This document shows positions 1 to 64,000 of a DNA stretch of 64,000 bases, one piece after another; within the stretch, counting starts at the first letter, position 1; every line of letters begins with the position of its first letter. The DNA is taken from NCBI GenBank assembly GCA_001770775.1, contig MESA01000028.1, positions 1-64,000 on the forward strand, read 5' to 3'. A program made the translations under genes and the position numbers. This DNA is from Burkholderiales bacterium RIFCSPHIGHO2_12_FULL_63_20. GTDB lineage: Bacteria; Pseudomonadota; Gammaproteobacteria; Burkholderiales; Burkholderiaceae_C. A model generated the notes under the pieces. It saw only the letters and a list, made by a program, of their open reading frames with translations, searched no databases and was not told the DNA's origin.

Positions 1-1652
1 GCCTCCTCCGGGCTGACGCCGGTGTAGCGGCTGATCAGGTGCAACTGCGACACCGGCACGTACAGCGTGGCCTTGTCGGCATATTCCAGGTGCAGGAACT
101 CCGACGGCCCATCGCCCAGGTCCAGATTGATCAAACCCTGGTAGCGCCCGATGCCATGGTTGTTGTGCACCACCGGATCGCCGACATTCAGCTCGCTCAA
201 ATCCTTGATGAGCGAGTCGACATCCGTGGCCTGTTCGGTCTTGCGGCGTCGACGCGTGGCGGGTGTGGCATCGAACAGTTCCGTCTCGGTGACGAACTGG
301 ATGCCGGCGCTGGATGCACTGCCGTCATGCCAGATGAAGCCCCCGGCCAGCGGCGCGGCCGTGATCGCGTGCCGGTGGTCGCCACGCACGAAGGCATCGA
401 GCGTGTCCACACTGGGCAGGTCGATGCGGTGGTCGCGCAGCAATTCCATCAGGTTTTCGCGGCGGCCGGCGCTCTCGGCCACCACCAGCACCCGCTGGCC
501 GGCCGAATCAGTCTGCTCGATGTGCTTTTCCAGCTTGCGCAGCGGGTCCTGGCCGCCGCGCTCTACGCTCAGATCCGGCAGCGGACGGGCCCACTCGTTC
601 GGCTCCTTGCCACGCATGGCCAGCTGCGCGTGCGCATTGGCATGGGTGAAGAACTCCTCGGCCTTCAGGTAGATGTCCTCCGGTGCCAGCAGCGGGCGCT
701 CCGGGTCGTGCTGCAAGAAGCGATGGCGCTCGCGCGTTTCGTTCCAGAAGCGCTCCAGCGCTTCGGTGATCTCACCATGCAGCACCACCGTGGCCTGCTC
801 GCCCAGGTGCTGGAACAGCGTCGAGGTTTCGTCAAAGAACAGCGGCAGGTAGTACTCGATGCCACCCGTGGCCACGCCCGTGCCCATGTCCTTGTAGATG
901 CGGCTCTTGGACGGGTCGCCCTCAAAGCGCTCACGCCAGCGGTTGCGGAAGGCCAACCGCGCGGCCTCGTCCATCGGGAACTCGCGGCCGGGCAGCAGCC
1001 GCACTTCGGGCACCGGGTACAGGCTGCGTTGCGAGTCCGGGTCAAAGGTGCGGATCGAGTCCACCTCGTCGCCAAACAGGTCCACCCGGTAAGGCACCAG
1101 CGAGCCCATCGGGTACAGGTCGATCAAACCGCCGCGCACCGCGTACTCGCCTGGCGAAACCACCTGGCTCACATGGTTGTAGCCCGCCAGCGTCAGCTGC
1201 GACTTCAGTGCGGCTTCGTTGAGCTTCTGCTTCTGCTTGAAGTGAAAAGTGTAGGCAGCCAGGAAGGAGGGCGGTGCCAGACGTGTCAGCGCCGTCGTGG
1301 CGGGCAGCAGCACCACGTCTACGCCCGTCTCGGCCCTCACACCCTGCTGCATGCGCCACAGCGTGGCCAGCCGCTCCGAGATCAAATCCTGGTGCGGCGA
1401 GAACGTGTCATAGGGCAGCGTTTCCCAGTCCGGAAAGATCGCACAGCGCAGATCCGGCACAAAGAAGGCCATCTCGTCCATCAGCCGCTGCGCATCCGCC
1501 GGGTCGGCGGTGAGGATGGCGGTCAGCTGCCCCAGCGTCTTGCGCGACTGGGCAAAGTGCGCCAGCAGCAGCGCATCCCCGGAGCCGGCCGGGCGAGGCA
1601 CGGTGTAGCGTTTGCCGGGGGCGATCGAAGGCAGGGGCAGGGCAGGCAACAT
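1..1652 (-). CDS. mfd: Transcription-repair coupling factor Mfd, N-terminal part (C-terminus runs off the left edge)
   Basis: Reverse-strand translation from ATG at 1652 reads MLPALPLPSIAPGKRYTVPRPAGSGDALLLAHFAQ...FPDWETLPYDTFSPHQDLISERLATLWRM...VVHNNHGIGRYQGLINLDLGDGPSEFLHLEYADKATLYVPVSQLHLISRYTG, open to position 1; absent from the ORF track because it has no stop in the window. Confidence 0.95.
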   Translation of the reverse strand, partial: MLPALPLPSIAPGKRYTVPRPAGSGDALLLAHFAQSRKTLGQLTAILTADPADAQRLMDEMAFFVPDLRCAIFPDWETLPYDTFSPHQDLISERLATLWRMQQGVRAETGVDVVLLPATTALTRLAPPSFLAAYTFHFKQKQKLNEAALKSQLTLAGYNHVSQVVSPGEYAVRGGLIDLYPMGSLVPYRVDLFGDEVDSIRTFDPDSQRSLYPVPEVRLLPGREFPMDEAARLAFRNRWRERFEGDPSKSRIYKDMGTGVATGGIEYYLPLFFDETSTLFQHLGEQATVVLHGEITEALERFWNETRERHRFLQHDPERPLLAPEDIYLKAEEFFTHANAHAQLAMRGKEPNEWARPLPDLSVERGGQDPLRKLEKHIEQTDSAGQRVLVVAESAGRRENLMELLRDHRIDLPSVDTLDAFVRGDHRHAITAAPLAGGFIWHDGSASSAGIQFVTETELFDATPATRRRRKTEQATDVDSLIKDLSELNVGDPVVHNNHGIGRYQGLINLDLGDGPSEFLHLEYADKATLYVPVSQLHLISRYTGVSPEE

Positions 1653-1742
1653 GGCGTTCAGAAATGACAAAGCGCCCGTTCACCGAGGTGGGCGGGCGTG
1701 TTGAATCCAAAACACACATTCTAGGTGGGGGACAATCGCCCC

Positions 1743-2495
1743 ATGTCTTTCCCGATTGCTTCACACGAGTTCAAACCCCGGGCGTATGCCCTTGTGCCCT
1801 GCGCCGGCGTGGGGGAGCGCGCCGGTGTCGGCGGCCCCAAGCAATACCACCCGGTGGCCGGTCGTGCCGTGGTCGCCCACACCCTGGCTGCGCTGACGGC
1901 CGTGCCGCGCCTGGAGGCCACGCTGGTGGTGCTGTCGCCCGACGACATCCAGTTCGAGCACCACGCGCCCGACTTTCTGGGTGATCGCGCCTGGGTGGCT
2001 CGGGTAGGTGGCGCCTCACGCGCCGAAAGCGTGTCCAACGGCCTGCAAGAACTGCTGACCCGTGGCGCCCAGCCCCACGACTGGGTGCTGGTCCACGACG
2101 CCGCCCGCTGCCTGATCCAGCCTGACTGGGTGCAGCGCCTGATCGACGCCTGCGAAGACGACGAAGTGGGCGGTCTGCTCGCCTTGCCCCTGGCCGACAC
2201 CCTCAAAGCCGCCGTCAGCGGCCCCAGCGGCGAATCCCGCGCCCAGCACACGGTCGATCGCGCGGGCAAATGGGCCGCCCAGACCCCGCAGATGTTCCGC
2301 CTGGGCCTGCTCGCGCCGGCGTTGACATCGGCCCTGGCCGACCCCGACACGGCAGCCGCCATCACCGACGAGGCCAGCGCCATCGAGATGCTGGGCCATC
2401 AGCCCCGGCTGGTGCCGGGCGCCTACGACAACTTCAAAGTGACTTGGCCTGGCGATTTCGCCCTGGCCAAGCGCCTGTTGTCCACCCGGTCCTGA
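1743..2495 (+). CDS. ispD: 2-C-methyl-D-erythritol 4-phosphate cytidylyltransferase
   Basis: ALVPCAGVGERAGVGGPKQYHPVAGRAVVAHTL and VLVHDAARCLI motifs; near ispF. Confidence 0.93.
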   Translation: MSFPIASHEFKPRAYALVPCAGVGERAGVGGPKQYHPVAGRAVVAHTLAALTAVPRLEATLVVLSPDDIQFEHHAPDFLGDRAWVARVGGASRAESVSNGLQELLTRGAQPHDWVLVHDAARCLIQPDWVQRLIDACEDDEVGGLLALPLADTLKAAVSGPSGESRAQHTVDRAGKWAAQTPQMFRLGLLAPALTSALADPDTAAAITDEASAIEMLGHQPRLVPGAYDNFKVTWPGDFALAKRLLSTRS

Positions 2496-3698
2496 TCACC
2501 AGGAAGCTTCCTGCTCGGGGGTGGCCTTGATGCGGTGCACCGACAGGTCGGCACCATCGAACTCTTCTTCCTGAGACAGGCGTAGGCCCATCCAGCGGTT
2601 CAGCGCGCCATAGACCACAAAGCCGCTGGTCAGTGCGAACAGCACCACGCACAGCGTGCCCAGCAGCTGTGTGCCAAAGTGCACGCCCCCGGCACCGCCC
2701 AAAAACGGTTGCCCGAAGATGCCGGCCGCGATGCCGCCCCAAGCGCCGCACAAACCATGCAGGGGCCACACCCCCAGGACATCGTCGATCTTCCACTTGT
2801 TCTGCACCAGGGTGAACATCAGCACGAAGATGGCCCCGGCAATGGCGCCCACCGCCAGCGCGCCCGCCGGGTGCATGATGTCCGAGCCAGCGCACACGGC
2901 CACCAGGCCGGCCAGCGGGCCGTTGTAGGCAAAGCCCGGGTCGTTCTTGCCCATCATCAGGGCCACCAGCGTGCCACCCACCAGGGCCATCAGCGAGTTC
3001 ACCGCCACCAGGCCCGAAATCTTGTCGATGGTCTGAGCGCTCATCACGTTGAAGCCAAACCAGCCCACCGCCAGGATCCACGAACCCAAAGCCAGAAACG
3101 GGATGCTCGAAGGCGGGTGGGCCGACATTGCGCCATCCTTGCGGTAGCGGTTGCGACGCGCACCCAGAATGAGCACGGCCGGCAGCGCGATCCAACCGCC
3201 AAAGGCATGCACCACCACCGAGCCAGCAAAGTCATGCATGGTCCCGCCGGTGACTTGGCTCAGCCACGCTTCGAAGCCAAAACGGTCACCCCAGATCGCG
3301 CCTTCGCACAGTGGATAGAGCACGCCCACGATCACCGCCGTGGCAATCAACTGCGGGTTGAACCGCGCACGTTCGGCAATCCCACCAGAGATGATCGCGG
3401 GGATGGCCGCCGCAAACGTCAGCAGGAAGAAGAACTTCATGAGTGCATAGCCATTGGCTTCAGCCAGCGTGTGCGCATCCACGAAGAAGTCGACGCCATA
3501 GGCCACCGTGTAGCCCACGAAGAAGTACGCGATCGTCGAGACACAAAAATCCACCAGGATCTTCACCAGCGCATTCACCTGGTTCTTGCCGCGCACGGTC
3601 CCCAGTTCCAGAAAGGCAAAGCCCGCGTGCATCGCCAGCACCATGACCGCCCCCAGCATGATGAAGAGGGTGTCTGCACCTTGTTTGAATGAATCCAT
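2496..3698 (-). CDS. amtB: Ammonium transporter (Amt family)
   Basis: MDSFKQGADTLFIMLGAVMVLAMHAGFAFLELGTVRGKNQVNALVKILVDF...DFAGSVVVHAFGG...WFGFNVMSA; start placed at 3698, within the longer ORF of the track. Confidence 0.93.
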   Translation of the reverse strand: MDSFKQGADTLFIMLGAVMVLAMHAGFAFLELGTVRGKNQVNALVKILVDFCVSTIAYFFVGYTVAYGVDFFVDAHTLAEANGYALMKFFFLLTFAAAIPAIISGGIAERARFNPQLIATAVIVGVLYPLCEGAIWGDRFGFEAWLSQVTGGTMHDFAGSVVVHAFGGWIALPAVLILGARRNRYRKDGAMSAHPPSSIPFLALGSWILAVGWFGFNVMSAQTIDKISGLVAVNSLMALVGGTLVALMMGKNDPGFAYNGPLAGLVAVCAGSDIMHPAGALAVGAIAGAIFVLMFTLVQNKWKIDDVLGVWPLHGLCGAWGGIAAGIFGQPFLGGAGGVHFGTQLLGTLCVVLFALTSGFVVYGALNRWMGLRLSQEEEFDGADLSVHRIKATPEQEASW

Positions 3699-3991
3699 TT
3701 TTCCAACTTCCGCAATCCAACGGCCTGATCGCACTGTTTTGAACCGTGCGCCGCATCTCGGTTCAAGGCGCACCAATGTGAAGCATGAAGCGTGCCCACA
3801 TTTGGAATGTCGAAAGTCAGGTGTGTGCACCGATCTGGCGCCTGGTCGAGCCTGCTTGGTGCATGAATGCGCCGTGCAGCGGGGGGGGGGGCCTGTCTTG
3901 GTGCGCCGGCCCCACAGTGACATTGACCCGTCTTCTTGTGCTTTCGGGCGACAATCGCACACTTGCTCACTCTTGCCTTGCGAGACCATCC

Positions 3992-4480
3992 ATGACTGTG
4001 CCCGCCTTTCGCGTGGGAGAGGGTTGGGACACCCATGCTCTGGTGCTCGACCGCCCCCTCATCCTCGGTGGTGTGACCATCCCTCACACCCACGGACTCC
4101 TCGGCCACTCCGACGCCGATGCCTTGCTCCACGCCATCACCGACGCCTTGCTCGGTGCTGCAGCGTTGGGAGATATCGGACGCCACTTCCCCGACACCGA
4201 TGCGCAATTCAAAGGGGCTGACTCGGTCGTGCTGCTGCAAGAGGCGGCGCGGCGTGTGCGTGCCAACGGTTGGGACATTGGCAACCTCGACACCACCATC
4301 GTGGCACAGGCGCCCAAAATGGCACCGCACATTCCCTTGATGCGCACCTGCATCGCCCAGGCCCTGGGTTTGAGCGAGGAACAGGTCAACGTCAAAGCCA
4401 AGACCGCCGAGAAAATGGGGCCGGTGGGGGAGGGCCGAGCCATTGAGGCGCGTGCCGTCTGCCTGCTCTACAAGGCTTGA
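3992..4480 (+). CDS. ispF: 2-C-methyl-D-erythritol 2,4-cyclodiphosphate synthase
   Basis: [13 protein letters not shown]...[36 protein letters not shown]...[21 protein letters not shown]. Confidence 0.95.
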
Positions 4481-4511
4481 CGCGCCCCGGCGTGTGACCA
4501 CGCCGCTCAGG

Positions 4512-5840
4512 TCACGGCGCGCGTTTCAGTTTGATGTGTGCCACCAGGCCACCACCCGCCGCATTGGCCAGCTCGAAATCGCCTCCCATGCGCTGCAAGG
4601 CCTTCTCCACAATGGCCAGGCCCAAGCCAGCGCCAGTGGCTGCCGTGCGGGCAGCATCACCCCGGAAGAAGGGCGTCGTCAGCTCGGCCAACTTTTCCGC
4701 CGCCACGCCCGGGCCGTGGTCGCGCACGCTCAGCACCACCCATGAGCCCACGCGTGTATAGCTCACCTCCACATTCGTCACGCCGGTGTAGGTGTTGCGT
4801 CCATAGCGCCGCGCGTTTTCGAACAAATTGGTCAGCACCCGGCCCAATTCAGTCTCGTCGGCCATCACCCGCGTGTCGATGGGTAGCTTGCTGGTGATGC
4901 GGATACGCTGTGTGTCACGGAACTGGCTGATTGCCTTGTCCACCACCGTGGCCACGTGCACGGGCACCAATTCCACCTCACCCGGGCGGGCGTAGTCCAT
5001 GAACTTGTCGATGATCGCGTCAAGCTGCTCGATGTCGGCCACCATGTTGCGCCGCGCCTCCTCATCAGCCACGCTCATCTCGGTTTCCAGGCGCATGCGC
5101 GCCAGCGGTGTGCGCAGATCGTGCGAAATGCCCGCCAGCATCACCGCCCGGTCTTCCTCCACCTTGGCCAGCTCACGCGCCATGCGGTTGAAGCCCTGGT
5201 TCACCTCGCGGATCTCGCGTGTGATCATCGACTCATCCAGGCGCGAGTCGTATTCCCCTTCGCGGATCCGGCTGGCGGCAAACGACAGCTCTTTGAGCGG
5301 TTTGTTGATCAGCCGCGCAATCACGATCGAACCCAACAGTGTGGCGACCAGCGCGATGCCCACCCAAACAAACCAGGTCCGCCCCGTCATGGCGCCCACG
5401 CGTCGGCTGTCGGTCTGAAGCCAATAAAGATCGCGCTCAATGGCAAAACGCACCCACAGCCCGGGTACCCCGTTGACGCTGCCCGCCACCACGGTGTCAC
5501 TGCCCAGACGGGCGCGCAACTCTGCTGCGATCGTGCGTGTGAAACGATCTTGCTCGAACGGCAGATAGGTGTCAGCGGGCTCGCTGGGCTTGAGCGTGAT
5601 CGACTCGGCTTCAAACAAAGCCTTGATCAGCGTCACCCGGTTGATGCTGTCGGCATAGCGCAGGCCCGCACGTGACAGGTTCACCAGACTGGCTACTTGC
5701 TGCGCAGACTGCACCGCACGGGGTTCAAACTCCAGCGCCCGAAAGGTCTGTACCCACGCCACGATGCCCACTGTCAGCAAGAGCCCCAGCAGGATGAAGG
5801 TGCGCCAGAACAGGCTGAGAGCCAGGCGGTTTTCCGGCAT
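4512..5840 (-). CDS. EnvZ/RisS-like sensor histidine kinase
   Basis: Two TM segments, HAMP, GISHDLRTPLARMRLETEM H-box, N-box and G-box; next to an OmpR-type regulator. Confidence 0.9.
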   Translation of the reverse strand: MPENRLALSLFWRTFILLGLLLTVGIVAWVQTFRALEFEPRAVQSAQQVASLVNLSRAGLRYADSINRVTLIKALFEAESITLKPSEPADTYLPFEQDRFTRTIAAELRARLGSDTVVAGSVNGVPGLWVRFAIERDLYWLQTDSRRVGAMTGRTWFVWVGIALVATLLGSIVIARLINKPLKELSFAASRIREGEYDSRLDESMITREIREVNQGFNRMARELAKVEEDRAVMLAGISHDLRTPLARMRLETEMSVADEEARRNMVADIEQLDAIIDKFMDYARPGEVELVPVHVATVVDKAISQFRDTQRIRITSKLPIDTRVMADETELGRVLTNLFENARRYGRNTYTGVTNVEVSYTRVGSWVVLSVRDHGPGVAAEKLAELTTPFFRGDAARTAATGAGLGLAIVEKALQRMGGDFELANAAGGGLVAHIKLKRAP

Positions 5841-5843
5841 TGA

Positions 5844-6587
5844 TCAGGATCCGCCGTCCGGCACGAACACATACCCCACGCCCCAGACGGTCTGGATGTA
5901 GCGGGGCTGCGCCGGATCGGGTTCGATCATCTTGCGCAGACGCGAAATCTGCACATCCAGGCTGCGGTCGAAGGGCTCGAACTCGCGGCCACGGGCCAGT
6001 TGGGCCAGCTTGTCGCGCGACAGCGGCTGACGCGGATGGCGCACCAGGGCCTTGAGCATCGAAAACTCGCCCGTGGTCAAGGCAATCGGCTCGCCATCCT
6101 TGCTCAGGCGGCGCAGCGTCAGGTCAAACTCGAACGGGCCAAAGTTGACGCTCTGTGCATCCTTGGCGGGCGCGCCGGGAGCCTCTTGTGCAGGGCGGCG
6201 GCGCAGCACCGCATGGATGCGGGCCAGCAACTCACGCGGGTTGAAGGGCTTGGGGAGATAGTCGTCAGCGCCCACTTCCAGGCCCACGATGCGGTCCACA
6301 TCCTCCACCTTGGCGGTCAGCATGATGATGGGAGTGACGTCATTGGCCGCACGCAGGCGGCGGCAGATCGACAGGCCATCTTCACCGGGCAGCATCAGGT
6401 CCAGCACGATCAAGTCGACGGTTTCCCGCGTCAGCAAGCGGTTGAGTGCCTTGGCATCCTCTGCCAACAGCACCTCAAAGCCTTCCTGGCTCAGATAACG
6501 GCGCAGCAGGTCGCGAATGCGTGCATCATCATCGACCACGAGCACGCGATCCGGACGCTGATTGGGGGCGGGAGACGACATCGGCAT
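5844..6587 (-). CDS. OmpR/RisA-like response regulator
   Basis: VLVVDDDARIRDLLRRYLSQEGFEV...DLIVLDLMLPGEDGLSICRRLR...winged-helix SRLRKMIEPDPAQPRYIQTVWGVGYVF. Confidence 0.93.
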   Translation of the reverse strand: MPMSSPAPNQRPDRVLVVDDDARIRDLLRRYLSQEGFEVLLAEDAKALNRLLTRETVDLIVLDLMLPGEDGLSICRRLRAANDVTPIIMLTAKVEDVDRIVGLEVGADDYLPKPFNPRELLARIHAVLRRRPAQEAPGAPAKDAQSVNFGPFEFDLTLRRLSKDGEPIALTTGEFSMLKALVRHPRQPLSRDKLAQLARGREFEPFDRSLDVQISRLRKMIEPDPAQPRYIQTVWGVGYVFVPDGGS

Positions 6588-6773
6588 TCCTCGGAATTTG
6601 TAACAGAGGCGGATTGTGCGCAGTTTCTGACTTGCAAAGTCGGGATCCTGACCAGCTGTTACAAATCTTGCGGCTCTGTCTCAGTCTCGTCAATCCCGTG
6701 AAACCTGCGGTCGGCCGAGGCGGATGCTCGCGCGTTCATTCAAGGCCCACCACTCTCAGAAAGAGAAGTTTTC

Positions 6774-7499
6774 ATGAATCTGCACGCCATCACTCCTCGT
6801 TTGCGTCACAGCCTGAGCGTTTTGACGCTGAGCCTGCTCGTGGGCGCTGCACATGCCGAGGCGCCCCGACAAAATGCCTTGTCCTTCAGTGCCAGCGCCA
6901 CCGAAGAAGTCACGCAAGATTTGCTCGTGGTCACACTGCAAGCCACCCGCGAGGGCAATCAGGCCGCCGACGTGCAGACCGCGCTCAAGCAGGTCATGGA
7001 GTCGGCGCTGACCGAGGCACGCAAGGCCACCCAAGGGCAACCCGGCATTGAGGTGCGCACAGGATCGTTCTCGGTGCAGCCCAGCTATACCAACGCCGGG
7101 CGCATCAGTGGCTGGCAAGGTTCGGCGCAACTGGTGCTGGAAGGCACCGACACCACCCGCATCTCACAGACCGCCGGCAAGCTCACCCAGCTCAATGTGG
7201 TGAACATGCAGTACGGCCTGTCTCGCGGCCTGCGCGAGCGCCATGAAGCGGCCCTGACCAACGAGGCCATTCAGCGCTTTCGCTCGCGAGCCAGCACCAT
7301 GGCCTCGGCCTTCGGCTTCAAGGGCTACACCCTGGGCGAAGTCTCGGTGTCTTCAACCGAACCAGGGTTTGAACCCCGCCCCTACATGATGGCTGCACGT
7401 GCCAAGACCATGGAAGCCGCCGACGCGGCCTTGCCAGTCGAGCCGGGCAAAGGGCGCCTGTCGGTCAGTGTCAACGGGCAGGTTTACCTGACACCCTGA
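6774..7499 (+). CDS. SIMPL (DUF541) domain periplasmic protein
   Basis: Signal peptide, [26 protein letters not shown], terminal VNGQVYL. Confidence 0.8.
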
Positions 7500-8242
7500 T
7501 CGACGCCAGGGCTCTGCCACACCCCGTCGCGCAAGACCTGATGGGGGGTGAATTGGGCCTTGTAAGCCATCTTGGGGCTCTCGGCGATCCAGTAGCCCAG
7601 GTACAGGTGAGGCAAGCCCAACGCCTGGGCTTGGTGGATTTGCCACAGCACGTTGAAGGTGCCATAGCTCGCGTGGTCATCGGGCTCGTAAAAGGTGTAC
7701 ACCGCCGACAGCCCATCGCTGAGGATGTCCACCACCGACACCATCTTCAAGTTGCCCAGGGTGCCTTCGCCATGCCCGGGTTCGTGGAACTCGATCAGAC
7801 GTGAGTTCACCTTGCTCTGCAGCAAGAACTGGCTGTACTGGTCGATGGAATCGAGGTCCATGCCCCCCCCCGGGTGACGTTGCTGCTGATAGCGCAGGTA
7901 CAGATCGTAGTGCTCGGGCAGGAAACTCAGCGGCAGAACGCGCGCCAGCAGATGCGCATGGGATCTCCACGCCCGCTTCTGGCTTCGGCGCGCCACAAAC
8001 TGCGCCACCGGAATGCGCAAGGGAAGGCAGGCCTGGCAACCATCGCAATACGGGCGATAGGTGAACAAACCGCTGCGCCGAAAGCCATTGATCACGAGTT
8101 CGGAATACACATCGGCGTGGATCAGTTGGCTGGGCGTGGCCACTTGCGAGCGCGCCTGCCGCCCACTCAGGTAGCTGCAAGGGTAGGGGGCAGTGGCATA
8201 AAACTGCAGGGACGCCAAGGGAAGTTCTTGGAGACGGGTCAC
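7484..8242 (-). CDS. bpt: Bpt-type leucyl/arginyl protein transferase (N-end rule)
   Basis: [60 protein letters not shown]; adjacent to aat. Confidence 0.92.
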
Positions 8243-8997
8243 GGTGCGGGGCCCGTCGGCGGGGCATCCAAGTAAGACCAGAGGGCCTCATCATAGGTCC
8301 AAGGGCCAGGCCGTGGCAGGTCGACCACCGCACGCAAATGGGCTTCAAAACGCGCGCGCGGCCAGGGGCGAGCTCCCAAAGAGGCCAGATGCGCGGTCTC
8401 CTGCTGGCAGTCGATCACCTCGATGCCATGCGCCCGGCAGAAGCACACCAGCGCCGCCAGGGCAATCTTGGAGGCGTCACTGCGGCGCGCAAACATCGAC
8501 TCGCCGTAGAACATCCGCCCGATGCTCACGCCATACAGACCGCCCACCAACTCCCCGTTCATCCACGTTTCGAACGAGTGCACAGCGCCTTCTGTGTGCC
8601 ACTGTGCGTACACCGTGCGCATGTCCGGCACGATCCAGGTGCCGTCTTGGCCGGGGCGGTCGGTGGTGGCGCAGGCACGCATCACCTGTGTGACATCGTG
8701 GTCAACGCGCACTTCGCAGCCAGGCGTGCGGCGAAAAGCCTGAATCGTCTTGCGCAACGAACGCGTCAGCTTGAACTCGGCCACGGGCAGTACCATGCGC
8801 GGGTCAGTGGTCCACCACAGCACGGGCTGACCAGCACTGAACCAGGGGAAGATCCCGCGCCGGTAGGCCTCGGTCAGCCGTTCCGGGCTCAGATCCTGAC
8901 TGGCGGCCAGCAGGCCGGGCGCATCAGAGTTCGATCCCAGCGCCTGTGCGGTGTCGGGAAGGGGGGCGTCGGGTTCCAGCCAGGGGATCATGGCCAC
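8239..8997 (-). CDS. aat: Leucyl/phenylalanyl-tRNA--protein transferase
   Basis: [43 protein letters not shown]; start may be GTG 8997 or ATG 8991. Confidence 0.94.
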
Positions 8998-9000
8998 ATC

Positions 9001-9033
9001 ATAAAAAAAGCCCGATGGCGAACCATCGGGCTT
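9001..9033 (-). terminator. Intrinsic terminator on the minus strand
   Basis: AAGCCCGATGG-CGAA-CCATCGGGCTT 11-bp perfect stem, followed on the minus strand by TTTTT. Confidence 0.8.
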
Positions 9034-9210
9034 GAAAGGTACCTTAGAAAAGGTTCATGGGGTACCGAGGAGACAACCTTTCAGGAGGACCGTCCGTCCA
9101 AAACGGTCCACTGGCTGATTGCAGCAGAGTGGCAAAGTTCCACGCCCAACGTTTCCAACTTTGTAAAGTTGCGTCAGACGCGGTCACATGGCCGCGCTGC
9201 GTGTGTTCGA

Positions 9211-9765
9211 TCAGGCCGACTTGCGAGCCTTGCTGGTAGCAGCCTGAGTGGCCTTCACAGCGGAGCTGCTGATGGCTTGGAAGTTGGCTTCGGCAACGTC
9301 AGCAGCTTGCTTGGCGGCCTTTTGCACCGACTCGAAAGCGTTGTTGGCAGCGGCGACAGCCGACTTGACCAGCACAACGGCGTTCTCGGTGCCGGCGGGG
9401 GCGTTCTTCACAGCGTTGTCCACCACGGAGGCGAACTTGTTCTGGGCTTCAGCCAGTTGCGATTCAGCCAACTTGCTGACTTCGGCGCTGGTGCCCGAAG
9501 CGATGTCATACAGGTGACGGCCGTAGGCAGCAGCCTTTTCGGCAGCAGGTTGCAGCAGCGAGGCTTGCAGGGCCAGCAGCTCTTGGGCATCCTTGATAGC
9601 CAGAACAGCCTTGGTGTGCTCGGAAGCTTCTTCCAGGGAAGTCTTGGCGACTTGCAGATTCAGTTCCATCACCTTTTCGACGCCTTCGAAGGCTTTTTGG
9701 CCCAGTTCGAACAGGGTGGCGAGGTTGGCTTTTTGTGCGGCGAGCAATTGTTCAGCGGTCAGCAT
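9211..9765 (-). CDS. Phasin family PHA-granule protein
   Basis: [89 protein letters not shown]; start placed at 9765. Confidence 0.92.
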
Positions 9766-9990
9766 GTCTAGATCTCCAATGAGTGATGACAGAAAGGTAG
9801 ATTGCATTTTGCGGCTGCCTGAATTTGGCTTTGCTGCGGTGCAACATGGCTCTAGTATAGGCAAGCCGCAATCGATTGCAAGCGTTTTTGGTGCGCCGCA
9901 GCAAAATAGACGTATCGGTCTGTAAAAGTCCCTGTGTCGCATCGCCTACACTTGCGCATTTCCCCCTCCTAACCTTGTGATCGAACCATC

Positions 9991-10524
9991 ATGAGCCTGC
10001 TCAATGTTCCTGCCGGTGCCAAGGCACCCGACGTCTTCAACGTCATCATCGAAATCCCTGCCAACGCTGATCCGATCAAGTACGAGATCGATCACGAAAC
10101 CGGCGCGGTCTTCGTCGATCGTTTCATGGGCACGGCCATGCACTACCCCTGCAACTACGGCTACGTGCCTCAGACCATCGCCGACGACGGAGACCCCGTT
10201 GACGTGCTGGTCGTGACGCCTTTTGCCCTGCAACCGGGTGTGGTCGTGTCCTGCCGTCCGCTGGGCATCTTGCAGATGGAAGATGAGGCCGGCGGCGACG
10301 CCAAGCTGGTTGCCGTGCCGACCGAAAAGATCTGCCCGATGTACAAGAACATCCAGAAGTTGGAAGACCTGCCTGAATTGCTGATCCAGCAGATCAAGCA
10401 CTTCTTCGAACACTACAAAGACCTGGAGCCTGGCAAATGGGTCAAGGTCACGGGCTGGGCCGGCATTGATGCCGCCAAGGCCGAAGTCACCTCCGGCCTG
10501 GCCGCGTTTGCCAAGTCCCACTGA
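9991..10524 (+). CDS. ppa: Inorganic pyrophosphatase
   Basis: [58 protein letters not shown]. Confidence 0.96.
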
Positions 10525-10554
10525 CGTGGGGCTGCGCTGATAAGCCTGACCGAG

Positions 10555-10587
10555 AAGCCGCTCTGGTGTCACCGAGCGGCTTTTTTT
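10555..10587 (+). terminator. Intrinsic terminator after ppa
   Basis: AAGCCGCTC...GAGCGGCTTTTTTT. Confidence 0.85.
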
Positions 10588-10678
10588 AAGGCGACGCGCG
10601 TCACGCTTGCCCTCAAACAGGGTGGATGTTGCCAAATCGCGTCACCGTGTCACCTCATGCCAGCCGCCTCATGAAAAG

Positions 10679-10700
10679 TTATGTCTTATATAAGACATAA
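10679..10700. promoter_or_regulatory. Perfect 22-bp palindromic operator candidate upstream of aceA
   Basis: TTATGTCTTATATAAGACATAA equals its own reverse complement; a second repeat GTCTT-TGCC-AAGAC follows at 10701-10714. Confidence 0.75.
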
Positions 10701-10780
10701 GTCTTTGCCAAGACCCGCAAACCGCGTTAGACTGGCAACTTCTCGCACCGTATCACCAACACTCCCCCGGAGATCTCGTC

Positions 10781-12097
10781 ATGACGAAACTCACCCGTGA
10801 ACAGCAAATCGCTGCCCTGGAAAAAGACTGGGCCGAAAACCCCCGCTGGAAGCTTGTCAAGCGCGGCTACTCCGCTGCTGACGTCGTCCGTCTGCGCGGC
10901 AGCCTGCAGCCTGAGTACACCCTGGCCAAGAACGGCGCTGAAAAGCTGTGGGAAAAGGTCAACGGCGGTGCCAAGAAGGGCTACGTGAACGCTTTCGGCG
11001 CCATCACCGCCGGTCAAGCCATGCAACAAGCCAAGGCTGGCCTGGAAGCTGTGTACCTGTCGGGCTGGCAAGTTGCCGCTGACGGCAACACCTCCGAAAC
11101 CATGTACCCCGACCAGTCGCTGTACGCGTACGACTCGGTGCCCACCATGGTTCGCCGCATCAACAACACCTTCAAGCGCGCTGACGAAATTCAGTGGGGC
11201 CGTGGCATCAACCCCGGTGACGAAGGTTTCGTGGACTACTTCCTGCCCATCGTCGCTGACGCTGAAGCCGGTTTCGGTGGCGTTCTGAACGCTTTCGAAC
11301 TGATGAAGAACATGATCGCTTCGGGCGCTGCTGGCGTTCACTTCGAAGACCAGCTGGCCGCTGTCAAGAAGTGCGGTCACATGGGCGGCAAGGTGCTGGT
11401 CCCTACCCGTGAAGCCGTTGAAAAGCTGATTGCTGCTCGTTTCGCTGCTGACGTGATGGGCGTGCCCACCATCGTTCTGGCTCGTACCGACGCTGAAGCT
11501 GCCAACCTGCTGACTTCCGACTGCGACGACAACGACAAGCCGTTCGTCACCGGCGAGCGCACCCAGGAAGGCTTCTACCGCGTCAAGAACGGTCTGGAGC
11601 AAGCCATCAGCCGTGGCGTTGCATACGCTCCGTACGCTGACCTGGTGTGGTGTGAAACTGGCGTGCCTGACATCGGCTTCGCCCGTGAATTCGCCCAAGC
11701 CGTGCACGCCGCCTGCCCTGGCAAGCTGCTGTCGTACAACTGCTCGCCTTCCTTCAACTGGAAGAAGAACCTCAACGACTCGCAGATCGCTTCCTTCCAG
11801 GAAGAGCTGTCGGGCCTGGGCTACAAGTACCAGTTCATCACCCTGGCTGGTATCCACATCAACTGGTACAACACGTTCCAGTTCGCCCACGCTTACGCTC
11901 GCGGCGAAGGCATGAAGCACTACACCGAAATGGTGCAAGAGCCCGAATTCGCAGCTCGCGAAAAGGGTTACACCTTCGTGTCGCACCAACAAGAAGTGGG
12001 CGCTGGCTACTTCGACGACGTGACCACCGTGATCCAAGGTGGTTCGTCTTCCGTGAAGGCCCTGACCGGCTCGACCGAAGAAGAACAGTTCCACTGA
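10781..12097 (+). CDS. aceA: Isocitrate lyase
   Basis: [11 protein letters not shown]...[24 protein letters not shown]...[17 protein letters not shown]...[15 protein letters not shown]. Confidence 0.96.
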
Positions 12098-12138
12098 TCG
12101 CCCTTTGAAATCCGCCACGCTGCGGATTTCAACGGATC

Positions 12139-12172
12139 AAAAAAAGCCACCCTCCGGGGTGGCTTTTTTTTT
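12139..12172 (+). terminator. Intrinsic terminator after aceA
   Basis: GCCACCC-TCCG-GGGTGGC then T9. Confidence 0.9.
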
Positions 12173-12340
12173 GCTCACGCCCCCCTGAGTGAGGGGGTTG
12201 GTCAATGTTTGTGAATTTGTAACGGAGTCGTCACTGGCGATCCCTAGAGTCCGCCTGCGCCCCCGAATCGCAGGCCAGTCCTGGAGCGGCACGTGAGGGT
12301 GTGAATTTTGTCCATCACCTCTCTCTGACTTGCCACACCC

Positions 12341-15139
12341 ATGCTGACCAGAACTCATGCTTCTCCGGCTCCGCGGCGTCTGACTGCTGCTTTGGCTGCC
12401 GCTCTTCCTCTGTGCCTCCTTGGGCACGTTTCTGCCTCACAGGCCGCCCTCGTCATCAGCCAGGTCTACGGTGGTGGCGGCAACTCTGGCGCCACTTACA
12501 AGAACGACTTTGTCGAGTTGCTCAACAACGGCTCCGCGTCCGTGTCAGTGGGAGGGTGGTCGGTCCAGTACGCGTCTGCCACGGGCGGGACGTGGCAGGT
12601 CACCCAGCTTCCGGCGGGCCTGGTGGTGCAGCCAGGTCAGTACGTGCTGGTTCAGATGGCGGCCGGAACGGGTGGTACGACGGCATTGGTTCCAGATGTC
12701 CTGGGAACCACAGCCATGTCTGGCACGAGTGGCAAGGTGGCGCTGGTCACGAGCACGGCTGCTTTGTCCGGGTCGACCCCGGTCGGCCTGCTGGACATGG
12801 TCAGTTACGGCTCGGCCACGCCCATCGAGGGAACGCCCATGCCGGTGCTGAGCAACACCACGGCCGCCCTGCGCACGGACGCTGGCTGCACCGACACGAA
12901 CAACAACGCAGCTGATTTCGTCGTGGGCAGCCCTTCGCCACGTAACAGCGCTTCGCCCTTGGTGAGCTGTGGCAGCACCTCGACGCCCCCGCCGGTGACG
13001 CCGGTAGCGCCTTCGCTGGAGATCCCCGCTATTCAGGGAATGGGCGCGACCAGCGCCTACGTGGGACAAGTGGTGCGCACCTCCGGTGTGGTGACCCGGT
13101 TGACCAACAACGGCTTCTATCTGCAGGCCTTGCAGGGTGATGGCCTGGAGGCCAGCTCTGATGGCTTGTATGTGTTCACCAACACGGCTCCTGGCGTGAG
13201 CGTGGGGCAGCTGATCGCGCTGACCGGTACCGTGGCTGAGTTTGCTGGGGGCGGCTCGACCGTCACCCAGTTGACCTCACCGGCAGACATCGTGGTGCAA
13301 GGCTCCGGCTACAGCGTCACGCCGACGCCGATCACCTTGCCGGTCTCTGGCGGGTTGGAGCGCTACGAGGGCATGGTGGTGACGGTGAATGGCCCGCTGA
13401 CGGTCAACCAGAACTACTTCCAGGCCCGCTACGGCCAGCTGACGCTGTCGGCAGGTGGGCGCCTCGAAACCCCGACCAATCGCCACCGCCCTGGCACGCA
13501 GGCGGCCGCCCTGGCGGCTGACAACGCCAGCCGCCGCATCGTGCTGGAAGATGGCAACTCCCGCCAGAACGTCAATCCGACCCCATTCACGGGGCCGACG
13601 GGGGCTTTGCGCGGCGGTGACACCCTGGGTTCGGTCACGGGCATCATTGACTACGGTCCATCGACTGCCACGGTCAGCGGGCCAGGCGACTATCGGATCG
13701 TGCCGCTGAACCCCGGAGCCATCAGCTACACCATCACGCATCCTCGCCCGACCTACGTGCCTTCAGTTGGCGGCAACTACAAGGTGGCCAGCTTCAACGT
13801 GCTGAACTACTTCACCACGTTCACCAACGGCGAAACCATCGTCAACGGGCAGACGGGCCAGACGTGCGTGGCAGGGCAGACTGCCGCGGCAAGCTGCCGC
13901 GGCGCCAGCAACTACACGGAGTTCCTGCGTCAACGCACCAAGATCGTGGAGGCACTGAGCAAGATCGATGCAGATGCCGTCGGGTTGATGGAGGTGCAGA
14001 ACAACACGGTTGCCGCTCAGAACCTCGCCGACGCCCTCAACGGCAAGATGGGGGCTGGGACCTACGCGGTCGCGCCCGGGCCTGCTGCGGGGGTGATCGG
14101 CACGGACGCCATCAAGGTGTCCATGATCTACAAACCTGCCAAGCTGCAGCCGGTGGGCTTGTCTCAGATTGATGCGGCGCCCATCAACAACCGCCCGACA
14201 CTGGCTCAGACCTTCCGGGTGGCCAACGGTGAAGCCTTCACGCTGGTGGTCAATCACCTCAAGAGCAAAGGCAGTTGCCCGACCTCAGGGCTCGACAAGG
14301 ATCAGGGCGACGGCCAAGGCTGCCACAACGATACCCGTCTGCAGCAGGTTAAGCAGTTGCGCAACTTTGTCGGCTCGCTGCAGGCTGCCTCGGGCGCATC
14401 GGATGTGCTGTTGGTCGGGGACTTCAACGCCTATGCCAAGGAAGATCCCATCCATGCGTTGACCAGCAATGGTTACGTCGATCAGATCGGTCGTTTCAAC
14501 ACCTTCGGCTACTCCTATGTGTTCGATGGGGCCGCCGGCCGTCTGGACCATGCCATCAGCAGCGCGTCCTTGTCGCCCAAGGTCTCGCATGCCCTGGATT
14601 GGCACATCAACGCCGACGAGTCGCTGGCCCAGGACTACAACCTGGAGTTCAAGCAGCCGCTGTGCACCACCTGTGCGCCCGATCCTTACACCACCACGCC
14701 ATACCGTTCGTCGGATCACGACCCGCTCGTGGTGGGGCTCAACCTGTACAACCAGTACATCACGGCTTCGGCCACCAGCACCTCGGTGGTCGGCACGACC
14801 GGTGACGATCTGATCACGGTCGGAGCGGGGCGTCGCACGCTGACAGGTGGGGCTGGGCGCGACCAGTTCGCCTTCCGCTCAGACTTCACCGGCGGCGCCA
14901 CCATCACCGACTTTGCCCCCAGGGCGGATGTGATCAGCCTGAGGGCAGTGCTGCAGGCCCTGCGTGTTCAGGTGGCCGACCCGATCGGCCAGGGCTACGT
15001 CAGCTGCGGCGCATCCGGGGCCACCGATGCCCTCGTTTATATCGATCCCGACGCGAATGGTCCGTCGCCCCGCCGCCCGCTGATCTCACTCAAGAACATC
15101 GCCTGTGATGCGCTGAGCCATACCAACTACATCTTCTGA
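12341..15139 (+). CDS. ExeM/NucH-family extracellular endonuclease with lamin-tail-like N-domain and RTX-like C-terminal segment
   Basis: Signal peptide; LVISQVYGGGGNSGATYKNDFVELLN; YKVASFNVLNYFTT; FTLVVNHLKSKGSCP; LLVGDFNAYAKEDPI; YRSSDHDPLVVGL; C-terminal GDDLITVGAGRRTLTGGAGRDQFAF. Confidence 0.9.
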   Translation: MLTRTHASPAPRRLTAALAAALPLCLLGHVSASQAALVISQVYGGGGNSGATYKNDFVELLNNGSASVSVGGWSVQYASATGGTWQVTQLPAGLVVQPGQYVLVQMAAGTGGTTALVPDVLGTTAMSGTSGKVALVTSTAALSGSTPVGLLDMVSYGSATPIEGTPMPVLSNTTAALRTDAGCTDTNNNAADFVVGSPSPRNSASPLVSCGSTSTPPPVTPVAPSLEIPAIQGMGATSAYVGQVVRTSGVVTRLTNNGFYLQALQGDGLEASSDGLYVFTNTAPGVSVGQLIALTGTVAEFAGGGSTVTQLTSPADIVVQGSGYSVTPTPITLPVSGGLERYEGMVVTVNGPLTVNQNYFQARYGQLTLSAGGRLETPTNRHRPGTQAAALAADNASRRIVLEDGNSRQNVNPTPFTGPTGALRGGDTLGSVTGIIDYGPSTATVSGPGDYRIVPLNPGAISYTITHPRPTYVPSVGGNYKVASFNVLNYFTTFTNGETIVNGQTGQTCVAGQTAAASCRGASNYTEFLRQRTKIVEALSKIDADAVGLMEVQNNTVAAQNLADALNGKMGAGTYAVAPGPAAGVIGTDAIKVSMIYKPAKLQPVGLSQIDAAPINNRPTLAQTFRVANGEAFTLVVNHLKSKGSCPTSGLDKDQGDGQGCHNDTRLQQVKQLRNFVGSLQAASGASDVLLVGDFNAYAKEDPIHALTSNGYVDQIGRFNTFGYSYVFDGAAGRLDHAISSASLSPKVSHALDWHINADESLAQDYNLEFKQPLCTTCAPDPYTTTPYRSSDHDPLVVGLNLYNQYITASATSTSVVGTTGDDLITVGAGRRTLTGGAGRDQFAFRSDFTGGATITDFAPRADVISLRAVLQALRVQVADPIGQGYVSCGASGATDALVYIDPDANGPSPRRPLISLKNIACDALSHTNYIF

Positions 15140-15176
15140 TGTGGTGCATCCCCTGACTTTTGACCCCATTCAGATC

Positions 15177-15740
15177 ATGATCACACTTCGTACCTCTCTC
15201 ACGTCGCGTGCCACGGCCGTACGCAGCGTCGCCGCAGGTTTGCTGCTGACAGTGATGGCCACGTCCGCCTCTGCCGCGCTGTTCACCCTCAACGGCGAGG
15301 TCTCATTTGGGCCCTTGACAGGCGCATCCATCACCGGGAGCTTTGCCTACGATGAACCTCTCGGCGGTGGTTATGCCGAGGCTCCCTTGAGCAAGTTCAT
15401 CCTCGACTTCATGGGGCAGACCTACACCCTGGCCTTGCCGAATGCATCTGGCCAGGCTTGGGTGAGCGATGGTGTCTTTGCGGGTTTTCAGTACGTTCTG
15501 AATGCCGATGAGGCCCATCCCGACGTCGGCATATCACTGCTCTCAGGTGATGCCATCTTCGGGCCTTGGTCGGAGGGGTACTTTGCGTTCACGACCAACC
15601 CACTGGACGACATTCAGGCCCAGACTTCATGGGGCGCCTTCACGGTGAGTCCATCTGCGGTCCCTGAGCCTGGTCAGCTTGCGCTGTTGCTGGCGGCCGG
15701 CGCCGCTGCGATGGTGGCTTCCGGGCGTTGGCGGGTGTGA
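15177..15740 (+). CDS. PEP-CTERM sorting-domain secreted protein
   Basis: Signal peptide and C-terminal VPEPGQLALLLAAGAAAMVASGRWRV (VPEP, TM helix, basic tail). Confidence 0.85.
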   Translation: MITLRTSLTSRATAVRSVAAGLLLTVMATSASAALFTLNGEVSFGPLTGASITGSFAYDEPLGGGYAEAPLSKFILDFMGQTYTLALPNASGQAWVSDGVFAGFQYVLNADEAHPDVGISLLSGDAIFGPWSEGYFAFTTNPLDDIQAQTSWGAFTVSPSAVPEPGQLALLLAAGAAAMVASGRWRV

Positions 15741-15790
15741 TCGGTTCCGCCCGGGGCCTCCACAGGCGTCGGGTGGTCAGCACATCGGCG

Positions 15791-16819
15791 TCAGAACTTG
15801 AGCTTCACGCCGGTGCCGATGGCCCAGGCTCGATTTCGCGGCAACGCGGGCTCCGAGCGTGGCCAGAAATGGCCCACGATGACCTCGCCAATCACGAAGT
15901 CCTGGTGAATCGGCTGGGACCACTTCATCTGCAAGCCATAGTCTCGAACGCCGACGGGTTGCCCGATCACGCCGTTGAACAAGGCCTCCAGCGACAGTTG
16001 CCGCTGACCCTCGAAGGCCTTGAATACGCCCGCGCTGCTGGACCAGCCCGCATCCTTGCTTTTGGCTGTCGCCGTGATGGCATTGAGCCAACGTGCGGTC
16101 AGGCTTGGCGTCAGGAAGTGCTCGTACGTCAGCGCGGTGGTGGAGCCGAGTTGGTCTGCCACGCTGTAGAACAAAGTTTCGCGAAACTCGACGCGGTCCT
16201 TCGGGCTCACCTCCCAGATGTGGCGGTAGCGCACCTGGCCATAGGGCTTGAGCCCCCCACGGAAGCCCAGCCGCACATCCAGGTTGTCACGCAAGGTGGC
16301 GCCGATACCGGCGAAGAACGCGTTGTCACGGTTGTCGCCGCGCAGCAGCTGTTGCTGTCGTGTGAAGGTGTCAGGTTGGTCGGTGACGATTTCTCGCCGG
16401 TCGTCGTTGCCGACGAACAGATACTGGTACGAAGCCAGATTGGGCAGGCGAAAGCGCGCCCTGAAGCGCACACCCAGGCTGGCTGAGTCATCCTCACGTT
16501 TGTACAGAGAGAGCCCCAGCTCGCCGTTGGTGACCTTGCCGCCTTCGGAAAACGGGATGTCACCAAACCAGCCATCAACACCACTGGCCAGCCATTCCAC
16601 AGACGACCGCACGCCGGTACGCGTTCGGTTCATGAACGACTCGTTTGGCGTTGGCGACGACGCTGGATCAGTGCCCATCTGGGTGCTGACTGGGCTGACG
16701 CTGGAAGGTGTCGCCTCAGTGCTTTGCGCGCCAGCAGCCCAAGGCAGGCAGGCGCACAGGAGCAGCAGGCGTGCAGGCGGCGCAGGGCGGTTCATCCGCG
16801 AGGTGGTGCGAGTGTTCAT
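15791..16819 (-). CDS. Hypothetical outer-membrane beta-barrel-like protein
   Basis: Signal peptide from MNTRTTSRMNRPAPPARLLLLCACLPWAAGAQS; alternating amphipathic strands; C-terminal aromatic ...GTGVKLKF. Confidence 0.6.
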   Translation of the reverse strand: MNTRTTSRMNRPAPPARLLLLCACLPWAAGAQSTEATPSSVSPVSTQMGTDPASSPTPNESFMNRTRTGVRSSVEWLASGVDGWFGDIPFSEGGKVTNGELGLSLYKREDDSASLGVRFRARFRLPNLASYQYLFVGNDDRREIVTDQPDTFTRQQQLLRGDNRDNAFFAGIGATLRDNLDVRLGFRGGLKPYGQVRYRHIWEVSPKDRVEFRETLFYSVADQLGSTTALTYEHFLTPSLTARWLNAITATAKSKDAGWSSSAGVFKAFEGQRQLSLEALFNGVIGQPVGVRDYGLQMKWSQPIHQDFVIGEVIVGHFWPRSEPALPRNRAWAIGTGVKLKF

Positions 16820-17016
16820 CCAAGCTTCCAGAGTGGCGTGAGGCTGCCCAACGTCACCAGAGCGACCCTCGGGCCACGCCAGCATACATCCGACCGGGCG
16901 GCGCAGGCATCGGTACAAGGCACAGGTGCGTGCTCGCCGCTACAATATGCGGGTTGGCGCCAGGTTTGGGTGCGCCCTGTACAACAGGTAAGAAGCGTAG
17001 AAAGGCAGATCCGGTT

Positions 17017-17064
17017 ATGACACCGCGAACTTCGACCACTTCCTCTACCTCGACCGAGGTCTAG
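17017..17064 (+). CDS. Thr-rich leader peptide [15 protein letters not shown] upstream of thrS
   Basis: 6 Thr among 15 residues, directly upstream of an antiterminator/terminator pair and thrS. Confidence 0.75.
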
Positions 17065-17103
17065 TCGGCTGGCCGCTGCTTTCGTCTTCCTGTTGTCATT
17101 CAG

Positions 17104-17130
17104 AAAGCGCGGCGTCCACCGCGCTTTTTT
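17104..17130 (+). terminator. Attenuator terminator in the thrS leader
   Basis: AAAGCGCGG-CGTCCA-CCGCGCTTT 9-bp stem ending in a T6 tract, before thrS ATG 17184. Confidence 0.85.
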
Positions 17131-17183
17131 CATGTCCCTCGCGGCCTGGCTGCGGGCGCACTCCAGATACTGAAGGTTCCCTC

Positions 17184-19103
17184 ATGATTTCCATCCAATT
17201 GCCCGACGGCTCCAAGCGTGAATTTCCAGGCCCCGTGACCGTGGCCGAAGTGGCCGCGTCCATCGGTGCCGGTCTGGCCAAAGCCGCGCTGGCGGGTCGG
17301 GTCGGCCGGGGCGAAGCCGCCCGCCTGGTGGACACCAGCTACCGCATCGAGGCGGACGAGTCCCTGGCCATCGTCACCGAGAAGGATGCCGACGGTCTGG
17401 ACGTGATCCGTCACTCCACCGCCCACTTGCTGGCCTATGCCGTCAAGGAGCTGTTCCCCGAGGCGCAGGTCACCATCGGCCCCACCATCGAAGACGGCTT
17501 CTATTACGACTTCGCCTACAAGCGCCCCTTCACGCCCGAAGACCTGCAGGCCATCGAAAAGAAGATGGCCGAACTGGCTAAGAAGGACGAGAAGGTCGAG
17601 CGCAAGGTGCTGCCCCGTGACGAGGCGGTGAGCTATTTCAAGGGCCTGGGCGAGCACTACAAGGCCGAGATCATCGAAAGCATCCCGGCCGATCAGGACG
17701 TGTCGCTTTACAGCGAGGGCGCCTTCACCGACCTGTGCCGCGGCCCCCACGTGCCCAGCACTGGCAAGCTCAAGCACTTCAAGCTGATGAAGGTGGCTGG
17801 CGCCTACTGGCGTGGCGACCACCGCAACGAGCAGTTGCAGCGCGTGTACGGCACTGCCTGGACGACCAAGGAAGACCTCGCCCAGTACCTGCACCGCCTG
17901 GAAGAAGCCGAGAAGCGCGACCACCGCAAGCTGGGCCGCGAACTCGACCTGTTCCACATCGACGACCACGCACCCGGTGTCGTGTTCTGGCATCCCAAGG
18001 GCTGGACCGTCTGGCAGGCCGTGGAGCAGTACATGCGCCAGGTTTACCGCGACAACGGCTACCAGGAGGTCAAGGGCCCACAGATCATCGACAAGACCCT
18101 GTGGGAGAAGACCGGTCACTGGGACAAGTACCGCGACCACATGTTCACCACCGAGTCGGAAAAGCGCGACTACGCGCTCAAGCCGATGAACTGCCCCGGC
18201 CATATCCTGATCTTCAATCAGGGCATCAAGAGCTACCGCGACCTGCCAGTTCGCTACGGTGAGTTCGGCCAGTGCCACCGCAACGAGCCCTCGGGCGGCC
18301 TGCACGGCATCATGCGCGTGCGCGGCTTCACGCAGGACGACGGTCACGTCTTCTGTACCGAAGACCAGATCCTGCCTGAGTGCGTGGACTTCACGGCGCT
18401 GCTGCAAAAAGTCTACAAGGACTTCGGCTTCACCGACATCATCTACAAGGTCGCCACGCGCCCTGAGGCCCGCATTGGCTCGGACGAAGTCTGGGACAAG
18501 GCCGAGCAGGCGCTGATGGAAAGCTTGCGCGCCACGGGCAGTGAGTTCACCATCGCGGTGGGCGATGGCGCTTTCTACGGCCCCAAGATTGAGTACACGC
18601 TGAAGGACGCGCTGGGCCGCCACTGGCAGTGCGGCACCATCCAGGTCGACTTCTCCATGCCGCAGCGCCTGAACGCGGAATACGTGGCCGACACCAGCGA
18701 GCGCAAGCACCCGGTCATGCTGCACCGCGCCATCCTCGGCTCGCTCGAGCGCTTCATCGGCATCCTGATCGAGCAGCACGCCGGGGCCTTGCCCGTGTGG
18801 CTGGCGCCCGAGCAGGTGGTGGTGCTCAACATCACCGATGCACAGGCTGATTACGCGCAAGAGATTGCCAAAACGCTGCAGAAGCAGGGCTTGCGCGTTC
18901 AGTTGGATTTGCGCAACGAGAAGATCACGTATAAAATCCGCGAGCACTCGATGCAGAAGGTGCCGTACTTTATCGTTGTCGGTGACAAGGAGAAGGCTGA
19001 CGGCACCATCGCCGTGCGCGCCCGGGGTAACCAGAACCTCGGTGTGATGTCACTCGACGACTTCTCCCAGAAGATCTCTCAAGACATCGCCAGCAAGGCC
19101 TGA
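17184..19103 (+). CDS. thrS: Threonine--tRNA ligase
   Basis: TGS domain start [91 protein letters not shown]. Confidence 0.97.
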
Positions 19104-19219
19104 GGTGGGGCTGCGCTTTGTCCATGTGGATGAGGCGCAGACTTGCCGGGTTTGCCTGGGTGCGTGATCAAGGTTAACCGGTGCAGGCGTCCAGAGCCTG
19201 TGGCCAAAAGGAATTCAAC

Positions 19220-19768
19220 ATCGCTAACTTCTTTGACCGCCGTACGCGCAATGACGAGCGCAAGCATCGGCTCAATCGTGAAATCATGGCTCCCGAAGTC
19301 CGCCTGACAGGCGTTGAGAACGAGCCCCTTGGTATCGTCAGTGTCCAGGAAGCCTTGCGGATGGCCGCCGAGCTTGACGTGGATCTGGTGGAAATCTCTG
19401 CCACGGCTGAACCGCCGGTCTGTCGTTTGATGGACTATGGCAAGTTCAAGTACCAAGAGCAGAAGAAGGCTCACGATGCCAAGCTGAAGCAAAAGGTCAT
19501 TGAGGTCAAGGAAGTCAAGTTCCGCCCTGGTACGGATGAAGGCGACTACCAGATCAAGCTGCGCAACCTGCGCCGCTTCCTGGAAGAAGGCGACAAGGGC
19601 AAAGTCACCCTGCGCTTCCGTGGTCGTGAAATCACCCACCAGGAAATCGGGATGCGTTTGCTGGAGCGTGTTCGCGACGATCTGACCGATGTGTCAGTGG
19701 TCGAGAACATGCCCAAACTGGAAGGGCGCCAGATGATCATGGTGCTCGGCCCGAAGAAGAAGAAATAA
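19220..19768 (+). CDS. infC: Translation initiation factor IF-3, likely AUC start
   Basis: [30 protein letters not shown]...[16 protein letters not shown]...[54 protein letters not shown] six nt upstream of ATC at 19220. Confidence 0.92.
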
Positions 19769-19907
19769 TCACCCGGCTTCGGCCGTGTGATTTGCCAAGG
19801 TGGCGGTTTGGTCGCCACCACCATTGGCTCAAAGTGCCTGCAGGCCATCAAGACACGGAAGTGGTATTTCGTGGCGCCTGGCAGGAACAACTTAAAAGGA
19901 GCAGAAC

Positions 19908-20111
19908 ATGCCCAAAATGAAGACCAAGAGCAGTGCGAAGAAGCGTTTTCGCGTTCGCCCGGGTGGTACCGTCAAGCGCGGTCAAGCCTTCAAGCGCCAC
20001 ATCCTGACCAAGAAGACCACGAAGAACAAGCGCCAGCTCCGCGGCGCCGTCAGCGTGCACGAAACCAACATGGGTTCCATCGCTCAGATGTTGCCCATGG
20101 CCGGTCTCTGA
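19908..20111 (+). CDS. rpmI: 50S ribosomal protein L35
   Basis: [46 protein letters not shown]. Confidence 0.97.
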
Positions 20112-20148
20112 TCTTTTTGTCCTGATTCATCGCTGAAGGAGTTAATCC

Positions 20149-20508
20149 ATGCCTCGCGTCAAACGTGGTGTAACAGCCCGCGCTCGTCATAAGAAAGTTC
20201 TCGCCCTGGCCAAGGGTTTCCGTGGTCGCCGCAAGAACGTGTTCCGCATCGCCAAACAGGCTGTCATGAAGGCTGGGCAGTATGCCTACCGCGACCGCCG
20301 TGCCAAGAAGCGTGAGTTCCGCCGTCTGTGGATCGCACGTATCAACGCCGGTAGCCGTGCTTTGGGCCTGACCTACAGCAAGTTCATCGCTGGCATCAAG
20401 AAGGCATCGATCGAGATCGACCGCAAGGTGCTGGCCGACATGGCCGTCAACGACCCGGCAGCTTTTGCCAGCATCGTTGAAAAGGCCAAGGCTCAACTGG
20501 CTGCTTGA
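20149..20508 (+). CDS. rplT: 50S ribosomal protein L20
   Basis: [51 protein letters not shown]. Confidence 0.97.
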
Positions 20509-20583
20509 TTTTCAAGCAATCAGCAAGATGCTGCGCCCGGCTGCATCGGTTCAGGGCAACCTGAGCGGGCAGGCGGGTGATTC

Positions 20584-20613
20584 AAAGGCCAACCGTGTGT
20601 TGGCCTTTTTTTT
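20584..20613 (+). terminator. Intrinsic terminator or attenuator between rplT and pheS
   Basis: AAAGGCCAAC-CGTGT-GTTGGCCTTT with T8 tract, 12 nt before pheS ATG. Confidence 0.8.
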
Positions 20614-20625
20614 CGACACAAGACA

Positions 20626-21663
20626 ATGAACGATCTCGACGCACTGGTTCTGTCCGCCCAAGAGGCTTTCTCTGCCGCCACGACCCCGGCCGACCTGGAG
20701 AACGCCAAGGCGCGCTTCCTGGGCAAGTCTGGCAGCGTGACCGAGCTGCTCAAGGGCATGGGGGCACTCACTCCCGAAGAGAAGAAGACCCGTGGCGCCG
20801 CGATCAACCAGGCCAAGCAGCGGGTCGAGGCTGCGCTCACCGAGCGCCGTCAGGCCCTGTTGGATGCCGAACTGGCGCAGCAATTGCGCGCCGAGAGCTT
20901 GGACGTGACCCTGCCGGGTCGCCGTCGCGGTGAAGGCGGTCTGCACCCGGTTTCGCTGAGCATTGAGCGCATCGAAGGCATCTTCGGCTCGATGGGTTTT
21001 GCTGTGGCCGATGGACCGGAAATCGAGACCGACTGGTTCAACTTCACGGCCCTCAACACGCCGGAAGACCACCCTGCGCGCTCCATGCACGACACCTTTT
21101 ATGTGGACGGCGGTCACCTGCTGCGCACGCACACCAGCCCGATGCAGGTGCGCTACGCCGTGCAGCACGTCCAGCGTCACGCCCAGGCCATGGCCCAGGG
21201 CGAGCGCATGCCCGATCTGCGCGTGATCGCGCCGGGCCGCACCTACCGTGTGGACAGCGATGCCACGCACTCGCCCATGTTCCACCAGTGCGAAGGCCTG
21301 TGGATTGGCGAGAACGTCAGCTTCACCGACCTGAAGGCCATGTTGGGAGACTTCTTCAGCACCTTCTTCGAGACCGACGAGCTGGACATCCGCTTCCGTC
21401 CGTCCTTCTTCCCCTTCACCGAGCCTTCGGCCGAGGTGGACATCGCTTTCGCGTCGGGTCCGCTCAAGGGCCGCTGGCTGGAAGTGGGCGGGGCAGGGCA
21501 GGTGCACCCGAACGTGGTGCGCAATTACGGCCTGGACCCTGAGCACTACATCGGTTTCGCGTTCGGCCTGGGCCCGGATCGCCTGACCATGCTGCGCTAT
21601 GGCGTCAACGACCTGCGCCTGTTCTTCGAAGGCGATCTGCGCTTCCTGCAGCAGTTCCAGTGA
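20626..21663 (+). CDS. pheS: Phenylalanine--tRNA ligase alpha subunit
   Basis: [56 protein letters not shown]. Confidence 0.97.
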
Positions 21664-21673
21664 GGGACACGCC

Positions 21674-22705
21674 ATGAGTACCGCCACACCGATCCGAGCT
21701 TGGGCTGCGCAGGCCTTGAACCAGCCTGTGGTGCCGTTCTCTTACGACCCCGGTCCCTTGGGGGCGGAAGACGTCGAGATCCGCGTCGAGCATTGCGGCC
21801 TGTGTCACTCTGACCTGTCGGTGATCGACGGCGAATGGGGCCCGGCCGCCTATCCCGTCGTGGGTGGGCACGAGGTCATCGGCACCGTGGTGGCTCTGGG
21901 TACCCAGGCGCGTGGCCTGAAGTTGGGCCAGCGTGTGGGTCTGGGCTGGATGAGTGGCAGTTGCATGGCCTGTGCGTCTTGCCTGAGCGGGCAACCGCAG
22001 ATGTGCCGTGCCGGCGTGCCCACGATCATCGGGCACCACGGTGGCTTTGCCGAGCGCGTGCGTGCGCACTGGCTGTGGGTGGCGCCGATTCCCGAGGGGC
22101 TGGATCCGCAGGATGCCGGCCCGCTGCTGTGCGGCGGTGTGACGGTCTTTTCGCCTTTCCTGAATTTCGACATCAAGCCGACGCACCATGTGGGCGTGGT
22201 GGGCATCGGCGGCCTGGGTCACCTGGCCTTGCAGTTTGCTCGGGCATGGGGCTGCGAGGTCACGGCCTTCACGTCCAGCGATTCCAAGCGCGACGAAGCC
22301 TTGCAGATGGGCGCGCATCATGTGGTCTCCAGCGTGGATGCGGCTGCCATGAAGGCCCTGCGCGGTCGCCTCGATATGGTGCTGGTCACCGTGAACGTGA
22401 TGCTCAACTGGAAAGCCTTGATGAGCACGCTGGCGCCCAATGGCCGCCTGCACCTGGTGGGCGTGCTGCCTCAGCCCATGGAGGTCGAGGCCGGCCCGCT
22501 GATCGGTGGCCAGCGCAGTGTGTCGGGCTCGCCCACGGGGTCGCGCCAGGACATCGACACCATGCTGGCGTTCGCGGCCCGCCATGGCATCAAGCCGCAA
22601 ACCGAACATTTTCCGATGAGCCGCCTCAACGATGCGCTGGATCACCTGCGCGCAGGCAAGGCTCGATACCGTGTGGTGCTGGACGCGGATTTCGAGCAGG
22701 CCTGA
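21674..22705 (+). CDS. Zinc-dependent alcohol dehydrogenase / aldehyde reductase (Ahr/YjgB-like MDR)
   Basis: VEHCGLCHSDLSVIDGEWGPAAYPVVGGHEVIGTVVALG; CMACASCLSGQPQMC structural zinc motif; GVVGIGGLGHLALQFARAWGCEV. Confidence 0.88.
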   Translation: MSTATPIRAWAAQALNQPVVPFSYDPGPLGAEDVEIRVEHCGLCHSDLSVIDGEWGPAAYPVVGGHEVIGTVVALGTQARGLKLGQRVGLGWMSGSCMACASCLSGQPQMCRAGVPTIIGHHGGFAERVRAHWLWVAPIPEGLDPQDAGPLLCGGVTVFSPFLNFDIKPTHHVGVVGIGGLGHLALQFARAWGCEVTAFTSSDSKRDEALQMGAHHVVSSVDAAAMKALRGRLDMVLVTVNVMLNWKALMSTLAPNGRLHLVGVLPQPMEVEAGPLIGGQRSVSGSPTGSRQDIDTMLAFAARHGIKPQTEHFPMSRLNDALDHLRAGKARYRVVLDADFEQA

Positions 22706-22774
22706 GCCCGCTCTTCGTGACCCTTCCTCACCCTCGCACGGTTCACTGAACACAGATACCCAAGGATCCCTGAC

Positions 22775-25204
22775 ATGCAATTCCCCGAGTCCTGGCTGCG
22801 CAGTTTCTGCAACCCCGACCTGAGCACCCAGCAACTGGCTGACCTGCTGACCATGGCCGGTCTGGAAGTGGAAGAGCTGCAACCCGTGGCCCCGGCATTC
22901 ACGGGTGTGGTGGTGGCGCAGGTGCTGGAAGTGGCCAAGCACCCGGATGCCGACCGCCTGAACGTGTGCAAGGTGGACGCGGGCACCGGCGAGGTGCTGC
23001 AGATCGTTTGCGGTGCCCCCAATGTGCGCCCGGGCATCAAGATTCCGTGTGCCACGGTGGGGGCCGAACTGCCTCCGGGCGCCGATGGCAAGGTCTTCAA
23101 GATCAAGCTGGGCAAGCTGCGCGGGGTCGAGAGCCAGGGCATGCTGTGCTCTGCCCGTGAACTGGGCGTCTCGGAAGAGTCCAACGGCCTGCACATCCTG
23201 GCCGAGGACGCGCCCATCGGCGTGAACATCCGTGAGCACCTCAAGCTTGACGACACCCTGTTCACCCTCAAGCTCACCCCCAATCTGGCACATTGCCTGA
23301 GCGTGGCCGGCATCGCCCGCGAGGTCTCGGCCTTGACCGGTGCGCCGCTGACCCTGCCGAGCATCGAGTCGGTTAAGCCGGGTGTCGATGCGGCGCTGAA
23401 GGTCACCGTGCAGGCGCCCGAGCTGTGTGGTCGCTTTGCCGGCCGCGTCATCCAGGGCGTCAATCCGCAGGCGGCGACGCCTGATTGGATGGTCGAACGC
23501 CTGGCGCGTTGCGGCCAGCGTCCTGTGTCGGCGCTGGTCGACATCTCCAACTACGTGATGTTCGAGCTAGGTCAGCCTTCGCACGTGTTCGACCTGGACA
23601 AGATCCAGGGCGAGTTGCAGGTGCGCTGGGCGCAGCCTGGTGAAACGCTCAAGCTGCTCAACGGCAACACCGTGACCCTGGACGAACAGGTCGGCGTGAT
23701 CGCTGCGGGCGCCCAGGTCGAGTCACTGGCCGGCATCATGGGCGGGGACGAGACCGCCGTGGGTGACGACACCCGCAACGTCTACCTGGAAGCCGCCTTC
23801 TGGTGGCCCAAGGCGATTGCCGGGCGTGCCCGCCGATACAACTTCTCGACCGATGCGTCGCACCGGTTCGAGCGGGGCGTGGACCCGGCGCCTACCGTGC
23901 AGTATCTCGAGCGAATCACCCAGCTGATCCTCGACATCTGCGGTGGCCAGGCCGGTGCGGTGGATGATCAGGTGGTCAAGGCAGTCGAGCGCAAGCCGGT
24001 GACCTTGCGACTGTCGCGTGCGCAGCGTGTGATCGGCATGCCGGTCACGCTGACCGAGTGCCAGACCGTGCTCCATCGCCTGGGCCTGCCTTACAGCACG
24101 GTCGCGCGCGGTGGGGACACCGACCTCATCGTGACGCCGCCGAGCTGGCGCTTCGACCTGCAGATCGAGGAAGACCTGATCGAAGAAGTGGTGCGCGTGA
24201 TCGGCTTTGACAAGCTGCCCAAGCGTGCGCCTCTGGCTCCCGTGACCCCCTTGGTGCTGCCGGAAGCGCGTCGCAGCCTGCACACGGTCCGTCATGAGGT
24301 CGCCGCGCGCGGCTACCAGGAAGTCATCACCTTCAGTTTCGTGGAAGAGCGCTGGGAAGCAGATTTTGCCGGCAACACCCAACCCATCCGCGTGCTCAAC
24401 CCGATTGCCAGCCCATTGTCCGTGATGCGCTCGACGCTGATTGGCAGCCTGGTCGAGGTGCTCAAGACCAACCTGTCGCGCAAGGCCGAGCGCGTGCGCC
24501 TGTTTGAAGTGGGCCGCGTGTTCAAGCGCGACGCGACGGTGCCCGACAGCAACCTGACTGTGGCCGGCTTTGACCAACCCGTGCGGGTGAGCGGTCTGGC
24601 CTACGGCCCCGCCGATGCCCTGCAGTGGGGTGCCGCGGCGCGCAACGTCGATTTCTTCGATGTGAAGGGTGATGTCGAGGCGCTGCTGGCGCCGCGTCAG
24701 GCCATGTTTGTCGCGGCCGAACATCCTGCCTTCCACCCGGGTCGTTGTGCCCAGGTGCTGGTGGCAGGGCAGCCGGTGGGTTTCGTGGGTGAACTGCACC
24801 CGAAGTGGCGTCAGGCCTACGACCTGCCTTTGGCGCCGGTGCTGTTTGAATTGGATGCCAGCGTGCTGAGTCAGCGTGTGGTGCCGGCCTTCCAGTCGGT
24901 GCCGCGCATGCAGTCGGTGTACCGTGATCTGGCCCTGGTGGTCAGCGACACCACGGCCCACGATGCCGTGATTGGTGCCATCACACAGGCCGCGACCGAT
25001 GGCCTGGTGCGTGGCGCGCGCCTGTTCGACATTTACAAGCCCAAGACCCCGGTGGCGGGCATGGCCGAGCAAGAGCGCAGCCTGGCCGTGAGGGTGGAGT
25101 TGCGTGACGACGAGCAGACCTTGACCGACGAACGCATCGACGCGGCCATGCAGGCGGTGTTGGCGGCGGTGGGCTCGGCAGTGGGTGCGCGCGTTCGCGC
25201 TTGA
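22775..25204 (+). CDS. pheT: Phenylalanine--tRNA ligase beta subunit
   Basis: [35 protein letters not shown]...[15 protein letters not shown]...[12 protein letters not shown]. Confidence 0.97.
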
Positions 25205-25224
25205 GGCCGGGGAGGGCCGTGGAC

Positions 25225-25584
25225 ATGAATGACAAGATCAGCGACCTGACCGTGCTGCTGCCGACCATTGAAACGCCCACGCTGACCAAGGCCGAGCTGT
25301 CGGAGATGCTCTTTGACAGGCTGGGGCTCAACAAGCGTGAGTCCAAGGACATGGTCGAGGCCTTCTTCGAGTCGGTGCAAGGCGCCCTGGTTGAAGGGCA
25401 GGATGTGAAGTTGTCGGGTTTTGGCAACTTTCAGATCCGCCGCAAGGCCCCTCGCCCAGGGCGCAATCCGCGTACGGGCGAGGTCATTCCCATCAAGGCC
25501 CGCAACGTCGTGACCTTCCATGCGAGCCAGAAGCTCAAGGGCATGGTGCAGGGTGACGTTCCTTCGGACGACGACTTGGAGTAA
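25225..25584 (+). CDS. ihfA: Integration host factor alpha subunit
   Basis: [71 protein letters not shown]. Confidence 0.93.
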
Positions 25585-25645
25585 AGTCTGAAGCCTTTGC
25601 CCGCTGTAGATGATGCGGGCAAAGTTCTTCATGCTTTAGGGACAC

Positions 25646-26191
25646 ATGGACCGCGTCGACAGCGCTTTGCCGCCCATTCCTGCCAAACGCTACTTCACCA
25701 TCGGTGAGGTGAGCGAGTTGTGTCTGGTCAAGCCCTATGTGCTGCGGTACTGGGAGCAGGAGTTCGTCCAGCTCAAGCCGATGAAGCGCCGGGGCAACCG
25801 CCGCTACTACCAGCACCATGAGGTCTTGCTGATTCGCCGCATCCGCGAACTCTTGTACGAGCAGGGCTTCACGATCAGCGGCGCGCGCAATCAGCTGGCC
25901 GAGGGCGGCGCCCATCGGCACATCCACGAGTCAGTAGAAGAGGATCTGCCACTGGACCCCGCTCAGGCGACGTCACCCGTTGGTCTGCTGGCCCAGGCGG
26001 CGATGGCGGGCACTGCGTCGTCGCCGACGTGGAGTGGTGGGGCATCCAGCCGCGCCTTGCAGGCCAGTGTGTCAGCAACCGCGGGGGCGGCTTGGGGGGC
26101 TCCCGACCTGGCTGACATGCAGTCGCTAGATACACAGACGGTGATGGCTTTGCGCGAAGCCCTGGTGTCGATCCGCGATTTGTTGGCTTGA
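25646..26191 (+). CDS. MerR-family transcriptional regulator
   Basis: [71 protein letters not shown]. Confidence 0.9.
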
Positions 26192-26211
26192 TGTAAAAAA
26201 GTTTGGCGGTC

Positions 26212-26241
26212 TTGCAAAACAGCAGGTTTCCATCATATAAT
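26212..26241 (+). promoter_or_regulatory. Sigma70-type promoter for tRNA-Pro
   Basis: TTGCAA (26212) - 18 bp - TATAAT (26236), 11 bp before the tRNA 5' end. Confidence 0.7.
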
Positions 26242-26251
26242 TTAATTCTTG

Positions 26252-26329
<78 letters not shown>

Positions 26330-26340
26330 AGAAATAGCCG

Positions 26341-26369
26341 AAACCCGGTATCGAAAGATACCGGGTTTT
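26341..26369 (+). terminator. Hairpin terminator after tRNA-Pro
   Basis: AAACCCGGTATC-GAAA-GATACCGGGTTTT, 12-bp perfect stem. Confidence 0.8.
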
Positions 26370-26434
26370 CTGCTTTCTGGGACCAAGGCAGGCTCACGCT
26401 AGTGAGAGCAGTCCTGAGCCAAGTGGGTCAAAGG

Positions 26435-27097
26435 TCAGTGGGTCAAGGGGACGAACACCACCGGCAGCACATCGCGCTCCACCAACTGACCGTCGGCGCC
26501 TTTCCTGATCAACCTCAGGCTCTGCCCGAAGCGACTATCGCCCACCGGCATCACGAGCACGCCACCGGGTTTGAGTTGCGCGATGAGGGCTGTGGGCACC
26601 TCATGGCTTGCAGCCGTCACGATGATGGCGTCATAAGGCGCATGCTCGGGCCAGCCTAGGCTGCCATCCCCGGTACGAACGCTGACGTTGTGATAACCCA
26701 GGCGCAGCAGCCGCTCTTTTGCCTCATCGGCCAGTGGGGTGACGACCTCGAGCGAATACACATGCTTGACGAGCCCCGACAAGACTGCCGCCTGGTAGCC
26801 TGACCCCGTGCCGATTTCCAGCACCACCTGATCAATTTGGGGCTCAATCAACTCGGTCATCAGGGCCACGATGTAGGGTTGCGAAATCGTCTGCCGGTGC
26901 CCGATGGGCAAGGGCACGTTCTGGTAGGCCGCGTCTTGAAGATGGACGGGCACAAAGGCATCGCGGGGCACCTGCCGCAAAGCCTGCATCAGGCGCCCGG
27001 ACAGCGACGCGCAACCTGTCAGGTTCTGCGTCTCGCGCACCTCGGCCTCGATTTCCTGGAGCAGGGCATCGTGGGCACGTTGATGGATGGTGCTCAA
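26435..27097 (-). CDS. pcm: Protein-L-isoaspartate O-methyltransferase
   Basis: VPRDAFVPVHLQDAAYQNVPLPIGHRQTISQPYIVALMTELIEPQIDQVVLEIGTGSGYQAAVL. Confidence 0.94.
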   Translation of the reverse strand: MSTIHQRAHDALLQEIEAEVRETQNLTGCASLSGRLMQALRQVPRDAFVPVHLQDAAYQNVPLPIGHRQTISQPYIVALMTELIEPQIDQVVLEIGTGSGYQAAVLSGLVKHVYSLEVVTPLADEAKERLLRLGYHNVSVRTGDGSLGWPEHAPYDAIIVTAASHEVPTALIAQLKPGGVLVMPVGDSRFGQSLRLIRKGADGQLVERDVLPVVFVPLTH

Positions 27098-27116
27098 GAT
27101 GCCTCCCCACGGTCAG

Positions 27117-27950
27117 TCAGTCACGAAGTTTGCGCTGTTTTTGGATGCTGCGGTCGAATTCCTGCTGCAGCACTACGGGAAATGCGGCACTGATAGAGCC
27201 GATGGCCAGGGGGCGCAGGCGCTCGAACAAGGCCTTCAAGGGCTCGACCACGCTGCCTTCTGTGGCTGTGCCCCGGGCGCTCTCAGCCTTGGCCGCCACA
27301 TCCTTGGCCAGGCTCAGAAAAAGCTGTTCGACGTAGGCCTTGGCAATGATGCGGGTGTGCTTGATCAGTTCATCTTGCAGGTCCAGCACCGTGTCCAGCG
27401 GCACATGCAGTTCGGCCAATTGGATGCCGATGCGCTCCAGTGCGGGGCTGAGAATTTCGACCTCGTCCGGCCCAAGGCGGCGATAAAGGCCGTTCTGGCT
27501 CAGACGCTCTTTCTGTTCAGGTGTGGCTGGGGTGGCCCAATGCGAGGCCATTTCCGACAAGGCCTTGCGCTTGGGCGCTTCTACTGTGAAGAACGTGGTT
27601 GAGAACAGCCCACTGATCAGCGAATACTCGGACCAAGCCCCTTCTGGTGTGTTCTCCAGCATGTCTTTGATCGTGTCGAGCCGGAAGCCTTGCTGACGCA
27701 GATCGCGGATCAACTCCAGTTTGCCTTGGTGCTCGTGGTCATACAGGCCGAGGCGGCCTTTCAGACGTGGCGGGGGCATGAGACCGGCTGTCTGATAGGC
27801 GCGGATGTTGCGCACACTCACCCCGGTTCGTGCCGCCAACTCCTCTACGGTGATTTCCGGGTCGGTGCTGTCGGGCGCACGGGTGGGGCGGGCGCGTGAA
27901 GAATTGGCAGATTTTGGATGCATCGGCTGGGCGAACACTGAATGGACCAC
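27117..27950 (-). CDS. MerR-family transcriptional regulator, long C-terminal domain
   Basis: ITVEELAARTGVSVRNIRAYQTAGLMPPPRLKGRLGLYDHEHQGKLELIRDLRQQGFRLDTIKDML. Confidence 0.85.
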   Translation of the reverse strand: MVHSVFAQPMHPKSANSSRARPTRAPDSTDPEITVEELAARTGVSVRNIRAYQTAGLMPPPRLKGRLGLYDHEHQGKLELIRDLRQQGFRLDTIKDMLENTPEGAWSEYSLISGLFSTTFFTVEAPKRKALSEMASHWATPATPEQKERLSQNGLYRRLGPDEVEILSPALERIGIQLAELHVPLDTVLDLQDELIKHTRIIAKAYVEQLFLSLAKDVAAKAESARGTATEGSVVEPLKALFERLRPLAIGSISAAFPVVLQQEFDRSIQKQRKLRD

Positions 27951-28042
27951 ATGATACCGATCGCATATTGCAGAGTTAATGTAACATTCGGCTTGTTGTG
28001 TTAATGCGGCTGGTCGTGCACGCGCCGTCGTCCGAGGTGTTC

Positions 28043-29728
28043 ATGGAAAAAATCTGGTTGAAGAATTACCCTGCCAACATGCCGCAGGAAATCGACGCAA
28101 GCCAATATGGTTCGTTGGTGGCCCTGCTGGACGAGGCCATGCGCAAGTACAAAGACCGAGTGGCTTTTCGCTGCATGGGCGCGTCGTTGAGTTACGGTGA
28201 GCTGGACCAGCTGTCGGCACAAGTGGCGTCTTGGCTGCAGGCGAAAGGCCTGAAGAAGGGCAGCCGCGTGGCGGTGATGATGCCCAATGTGTTGCAGTAC
28301 CCGGTGGTCGTTGCAGGCATCTTGCGTGCGGGCTGCGTGGTGGTCAACGTCAACCCGATGTACACGCCGCGTGAGCTGGAGCACCAGTTGCAAGACAGCG
28401 GTGCGGAAGCCATTTTCATTCTCGAGAATTTCGCGACCACCTTGCAAGCCATCCATGCGCGTGGCCATCTCAAGCATGTGGTGGTGGCATCGATGGGCGA
28501 TTTGATGGGCCTGATCAAGGGGGCCTTGACCAACTTCGTCGTGCGTCGTGTGCGCAAGATGGTGCCCGCTTGGTCGCTGCCAGGACACCACGGATTTGGA
28601 CAGGTGCTGGCCGAGGGCGCGCGCCAGGCCTACCAGCCGGTGTCCTTGACGCCCGATGACGTCGCGTTCCTGCAGTACACCGGTGGCACCACCGGCGTGT
28701 CCAAGGGGGCCACCTTGCTGCAACGCAACCTGCTGTCCAATGTGCTGCAGTGCGAAGCGTGGTTGATGAATGGGGTGGACCGTCAGGCTTTTCCGCAGCT
28801 CAATGTGGTGTGTGCCTTGCCGCTGTATCACATCTTCGCGCTGACGGTGTGCGCGCTCATGGGCATCCGTAACGGTGCCTGCATGTTGCTGATCCCCAAT
28901 CCGCGTGACATTCCCGGCTTCATCAAGGAGCTGTCGCAGTTCCGATTCCACCTGTTCCCGGCCGTCAACACGCTCTACAGCGGCCTGATGAACAACCCCG
29001 AGTTCGCCAAGCTGGACTTCTCCAGCCTGCAGGTGACGATCGGCGGTGGCATGGCCGTGCAGCGCGCTGTGGCCGAGCGCTGGAAGGCGATCACGGGCAA
29101 GCCCATCATCGAAGGCTATGGCCTGTCGGAAACCTCGCCGGTGGCCACCTGCAACCCCAACAACATCGAGGTGTACACCGGCACCATCGGTTTGCCGCTG
29201 CCGTCCACCGAGGTCTCCATCCGTGACGATGACGGCCAGGAGCTGGCGTTGGGCCAGGCGGGCGAAATCTGCATTCGCGGCCCTCAGGTGATGGCCGGTT
29301 ACTGGCATCGCGCAGAGGAAACCGCCCAGGTCATGACGCCGGATGGTTTCTTCAAGACCGGTGACGTGGGCATCGTGGACGAGCAGGGTTACGTCAAGAT
29401 CGTGGACCGCAAGAAGGACATGGTCCTGGTATCTGGCTTCAATGTTTACCCCAATGAGGTAGAAGATGTGGCCGTCCTGCATCCGGGGGTGTTGGAGGCG
29501 GCCGTGATCGGTGTGCCTGACGCCCATTCAGGTGAGGCGGTGAAGCTGTTCGTCGTGCGCCGAGACCCTGAGTTGACGAAAGAAGACCTGGCCGAGTTTT
29601 GCAAGGAACAGTTGACCGGCTACAAGCGCCCCAAGTACATTGAATTCCGCGATGACTTGCCCAAGTCCAACGTGGGCAAGATCCTGCGCCGCGAACTGCG
29701 CGACGCCGACCTGAAGAAAGCAGCCTGA
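28043..29728 (+). CDS. Long-chain fatty-acid--CoA ligase (FadD-like)
   Basis: FLQYTGGTTGVSKGATLLQRNL; EGYGLSETSPVATCNP; DRKKDMVLVSGFNVYPNEVEDV. Confidence 0.93.
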   Translation: MEKIWLKNYPANMPQEIDASQYGSLVALLDEAMRKYKDRVAFRCMGASLSYGELDQLSAQVASWLQAKGLKKGSRVAVMMPNVLQYPVVVAGILRAGCVVVNVNPMYTPRELEHQLQDSGAEAIFILENFATTLQAIHARGHLKHVVVASMGDLMGLIKGALTNFVVRRVRKMVPAWSLPGHHGFGQVLAEGARQAYQPVSLTPDDVAFLQYTGGTTGVSKGATLLQRNLLSNVLQCEAWLMNGVDRQAFPQLNVVCALPLYHIFALTVCALMGIRNGACMLLIPNPRDIPGFIKELSQFRFHLFPAVNTLYSGLMNNPEFAKLDFSSLQVTIGGGMAVQRAVAERWKAITGKPIIEGYGLSETSPVATCNPNNIEVYTGTIGLPLPSTEVSIRDDDGQELALGQAGEICIRGPQVMAGYWHRAEETAQVMTPDGFFKTGDVGIVDEQGYVKIVDRKKDMVLVSGFNVYPNEVEDVAVLHPGVLEAAVIGVPDAHSGEAVKLFVVRRDPELTKEDLAEFCKEQLTGYKRPKYIEFRDDLPKSNVGKILRRELRDADLKKAA

Positions 29729-29730
29729 CC

Positions 29731-30324
29731 ATGAACTCCTTAAGCAAAAAACTGGCCGGAGCGGTTCTGTCTGCCTTGCTGCTGGCAACCTGGTCTTCGG
29801 CGCATGCCGCCCGGGATGTGGGCGGTGTTCGTTTCGAGGACCAGCTCACGCTGGCCGATCAGGCCCTGGTGCTCAATGGCGCCGGCATGCGCGTCAAGAT
29901 GATCATCAAGGTGTATGCGGTGGGCTTGTATGTGCCACGCCGCGATGCATCCGCGGTGTCCGTGTTGAACCAGCCAGGTCCGAAGAGCGTGCGCATCGTC
30001 ATGCTGCGCAATGTGTCGGCCGAGCAGCTGGCCGATAGTCTGGTGACCGGCATCGAAGACAATGCGTCGTCGGCTGAGCAGGCGGTCCTGCGCAAGCGTC
30101 TGGAGGCGCTGCAGGCCACGATGCTGAAAGTGGGTGAGGCGCAGAGGGGCTCCGTGATCCAGTTGGATTACGTGCCTGGCCAAGGCACCCACATCACCCT
30201 GGGGGGCAAGGCGCTGGGGCAAGACATTGCGGGCGAGGACTTCTATCGCGCGTTGCTCAGGATCTGGTTGGGCGAGCACCCTTCGGACAACGCGCTCAAG
30301 CGAGATCTGCTGGGCGTGTCCTGA
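29731..30324 (+). CDS. Chalcone isomerase-like family protein
   Basis: Signal peptide; VGGVRFEDQLTLADQALVLNGAGMRVKMIIKVYAVGLYVPRRDASA. Confidence 0.8.
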   Translation: MNSLSKKLAGAVLSALLLATWSSAHAARDVGGVRFEDQLTLADQALVLNGAGMRVKMIIKVYAVGLYVPRRDASAVSVLNQPGPKSVRIVMLRNVSAEQLADSLVTGIEDNASSAEQAVLRKRLEALQATMLKVGEAQRGSVIQLDYVPGQGTHITLGGKALGQDIAGEDFYRALLRIWLGEHPSDNALKRDLLGVS

Positions 30325-30351
30325 GGCAGGGCGCCTGCGGGCACCAAAGAG

Positions 30352-30380
30352 AAAAGGCCGGTGATCGAACCGGCCTTTTT
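30352..30380. terminator. Bidirectional terminator between the convergent genes
   Basis: AAAAGGCCGGT-GATCGA-ACCGGCCTTTTTT. Confidence 0.85.
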
Positions 30381-30420
30381 TGCGCCTGCATGAATGGCAG
30401 GGTTGGCAGTCAGGGTGCGA

Positions 30421-31152
30421 TCAGCACTTGATACCCATGTGCAGGGCCACCACACCACCTGTCATGTTGTGCACATCGACGTGGCCGAAACCGGCTTCCT
30501 TCATCATGCCTTTGAGGGTGGCCTGATCGGGGTGCATGCGGATGGATTCAGCCAAGTATTGGTAGCTGGCCGCATCGCCTGCCACGAACTGACCGATTTT
30601 GGGCAGGACCTTGAAGGAGTACCAGTCGTAGACCTTTTCCAGCGGCTTGGCGACCTTGGAGAACTCCAGCACCAGCAGGCGTCCGCCGGGCTTGAGGACG
30701 CGGCACATTTCGGCCAGGGCCAAGTCCTTGTGCGTCATGTTGCGCAGACCGAAGGCCACCGTGACGATGTCGAAGGTGTCGGTGGGGAAGGGCAGCTTCT
30801 CGGCGTCGCACAGCGTGGTGGGCAGGGCCACGCCACTGTTGAGCAGTCGGTCACGGCCGGTGCTCAGCATGGCTTCGTTGATGTCGGTATGCACGACCAT
30901 GCCACTGGGGCCCACGCGCTTGGCGAAGGCCTCGGACAAATCGCCCGTGCCGCCGGCGATGTCGAGCACCTTGTGGCCTTCACGCACGTCGCTGGCGGCG
31001 ATGGTGTAGGTCTTCCACAGGCGGTGCAGACCCATCGACATCAGGTCGTTCATGATGTCGTACTTGTTGGCGACGGAGTCAAACACACCGCGAACGCGTT
31101 GTGCCTTCTGGGACTCGTCTACCTGCTGGAAACCGAAGTGCGTGCTGCTCAT
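30421..31152 (-). CDS. ubiE: Demethylmenaquinone/ubiquinone biosynthesis C-methyltransferase
   Basis: [44 protein letters not shown]...[20 protein letters not shown]. Confidence 0.95.
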
Positions 31153-31172
31153 GTCAGCATCTTACTACCGGG

Positions 31173-32468
31173 TTAGCCCGCTGCTGCCACAGGGGTGGGG
31201 GAGAGCGCCCGGCCGCAGGCCACGCCGCTGGCCCAGGCCCACTGAAAGTTGTAGCCCCCCAGCCAGCCGGTCACATCGACCACCTCGCCAATAAAGTACA
31301 GGCCCGGCACTTTTTTGCTTTCCATGCTTTGGGAGCTGAGCTCGCGGGTGTCGACGCCCCCGGCGGTGACCTCGGCCTTGGCGTAGCCCTCGGTGCCGTT
31401 GGGCACGATGGACCAGGCATTGGCCGATTGGCCCAGCGCGTCGAGATCCTTGTCCTTGAGTTCGGCCAGGGCTGCGTCCGGGCGCAGGGACGGCGAGATG
31501 CGAACGGCCTGCTCGGCCAGCCAGGTTTGCGCCAGGCGCTGCGGCACGGCCTCACCCAGGGCGCGGGCCCATTCTGTGGAGAGTTGCTTGCGCGAGCCCG
31601 TCTTGGCCTGCTTGAGGCTGCCTGCGAGGTCGCGCTGCGGGGTCAGGTTCAGGGTGAGCGCCTGACCGGGCTGCCAGTAGCTGGAAATTTGCAGGATGGC
31701 CGGGCCGCTGAGGCCCCGGTGGGTGAACAGCAGGTCTTCCAGAAACAGCGCCGCGTTGCCCTTGGGGCGCTTGCCTTTGGCGTTGGGCGCCGCAGGGGTG
31801 CTGACTTCCACCTCCAGTGAGATGCCGGCCATGGGCACGAACGGGGCCCAGGTGTCGGCGGCAAAGGTCAGGGGTACGAGGGCGGGGCGAAGGGGCACGA
31901 TCTGGTGGCCCAGTTGGGCGGCCAGCTTTTGCCCGAAGTCGGTCGCGCCGATCTTGGGGATCGCGAGCCCACCGGTGGCGATCACGACCTGGTGGGCGCG
32001 GATGGGGCCGCGATCGGAGTCGATTTCAAAGCGCACGGCGTCGGAGTCGGCGGCGCCCAGGGGACGGACAGCCTGCACAGCGCAGGGCTGCCAGCGGGTG
32101 ACGTGGCCGGCGTCGCACTCGCGCAGCAGCATCTGGATGATGTCGTTGGCGCTGTGGTCGCAAAACAGCTGGCCGCGGTGCTTTTCGTGCCAGGCAATGC
32201 CGTGGCGCTCGACCAGGCGCAGGAAGTCTTGCGGGGTGAAGCCGGCCAGGGCGGAGCGGCAGAAGTGCGGGTTCTCGCTGAGAAAGTTGGCGGGCGTGAC
32301 CTCACGGTTGGTGAAGTTGCAGCGCCCGCCCCCGGAGATGCGGATTTTTTCGGCGACTTTGGGGGCGTGGTCCAGCAGCAGCACCTTCAGGCCACGTTGG
32401 CCTGCGACAGCTGCACACATCAGACCGGCTGCGCCTGCGCCGATCACCACCACATCGTAAGAAGACAT
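31173..32468 (-). CDS. HI0933/YhiN-family FAD-dependent oxidoreductase
   Basis: YDVVVIGAGAAGLMCAAVAGQRGLKVLLLDHAPKVAEKIRISGGGRCNFTN...WLGGYNFQWAWASG. Confidence 0.9.
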   Translation of the reverse strand: MSSYDVVVIGAGAAGLMCAAVAGQRGLKVLLLDHAPKVAEKIRISGGGRCNFTNREVTPANFLSENPHFCRSALAGFTPQDFLRLVERHGIAWHEKHRGQLFCDHSANDIIQMLLRECDAGHVTRWQPCAVQAVRPLGAADSDAVRFEIDSDRGPIRAHQVVIATGGLAIPKIGATDFGQKLAAQLGHQIVPLRPALVPLTFAADTWAPFVPMAGISLEVEVSTPAAPNAKGKRPKGNAALFLEDLLFTHRGLSGPAILQISSYWQPGQALTLNLTPQRDLAGSLKQAKTGSRKQLSTEWARALGEAVPQRLAQTWLAEQAVRISPSLRPDAALAELKDKDLDALGQSANAWSIVPNGTEGYAKAEVTAGGVDTRELSSQSMESKKVPGLYFIGEVVDVTGWLGGYNFQWAWASGVACGRALSPTPVAAAG

Positions 32469-32509
32469 GCCGCGATTGTCGCCGCTGAGAGCAGGCTACC
32501 GCGCTTGCA

Positions 32510-33733
32510 TCAGAAGTTGCTGTGACCGAGCGTCTGACTGGGGGCAAACACGGGCATGCCGTCGTCGTCTTCGGCCGAGACGAAGCGGGAGTCACCCTGG
32601 CTGCGTGCTTCATCCAGGGCCAGCAGGGCGCGGCGGATGGCGTCGGTCAGCTTTTCGTCGGGTTGCACCTGCACCACCCCAAAACTCAGACTCAGGGGCT
32701 GTTGTTGCAGGGCTTGGCGGCTGCGTTCAACGTGGCGGACCATGCGCTGTGCCACGTGCAACGCATCTTTGACGGTGGTGTCGGTCAGCAGGGCCACGAA
32801 TTCGTCGCCACCGAGTCGGCCCATCAGGTCGCGGGTGCGCAGCAGGCGTCGGGCACTGCCGGCCACCAGCTTGAGGGCCTCATCGCCAGCAGCGTGGCCG
32901 TGTTTCTCGTTGATGGTTTTGAAATGGTCAATGTCAAACAGCATCAAGGCGGCTGAACCCGGAGTGCTCAGCCGCAGGGCCTGGGTACCCATTTCGGTGA
33001 AGTGCCGGCGGTTTGGCAACTGCGTGAGCATGTCGAAGTCGGCCATGACGCGCAGTTGCCGGTGGGACTCACGCAGGTCGTGTTCGGTGCGCTCATAGGT
33101 GAGCAGCAGGCAGATGTAGACCGAGAAAATGACGCCGGCCACCAGCGCCACGAGCACGGCCGGTTGCTGGACGTGGTCAGGGGTGGTGACGGGTGCCCCC
33201 CAGCTGCTCAGTCCCGACACAAGGCGAGGGACCTGGATCAGGGCGGCGGACACCAGGTACAGCAGCAGGGCCTTGAGATAAGGGCTTTGACGCCAGTCGC
33301 GGATGGCGTGGATCTGCCAGCCGGCATACACAAAGAAGCCGATGCTCACGAAACTGAAGCTCGCTACGCGTGCGCCAAGATCGTCGGGCAGGTTGTGATC
33401 GAGGGTGAGCAAGGCCCAAAACCCCAGCGCCAACAGGGCCGCGTCCATCCAGTGCGGGGTGCGGAAATTGGTGCGGGCGTAGAACTGCCGCATGCCGGTC
33501 AGCATGGTCATGGGCCATTGCAGCCACAACAGGACTGACAAGGCGGGCAGCCAGGGATGGGCCTCTCGCAGCAGCAGGCACACAGCGCTGAGCAGGGTCA
33601 GGCCTTGGGCGGCGGTCCACCACCAGTAGCCGCGGTAGGTGCGCTGGGTCAGGCCGACCAGGGTCATGATGACGGTGGTGGTCAGGAGCACCACGCAAAC
33701 CACCAAGGCGAGGGTCGGGAGATGAAGCGACAT
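32510..33733 (-). CDS. Membrane-bound GGDEF diguanylate cyclase
   Basis: Several TM helices then DMLTQLPNRRHFTEMG...DIDHFKTINEKHGHAAGDEAL...MGRLGGDEFVALL. Confidence 0.9.
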   Translation of the reverse strand: MSLHLPTLALVVCVVLLTTTVIMTLVGLTQRTYRGYWWWTAAQGLTLLSAVCLLLREAHPWLPALSVLLWLQWPMTMLTGMRQFYARTNFRTPHWMDAALLALGFWALLTLDHNLPDDLGARVASFSFVSIGFFVYAGWQIHAIRDWRQSPYLKALLLYLVSAALIQVPRLVSGLSSWGAPVTTPDHVQQPAVLVALVAGVIFSVYICLLLTYERTEHDLRESHRQLRVMADFDMLTQLPNRRHFTEMGTQALRLSTPGSAALMLFDIDHFKTINEKHGHAAGDEALKLVAGSARRLLRTRDLMGRLGGDEFVALLTDTTVKDALHVAQRMVRHVERSRQALQQQPLSLSFGVVQVQPDEKLTDAIRRALLALDEARSQGDSRFVSAEDDDGMPVFAPSQTLGHSNF

Positions 33734-33905
33734 CGAAGCGGGTGTGAGGCGGTTGGCGTGGGGCGGGCGACTTCAGGGTGTGTTGATCTCGGCCACAATG
33801 GCCAAGCCTCAGCTCTGCGGCCTAGCTTGCAGAGCATTGTGCGCCCCACTGGAGGGGTGCGACACCCCACTTCCTGGGGTGCGAAACTTTGTGGAGTGTT
33901 GAGTC

Positions 33906-34724
33906 ATGGCCATGGATGTGGTGGATTTCGAGATCAAGGGTGCCGAAATGCAGTTCGTAGAGGTCGAACTCGACCCCGGCGAAGCGGCCATCGGCGAGGC
34001 TGGCAGCATGATGTTCATGGAGGCCGGCGTCGAGATGGACACGGTTTTCGGTGATGGCTCGGCGCAGCAGAGCGGCGGCCTGTTCGGCAAATTGCTGGGT
34101 GCCGGCAAGCGCTTGATCACCGGCGAGAGCCTGTTCACGACTGTCTATACCAACCAGTCCAGTGCCAAAAAACGGGTGGCCTTTGGCGCACCGTATCCGG
34201 GCAAGATCCTGCCGATGGACCTGCGCCAACTGGGCGGCACCCTGATCTGTCAAAAGGACTCTTTTCTGTGCGCCGCGCGCGGGGTGTCCTTGGGCATTGC
34301 CTTGCAGCGCAAGCTGGGGGCGGGCTTTTTCGGGGGTGAAGGCTTCATCATGCAGAAGCTGGAAGGCGACGGCATGGCGTTCGTGCACGCGGGCGGCACA
34401 GTGGTGCGACGCGATCTGCAACCTGGCGAGACCTTGTACATCGACACGGGCTGTGTGGTGGCCTACACGCAAGGCGTGGATTTCGACATCCAGTACGTGG
34501 GCAAGATCAAGACGGCTTTGTTCGGCGGAGAGGGCATCTTCCTTGCGCGCGTGACGGGGCCCGGACAGGTGTGGCTGCAAAGCCTGCCCTTCTCGCGCCT
34601 TGCTTCGCGCATCTTTGCCGCGGCACCCCAGGCCGGGGGACGTGGCCGTGATGAGGGCTCCTTGTTGACTGGCGTGGCGGGCGGCTCCTTGCTGGGTGGT
34701 CTGCTGGGCGGGGACGAGGAGTGA
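33906..34724 (+). CDS. AIM24/TIGR00266-family protein
   Basis: VEVELDPGEAAIGEAGSMMFMEAGVEMDTVFGDGS...GPGQVWLQSLPFSRLASRI. Confidence 0.8.
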   Translation: MAMDVVDFEIKGAEMQFVEVELDPGEAAIGEAGSMMFMEAGVEMDTVFGDGSAQQSGGLFGKLLGAGKRLITGESLFTTVYTNQSSAKKRVAFGAPYPGKILPMDLRQLGGTLICQKDSFLCAARGVSLGIALQRKLGAGFFGGEGFIMQKLEGDGMAFVHAGGTVVRRDLQPGETLYIDTGCVVAYTQGVDFDIQYVGKIKTALFGGEGIFLARVTGPGQVWLQSLPFSRLASRIFAAAPQAGGRGRDEGSLLTGVAGGSLLGGLLGGDEE

Positions 34725-35587
34725 GCGGGAACGTGCCACCGCTGGGCCGCATGCTGGACGCAGGCTGGCGCGCGCTGGTCTATTGCCTGAGGCCGCAGGT
34801 GATCTGGCTGTCGTTCTTGCCCTTGCTCCTGGCGGCGGCGGTGCTGGGCAGCCTGGCCTGGTGGGGTTGGAGCGACGGCGTCGCCTGGGTGCGAGCCATG
34901 CTGGATGGCTGGTCGGTCAGCCAGCACGTGCTCTCGGCCCTGGACAGCTGGGGCTTGCCGCAATTGCGCATGGCGGTGGCCCCGTTGGTGTTGGTGTTGG
35001 TTGTGATTCCACTGGTGGTGGTGATGTGCCTGCTGCTGGTGGCGGCCTTGATGACGCCGGCCCTTGTCAAGCTGGTGGTGCACCGGCGTTTTCCGGCGCT
35101 GCAGTCGCGCCACCAGGCCTCGGTGTGGCAAAGCCTGTGGTGGTCGTTGCACGCCACGGTGCTGGCGCTGCTGGCCCTGATGGTGAGCCTGCCTCTGTGG
35201 CTGGTGCCCCCGCTGGCGGTGGTGCTGCCGCCTTTGATCTGGGGCTGGTTGACCTACCGCGTGCTGGTGTTCGACACCCTGGCAGATTGGGCCACCCCGC
35301 AGGAGCGGGAGCACCTGCTGCGCACGCACCGCCCGGCCTTGTTGACCATGGGCGTGATCGCGGGCTACCTGGGGGCAGCCCCGGCCGCGCTGTGGGCCCT
35401 GGGTGTGCTGGCGCTGGCCCTGGCGCCCTTCATTTTGTTGTTGTCGGTGTGGATCTACACGCTGGTGTTTGCGTTCGCTGCGCTGTGGTTTGCGCATTTC
35501 CTGTTGCCGGCACTGAGCGCGTTGCGTTCTGAATCTTCTTCTCCTGAACCTCTGGCGCCGCTTCTCGCGGCAGGTGAACCTTCATGA
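34721..35587 (+). CDS. EI24-domain membrane protein
   Basis: Multi-TM protein, ALVYCLRPQVIWLSFLPLLLAAAVLG; overlaps the preceding stop. Confidence 0.7.
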   Translation: MSGNVPPLGRMLDAGWRALVYCLRPQVIWLSFLPLLLAAAVLGSLAWWGWSDGVAWVRAMLDGWSVSQHVLSALDSWGLPQLRMAVAPLVLVLVVIPLVVVMCLLLVAALMTPALVKLVVHRRFPALQSRHQASVWQSLWWSLHATVLALLALMVSLPLWLVPPLAVVLPPLIWGWLTYRVLVFDTLADWATPQEREHLLRTHRPALLTMGVIAGYLGAAPAALWALGVLALALAPFILLLSVWIYTLVFAFAALWFAHFLLPALSALRSESSSPEPLAPLLAAGEPS

Positions 35588-36378
35588 TCGGACTCATCAT
35601 CATTGGCGACGAAATCCTCAGTGGACGTCGCCAAGACAAGCATCTGAGCAAAGCCATCGAGTTGCTCGGCGAGCGCGGCATGGCGCTGTCGTGGGCGCGT
35701 TACGTGGGCGATGATCCCGAGCGGATCACGGCCGACCTGCGTCATGCTTTGGACAGCGGCGATGTGGTGTTCTCGTTTGGGGGCATCGGCGCCACGCCGG
35801 ACGACCACACGCGCGCCTGTGCGGGCCGTGCCATCGGGCGCTCCCTGGCGCTGCATCCGCAGGCGCGGGAACTCATCTTGCAGCGCAGCCAGGAGATGGC
35901 CGACGAGGCCGGGCAGGCATTTGATCCGTCCGCGCCTGACAGCCTGCGCCGCCTTCAGATGGGTTTTTTCCCGGAGGGCGCGGCCATCATTCCCAATCCG
36001 TACAACAAAATCCCAGGTTTTACGCTGGAAGGCCGTGTGCATTTCCTGCCCGGTTTTCCCGTGATGGCCTGGCCCATGATGGCCTGGGCTTTGGACCATT
36101 TGCACCGAGACCTTCATGGCAAGTCTCAGACTCGGGAGAAGGCCGTCGTCGTGTACGGCGCCATCGAGTCTTTGCTGACGCCGTTGATGATCTCGATCGA
36201 GGATCGCTTCGCGCCGGTCAAGGTGTTCAGCCTCCCCAGCGTCGACCATCCTGTGCATGGTCGACACATTGAGTTGGGGGTGAAGGGCGCCCCTGAATTG
36301 GTGGATGCCGCATTTGAGGCGTTGCAACAAGGCTTGTCCCAGTTTGGTGCGTCAGTGGGCCCCATATCGGTGCGTTGA
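35584..36378 (+). CDS. Molybdopterin-binding domain protein (MoaB/CinA N-terminal-like)
   Basis: IGLIIIGDEILSGRRQDKHLSKAIELLGERGMALSWARYVGDDPERI...VVFSFGGIGATPDDHTRACAGRAIG. Confidence 0.82.
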   Translation: MIGLIIIGDEILSGRRQDKHLSKAIELLGERGMALSWARYVGDDPERITADLRHALDSGDVVFSFGGIGATPDDHTRACAGRAIGRSLALHPQARELILQRSQEMADEAGQAFDPSAPDSLRRLQMGFFPEGAAIIPNPYNKIPGFTLEGRVHFLPGFPVMAWPMMAWALDHLHRDLHGKSQTREKAVVVYGAIESLLTPLMISIEDRFAPVKVFSLPSVDHPVHGRHIELGVKGAPELVDAAFEALQQGLSQFGASVGPISVR

Positions 36379-36396
36379 CGGCTGGCGCTTGTGTTT

Positions 36397-36413
36397 TGCA
36401 CTGTTATGGTGCG
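36397..36413. promoter_or_regulatory. Candidate NtrC enhancer site upstream of glnA
   Basis: TGCACTGTTATGGTGC, matching the dyad TGCAC(N5-6)GGTGC(A). Confidence 0.65.
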
Positions 36414-36553
36414 ATGCGTGGTTGCGCCAGAGGCAGGTGTGGTCAACCAAGGTGACGCCGTGTACATTCATCCCCTGTTTCAGTGCGCATGCGCCCGGTG
36501 GGCGGCGCCTGACCCTGCGTTTGCCTGCGTGATCAGTCTGTGTTTGCGATGAT

Positions 36554-36569
36554 GGGCACGCTTTCTGCT
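36554..36569 (+). promoter_or_regulatory. Candidate sigma54 promoter of glnA
   Basis: GGGCACGCTTTCTGCT, GG-N10-GC spacing, close to TGGCACG-N4-TTGCW. Confidence 0.65.
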
Positions 36570-36653
36570 AGTAAACTGAGCGCTGTTTCCGGACCCCTTG
36601 AAACAGCTTCAAATTTCTCGCTTTTACATTCAGCCTCTGGCTAGGAGCATCTG

Positions 36654-38072
36654 ATGGCCAACAAGACCGTCGCCGACGTGATGAAGATGGTGAAAGACAA
36701 CGAAGTCAAGTTCGTTGATTTCCGTTTCACCGATACCCGCGGCAAAGAGCACCACACCACGGTGCCCGTTTCTCACTTTGACGAAGACAAGTTCGAATCG
36801 GGTCACGCCTTTGACGGTTCGTCGATTGCCGGTTGGAAGGGCATCGAAGCCTCCGACATGCTGTTGATGCCGGACCCAAGCACCGCCAACATCGACCCGT
36901 TCTTTGAAGAGCCGACCCTGCTGCTGACATGCGACGTGATCGATCCGCATGACGGCAAGCCTTACGAGCGCGATCCTCGCTCGCTGGCCAAGCGCGCTGA
37001 AGCCTATCTGAAGGCTTCGGGCCTGGGCGACACAGCATTCTTCGGCCCTGAGCCTGAATTCTTCGTGTTCGACTCGATCCGCTGGGGCAACGAAATGTCC
37101 GGCAGCTTCTTCAAGATCGAATCTGAAGAAGGCGCCTGGAACACCGGCACCAGCTACGAGCACGGCAACAACGGCTACCGTCCGACCGTCAAGGGTGGCT
37201 ATTTCCCCGTGCCTCCCGTTGACTCCGGTCACGACATGCGCTCGGAAATGTGCCTGATTCTGGAAAGCCTGGGCATTCCCGTTGAAGTGCACCACCACGA
37301 AGTGGCCAACGCTGGTCAGATGGAAATCGGTACGCGTTTCAGCACGCTGACCGAGCGCGCTGACTGGCTGCAGCTGCAAAAGTACGTGATCGTGAACGTG
37401 GCCAATGCCTATGGCAAGACCGCCACTTTCATGCCCAAGCCCATCGTCGGTGACAACGGCTCTGGCATGCACGTGCACCAGTCCATCTGGAAGGACGGCA
37501 AGAACCTGTTCGCTGGTGACGGCTATGCTGGCCTGAGCGAATTCGCGCTGTACTACATCGGCGGCATCATCAAGCACGCCCGTGCGCTGAATGCCATCAC
37601 CAACCCGGGTACGAACTCGTACAAGCGTCTGGTGCCTGGTTTCGAAGCCCCGGTGAAGCTGGCTTACTCGGCCAAGAACCGCTCGGCATCGATCCGTATT
37701 CCTTACGTGGCCAACCCGAAGGGCCGTCGCATCGAAGCGCGTTTCCCCGATCCTTCTGCCAACCCTTACCTGGCTTTCGCAGCCCTGATGATGGCCGGTC
37801 TGGATGGCGTGGAAAACAAGATCCATCCTGGCGAAGCCGCCACGAAGGATCTGTATCACCTGCCGCCCGAAGAGGACGCACTGGTGCCGACCGTCTGCCA
37901 CAGCCTGGATCAGGCTCTGGAATACCTGGACAAGGACCGCGCGTTCCTGACCAAGGGTGGCGTGTTCACCAATGAGTACATCGATGCCTATATCGAGTTG
38001 AAGATGCAGGAAGTCACGCGTTTCCGCATGGCCACCCATCCGGTCGAGTTCGACATGTACTACAGCCTGTGA
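36654..38072 (+). CDS. glnA: Glutamine synthetase type I
   Basis: [21 protein letters not shown]...[25 protein letters not shown]...[15 protein letters not shown]. Confidence 0.97.
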
Positions 38073-38110
38073 TCCTTCGGGATTGGGCCTGGGAGTGACA
38101 TCCCGATACA

Positions 38111-38137
38111 AAAGGGCGGCGTGAGCCGCCCTTTTTT
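38111..38137 (+). terminator. Intrinsic terminator after glnA
   Basis: AAAGGGCGGC-GTGA-GCCGCCCTTTTTT. Confidence 0.85.
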
Positions 38138-38218
38138 CTTGGCTCTGGCGAACACGCTGGCGGAACCGCTGGGGCATACTGGGATCGCACCTCAGGCTCA
38201 GCATTTCAGAATCAGGAC

Positions 38219-38764
38219 ATGACGCATTTCACCTTGTCACCTTCGCCCGATTTTTCACGGCTGTGGCGCCCCGTCGCCTGCCTGGCATTGGCGTTGGCGC
38301 CGGTGGGCGGCGTGGCATACGCTCAGGTCTACCGTTGCCCGGGTAATTTGTACACCGATGCGCTGTCTTCGAAAGAGGCCGCGGCCAAGGGTTGCAAGAC
38401 GCTGGATGGTGCGCCGATCACGGTGATTCAGTCGATGACGCCGCGGGCGTCTTCCACCAGCAACCGCGGTACCGGAACGTCGGCATCAAGCAGTTCGCCC
38501 GAGAACAAGGTGGCATCCGAAGAGCAGAAGGCGCGTGACACCGATGCACGCCGCATTCTCGAGGCCGAGCTCCGCAAGGAAGAGGCTGCGCTGGAGTCGC
38601 TCAAGAAGGACTACAACAACGGGCAGCCCGAGCGCCGTGGCGACGAGCGCAATTATCAAAAGTATCTGGACCGCGTCAATGAAATGAAGGCTGCCTTGAC
38701 GCGCAAGGAAGCTGACGTGGCCTCTTTGCGTCGAGAACTGAGCAAGTTCGGCGGCGCGAAGTAA
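38219..38764 (+). CDS. DUF4124-like periplasmic protein with coiled coil
   Basis: Signal peptide; AQVYRCPGNLYTDALSSKEAAAKGCKTLDG; charged helical C-terminus. Confidence 0.65.
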   Translation: MTHFTLSPSPDFSRLWRPVACLALALAPVGGVAYAQVYRCPGNLYTDALSSKEAAAKGCKTLDGAPITVIQSMTPRASSTSNRGTGTSASSSSPENKVASEEQKARDTDARRILEAELRKEEAALESLKKDYNNGQPERRGDERNYQKYLDRVNEMKAALTRKEADVASLRRELSKFGGAK

Positions 38765-38784
38765 CGCATCCATTGGACCCCGGG

Positions 38785-39906
38785 ATGGAGAGATCCCTGA
38801 GAACGAGCGACCCACAGCGGCATGGGCTGGCACAACACAGCCTGCCGGCCCATCTGGAAACCCTGGATCACCTGGCCACCATGGTGTCGGTGGTGACGCC
38901 AGACGGGCTGTGCCTGTTTGCCAACACGGCCTTCGAAGAGGCTCTGGGCCTGTCCAGGCGTGCCATGCTGGGCATGTCGATGTTCGACTGGCTGGTGGAC
39001 GCGAGCTTGTTGCGCGATGTTGTGGCCGCCGTGGCGCGCAACGACTACGCGACCAGCCGCCTGAACGCCGAGTTGAAGCGGCACCTGCATTTGCAGGTGG
39101 GCGAAGTCATGTCTGTGCAGGTCATTGCCACCCGGCTGGAGCATGGCGACCTGGTGCTGGTGGAGCTGGTCGAGGCCGAACAGCAGACACGCCAGGAGCG
39201 CGAGGAGCGCGTCCTGGATCAGGCGCGGGCCAACAAGGAGTTGATCCGCAACCTGGCCCATGAGATCAAGAATCCGCTCGGGGGCATCCGGGGGGCAGCT
39301 CAGTTGCTGCAGATGGAGCTGGAGTCGCGCTCGCTGACGGAGTACACGCAGGTCATCATCCATGAGGCTGATCGGCTGCAGTTGCTGGTGGATCGGCTGC
39401 TGGCGCCGCACCGGCGTCCGCATGTGGTGGGCGATGTGAACATCCACGAGGTGTGTGAGCGGGTGCGTTCGCTGATCCTGGCCGAGTTTCCCAGGGGCTT
39501 GCGCGTCTGGCGTGACTACGACACGTCCTTGCCTGAGTTCCGGGGCGACCGCGAGCAGTTGATACAGACCGTGTTGAACATTGCGCACAACGCGGCCCAG
39601 GCGCTCACTGAGCGGGTGGCGGCGGGGGATGCCTTGTTGACGCTGCGCACGCGGGTGGCGAGACGGGTGACGATCAACCGCCAGTTGCATCGCCTGGCAC
39701 TGGTCTTGCATATCGAAGATAACGGCCCGGGGATTCCGGAGTCCATCCGTGATCGCATTTTTTACCCGCTGGTGTCGGGGCGTGACGGGGGCTCTGGCCT
39801 GGGTCTGACTCTGGCTCAGACCTTCGTTCAACAGCATCAAGGCACCATCGAATGCGAAAGCGAGCCCGGACGCACGGTATTCAAGATTCTGATACCGCTG
39901 CCTTGA
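38785..39906 (+). CDS. glnL: Nitrogen regulation sensor histidine kinase NtrB
   Basis: PAS then RNLAHEIKNPLGGIRGAAQLLQMEL...DNGPGIPESIRDRIFYPLVSGRDGGSGLGLTLAQTFVQQHQG. Confidence 0.93.
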   Translation: MERSLRTSDPQRHGLAQHSLPAHLETLDHLATMVSVVTPDGLCLFANTAFEEALGLSRRAMLGMSMFDWLVDASLLRDVVAAVARNDYATSRLNAELKRHLHLQVGEVMSVQVIATRLEHGDLVLVELVEAEQQTRQEREERVLDQARANKELIRNLAHEIKNPLGGIRGAAQLLQMELESRSLTEYTQVIIHEADRLQLLVDRLLAPHRRPHVVGDVNIHEVCERVRSLILAEFPRGLRVWRDYDTSLPEFRGDREQLIQTVLNIAHNAAQALTERVAAGDALLTLRTRVARRVTINRQLHRLALVLHIEDNGPGIPESIRDRIFYPLVSGRDGGSGLGLTLAQTFVQQHQGTIECESEPGRTVFKILIPLP

Positions 39907-39957
39907 AGTCCGGTCTTGCGTTCCATGCGGTTCGGGATGCCCTAACCAGTCAGTAGC

Positions 39958-41553
39958 ATGAAACCCATCTGGATCGTTGACGACGACCAATCCATTCGCT
40001 TTGTGCTTGAGAAGGCACTGGCGCGCGAAGAACTCCCCGTTCGCAGTTTCACCAACCCCCGCGATGTGCTCCTGGCGCTGGAGGACGACGAGCCTCAGGT
40101 ACTGGTGTCGGACATCCGCATGCCGGGGGGCTCGGGCATTGATCTGCTGAGCAAGGTCAAGGAGCGTTTGCCCGGGCTGCCGGTCATCATCATGACGGCC
40201 TACTCCGATCTGGACAGCGCCGTGTCGGCCTTCCAGGGCGGGGCGTTCGAGTACCTGCCCAAGCCGTTCGACCTGCCCAAGGCGATCGAGCTGATTCGCC
40301 GCGCGGTGGACGAGAGCGTGCGGGAGGAAGTGATCGATGAGCGTGTCACCCAGATGCCCGAGATGCTGGGGCAGGCCCCGGCAATGCAGGATGTATTCCG
40401 GGCGATTGGCCGCTTGAGTCAGAGCAATGTGACGGTGATGATCACCGGCGAGTCGGGGTCGGGCAAGGAATTGGTAGCGCGGGCGTTGCATAAGCACAGT
40501 CCGCGGGGCAATGGCCCCTTTGTGGCGATCAACACTGCAGCCATCCCGAAGGATTTGCTGGAGTCGGAACTGTTCGGCCATGAGCGCGGCGCCTTCACGG
40601 GCGCGCAGACCATGCGTCGCGGGCGTTTCGAGCAGGCCGATGGGGGCACGCTGTTCCTCGACGAAATTGGGGACATGCCGTTCGATCTGCAGACCCGGTT
40701 GCTGCGGGTGCTCAGCGATGGGCAGTTCTACCGCGTGGGCGGGCACCATCCGATCAAGAGCAATGTGCGGGTGATTGCGGCCACGCACCAGAACCTGGAA
40801 GAGCGGGTGCGGCAGGGCGTGTTCCGCGAGGACTTGTTCCACCGTCTCAATGTGATTCGTCTGCGTCTGCCCGCGCTGCGCGAGCGCCGTGAGGACATCC
40901 CGACGCTGACGCGGTTTTTCCTGCAAAAGAGCGCCAAAGACCTGGGCGTGGAGGCCAAGCGCATTTCCGAGGCGGCGCTGGCCCGCTTGGCCGCGTTTGA
41001 CTTTCCGGGCAACGTGCGCCAACTGGAGAACGTCTGCCACTGGTTGACGGTGATGGCGCCCGCGCAGGTGATCGAGAGCAAGGATTTGCCTCCCGAGTTG
41101 CTGGACGGGGCAGCCGATTCGCTGGCGCCTTTGGCGCCCTTGAATGGCATGCCCTCGGCCTTGTCTAGTCCGATGGTCGCGGATGTTGCGGGCGGCGCTG
41201 TCGCGCCAGTGTCTCTGGGCGATGCCTTGTCCGGCGTGGCCGGCGTGCCCCTTGGCACGCCCGGTGGTGCATTCCAGGGCTTGCAAGATACAGGCGCCCC
41301 CCCGTCGCTGACCGAGGTGCTCGGCGTCCCGACCACACCGACCTGGTTGCGCGATCTGGAGCGTGACGCGCGTCAGCGCCTGGAGCTGGGACAGCCGGAT
41401 GTGTGGGATGTGTTGACCCGCCAGTTCGAGGCCTGCCTGATCCACACGGCACTGGAGTTGACGCGGGGCCGTCGCATCGAGGCCGCGCAGAAGTTGGGCA
41501 TTGGGCGCAACACCATCACCCGAAAGATCCAGGAACTGGGCATGGATGAGTGA
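39958..41553 (+). CDS. glnG: Nitrogen regulation response regulator NtrC
   Basis: IWIVDDDQSIRFVLEKAL; MITGESGSGKELVARALHKHSPR; ESELFGHERGAFTGA; Fis-type HTH at the C-terminus. Confidence 0.95.
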   Translation: MKPIWIVDDDQSIRFVLEKALAREELPVRSFTNPRDVLLALEDDEPQVLVSDIRMPGGSGIDLLSKVKERLPGLPVIIMTAYSDLDSAVSAFQGGAFEYLPKPFDLPKAIELIRRAVDESVREEVIDERVTQMPEMLGQAPAMQDVFRAIGRLSQSNVTVMITGESGSGKELVARALHKHSPRGNGPFVAINTAAIPKDLLESELFGHERGAFTGAQTMRRGRFEQADGGTLFLDEIGDMPFDLQTRLLRVLSDGQFYRVGGHHPIKSNVRVIAATHQNLEERVRQGVFREDLFHRLNVIRLRLPALRERREDIPTLTRFFLQKSAKDLGVEAKRISEAALARLAAFDFPGNVRQLENVCHWLTVMAPAQVIESKDLPPELLDGAADSLAPLAPLNGMPSALSSPMVADVAGGAVAPVSLGDALSGVAGVPLGTPGGAFQGLQDTGAPPSLTEVLGVPTTPTWLRDLERDARQRLELGQPDVWDVLTRQFEACLIHTALELTRGRRIEAAQKLGIGRNTITRKIQELGMDE

Positions 41554-41650
41554 GGAGGAGGCCCACGTGGCCTCTTCGCCTCGGCTACAGTGGCGTCATG
41601 GTGCAGCGCCGCAGGGCGCTGCGTGCCCGTTCTGCGAGTCGAGGTTTCTC

Positions 41651-42142
41651 ATGAAGCAAATGATGTGGTTGGCCGCCAAGGCCATGTCCGTGGTGTCGTT
41701 GTGCGTGTTGGCGGCGTGTTCCACCACCAGCCCCGATGTGATCAAACCGGGTGATGCGCAACGCCTGTCTCAGGTGGCCGACGGCGTGGTGCTCCATGTG
41801 CGCCCGGTGGTGGTGGAGGGCAGCCAGAGTGGCATCGGGGGCGGCAGTGGTGCCGTGATCGGTGGCATCGCGGGTGCAGGCGGCACCAGCAACCCCCGTG
41901 GTTCGGCGATGGCCGGTGTGGCGGGGGCGGTCGTGGGGGCCGTTGTGGGCAATGCTGTGGAGCGTTTTGGCACCCGCGAAAGTGCGGTGGAAATTTTGCT
42001 GCAGTTGTCGACGGGCGAGCGCCGTGCGATCGTGCAGGCCAAAGGCCATGAAACCTTCAACCCCGGCGATGCCGTGATCCTGGTGACCACCGGTGGCAAG
42101 ACGCGTGTGATGCGCGCCCCGAGGGTGGGCATCCAGCGTTGA
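41651..42142 (+). CDS. Glycine-zipper outer membrane lipoprotein (SlyB/Pcp-like)
   Basis: Lipobox LAAC; GGGSGAVIGGIAGAGGTSNPRGSAMAGVAGAVVGAVVGNAVE. Confidence 0.75.
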   Translation: MKQMMWLAAKAMSVVSLCVLAACSTTSPDVIKPGDAQRLSQVADGVVLHVRPVVVEGSQSGIGGGSGAVIGGIAGAGGTSNPRGSAMAGVAGAVVGAVVGNAVERFGTRESAVEILLQLSTGERRAIVQAKGHETFNPGDAVILVTTGGKTRVMRAPRVGIQR

Positions 42143-42149
42143 GCACTGG

Positions 42150-43289
42150 TCAGGTCTGCATGCTGCTGACGGTGCTGCGAAAGCGCGTGAGCGCGGCCAC
42201 GAAGAAGGCCGCGCCGATCAGGCCGATGGCGGCAAACTGCGGCCACACGATGCTCAGGTCGGCCCCTCGGTAGAGGATGGCCTGGGCAAAGCTGACGAAG
42301 TGCGTGGTGGGTGCGCCCATCATGAGGTAGCGGACCAGGTCGGGCATGCTCTCAGTCGGGGTCATGCCGCCAGACAGGATCTGCAGGGGCAGCAGCACCA
42401 GGATCATCAGCAGGCCCAGTTGCGGCATGGAGCGCGCCACCGTGCCCAGGTAGATGCCCATCGAGGTGGTGGCAAACAGGTGCAGGGCGCAGCCGGTCAG
42501 GAACAGTCCGATGGAGCCACTGACAGGCATGCCCAGGCCGTCGCGCAGCACGAACTGCAGAGCCAGTGCGGTGGCCAGCAACACCACCGCCCCCATGGCC
42601 CAGACCTTGGCCAGCATGATTTCAGACGGTTTGAGTGGCAGCACCAGCAGGTGCTCGATGGTGCCGTGCTCGCGCTCGCGGATCAGGGCGGCGCCGGTCA
42701 GCACGATGGAGAGCATGGTGACGTTGTTGATCAACTCCATCACGCCCATGAACCAGGTGTTGTCCAGGCCGGGGTTGAAGCGGTTGCGCATGGCCAGGTC
42801 CACGACCGGGGTGCTGACGACGCGATCACCGGCCAGAAACTCGGCCACCTCGCCCAGGGCGATGCTCTGGATGTAGCCTGCGCCCAGGAAGGCCTGGCTC
42901 ATCTGGGTCGCGTCCACATTGAGCTGGATGCTGGGCTGTTTGCCCGCCAGCACATCGCTCTGGAAATCGGGCGGGATGTCCATCACGAAGGTGAAGCGGC
43001 CGGCGTCCATGCCCGCGTCCATGTCCTGCAGCCCGATGGCCGTGGGCTTCATGAAGGTGGGCGGGTAGAAGGCGGTGACGATGCGCTGTGACAGGGGCGA
43101 CTGGTCTTCGTCCACCACGGCGATGGCGGCACGGTGCAGGCGGTCCGGGGCGGCCTTGGCGGCGGTGTAGAGCGCGCCCGAGAAAGCCCAGATGACGAAG
43201 AGCAGCAGCAGACGGTCGCGCCACAGGCTGCGCAGTTCCTTGATACCGAGTTGCCAGATGTGGCTCAGCGAAGTGTGCAGGCTGTTCAT
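42150..43289 (-). CDS. ABC-2 type permease (YhhJ-like)
   Basis: [31 protein letters not shown]...[34 protein letters not shown]. Confidence 0.88.
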
Positions 43290-46081
43290 GTGTCCTGCTT
43301 TTTCAGAAGGAGGACGCTGGCCAGGGTCAGCACCGGGATGATGACGAGCAGGGGGATGAAGTAGGTCCAGAGGTCGGGCAGGCCCAGGGCCTTGGAGTAG
43401 GTGCCGCGGCTGATGATCAGGAAGGGGCCGGTGGGGTAGATCTGGCCCATCAGGGCCCCCATGCCTTCGAGGGAGGAGACGGGGTTGATCAGGCCGGAGA
43501 ACTGGATGGCCGGCAGCATGGTGGCCAGGGCGGTGCCGAAGATGGCAGCGATCTGGCTGCCCGTGAAGGTGGACATCAGCAGGCCAAAGCCGGTGGAGGC
43601 GGTGACGTAGAGCACCGCGCCGATGAAGAGGGTGAGGAAGCTGCCCTTGAGGGGCACACCAAAACCCCAGATGGCCATGGCGGTCATCAGCAGGAAGCTG
43701 AGCAGGGCGGTGCCGATGTAGGGCAGTTGCTTGCCGAGCAGGAATTCGAGCTTGGTGACGGGGGTGACGTAGAGGTTGATGATGGAGCCGAGCTCCTTCT
43801 CGCGCACGACGCCCAGGGCCGTCAACATGGCCGGGATGAACATCAGCAGGATGGGGATGACCGCCGGCACCATGGCGTACAGACTCTTGACGTCGGGGTT
43901 GTAGCGGTAGCGCACTTCGACCGAGGCGGGAGTGGGCACCGAAATGCCGTGCAGCGTGAGCTGTTCAGTCAGGTAGCTGGCGTGCAGGCCTTGCACGTAG
44001 CCCGCGACGGTTTCGGCGCGCTGGGGCATGGCACCATCAATCCAGACGCCGATGGTGGTGGGGCGGCCGCGTTGCAGGTCGGCAGAGAAATTGGGTGGGA
44101 TCTCGACGGCCAGGCTCAGTTCGCCGCTGCGCATGCGTCGGTCGAGGTCGGCTTCGCTCTGCAGGGGGGCTTCTTCGAGGAAGTAGGGCGAGCCCGAGAG
44201 GTTGAGCACGTAGTCGCGACTGATGGCGGTCTGGTCGCGGTCGAGCACGGCAAAGCGCAGGTCTTGCACGTCCATGCTGATGCCGTAGCCCATGATCACC
44301 ATGAGCAGGGCCGAGCCGACCAGCGCCAGGGTGAGGCGGATGCGGTCGCGTTGCAGTTCCAGCGATTCGCGATGGGCGTAGCTCAGCAGCCGCGCCAGGC
44401 TGAAGCGAGGCGGACGCCGGTGGGCGGTGGCGGCGGCCTGGGCGGGTTCGACCGGTGGCGTGATGGCCCCGCTTGGTGCGTTGGTTGGGATGTGCGGTGA
44501 AGGTGAGGGCGAAGGTCCGGGTGCTGCGGCGCTGTCCTGCGTGCCCTGGGCCTTTTCCAGCAATTCGATGAAGGTGTCTTCCAGCTTGTCGTGGCCGTGG
44601 CGTTGCATGAGCTCGGTCGGCGTGCCACTGTCGAGGACGCGTCCGGCGTGCATCAGCGAGATGCGGTCGCAGCGCTGGGCCTCGTTCATGAAGTGGGTGG
44701 AGATGAACAGGGTCACGCCATCCTGGCGTGAGAGCTGGATCATCAGTTCCCAGAACTGGTCGCGCGCGATGGGGTCCACGCCGGAGGTGGGCTCGTCCAG
44801 GATGAGCATGTCCGGCCCGTGCACCACGGCGACGGCCAGCGACAGGCGTTGGCGCACGCCCAGGGGCAGCTTGTCGGGCAACTCGTCGGCCACCTCGGTC
44901 AGCTCGAAGCGGGTCATCATCTCGGTGATGCGCGCGTTGCGTTGCGCAGCGGGTACCTGAAAGATTCGCGCGTGCAGGTCGAGGTTCTGGCGCACAGTCA
45001 GCTCGCTGTAGAGCGAAAACGCCTGCGACATGTAGCCCACGCGGCGGCGCACGGACAGGTCGTGCGCGTTCACCGACTGGCCGAACAGCTCGGCATGGCC
45101 CTCGCTGGGGGGCAGCAGGCCGGTGAGCATCTTCATGGTGGTGGTCTTGCCACAACCGTTGGAGCCCAGGAAGCCGAAGATCTCGCCACGGTGGATGCTG
45201 AGGTTGACGTGGTCCACCGCGGTGAAGTCGCCAAAGCGGCAGGTGAGGTCGTGGGCCTCGATGGCGATGTCGCCGTCGGCGCTGTTGCGAGGGGGCACGA
45301 TCAGCTCGCGGTGGCCTTCGCGGCGTTGTGCTGGCAGCAGGGCGATGAAGGCGGCTTCCAGTGTGTCGCGTTGGGTGCGTTGGCGCAGCTCGGCCGGGGT
45401 GCCGGTGGCGAGCACCTTGCCCGCATCCATGGCGATCAGGTGGTCGAAGCGTTCGGCCTCTTCCATGTAGGCCGTGGCCACCAGCACGCTCATGCCTGGG
45501 CGGCGGGTGCGGATGCGATCGATCAGCTCCCAGAACTGGCGACGCGACAGCGGGTCGACGCCGGTGGTGGGCTCGTCGAGAATGAGCAGGTCCGGGTCGT
45601 GGATGAGGGCGCAGCACAGGCCGAGCTTTTGCTTCATGCCGCCGGAAAGCTTGCCCGCCGGTCGGTCGGCAAAGGGGGCCAGGCCGGTGGCGTGCAGCAG
45701 GTCGGCCATGCGCGCTTGACGTTCGGCGAGGGCGTGGCCGAACAGGCGTCCAAAGAAGTCGACGTTCTCGGCCACCGAGAGCGTGGCATACAGGTTCTTG
45801 CCCAGACCTTGTGGCATGTAGGCGATGCGGGGGCACACGTCGCGGCGGTGAGTGGCTTGCGCCATGTCGCCGTCCAGCACCTGAACCTCGCCGGCCTGGA
45901 TGCGCTTGGCGCCGGCCAGCAAGGCCAGCAAGGTGGACTTGCCTACGCCATCGGGGCCGATGAGCCCGACCATGCCGCCGGCGGGGATGCTCAGCGTTAC
46001 ATCGTCGAGCGCCGTGGTCCGCTTGTAGCGGTGGGTGAGGCCCTGGACCTGGGCCACGGACCGGGTCGCGGAAGGGTTCAC
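43286..46081 (-). CDS. rbbA: RbbA-type fusion: two ABC ATPase domains plus ABC-2 permease
   Basis: [19 protein letters not shown] and [19 protein letters not shown] Walker A motifs, two LDEPT(T/S)GVDP motifs, C-terminal permease [26 protein letters not shown]. Confidence 0.9.
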
Positions 46082-47220
46082 GGTGCGGACGCAGGAGCAG
46101 GTTCGGCGGGCAGCTTCACATCCAACTGGGCAGGCCAGGGCTGATCGGGCTGGATGCGTACATAGGCCATGCCCGGCATGCCGGTCTTGACCTGGCTGGT
46201 GTAGCGCGCCAACAGGCTGGGGTCGATGTGCGCGCGCACCTTGAACATGAGTTTCTGACGCTCGACGGCGGTCTCCACCGTCTTGGGCGTGAACTGCGCG
46301 ACGCTGGCCACGAAGGTGACCTTGGCAGGGATTACGTACTGCGAGGCCGCGTCCAGCACCAGGCGAGCCTCGCTGCCGATGGCCACGCGGCCTGCGGCGG
46401 TTTCAGGCAGGAAGAAGGTCATGTACACATCACTCAGATCGACCATGGACAGCACGCGGCCGCCGCCACCCAGCACCTCACCTTCCTGGGCTGCTCGCAC
46501 CTGGATGCGTCCGTCGCGCGGGGCCCGCAGCGTCGCCTCGTTGAGGTCGGCTTCGATGCGCCTGACCACGGTTTGTGCCGTGTCGATGGCCGAGCCCGCT
46601 TCAATGCCTTGGGATTCGGTGGTGGTGATGGCGGTGCGCGCTTCAGCCACTTGTGAGCGTGTCGCGCTCAAGGCTGCCCGGACGCCCTGCAGGCGTGCGC
46701 TGGCTTCGTCCAGCTTTTGCGGGGGCAAGAAGCCTCGGGCGACCAGCTCTTTGGCGCGTTGCCAGTCCTTGGTGGCCAAAGCCAGCTCGGCCTCGCGTTG
46801 GGCGACCATGGCCGATGCGGTGGTCACGGCCTGGTGCCGCTGTGCCAGCAAGGCCTCGGCGGTGGTGCGGGCTTGCTGAGCCTGCCGAACCTGGGCCTGG
46901 GCGCGTGCCAGTTCGGCTTCGAGTACAGCGGTGTCCATGATGACCAACACCTGACCCGCTTTCACGTTGTCGCCCTCACGCACCAGCACCCGCAAAACGC
47001 GACCGCCGGTCTTCGTGGCGATGTCGGTGTCGGTCGCCTCCAGCCGGCCGTTGCCGCTGGCAATGCCGGGCGGCAGTCCCTGAGGCTTGAGGTGTTGCCA
47101 AGCCAGTACACCGCCCACCACGGCCAAGGCCACCGCGCCCCAGATGAGCATGTGTCGGAGTTTGGCGCGGGAGGCAGGGGCGAGTGTCGGCATGGTTTCA
47201 AGGTTCTTGTCAGAGTTCAT
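46078..47220 (-). CDS. HlyD-family periplasmic adaptor (YhiI-like)
   Basis: [63 protein letters not shown]. Confidence 0.9.
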
Positions 47221-47382
47221 CAGGAGGATGGCCCTCTTTGACTTGCATAGCAGTCATTCTGACCCTGTCTGGTGCTGTCGGGAACCTTTCAGCCCTCGCT
47301 CTACACTCATCTGATGGGCGCGCCGGTCGATGGGCTCGCCGTTTGTCCTGAATTCTGTGTTTACCCCGACACTTCTCACCTC

Positions 47383-50148
47383 ATGCGCATGCCGACACGA
47401 TTGAAACTCGCCCTCTTGAGTCTCCTGGTGGCCTCGACCCTGGTACCTGCCGCCCATGCCGCCAACACCACGGCCAGCCCACCCGGCGTGCAGGTGTCCA
47501 AGGCCGCGCTGCAGAAGGTCACCAGCGTGGAGGGCATCACCGAATACCGCTTGCCCAACGGGCTGCAGGTGCTCTTGATCCCCGATGACACCAAACCCAC
47601 CACCACGGTCAACGTCACCTACCGGGTGGGGTCGCGTCATGAAGGCTATGGCGAAACTGGCATGGCCCACCTGCTGGAGCACCTGATCTTCAAAGGCAGT
47701 CCGCGCCATCCCCAGGTCTGGTCCGAGTTCAACAAGCGCGGTTTCAGTGCCAACGGCACCACCTGGTATGACCGTACCAACTACTTTGCCAGTTTCGCGG
47801 CCAACGATGACAACCTGAAGTGGTACCTGAGCTGGCAGGCCGACGCGATGGTCAACAGCTTCATTGCCCGCAAGGATCTCGACAGCGAGATGACCGTGGT
47901 GCGCAATGAGATGGAGATGGGCGAGAACAACCCCGGCCGCATCCTGCTGGAAAAGACCCTGGCCACCATGTACCAGTGGCACAACTACGGCAAGTCCACC
48001 ATCGGGGCGCGCACCGACGTCGAAGGCGTGGATATCCGCAACCTGAAAGCCTTTTATCAGCGGCACTACCAGCCGGACAACGCCACGCTGATCGTCTCGG
48101 GCAAGTTCGACGCCGCCAAGGTGCTGAGCTGGGTGCAGCAGTCCTTTGGCGCCATTCCCAAGCCACAACGGGTACTGCCGCCGCTCTATACCCTCGACCC
48201 CGTGCAGGACGGTGAGCGCAGCGTGACCGTGCGCCGCGTGGGCGGGGTGCCCATGCTGTTTGCCGGCTACCACGTGGTGCCCGGCTCGCATCCCGACTTT
48301 GCCGCCGTGGAGTTGCTCTCCATCATCCTGGGGGACACACCTTCGGGCCGCCTGCACCGCCGCCTGACCGAGCAGCAGCTGGCCGCATCGGTGTTCGGCT
48401 TCTCGCTGGCCTTGGCCGACCCTGGGCACATCGTGCTGGGTGCGCAGCTGGCCAATGAGCAAGATCCAGACAAGGCGGCGCAGGCCATGCTCACCGAGAT
48501 CGAGGCCGTGGCCCGCCAGCCCATCACCGAAGCCGAACTGGCGCGCGCCAAGTCCAAATGGCTCAATGGATGGGATCAGGGCTTTGCAGATCCACAGCAC
48601 GTCGGGGTGGCTTTGTCCGAAGCGGTGGCACAGGGCGATTGGCGCCTGTTCTTCCTGACCCGTGATCGCATTCAGGCGATCGGCCTGGCCGATGTGCAAC
48701 GTGTGGCCGCGCAGACCTTCTTGCCGTCCAACCGCACCCTGGGGCGGTATGTGCCCACGGCGACACCCGAGAGGGCGCCTTTGCCAGCCCGGGTGGACGT
48801 GGCTGAAGCCTTGAAGGACTTCAAGGGGCGGGCCGCCGCCTCAGCGGCCGAGGCCTTTGACGCCAGCCCCGCCAACATTGACGCCCGCACGCAACGCCTG
48901 ACCCTTCCTTCGGGCATGAAGGTGGCGCTGCTGCCCAAGTCCACACGCGGCCAGGCCGTCAAGGTGTCCATGACCTTGCGTTTTGGGGATGAGGCATCAC
49001 TGGCCAACTGGGGTGAAGCGCCATCGGCGCTGGCGGCTTTGCTCGACAAGGGCACGCGCCAGTTGAGCCGCCAGCAAGTACAGGACCGTCTGGATGCGCT
49101 GCAGGCAGAATTGGCGTTTGCCGGTGCGCCGGGCCAGATCACGGTGCAACTGTCGACGCGGCGTGACAAGCTGCCAGCGACCATCGCCTTGCTCGCGGAG
49201 ATGCTGCGTCAGCCCGCACTTCCGGCAGAGGCATTGGAGGAGGTGCGTCGCCAAGCCTTGTCGGATCTGGATGCGCAGCGCAAAGAGCCCGAGGCCGTGC
49301 TGGACGAAGCCTTGGCGCGCCACGGCAATCCTTATCCCCGTGGTGATGTGCGTTATGAGCGCACCTTCGATGAAATCGAAACCGACTGGAAGGGCTTGCA
49401 ACTCGAACGCGTCAAGGCTTATTACGAGCAGTTCTTGGGCGCCAGCCATGCACAGTTTGCTGCCGTTGGCGACTTGGACACGGCGGCGACGGTGGCAGCG
49501 CTCACCGCCGCTTTTGGGGATTGGCGCAGCCCGGCGGCTTATGTTCGCGTGCCCGACCCTTTCCGCGCAGTGAAAACCACCACCTTGCAATTGACCACGC
49601 CCGATCGGCAAAACGCCGCCATGACGGCCAGCGTGTCGCTGCCTTTGAGCGACACGCATGCCGATTATCCGGCGCTCATGCTGGCGAATCACCTGCTGGG
49701 TGGTGGTGGGGATTCCCGGCTGTGGAACCGGATTCGCGAAAAGGACGGCCTGTCATATAGCGTTTACAGTTCCATCCAGTGGAATCCAGAGGAGCCCCAT
49801 TCTCATTGGGTCGCGGCTGCCAATTTCGCACCTCAAAATCGTGACAAGGTGCTCGCGGCGTTCCATGAAGAGATCGCGCGGGCGCGCAAGGATGGTTTCT
49901 CGCAGGCCGAGTTTGAAGCCGGCAAGCGGGGCTTGTTGAGTTTCCGACGTTTGAGCCGCGCGCAAGATGCCCGTTTGGCAGCTGGCTGGGCCAGTAATCT
50001 GTATCTCCAGCGCACCTTCGCGCTCTCGGCCCAGGTGGACCAGGCTTTGGCGAGCTTGACACTGGCTCAGGTGAACGAGGCCCTGCGTCGCTACATCCAG
50101 CCTGAGCAATTCGTGCTGGGCGTGGCCGGGGATTTCAAGACACCGTGA
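47383..50148 (+). CDS. M16-family zinc metallopeptidase (tandem domains)
   Basis: YRLPNGLQVLLIPDDTKPTTTVNVTYRVGSRHEGYGETGMAHLLEHLIFKGS (HxxEH); second degenerate half. Confidence 0.93.
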   Translation: MRMPTRLKLALLSLLVASTLVPAAHAANTTASPPGVQVSKAALQKVTSVEGITEYRLPNGLQVLLIPDDTKPTTTVNVTYRVGSRHEGYGETGMAHLLEHLIFKGSPRHPQVWSEFNKRGFSANGTTWYDRTNYFASFAANDDNLKWYLSWQADAMVNSFIARKDLDSEMTVVRNEMEMGENNPGRILLEKTLATMYQWHNYGKSTIGARTDVEGVDIRNLKAFYQRHYQPDNATLIVSGKFDAAKVLSWVQQSFGAIPKPQRVLPPLYTLDPVQDGERSVTVRRVGGVPMLFAGYHVVPGSHPDFAAVELLSIILGDTPSGRLHRRLTEQQLAASVFGFSLALADPGHIVLGAQLANEQDPDKAAQAMLTEIEAVARQPITEAELARAKSKWLNGWDQGFADPQHVGVALSEAVAQGDWRLFFLTRDRIQAIGLADVQRVAAQTFLPSNRTLGRYVPTATPERAPLPARVDVAEALKDFKGRAAASAAEAFDASPANIDARTQRLTLPSGMKVALLPKSTRGQAVKVSMTLRFGDEASLANWGEAPSALAALLDKGTRQLSRQQVQDRLDALQAELAFAGAPGQITVQLSTRRDKLPATIALLAEMLRQPALPAEALEEVRRQALSDLDAQRKEPEAVLDEALARHGNPYPRGDVRYERTFDEIETDWKGLQLERVKAYYEQFLGASHAQFAAVGDLDTAATVAALTAAFGDWRSPAAYVRVPDPFRAVKTTTLQLTTPDRQNAAMTASVSLPLSDTHADYPALMLANHLLGGGGDSRLWNRIREKDGLSYSVYSSIQWNPEEPHSHWVAAANFAPQNRDKVLAAFHEEIARARKDGFSQAEFEAGKRGLLSFRRLSRAQDARLAAGWASNLYLQRTFALSAQVDQALASLTLAQVNEALRRYIQPEQFVLGVAGDFKTP

Positions 50149-50187
50149 TCTGCAGTGGACCGACGTCGCTGTGAAAGCGGCGTCGGG

Positions 50188-50195
50188 ATGAAAAA
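50188..50195. other. Candidate ICE attachment site
   Basis: ATGAAAAA = reverse complement of TTTTTCAT, the 8-bp att recalled for Tn4371-family ICEs, 40 bp after the M16 stop codon. Confidence 0.6.
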
Positions 50196-50408
50196 TGTCC
50201 GCTGTCAAGTCTTTGATGCAGACAGGCAGTGGCGCGAAAGGTCTTACGGAGCAACAAGTTAGGCCAGATTTCGGCCATCGAGTGCTCTTGCTGCTTTTCT
50301 CGCTAGGTGCCGCATAGGCGCTTCGCGGTAGCAAGCCCAGGGGCGGCGCAGCGGGCAAGGTCGCACTGTCATCATAGCCGCGGCTTGTCGCAAGCAGCCT
50401 CTCAAAGC

Positions 50409-50436
50409 GAAAGCGCAGCCGGTAGGCTGCGCTTTC
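50409..50436. terminator. Hairpin downstream of the trb operon
   Basis: GAAAGCGCAGCC-GGTA-GGCTGCGCTTTC, 12-bp perfect stem; no strong U-tract. Confidence 0.5.
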
Positions 50437-50467
50437 ATCGTGGGTGACAGCGGATGCGTCCGCATCG

Positions 50468-50713
50468 TCAGGACTGTTTCGGTGGCGCGGCCCTGGGCGC
50501 CGCTCCTTTCCTGAATCCTCGGTCGCCGGCGATGAACGCCTCCAGCATGTGCGGGATCAACTTCTCTGCATCGACGGCCTCGCCATACGCCTGCGCGTGC
50601 AGGGCGGCGTAGCGGTCGAGGTCTGCCTTCAGGTTGACCGGGCAGGCGAAGGTCAGCTTGAGGTTCTCAGTCTTGGGCAGCGGCCCAAGCCGCAGCTTCT
50701 TGGTCGCGTTCAT
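50468..50713 (-). CDS. DUF2274-like small protein downstream of trbI
   Basis: MNATKKLRLGPLPKTENLKLTFACPVNLKADLDRYAALHAQAYGEAVDAEKLIPHMLEAFIAGDRGF; overlaps the trbI stop. Confidence 0.75.
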   Translation of the reverse strand: MNATKKLRLGPLPKTENLKLTFACPVNLKADLDRYAALHAQAYGEAVDAEKLIPHMLEAFIAGDRGFRKGAAPRAAPPKQS

Positions 50714-51984
50714 TGCGAAGCTCCCCGATTGAAGAACAGAGGCTGGTACGGCCGCAGCACCAGATCCCGGTTGACGATAATCCGCACCGGCAGGCCCGGT
50801 CGCTCGGTCAGCGTCGGCTGGATGTTCATGTTGCGCCGGGTGATTTCCTGGCCGACCTGGTTGATGCTGTCCTGGGCGCTGTCACGGCCAGCGATGACGA
50901 TGCGGTTGCCGTCCTGGCGGTTCTCCGGCGCGGCCAGTTCTGCGCCGACGCCCAGCAGCGTCGTCAGCACCGCACCGGCAAAGATGCGGTTCCAGTGCCA
51001 GTCCACGTCGTCCTCCAAGCCCGCGTAGCCGGCCGGGTCGGTGCCCACTAGGTTGTCGAGCGTCAGCGAGGACGTGTCGGGCAAGATGATCCGGTTCCAC
51101 ACCACTTGCACGCGGCTCTGCCCGTAGCTGACCTGACTGTTGTAGCGCCCGAGGATGCGCGACCCCTGTGGGATCAGCAGGAACTTGCCGGTGGCCGTGT
51201 CATAGACCGGCTCCGTCACAGTGCCGATCACGTCGCCCGGCAAGTCCGACTTGATGCCTGTCACCAGCGCGCCGGCGATCACCGTTCCGGCCATCACTTG
51301 ATAAGGGGACGCGGGCAGCGCCAGATTGCCGGAATTGCGGGTTTCCGTAGAGCCGGCTTTCAGGAACGCCTCCTTCTGGTCTTGCCGGTTCTGCACGGCG
51401 TTCGGGTCGGCAGGCTGCGCCGCCACCGACGCCGGCCCGGCAGCGAGCGGGTCGAAGGCCGCGAGCGCGCTTGCACCGCCAGGCACACCCGGCGCTGCCT
51501 GCGCCACCGTGGTGGCGGCTTGGCCTTGGCCGCCCGAGCGGAAGAACACCGACGAAGCCGCAGCGGCTTCCGCCTCCTTACGCAAGGCATCGTTGGGATC
51601 GTGGCCGGGGGCCGCGTAGGCGGCCACGGCCGGCTGCTGCGAGTTCACGATGGCAGGGCCGAGGTCGCCCGGCAGCGGAGGCCCCAACTCGGGCACTTGC
51701 GGCGGCAGCTTCGAGTAGTCGGCCGGCAGGCCGTCCAGCCCCTCGGATTTCGAGACGCGATCGACGTTGTAAAGCTCGGTTTGCTCGTCGGCGCTGCGCC
51801 GCTGCGGTTGCAACGACCAGATCGTGGCGCCGAGCACGGCAACCGACAGACTGCCGACGAGGATAGCCAGCGTGCGTCGGTTCAGGCGCGTGACCGGGCG
51901 CGGCTGGGCGCGCAGCACCACCGCCTCGGGCGCGACCTTGCCCGCCTGCGGCGTGGCGAGGTCGGGGGTGTCGTCCTGGCTCAT
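50710..51984 (-). CDS. trbI: Conjugal transfer protein TrbI (VirB10-like)
   Basis: RLNRRTLAILVGSLSVAVLGATIWSLQP; SPYQVMAGTVIAGALVTGIKSDLPGDVIGTVTEPVYDTATGKFLLIPQGSRILGRYNSQVSYGQSRVQVVW. Confidence 0.93.
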   Translation of the reverse strand: MSQDDTPDLATPQAGKVAPEAVVLRAQPRPVTRLNRRTLAILVGSLSVAVLGATIWSLQPQRRSADEQTELYNVDRVSKSEGLDGLPADYSKLPPQVPELGPPLPGDLGPAIVNSQQPAVAAYAAPGHDPNDALRKEAEAAAASSVFFRSGGQGQAATTVAQAAPGVPGGASALAAFDPLAAGPASVAAQPADPNAVQNRQDQKEAFLKAGSTETRNSGNLALPASPYQVMAGTVIAGALVTGIKSDLPGDVIGTVTEPVYDTATGKFLLIPQGSRILGRYNSQVSYGQSRVQVVWNRIILPDTSSLTLDNLVGTDPAGYAGLEDDVDWHWNRIFAGAVLTTLLGVGAELAAPENRQDGNRIVIAGRDSAQDSINQVGQEITRRNMNIQPTLTERPGLPVRIIVNRDLVLRPYQPLFFNRGASQ

Positions 51985-51986
51985 GG

Positions 51987-52991
51987 TCAATTCCTCCGTG
52001 CCACGCCATCCGTGCGCTCGATCCGCACCACGTCGCCCTTGTCGCCACCCAGGCGCAGCTCTGCCGCGCCAAAGAGGCGATCCACGATGTAGTACGGCGA
52101 GCGGAAGCGGTAGTTCACCAGTTGCCCGTCGCCTTCCGGCCCTATTACGAACAGCGGCGGCAGTTCGCCTTGCGCGATGCCGGCGGGGAACTGGATATAG
52201 ACCTTCTGCCCGTCGTCGAAGGCGCGCAACGGCTTCCACGACGGACTACTGCCGCTGATCGCGTAGCGGAAGCGCAGGTTCTCCAGCGCCAGCCCGGTAT
52301 CGACCGGCGCGGCGGCGCTGGCCGCCTGCGCCTGACGCTGCAAGGCCAGCATTCGGTCGCGCGGGTACTCCCAGGACACCGATGCCATCCACGTCTTTTC
52401 CGTCGAGGACAGCTCCAGCAGGTACGTCCTGCGGCTGGTGGTGATGACGAGATTGGTCTTGAGGCCAGAGCGGATGGGTTTAACCAGCACGTTCACGCGC
52501 AAGTCGGCGCCGTTACCGCTGGACGTGTCGCCCACGATCCAGCGCACGGTATCGCCGGCGGCCACCGTCACCAGTTCCTCGCCCGGTTGCAAGGCAATCA
52601 CGGTCACGCGGCCCACGGCCGCATAGACTTGGTAGAGCGCGCCATCGGTGAAGGGCCACACCTGAATCGCGTTGACATAGCCCTCGCGCGTGGGCGCGAC
52701 GCGGGCCTCGGCATTGGCGCGCGAGACGCGCACCTTCTCGTCTGCCGGTTCCGGCGCGGGTTTGGCATCTTCCGCCTCGGGCACGGGCTTCAACTGGGCT
52801 GGCATCGGCAGCACCTCGGGCACGGCCACCACCTCCACCGGCGCGGGCGGCTCTGGCAGCGGCTGGGCCTGCACCGGCTCATCGAGCGAGATCACAGGCG
52901 GCGGCTTGCCTTGCGTGGCGCAGCCCGCGAACAAGACCGTCGAGGCCAGCAGGATCACCGGCAAAGCGGTTTTACGGAAAAGATCATTCAT
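51987..52991 (-). CDS. trbG: Conjugal transfer protein TrbG (VirB9-like lipoprotein)
   Basis: Lipobox LFAGC; YQVYAAVGRVTVIALQPGEELVTVAAGDTVRWIVGDTSSG...VKPIRSGLKTNLVITTSRRTYLLEL; start placed at 52991. Confidence 0.92.
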   Translation of the reverse strand: MNDLFRKTALPVILLASTVLFAGCATQGKPPPVISLDEPVQAQPLPEPPAPVEVVAVPEVLPMPAQLKPVPEAEDAKPAPEPADEKVRVSRANAEARVAPTREGYVNAIQVWPFTDGALYQVYAAVGRVTVIALQPGEELVTVAAGDTVRWIVGDTSSGNGADLRVNVLVKPIRSGLKTNLVITTSRRTYLLELSSTEKTWMASVSWEYPRDRMLALQRQAQAASAAAPVDTGLALENLRFRYAISGSSPSWKPLRAFDDGQKVYIQFPAGIAQGELPPLFVIGPEGDGQLVNYRFRSPYYIVDRLFGAAELRLGGDKGDVVRIERTDGVARRN

Positions 52992-53692
52992 GGCTTGGCT
53001 CCTTCGGAAGAATCCAGTTCGCGGCTCCACGACAGGCCGTTGACGTAGATGCCCAGGGGGTTCTTGCGCAGGCGTTCTTCGGTGCGCGGCGGCTGAAGCA
53101 CGATGGACACCACTGCCGTCCACCGCTCCAAGCCCGCCGCGGCGCCGTTGACGTAGCGGCGTTCCGTCCAGCGAACGTTGAAAGACGTGTCGCTGGCGCG
53201 CACGACGCTGGTGATCTGCACCGTCACCGACTCCTTGCCGATGCGCGCGAACGGGTCGTTGACCCGTGCGTAGTCGTTGAGCACGGCCGCGCCCTTGTCG
53301 GTCGTGTAGTCGTAGGCGTCGAGCCAGTTCTGCCGCACCACGATGGGGTCGATGGACAGCGAGCGCACCAGCGTCACGAAGCGCGCGATGTGGTACGCGG
53401 TCTGCGCATCGTTGGGCCGGTACGGCGTGGCGGCTTCGCCCACGGCGCGCACTTGGCCCGCGTTGTCCACCTCTACGACGTAGGGCGTCACGAAGGACTG
53501 CGCCGAGCGCCACACCAGGCCGCCGGCCATCAACAGCGCGAGCGTGAGGCAGCCGAAGGCCATCAGCCGCCAGTTCTTCGCCTGCACGCGCGGCGTTCCG
53601 ATACGGTCGTCCCACACCTGGCCGGCAGCTTGGTACGGCGTGGCAGGCTGCGGCGTGTCGGCGTAGCGCACCTGCGGTTTCTTGAATCGCAT
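52988..53692 (-). CDS. trbF: Conjugal transfer protein TrbF (VirB8-like)
   Basis: MRFKKPQVRYADTPQPATPYQAAGQVWDDRIGTPRVQAKNWRLMAFGCLTLALLMAGGLVW. Confidence 0.93.
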   Translation of the reverse strand: MRFKKPQVRYADTPQPATPYQAAGQVWDDRIGTPRVQAKNWRLMAFGCLTLALLMAGGLVWRSAQSFVTPYVVEVDNAGQVRAVGEAATPYRPNDAQTAYHIARFVTLVRSLSIDPIVVRQNWLDAYDYTTDKGAAVLNDYARVNDPFARIGKESVTVQITSVVRASDTSFNVRWTERRYVNGAAAGLERWTAVVSIVLQPPRTEERLRKNPLGIYVNGLSWSRELDSSEGAKP

Positions 53693-53704
53693 GGTCGGTT
53701 CTCC

Positions 53705-55090
53705 TTATGAATCGGAATCGCGCAGGCTCGGCCCCTGGCCGGAGCCGCCGCCATCGCCACCGCGCAGCGCGTGGGCGGTGGTGGTCGCGGCATGGGTGAG
53801 TTGCTGGCGACGATGCAGGCGCTTGGCCCAAGCGGGCTGTTCCTGCGTCTGCGCAGTAGCGGCGCCGGATGCGGCCTCGCCTGCGGCGCCCTGACCGGAT
53901 GCCGCGCCCGCGCCGCCATCGGCGGCAGCGCCATTCCAGCCAGCGCGGAAGGGAGCGGCCATGCGTTGCCCGGCAGCGGAGGCGCGGGATGCAGCCGCGC
54001 GTCCGGTGGACTGCGCGCCGGTCTTGGCGACGTTGCCTAGGCCCGCCATCGCGCCCTTTGCGCCGCCGCCAGCGGCGGCGGAACCGGCCTGGAACGCCGA
54101 CTTCGCACTGCTGGCCGCCGACGTGGCGGCGCGCGCACCGCTACCGGCCAGCTTGGCGGCAGCCGGGGCCATGCGCGCGCCAGCAGCCACGGCGCCACCC
54201 ACGCCCGTCGCGGCGGCGCCGATGGCGACGGCCGTGCCGGCAGCGCCGACAGCAGCACCGGCCATTGCGCCAGCGCCGAGCTGCGGCGCACCGGACACGA
54301 GGCCCGTGGCGATGCCGGGGCCGAAGATCCCGAGCGCCAGCAAGGTGAGCGAGGCCAGCATGATGACCAGCGCGTGGTCGATAGACGGCTCGGCGGGATG
54401 GACTTGGAACTGAGCGAACAAGCCCGAGCCGATACCGACGATCACGGCCAGCACCAGAACCTTGACGCCGGAGGCCACCACGTTGCCCAAGACCTTTTCG
54501 GCGAGGAACGCGGTCTTGTTCCAGAGCGCGAATGGCACCAGCACGAATCCGGCGAGCGTGGTCAGCTTGAACTCGATCAGCGTGATGAACAGTTGGATCG
54601 CCAGCACGAAGAAGCACAAGACCACGACCAGCCACGCGAGGAACATCACCACGATGGGGTCGAGGTTCACGAACACTTCGGGAAAGCCCGCCATCTCGCC
54701 GATCTGCTCCAGAATCGGCGCCCCGGCGTCGATGCCGGTTTTCGCCAACCGGCCCGGCTGCAGGAAGTTTTCCATCGTGATGGCCGAGCCGGTGGCGGTG
54801 ATGCCCAATCCCGCAAACGAGCGGAACACGATGCTGGCCAGCCAGTTGAAGTTATTGATGATGTAGGCGAAGGCACCGACGTAGAGCACCTTGCGCAGCA
54901 GCTTGGCGATCACGTCCTCGCCCTGGCCGGTGGCATGGCTCATGGCCCAATACAGGCCGGCGATCGTCATGTCGATGACGATCAGCGTGGCCGTGAGGAA
55001 CGCCACTTCGCCCCGCAGCAGCCCGAAACCCGAGTCGATATAAGCGGCAAAGGTGTTGAGAAATTGGTCGATGATGGTCACGTCATTCAT
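53705..55090 (-). CDS. trbL: Conjugal transfer protein TrbL (VirB6-like)
   Basis: MNDVTIIDQFLNTFAAYIDSGFGLLRGEVAFLTATLIVIDMTIAGLYWAM; multi-TM, Ala/Gly-rich tail. Confidence 0.92.
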   Translation of the reverse strand: MNDVTIIDQFLNTFAAYIDSGFGLLRGEVAFLTATLIVIDMTIAGLYWAMSHATGQGEDVIAKLLRKVLYVGAFAYIINNFNWLASIVFRSFAGLGITATGSAITMENFLQPGRLAKTGIDAGAPILEQIGEMAGFPEVFVNLDPIVVMFLAWLVVVLCFFVLAIQLFITLIEFKLTTLAGFVLVPFALWNKTAFLAEKVLGNVVASGVKVLVLAVIVGIGSGLFAQFQVHPAEPSIDHALVIMLASLTLLALGIFGPGIATGLVSGAPQLGAGAMAGAAVGAAGTAVAIGAAATGVGGAVAAGARMAPAAAKLAGSGARAATSAASSAKSAFQAGSAAAGGGAKGAMAGLGNVAKTGAQSTGRAAASRASAAGQRMAAPFRAGWNGAAADGGAGAASGQGAAGEAASGAATAQTQEQPAWAKRLHRRQQLTHAATTTAHALRGGDGGGSGQGPSLRDSDS

Positions 55091-55419
55091 GGCGTGTCCT
55101 CCGGTTCGGCGGGAACGGCCGGCGCCATGCCATCGGCCGGTTCATCGAAGCTCGGCGGGATCGGCGGCAGGTCGGCCAAGGTCTGGTATTCATCCGGCCC
55201 AGCCTGGCCGGAGAAGAAGCGCCGCCGGAAGGCTTCGGCGGCGGCGCGGCAAGCGTCCTCGCCCGCGGCCTGCCGGTCTGCCGCGCATTGCGCGCGCAAT
55301 GCCTTCAGCCGCACGGGATCGGCGGCCAGAGCATCGGCAAGGTTGTCGGCCGGCTGCTTGCCGCAAGCGGCCAGCAGCACGACAAGCACCACAACAGACG
55401 GGGCGAGGACGCATCGCAT
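55087..55419 (-). CDS. EexN/TrbK-like entry-exclusion lipoprotein
   Basis: Lipobox LAAC; DPVRLKALRAQCAADRQAAGEDACRAAAEAFRRRFF; between trbJ and trbL. Confidence 0.72.
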   Translation of the reverse strand: MRCVLAPSVVVLVVLLAACGKQPADNLADALAADPVRLKALRAQCAADRQAAGEDACRAAAEAFRRRFFSGQAGPDEYQTLADLPPIPPSFDEPADGMAPAVPAEPEDTP

Positions 55420-55431
55420 GGCGGCCTCCCG

Positions 55432-56157
55432 TCAGTTGCCGTAGAAGTTCACTGACTGGGGCGTGTACGGCGTGCCTTCGCCCAGGAAACGCCGCCGCAC
55501 TTCGCGGGCGCGCTCCGTGGCTGCCGCCTGCCGCGCCAGCTCCAGCGACGCCGCCCGGTCTTGCGTGATCTGGAGCCGCTGCGATTGGATCGACTGCTTG
55601 GCCTGCAAGGCCAGCAACTGATTCATGGCCTGCATCGCCTGCAACGCACCTTCGGCCGACTGGCTCTTGCCAACGAGATCGGCCAGCACGCTTTCGTCTT
55701 CGCCCAGGTTCTGCGACACCTGGGCCTGCATCTGCATAGTGGTCTGCAAGCCGTTGAGCGTGTTCCGCCAACGCTCCTGCGCGTCGCGGTACATCTGGTC
55801 GCCGCTGACGGTGGCGGCGTACTGCTCGGGATAAAGGCGCGCGAACTCCCGATCGAGGTTCGTCACGTCGTAGGCCAAGCCGCGCGCCTGGGCGATCAGC
55901 CGCTCGGTCGTCGCCAGATTGGCGCGCAACTGGTTCACCACGCTGGACGGCAGGCTGGCGAGGTTGCGCGCCTGGTTCATCAGCATCTGCGCTTCGTTCT
56001 GGAGCTGCTGGATCTGGTTGTTGATCTGCTCCAGCGTGCGGATCGCGGTCAGCGTGTTCTGCACGAGGTTCGTGGGATCGACCACGACCCATTGCGCATG
56101 GGCGGTGGCGGTGCAAAGCATGGCCGCGATGGCGGCGGCGACAAGACGCTTTTTCAT
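55432..56157 (-). CDS. trbJ: Conjugal transfer protein TrbJ (VirB5-like)
   Basis: AQWVVVDPTNLVQNTLTAIRTLEQINNQIQQLQNEAQMLMNQARNLASLPSSV. Confidence 0.93.
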   Translation of the reverse strand: MKKRLVAAAIAAMLCTATAHAQWVVVDPTNLVQNTLTAIRTLEQINNQIQQLQNEAQMLMNQARNLASLPSSVVNQLRANLATTERLIAQARGLAYDVTNLDREFARLYPEQYAATVSGDQMYRDAQERWRNTLNGLQTTMQMQAQVSQNLGEDESVLADLVGKSQSAEGALQAMQAMNQLLALQAKQSIQSQRLQITQDRAASLELARQAAATERAREVRRRFLGEGTPYTPQSVNFYGN

Positions 56158-58607
56158 GGCAGGTTCTCCAGAGGTTGGTCAGCGAGGGAACCCGGCGCGA
56201 GGCCGGGGAACGAGGGCAGCAGGTCGGCCGCCCAATCGAGGCCGCGATGGCGCAGCCAGGCGCCCGCGAAGCCGGGTGCGCCGGCGTCCAGCAGCAGGCG
56301 GTCTATGTCGCGCTGGTCTTGCGGCGTGGACGCGCCCGCGAAGGCCAGCGCCGCCGGCCCCAGGTCGAGGTCGAACAGGCGGTTGCCGAGACGGGATTGG
56401 TAGTAGTAGTCGCGCTTGGGCTGCGCGGTGGCGACGATTTCGATCTGCCGCCTGTTGAGGCCGAAGCCCTGGTAGATCGTGCGAATCTGCGGCTCGGTCG
56501 CCTGCGGGTTCGGCAAGAAGATGCGGATGGCGCAGCTCTCGATGATCGCGGACGCGATGCTGGAGTTCTGGATGTCCGCCAGCGACTGCGTGGCGAAGAT
56601 GACGCTCACGTTTCGTTTGCGCAGCGTCTTGAGCCACTGGCGGATGCGCGCGGCGAACATCGGGTCGTCCAGGAACAGCCAGGACTCATCGAGAATCAGC
56701 AGGGTCGGTGCGCCGTCGAAACGCTCATCGAAGCGCGCGAACAGATAGCCCAGAACCGACCGCACGGCGGCCGGGCTGGCCATCAATTCCTCCATCTCGA
56801 AACACTGCACGTCGGCCGTACCCAGCCGGTCGTGGTCGGCGTCCAGCAGCTTGCCGTGCGCGCCACCGAGCACGTAGGGCGCGAGTGCCTGGCGCAGCGC
56901 GTTCGATTGCAGCAGCACCGACAGGCCGGTCATCGTGCGCTGCTCCAGCGGCGCACCGACAAGGCTGCCCAGCGCCGACCAGATGGCCGCCTTCTCGTCG
57001 GGTCCGACCGCCACGCCTTCATGCAGCAGCCGGCCTTCCACCCACTCGGCCGCCCAGGTGCGATAGCCATCGCGCTCGATGCGCGCGAGCGGCTGGAACG
57101 CGATGCCGCCATCGACACCCAGGTCGTAGTGCTCGCCGCCCAGCCCGAGGATCGTGGCGCGCATCGAGCGCCCCATGTCGAATGCGAAGATGCGCGAACG
57201 CGGATAGCGGCGAAACTGCATCGCCAACACGGCTAGAAATGCGGATTTGCCCATGCCGGTCGGGCCGACCACGGCCATGTGCCCCACGTCGCCGATGTGC
57301 GTAACAAATCGGAATGGCGTGGCGCCATCGGTGCGGGTGACGATGGCCGGCGGGCCGTCGAGGTGTTCGTTCTTCTCTGGGCCAGCCCATACCGCCGACA
57401 GCGGCATCATGTGCGCCAGGTTCAGCGTCGAGACGATGGGCTGGCGCACGTTCGCGTATGCATTGCCGGGAAGGGACGACAGCCAGGCATCCACGGCGTT
57501 GAGGGTTTCGGGAATGGTGACGAAGCCCCGGCCCTGGATGACGCGCTCCACCATGCGCAGCTTCTCGTCGGCTACGGCCGGGTCGGCATCGAGCACCGTC
57601 ACCGTGGCGGTGAGGTAGCCGAAGGCGACTTGATCGCTGCCCAGTTCCTGCAAGGCGGCATCGGCGTCAGCCGCCTTGTTGCTGGCGTCGGTATCGACCA
57701 GCGGGCTTTCCTGCTGGAAGATCGTTTCGCGCAGCAGCGCGACGACGTTCTTGCGCTTGGCGAACCACTGGCGACGAAGGCGGGAAAGTTCTTTTTCCGC
57801 CTCGGCTTTGTCCAGGCAGAGAAAGCGCGTACTCCAGCGGTACGCAAAACCGAGGCGGTTGAGGTCGTCCAGAATCCCCGGCCAGGTCGAGGTCGGGAAG
57901 CCCCGCACCGACACCACGCGCAGGTGCTGGTCGCCAAGCATGGGCGCCAGGCCGCCGACCAGTGCGGAGTCGGTCAGCAGCGCGTCGATGTGGAACGGCA
58001 CTTCGGGCACGCCGACGCGATAGCGCCGCGTCGAGATGGTGGCGTGCAGGTAGGTCAGTGTCTGGCCGTCATCGAGCCAGGCGATTTCCGGCATCACGCC
58101 ATCGAGCAGGTCAAAGACGCGATCCGTTTCCGCGACGAAGGCTTGCAGCCGCTCGCGCCAGTCCACGCCGTCGGTGGGCCGGTTCTCGTACAGCATCCCC
58201 GCCGCACGGGCGCGCGATTCCTCGGGCGGCAGGTACACCAGCGTCAGGTGATAGCCGCTCTCGAAGTGGTTGCCTGATTCCTCGAAGGTGGCGCGGCGTT
58301 CCTCGTCCACCAGCCACGACAGCGGCTCGGGAAACTCCGAGTGCGGATAGTCGGCAGCGGGCCGGCGCTCGGCCTCGATGAACAGCGCCCAGCCCGACCC
58401 CATGCGACGCAGCGCGTTGTTCAACCGCGCCGACGTGGCGATCAGCTCGCCTTGCGTCGCGCTGTCGAGGTCAGGCCCACGAAACCGGGCCGTGCGCTGG
58501 AAACTGCCGTCCTTGTTCAAGACGATGCCCGGCGCGACCAACCCGGCCCAGGGCAGCCAGTCGGCGAGCAGCGCCGGGCGCTGGCGGTATTCGGCGAGGT
58601 TCAGCAT
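56154..58607 (-). CDS. trbE: Conjugal transfer ATPase TrbE (VirB4-like)
   Basis: MAVVGPTGMGKSAFLAVLAMQFRRYPRSRIFAFD Walker A; PTLLILDESWLFLDDPMFAARIRQWLKTLRKRNVSVIFATQSLADI. Confidence 0.95.
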   Translation of the reverse strand: MLNLAEYRQRPALLADWLPWAGLVAPGIVLNKDGSFQRTARFRGPDLDSATQGELIATSARLNNALRRMGSGWALFIEAERRPAADYPHSEFPEPLSWLVDEERRATFEESGNHFESGYHLTLVYLPPEESRARAAGMLYENRPTDGVDWRERLQAFVAETDRVFDLLDGVMPEIAWLDDGQTLTYLHATISTRRYRVGVPEVPFHIDALLTDSALVGGLAPMLGDQHLRVVSVRGFPTSTWPGILDDLNRLGFAYRWSTRFLCLDKAEAEKELSRLRRQWFAKRKNVVALLRETIFQQESPLVDTDASNKAADADAALQELGSDQVAFGYLTATVTVLDADPAVADEKLRMVERVIQGRGFVTIPETLNAVDAWLSSLPGNAYANVRQPIVSTLNLAHMMPLSAVWAGPEKNEHLDGPPAIVTRTDGATPFRFVTHIGDVGHMAVVGPTGMGKSAFLAVLAMQFRRYPRSRIFAFDMGRSMRATILGLGGEHYDLGVDGGIAFQPLARIERDGYRTWAAEWVEGRLLHEGVAVGPDEKAAIWSALGSLVGAPLEQRTMTGLSVLLQSNALRQALAPYVLGGAHGKLLDADHDRLGTADVQCFEMEELMASPAAVRSVLGYLFARFDERFDGAPTLLILDESWLFLDDPMFAARIRQWLKTLRKRNVSVIFATQSLADIQNSSIASAIIESCAIRIFLPNPQATEPQIRTIYQGFGLNRRQIEIVATAQPKRDYYYQSRLGNRLFDLDLGPAALAFAGASTPQDQRDIDRLLLDAGAPGFAGAWLRHRGLDWAADLLPSFPGLAPGSLADQPLENLP

Positions 58608-58622
58608 CGCGGCGTCCTCCCC

Positions 58623-58895
58623 TCACACGTCCAGCAGCGGGCGATGCTTGATGTGTCGCGCAAAGACCTGCATGAACTGCGGATCGACGCGTGCTCCCCA
58701 CACCGCCAGCGAATGGCCGACGATCCAGAGCACGGCACCGGGAATCCAGAGTTGCAGGCCCAGCCCCACAGCGGCAGCCAGCGTGCCGTTGGCAATCGCC
58801 ACGGTGCGCGGCGCACCGCCCAGCAAGATCGGCTCGGTGAGCGAGCGGTGCAAAGGCACCTCGAACCCGGCCGCGAAGGTATCCGGGGCGCTCAT
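58623..58895 (-). CDS. trbD: Conjugal transfer protein TrbD (VirB3-like)
   Basis: FEVPLHRSLTEPILLGGAPRTVAIANGTLAAAVGLGLQLWIPG. Confidence 0.9.
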   Translation of the reverse strand: MSAPDTFAAGFEVPLHRSLTEPILLGGAPRTVAIANGTLAAAVGLGLQLWIPGAVLWIVGHSLAVWGARVDPQFMQVFARHIKHRPLLDV

Positions 58896-59287
58896 ACGAC
58901 AGCCCCGCCGGAGAAGCTGAAGAACGACAGGAAGAAGCTCGAAGCCGCGAATGCGATGGTCAGACCGAACACGATCTGGATCAGCTTGCGGAAGCCGCCC
59001 GACGTGTCGCCGAAGGCGAGCGCGAGGCCGGTGGCGATGATGATGATGACCGCGACGATGCGCGCCACCGGCCCCTGGATGGATTCAAGGATGGATTGCA
59101 GCGGGCCTTCCCACGGCATCGAGGAACCGGCGGCCTGCGCGGTTCCGGCCAGGAACAGCAGCAGCGCGGCCAGCAGCAGCCCTTGCGCCGCAGGGCGGGC
59201 CAGACTGCGCAACCGCGCGAAGCCGGACAGCTCGGCCAGGTGGGAAGGCGGATTTACGGAAACACGGAAAGCATGGGCGTGTGTCAT
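58892..59287 (-). CDS. trbC: Conjugal transfer pilin TrbC (VirB2-like)
   Basis: LFLAGTAQAAGSSMPWEGPLQSILESIQGPVARIVAVIIIIATGLALAFGDTSGGFRKLIQIVFGLTIAFAASSFF. Confidence 0.9.
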   Translation of the reverse strand: MTHAHAFRVSVNPPSHLAELSGFARLRSLARPAAQGLLLAALLLFLAGTAQAAGSSMPWEGPLQSILESIQGPVARIVAVIIIIATGLALAFGDTSGGFRKLIQIVFGLTIAFAASSFFLSFFSFSGGAVV

Positions 59288-60336
59288 GGCAGTTCTCCAA
59301 GAGAGTCAGGGGACAGGGATGTCGCCGCAGCAGGTGCGGCATTGGGGATCGGCAGCAGCTCGGGGAACGGCGTTTCCAGGGCATCCGCCAGTTGGTAGCC
59401 CACGCCGTCGAAGCCGACGACGCGGGCAATGCTCTCGATGCGGCGCTTGCGCCCGCGCCCGGCGATGTGGATCACCACGTTGACCGCCTCGGCGATCAGC
59501 GCACGCGGCGGGTTCACCGCCACTTCGAGAATCAGTTGCTCCAGGCGCAGCAGCGCGCCGAGCGCGGAGCCGGCATGGATCGTGGCGATGCCGCCGGGGT
59601 GGCCCGTGCCCCACACCTTGATGAGATCCAGTGCCTCGGCGCCGCGCACCTCGCCGACGACGACACGATCCGGGCGCAGGCGCATGGACGAACGCACCAG
59701 CTCCGTCATGGACACCACGCCTGCGCGCGTGCGCAGCGGTACGTGGTCGCGAGCCGCGCATTGCAGCTCCACCGTGTCTTCGAGCACCAGCACGCGGTCG
59801 CCCGTGGCGGCGATCTCCGCGAGCAAGGCATTGGCGAGCGTGGTCTTGCCGCTGCTGGTGGCGCCGGCGATCAAGACGTTCTGCCGCTCGCGCACCGCGC
59901 GAACGAGAAAGCCCGCCTGGGCGCTGGTCATCATGCCGTCGATGACGTATCGCTCCAGCGGGATCACGCCGATGGCGCGCTTGCGCAACGCGAAGGCCGG
60001 CCCCGGTGAGGCGGGCGGCAAGATGCCCTCGAAGCGTTCGCCCGTTTCGGGCAACTCGGCCGACAGCAGTGGTTGGCCGCGATGCACCTCCGCGCCGACG
60101 TGGGCGGCCACGAGGCGGATGATTCGCTCGCCGTCCGCTTCGGACAGCTCCACGCCCATCGGCGCGCGGCCCGACGACAGCCGATCTACCCAAAGGGTGC
60201 GATCGGGGTTGAGCATGATTTCCACCACGTCCGGGTCTTCGAGCGCGGTGGCGATCAGCGGCCCCATCGCTGTGCGCAGCATCTGGATGCGACGGTCGAG
60301 CGACGTGGCGCTCATGGACTGCGGAGCGGCGCTCAT
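59284..60336 (-). CDS. trbB: Conjugal transfer ATPase TrbB (VirB11-like)
   Basis: NVLIAGATSSGKTTLANALLAEIAATGDRVLVLEDTVELQCAARDHVPLRTRAGVVSMTELVRSSMRLRPDRVVVGEVRGAEALDL. Confidence 0.95.
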   Translation of the reverse strand: MSAAPQSMSATSLDRRIQMLRTAMGPLIATALEDPDVVEIMLNPDRTLWVDRLSSGRAPMGVELSEADGERIIRLVAAHVGAEVHRGQPLLSAELPETGERFEGILPPASPGPAFALRKRAIGVIPLERYVIDGMMTSAQAGFLVRAVRERQNVLIAGATSSGKTTLANALLAEIAATGDRVLVLEDTVELQCAARDHVPLRTRAGVVSMTELVRSSMRLRPDRVVVGEVRGAEALDLIKVWGTGHPGGIATIHAGSALGALLRLEQLILEVAVNPPRALIAEAVNVVIHIAGRGRKRRIESIARVVGFDGVGYQLADALETPFPELLPIPNAAPAAATSLSPDSLGELP

Positions 60337-60797
60337 GACGCACGCTCCTGCGCTTGCGCGGCTGCCGCCGCGTCCTCCATCCGCATCGGGTCGGGATGCA
60401 GTTCTTCCACCACGTCGCGCACCAGGCTGCGCCCGCGCAGCAGGTGGCGGCCCAACTGTTCAACGAACTGCTCGAAGCGCGCCTTGCCCTGGGCGCGGGC
60501 GGCCTCTTGGTGAGCCTCGGGGACTGGTGTGCTGACCGTGAGGTAGTAGCGGATGAACAGCGCCAGCGTCTCGATCTGGATGTTCTGGTCGCGCTCCAGG
60601 CGCTCGGCTTGGCGCGACAGGCGATCAAGGCGCTTGGCGACTGCCGCCTCGCGCTGGTCTGCTGCGTCCGGCGACAACCAGGACGCCAAAGCAGCGGCTA
60701 CGATGCTGGACTTGGATACGCCTTTCTTGGCGGCCAGCTCGTCCAGGCGCTTGGCGTGCTCCGGCTGGATGAACAGGTTGAGGCGGTAGTGGCTCAT
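60333..60797 (-). CDS. CopG/ribbon-helix-helix family protein
   Basis: MSHYRLNLFIQPEHAKRLDELAAKKGVSKSSIVAAALASWLSPD; between traG and trbB. Confidence 0.8.
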   Translation of the reverse strand: MSHYRLNLFIQPEHAKRLDELAAKKGVSKSSIVAAALASWLSPDAADQREAAVAKRLDRLSRQAERLERDQNIQIETLALFIRYYLTVSTPVPEAHQEAARAQGKARFEQFVEQLGRHLLRGRSLVRDVVEELHPDPMRMEDAAAAAQAQERAS

Positions 60798-62797
60798 AGC
60801 TCGATTCCGTCGTTGGGGTCGAGGGAAGCCAGCCGGGCCGTGCGCTGCATGGCCGGATCAAGCTGGCGAGGAAGGGGAAGCGGCAGGTCGTCGTCGTCAT
60901 CGAGCAGCGCGAGGTCGGCCGCAGGCGCGGCCAGGTCGGGGTCATAGGCGACGGTTTCCGAGAGTTCGGGCTGACGGCGTGGGCCGCCGTCGTCGGTCGA
61001 TGCGCCGAAGCCTTCGGCGGTATCGGTCACAGGCGCGGCTGGCACGACCGGAATCGCCAACCCGCTCCAGTCGTCGGGGCGCAGCGGCGGCGCGTCGGCG
61101 TACTGCCCATCCGCCAGCGTGGGCGGCGGCAGCACGCGCTGCTTGAAATTGCTGTCCGCGTAGTAGCGCAGCTTCCTGGCCTTGATCGGCGCCACGCTGG
61201 ACACCATCACTACTGCCTCGTCGGGCGGAAGCTGCATCACCTCGCCGGGCGTCAGCAGCGGGCGCGCTGTTTCTTGGCGCGACACCATCAGATGCCCGAG
61301 CCACGGCGCGAGCCGGTGGCCAGCGTAGTTGCGCTGCGCGCGCAACTCGGTGGCCGTACCCAGCGTCTCGGAAATGCGCTTGGCGGTGCGTTCGTCGTTC
61401 GTCGCAAACGTCACGCGGACGTGGCAGTTATCGAGGATGGAATGGTTCTGCCCATACGCCTTGTCGATCTGGTTGAGCGACTGCGCGATGAGGAAGCTGC
61501 GGATGCCGTAGCCGGCCATGAAGGCCAGCGCCGTCTCGAAGAAATCCAGGCGCCCCAGCGCCGGGAACTCATCGAGCATCAGCAGCAGCTTGTGGCGGCG
61601 CGCGATGCCATCGGAGCCATCGAGCGATTCGGTAAGGCGTCGCCCGATCTGGTTGAGGATCAGGCGGATAAGCGGCTTCGTCCGCGAAATGTCCGAAGGC
61701 GGCACCACCAGATACAGCGACACCGGATGCCCGGCCGCGATCAGGTCTGCGATGCGCCAGTCGCAGCGCGATGTGACTTCGGCCACGGTCGGATCGCGGT
61801 ACAGGCCGAGGAACGACATGGCCGTGGACAGCACGCCCGAGCGTTCGTTGTCGCTCTTGTTGAGGACTTCACGCGCCGCCGATGCGACGACCGGATGCGG
61901 CCCATCGCCGAGGTGCGGCGTGGTCATCATCCGGTGCAAGGTCAGCTCGAACGGGCTGGCCGGGTCGGACAGAAAGTTGGCGACGCCGCGCAGCGTCTTG
62001 TCTTCGCCCGCGTAGAGGACATGCAGGATGGCCCCGACCAGCAGCGCGTGCGAGGTCTTTTCCCAATGGTTGCGCTTCTCCAGCGCGCCTTCGGGATCGA
62101 CCAGAATGTCCGCGATGTTCTGCACGTCGCGCACTTCATGCGCGCCGCGCCGAACCTCCAGCAGCGGGTTGTAGGCCGCTGACTTCGCATCGGTCGGGTT
62201 GAACAGCAGGCAATGCGAGAAGCGCGAGCGCCAGCCGGCGGTGATCTGCCAGTTTTCGCCCTTGATGTCGTGGATGACGGCCGACGCGGGCCAGGACAGC
62301 AGCGTCGGCACCACCAGACCGACACCTTTGCCCGAGCGCGTGGGCGCGAAGGTCAGGACGTGTTCCGGGCCTTCGTGGCGCAGGTACTGGCGGCCGTGCT
62401 GGCCGAGGAAAACGCCGGCCGGTTGCGTCAGGCCCGCCTTGTGAATGTCATCCGCGTTCGCCCAGCGGGCCGAGCCGTAAGTCGTGACCAGGCGCGACTG
62501 CCGCGATCGCCAGATCGACATGCCGATGGCGACGACCACCGCCAATAACCCACTGCCGCCCGCGATGGCGCCGCCGGTATCGAACACGCGCGGCGCGTAA
62601 GCATCGAAAACGAACCACCACTCAAACAACTTCCACGGGTGGTAGATCGGCGTGCCAAGAAAATCGAACCAGGGCGAGCCAAGGCGTACTTGATAGCCAA
62701 GGGCGGCTGCTGTCCATTGTGTGGCGCCCCACACGCCGGCGATCAAGATGCCGAATACCACGGCAATCTGACCGAACAGCACGTTCGTCCCTTGCAT
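60794..62797 (-). CDS. traG: Type IV coupling protein TraG (VirD4-like)
   Basis: VLTFAPTRSGKGVGLVVPTLLSWPASAVIHDIKGENWQITAGWRS...LLLMLDEFPALGRLDFFETALAFMAGYGIRSFLIAQSLNQIDKAYG. Confidence 0.95.
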   Translation of the reverse strand: MQGTNVLFGQIAVVFGILIAGVWGATQWTAAALGYQVRLGSPWFDFLGTPIYHPWKLFEWWFVFDAYAPRVFDTGGAIAGGSGLLAVVVAIGMSIWRSRQSRLVTTYGSARWANADDIHKAGLTQPAGVFLGQHGRQYLRHEGPEHVLTFAPTRSGKGVGLVVPTLLSWPASAVIHDIKGENWQITAGWRSRFSHCLLFNPTDAKSAAYNPLLEVRRGAHEVRDVQNIADILVDPEGALEKRNHWEKTSHALLVGAILHVLYAGEDKTLRGVANFLSDPASPFELTLHRMMTTPHLGDGPHPVVASAAREVLNKSDNERSGVLSTAMSFLGLYRDPTVAEVTSRCDWRIADLIAAGHPVSLYLVVPPSDISRTKPLIRLILNQIGRRLTESLDGSDGIARRHKLLLMLDEFPALGRLDFFETALAFMAGYGIRSFLIAQSLNQIDKAYGQNHSILDNCHVRVTFATNDERTAKRISETLGTATELRAQRNYAGHRLAPWLGHLMVSRQETARPLLTPGEVMQLPPDEAVVMVSSVAPIKARKLRYYADSNFKQRVLPPPTLADGQYADAPPLRPDDWSGLAIPVVPAAPVTDTAEGFGASTDDGGPRRQPELSETVAYDPDLAAPAADLALLDDDDDLPLPLPRQLDPAMQRTARLASLDPNDGIEL

Positions 62798-62958
62798 GAC
62801 CTGGCCTCCGATTTCTCCTGCGCTGATTCCTCATGGAAGAAGCGGCACAAGGGCGTGCCGCAGGCGTCAGGATCGGTGCCGGGTCAGTGCCGGTCAAAGA
62901 CCGTTTAGAGCAGAAAGGTCGAGGAAAAAGAAAGAATGAGTGCGGTGGCGAGCCAAAG

Positions 62959-62991
62959 AAAAACGCCGCAAGCGCGGGCGCATTGCGGCGT
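62959..62991 (-). terminator. Intrinsic terminator on the minus strand between eexN and traG
   Basis: ACGCCGCAA-(N11)-TTGCGGCGT with nested GC pairs; minus strand continues GCGTTTTTCTTTGG. Confidence 0.65.
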
Positions 62992-63032
62992 GTCGAGAAA
63001 AAAGTGAAGGCGAATCGGCGAACGGCCAACAA

Positions 63033-63311
63033 TCAGAACTTTGGCGACTCTTTCGGCGGTGTGTAGGGCGTTTCTCCGTCGCCATAGAACCGTTTGCGCG
63101 TGGCTTCTGCTACCCGGTTGCACAGCACGTCGCCCAGCTTGGAGCGGTCGGTCTTGCATTGCTGGCGCAGTTCCTTGAGCCGGTCGGGGTTGGCCGCCAG
63201 TTCTTCCACCGTCGGAATGCTTGCCTCCGAATCGGCAGCTTTCTGAGGTGCCTCTGATTGGCCGCAAGCGGCCAAGGTAGTCACCAGCAAGAACGGAATG
63301 ATCTTCTTCAT
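63033..63311 (-). CDS. EexN-family entry-exclusion lipoprotein
   Basis: MKKIIPFLLVTTLAACGQSEAPQKAADSEASIPTVEELAANPDRLKELRQQCKTDRSKLGDVLCNRVAEATRKRFYGDGETPYTPP. Confidence 0.85.
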   Translation of the reverse strand: MKKIIPFLLVTTLAACGQSEAPQKAADSEASIPTVEELAANPDRLKELRQQCKTDRSKLGDVLCNRVAEATRKRFYGDGETPYTPPKESPKF

Positions 63312-64000
63312 GGCATCAATTCCTCCGGGGGATCAGGGTTGCGGCCTCGTATGGGCCTGGGAGTTTCCGGCAGTTCGATGGCCTGTACGCGCTCAATGAA
63401 CCGTGTCAGTTCGTCGGACGGATCACCGTCAAGACGAAGCAAGTAGGTCGTAAGCGGCGGAACGCGCGACGCCAGCGGCCGGGCCACGACACCTAGCTCA
63501 CGGCTGGTGGCAATGTGTGCAGCGCCCGCCAACCCGAGCGCGAAGCCGGCCGATACCAGTGCCATCATCAGATCGCACGTGGCAACTCGTTCTGCGATGA
63601 GCGGCTCCATGTCAGCACGACGCAGCACTCGTTCAACGTGCTTGGCATGGCCTTCACACACTTGCGGATCGCACAGGACCAGCGGATAGCGCAGCAACTC
63701 GTCCAAGGGAATGCGCTTGTGGGCCAGCAGCGGATGGCGGGCGGGAACCGCCACCATGAGCGCATCGCTCCAAGCGGGCACGGCGACGATGCCATCGCCT
63801 ACTTCGTCGGATTGGGCAAACCCCACGTCGTACAGATCATCATGAAGCCCTTTGATCTGCTGTGATAACGGCACCTCGAAGAAGCGAATTTCGACCTCGG
63901 GTTCTTCCTGACGACACAACGCCAGTAAGGCCGGCAAGCGCGACGGCGTGATGCCATCCGACATGGCCACACGTAATTGCCCATGAAAGCCATTAGCCGC
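63308..64000 (-). CDS. LysR-family transcriptional regulator (TraR of Tn4371-type ICEs), N-terminal HTH beyond the window
   Basis: Reverse frame open to the edge: AANGFHGQLRVAMSDGITPSRLPALLALCRQEEPEVEIRFFEVPLSQQIKGLHDDLYDVGFAQSDEV...LVLCDPQVCEGH (LysR effector domain). Confidence 0.85.
   Translation of the reverse strand, partial: AANGFHGQLRVAMSDGITPSRLPALLALCRQEEPEVEIRFFEVPLSQQIKGLHDDLYDVGFAQSDEVGDGIVAVPAWSDALMVAVPARHPLLAHKRIPLDELLRYPLVLCDPQVCEGHAKHVERVLRRADMEPLIAERVATCDLMMALVSAGFALGLAGAAHIATSRELGVVARPLASRVPPLTTYLLRLDGDPSDELTRFIERVQAIELPETPRPIRGRNPDPPEELMP

Follow-up and report, generated by a model that had tools for sequence, protein, structure and literature searches.

A putative threonine attenuator upstream of the threonyl-tRNA synthetase gene thrS in Burkholderiales

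The window, i.e., the whole stretch of 64,000 nucleotides that was analyzed, carries at positions 17184-19103 of the + strand the gene of threonyl-tRNA synthetase (ThrRS), thrS, identified by the NCBIfam thrS equivalog TIGR00418 (E 5e-221, 735 bits), which is the gene regulated in the model discussed below. The closest named relatives of its product are found in Roseateles and Rubrivivax (85% identity), and thrS heads the usual cluster thrS-infC-(rpmI)-rplT-pheS, where rpmI is presumed. Further along the cluster, an aldehyde reductase Ahr-like gene (21674-22705; NCBIfam NF047908, 560 bits) is located between pheS (20626-21663) and pheT (22775-25204), two genes that are normally adjacent. A terminator-like hairpin, AAAGGCCAAC-CGTGT-GTTGGCCTTT, followed by a T-run, is present between rplT and pheS (20586-20612). 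The equivalent position in E. coli harbors the pheM attenuator, whereas inspection of the hairpin site before pheS revealed no short ORF rich in Phe.

Upstream of thrS, a -10-like box TACAAT (16941-16946, +) is the presumed promoter of a leader transcript; judging by the position of this box, about 65 nt would separate the transcription start from the leader ORF. In 42/66 relatives, a box of the type TA[ACG]AAT precedes the leader ATG by no more than 110 nt, vs. 1.9 ± 1.4 in shuffled sequences. The leader ORF itself (17017-17064, +) has 15 codons, six of them for Thr and four for Ser, between the ATG at 17017 and the stop codon TAG at 17062-17064; every coordinate and base given for it in the initial annotation was verified. 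A hairpin ACCTC-GACC-GAGGT, located within the 3' end of the ORF, is indeed present at 17047-17060 (+) but, according to folding and comparison within the genus, it is a genus-level feature and dispensable for a general mechanism.

Leaders of the window type were recovered at 109 thrS loci, gathered from genome relatives, from 80 named GTDB loci via the ThrRS protein, and via the leader motif alone. Where the 17-18-base leader motif was the only search criterion, thrS was found downstream at 57/57 tested loci. The conserved layout consists of the SD GAGAAAGGC, GGTTATGACACCGCGAAC, a variable peptide, a terminator and thrS, and leader ORF, SD and terminator are kept upstream of thrS both within the genus and in named Burkholderiales. 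With two mismatches or fewer, the motif is present in 203/251 genomes of the family, a number that includes some chance matches according to a reversed-pattern control; with one mismatch or fewer, it is present in 35/300 genomes of the GTDB order, and outside the order it was found in 0/194 sampled genomes of the class. Looser leaders, with an R-T-x-T core and starts other than MTPRT, can be found in Neisseriales, Ralstonia and Caballeronia, and an Alcaligenaceae genome (L073) has an R-T-T ORF. A lack of conservation of the Thr-rich ORF or of the antiterminator pairing had been named beforehand in the initial annotation as a possible refutation; both are kept in relatives. Many deeper Betaproteobacteria (L021, L022, L023, L027, L103 and others) carry a gene for Val-tRNA, its anticodon read by eye as GAC, immediately before thrS; a terminator-like hairpin often comes after this gene, whether or not a Thr leader is present.

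The composition of the variable part of the peptide was analyzed in 67 non-redundant leaders. Beyond the invariant MTPRT (codons 1-5), Thr accounts for 135/571 codons (24%), as compared with 7/504 (1.4%) and 17/504 (3.4%) in the other two frames of the same leaders and with 41 ± 6 Thr codons, 57 at most, when the bases are shuffled. Thr is thus the commonest residue of this part, Ser coming next with 63. Among 22 leaders with dissimilar variable parts, 43/191 codons are for Thr, the two remaining frames having 5 and 6. This enrichment is specific to the reading frame and therefore points to selection on Thr codons in that frame. An SD-like motif is found at -20 to -5 of the leader ATG in 61/66 leaders, and the ORF is predicted to be translated. 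The ORF is conserved in the 109 leaders, but richness in Thr is not universal: individual leaders have between 2 and 9 Thr, and 13/67 have only two, both inside the invariant start (Thr2 and Thr5).

The invariant part, MTPRT, is kept at the nucleotide level. In 55 leaders from loci gathered via the ThrRS protein and then picked by motif pattern, codons 2-4 are ACA, CCG and CGA in 54/55, 55/55 and 52/55 cases, respectively, and hardly any change, synonymous ones included, is observed over 17017-17030. The attenuation model does not fully account for this constancy. It is conceivable, if unlikely, that the invariant ATGACACCGCGAAC start is more than a Thr counter, providing either a second input, for which nascent-peptide pausing, pausing at the CGA codon and sequestration of the start codon in a small hairpin are candidates, or a function in trans of the leader RNA or peptide once released. 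Another reading is that the MTPRT start with its CGA codon causes a ribosome pause that reflects not uncharged tRNA-Thr but, e.g., a general slowdown of translation, Arg or Pro supply, or a ligand, the pause being read by the same antiterminator/terminator switch. The near-constant ACA CCG CGA and the 13 leaders devoid of Thr beyond Thr2 and Thr5 would fit such a sensor of translation rate or nascent peptide; yet no other residue of the variable part comes close to Thr in number, the enrichment is frame-specific, the controlled gene is thrS, and relatives hold the R-T-x-T core despite other starts (MFKRTTTTRTSR, MKHWRTTTTRHSHAS, MIQAPRTTTASERQ, MQRTSTKTITYLG), all of which makes this explanation improbable.

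Downstream of the ORF, three segments with alternative pairings can be distinguished by sequence and folding. Segment 2, the 5' arm of the antiterminator (GCCGC-T-GCTTTC, 17072-17083, +), begins 7 nt past the stop codon; segment 3, GAAAGCGCGGC (17103-17113, +), serves both as the 3' arm of the antiterminator and as the 5' arm of the terminator; and the intrinsic terminator, formed by segments 3 and 4 and a T-run (AAAGCGCGG-CGTCCA-CCGCGCTTT, 17104-17130, +), is identified by folding and comparison. As initially annotated, the antiterminator consists of 5 + 6 pairs with one bulged T, and the positions of the terminator and of the thrS start at 17184 agree with the sequence. By folding and comparison, antiterminator and terminator are mutually exclusive through their common segment 3, with energies of -17.5 kcal/mol for the former and -15.4 kcal/mol for the latter (17103-17130). 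The terminator hairpin and its T-run follow the ORF in 109 leaders; an identical search did not find them after the ORF in L040. A generic terminator scan retrieved a shorter version of the hairpin only, and such sites were not overrepresented in the region. The possibility that this is the terminator of the upstream gene was rejected, since the T-run belongs to the + strand and that gene is encoded on the opposite one.

In the window, the antiterminator duplex has an energy of -21.0 vs. -14.4 for dinucleotide shuffles, and the window alone is modest evidence because p is about 0.03. Over the 67 non-redundant relatives, the mean antiterminator energy is -15.7 vs. -12.5 kcal/mol for shuffled sequences (standard deviation of the shuffled mean 0.33), and the native value of -15.7 compares with -14.6 ± 0.30 when the arms are swapped between species; in a strict subset, the swap test gives P 0.003. 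In 73% of leaders, as compared with 34% of shuffles, the distance from the first stop-codon base to the start of the antiterminator arm is 0-5 nt, and in several clades the arm includes the stop codon (TAGTCG). The pair beside the conserved core varies between C-G, A-T and T-A, and base-by-base covariation around the CGCGG core is clearly significant at the first flanking position only.

Folding also reveals a further pairing, in which segment 1, the SD region of the leader (GTAGAAAGGCAG, 16985-17008, +), forms a 1:2 helix with 17076-17092 when no ribosome is present. In a transcript ending at 17100, the pair probabilities of this helix are about 0.5-0.99; its formation removes segment 2 from the antiterminator and hides the leader SD. 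In 67 leaders, the region from -30 to the leader end pairs with the post-stop segment at -25.7 vs. -21.6 ± 0.36 for shuffled sequences. The swap test gives -20.0 for native pairs vs. -18.0 ± 0.34 in 78 leaders, with P 0.26 in the 21 most dissimilar ones. The helix can be drawn in relatives of quite different sequence, e.g., L010 (GAGAAAGGCAATC with GATTGCTTTTCTC) and L107 (TTGGAGTATT with AATACTCCAA). When codons 4 to the end were paired alone with segment 2, no excess was observed; segment 1 is therefore assigned to the region of the SD and start codon, and not to the distal control codons. Absent from the initial annotation, the 1:2 helix is likely part of the switch, according to these folding models.

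The effect of a translating ribosome was modeled as the gap between antiterminated and terminated folds in three states, with the ribosome stalled at codon 5, positioned at the stop codon, or absent, assuming a footprint that extends 12 nt past the A-site codon. In 79 leaders, passing from stall to stop favors the terminator by a further 4.7 kcal/mol, vs. 0.67 for shuffled post-stop segments (P about 1e-12), and 86% of these leaders exceed their own shuffles; in 22 dissimilar leaders, the switch amounts to 5.8 vs. 1.1 kcal/mol (P 3e-5). Because the leaders share ancestry, the P values given here overstate independence. For the window, the terminator is favored by 1.8 (stalled), 8.1 (at the stop) and 10.8 kcal/mol (no ribosome). 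A stall at the Thr codons is thus predicted to tip the balance toward the antiterminator, and a ribosome at the stop codon, or none, to favor the terminator. At equilibrium, nearly all leaders still favor the terminator when the ribosome is stalled, by a mean of +7.4 kcal/mol, and we therefore infer that antitermination must rest on segments 2 and 3 pairing first. Chance was also considered as an explanation and was rejected on the basis of the shuffle, swap and three-state tests over relatives.

Taken with the modeled states, these elements very probably constitute a classical ribosome-mediated attenuator with four segments, in which transcription of thrS would be controlled by charged tRNA-Thr. 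When Thr-tRNA is scarce, the ribosome would stall in the Thr codons and keep segment 1 unpaired; with segment 1 blocked, segment 2 (17072-17083) would be free for segment 3 (17103-17113), no terminator would form and thrS would be transcribed. When Thr-tRNA is plentiful, a ribosome reaching the stop codon at 17062 would cover the 5' half of segment 2, which would allow 3:4 pairing and stop transcription near 17130. Without translation of the leader, the SD region would pair with segment 2 and the terminator would also form. The transcription start, the footprint positions, the response to Thr-tRNA and actual termination are predictions of this scheme. The initial annotation had proposed ribosome-mediated attenuation, and this proposal is supported by the comparison, as ORF and antiterminator are conserved and the stop codon sits just before the antiterminator arm.

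The leader has been lost in some relatives. L009, from the same genus, lacks the SD of the leader and its Thr codons as well as the arm of the antiterminator, and keeps the terminator; the joint loss of ORF and antiterminator supports both being one device. The same locus keeps a hairpin ACCTC-GCGC-GAGGT. In several other Burkholderiales relatives, mostly Comamonadaceae (L041, L044, L048, L050, L057 and L058), a promoter-like box is closely followed by a terminator-like hairpin right before thrS, without leader ORF.

Two other explanations do without leader translation as the sensor or without thrS as the main target, and both are very unlikely. ThrRS could bind a tRNA-like structure of the leader, the short ORF being incidental, and the leader RNA is structured and such operator mimicry is established for E. 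coli thrS; but the element comprises an ORF with frame-specific Thr enrichment together with a transcription terminator, and no hairpin with a Thr-anticodon-like loop was seen by eye in the leader. That the terminated short leader RNA acts mainly in trans, as an sRNA or through its peptide, with thrS expressed by constitutive leakage, would agree with the nucleotide-level invariance around the start codon, as in a base-pairing sRNA, and attenuator leader RNAs with a second role in trans are known (rnTrpL), but hardly with the coupling of the motif to thrS at every locus tested or with an antiterminator that is kept between species and needless for a trans-only role.

Attenuation by ribosome position, the reading preferred here, has well-known precedents of the trp/phe type, and the thrS element appears to possess most of the features that can be tested computationally. 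In the E. coli pheST attenuator, the pheM leader peptide is rich in the cognate residue and terminator and antiterminator compete. The thrS element resembles it by its synthetase gene, cognate-residue leader and competing folds; unlike it, pheM senses Phe and precedes pheS at the other end of the cluster, whereas a Thr leader precedes thrS here. The enterobacterial thr leader (Rfam Thr_leader, RF00506) likewise combines a terminator with a peptide whose codons include Thr, but controls thrABC biosynthesis, whereas the window element precedes thrS. The T-box leaders of Firmicute thrS also attenuate transcription of this gene in response to uncharged tRNA-Thr; T-box RNA binds the tRNA directly, whereas the window element would read leader translation in the proposed model. 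In E. coli, the same gene is subject to operator mimicry, i.e., translational repression by ThrRS itself, without leader ORF or terminator. Regarding Rfam, no match was obtained at the leader at gathering score, and relaxing the E threshold to 5 gave none in the region either; T-box and Thr_leader (RF00506) were each rejected, with no covariance model match in the leader region. No description of a Burkholderiales thrS leader was found in the literature searched, although an earlier prediction is possible, e.g., in the survey of attenuation of synthetase genes reportedly made by Lopatovskaya et al. in 2010. Leader peptides before a synthetase gene have been predicted computationally for hisS in Bacilli, and the main text of that study leaves thrS unmentioned and names threonyl-tRNA synthetase for E. 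coli only (Naville and Gautheret, 2010; PMC2965389). Those leaders concern His and Firmicutes, whereas the thrS leader described here concerns Thr and Burkholderiales.

A Thr attenuator before thrS seems to have spread through Burkholderiales, a large order that comprises numerous species from the environment, from plants and from the clinic. With about a hundred natural variants available, it could be asked what minimum of control codons, two in some leaders, is sufficient; there are also lineages without leader that retain the terminator. If the model is true, a new Rfam family would be justified for the thrS leader. Control of thrS differs among bacteria, with operator mimicry in E. coli and the T-box in Firmicutes, and Burkholderiales would then represent a third solution for this gene, namely ribosome-mediated attenuation.
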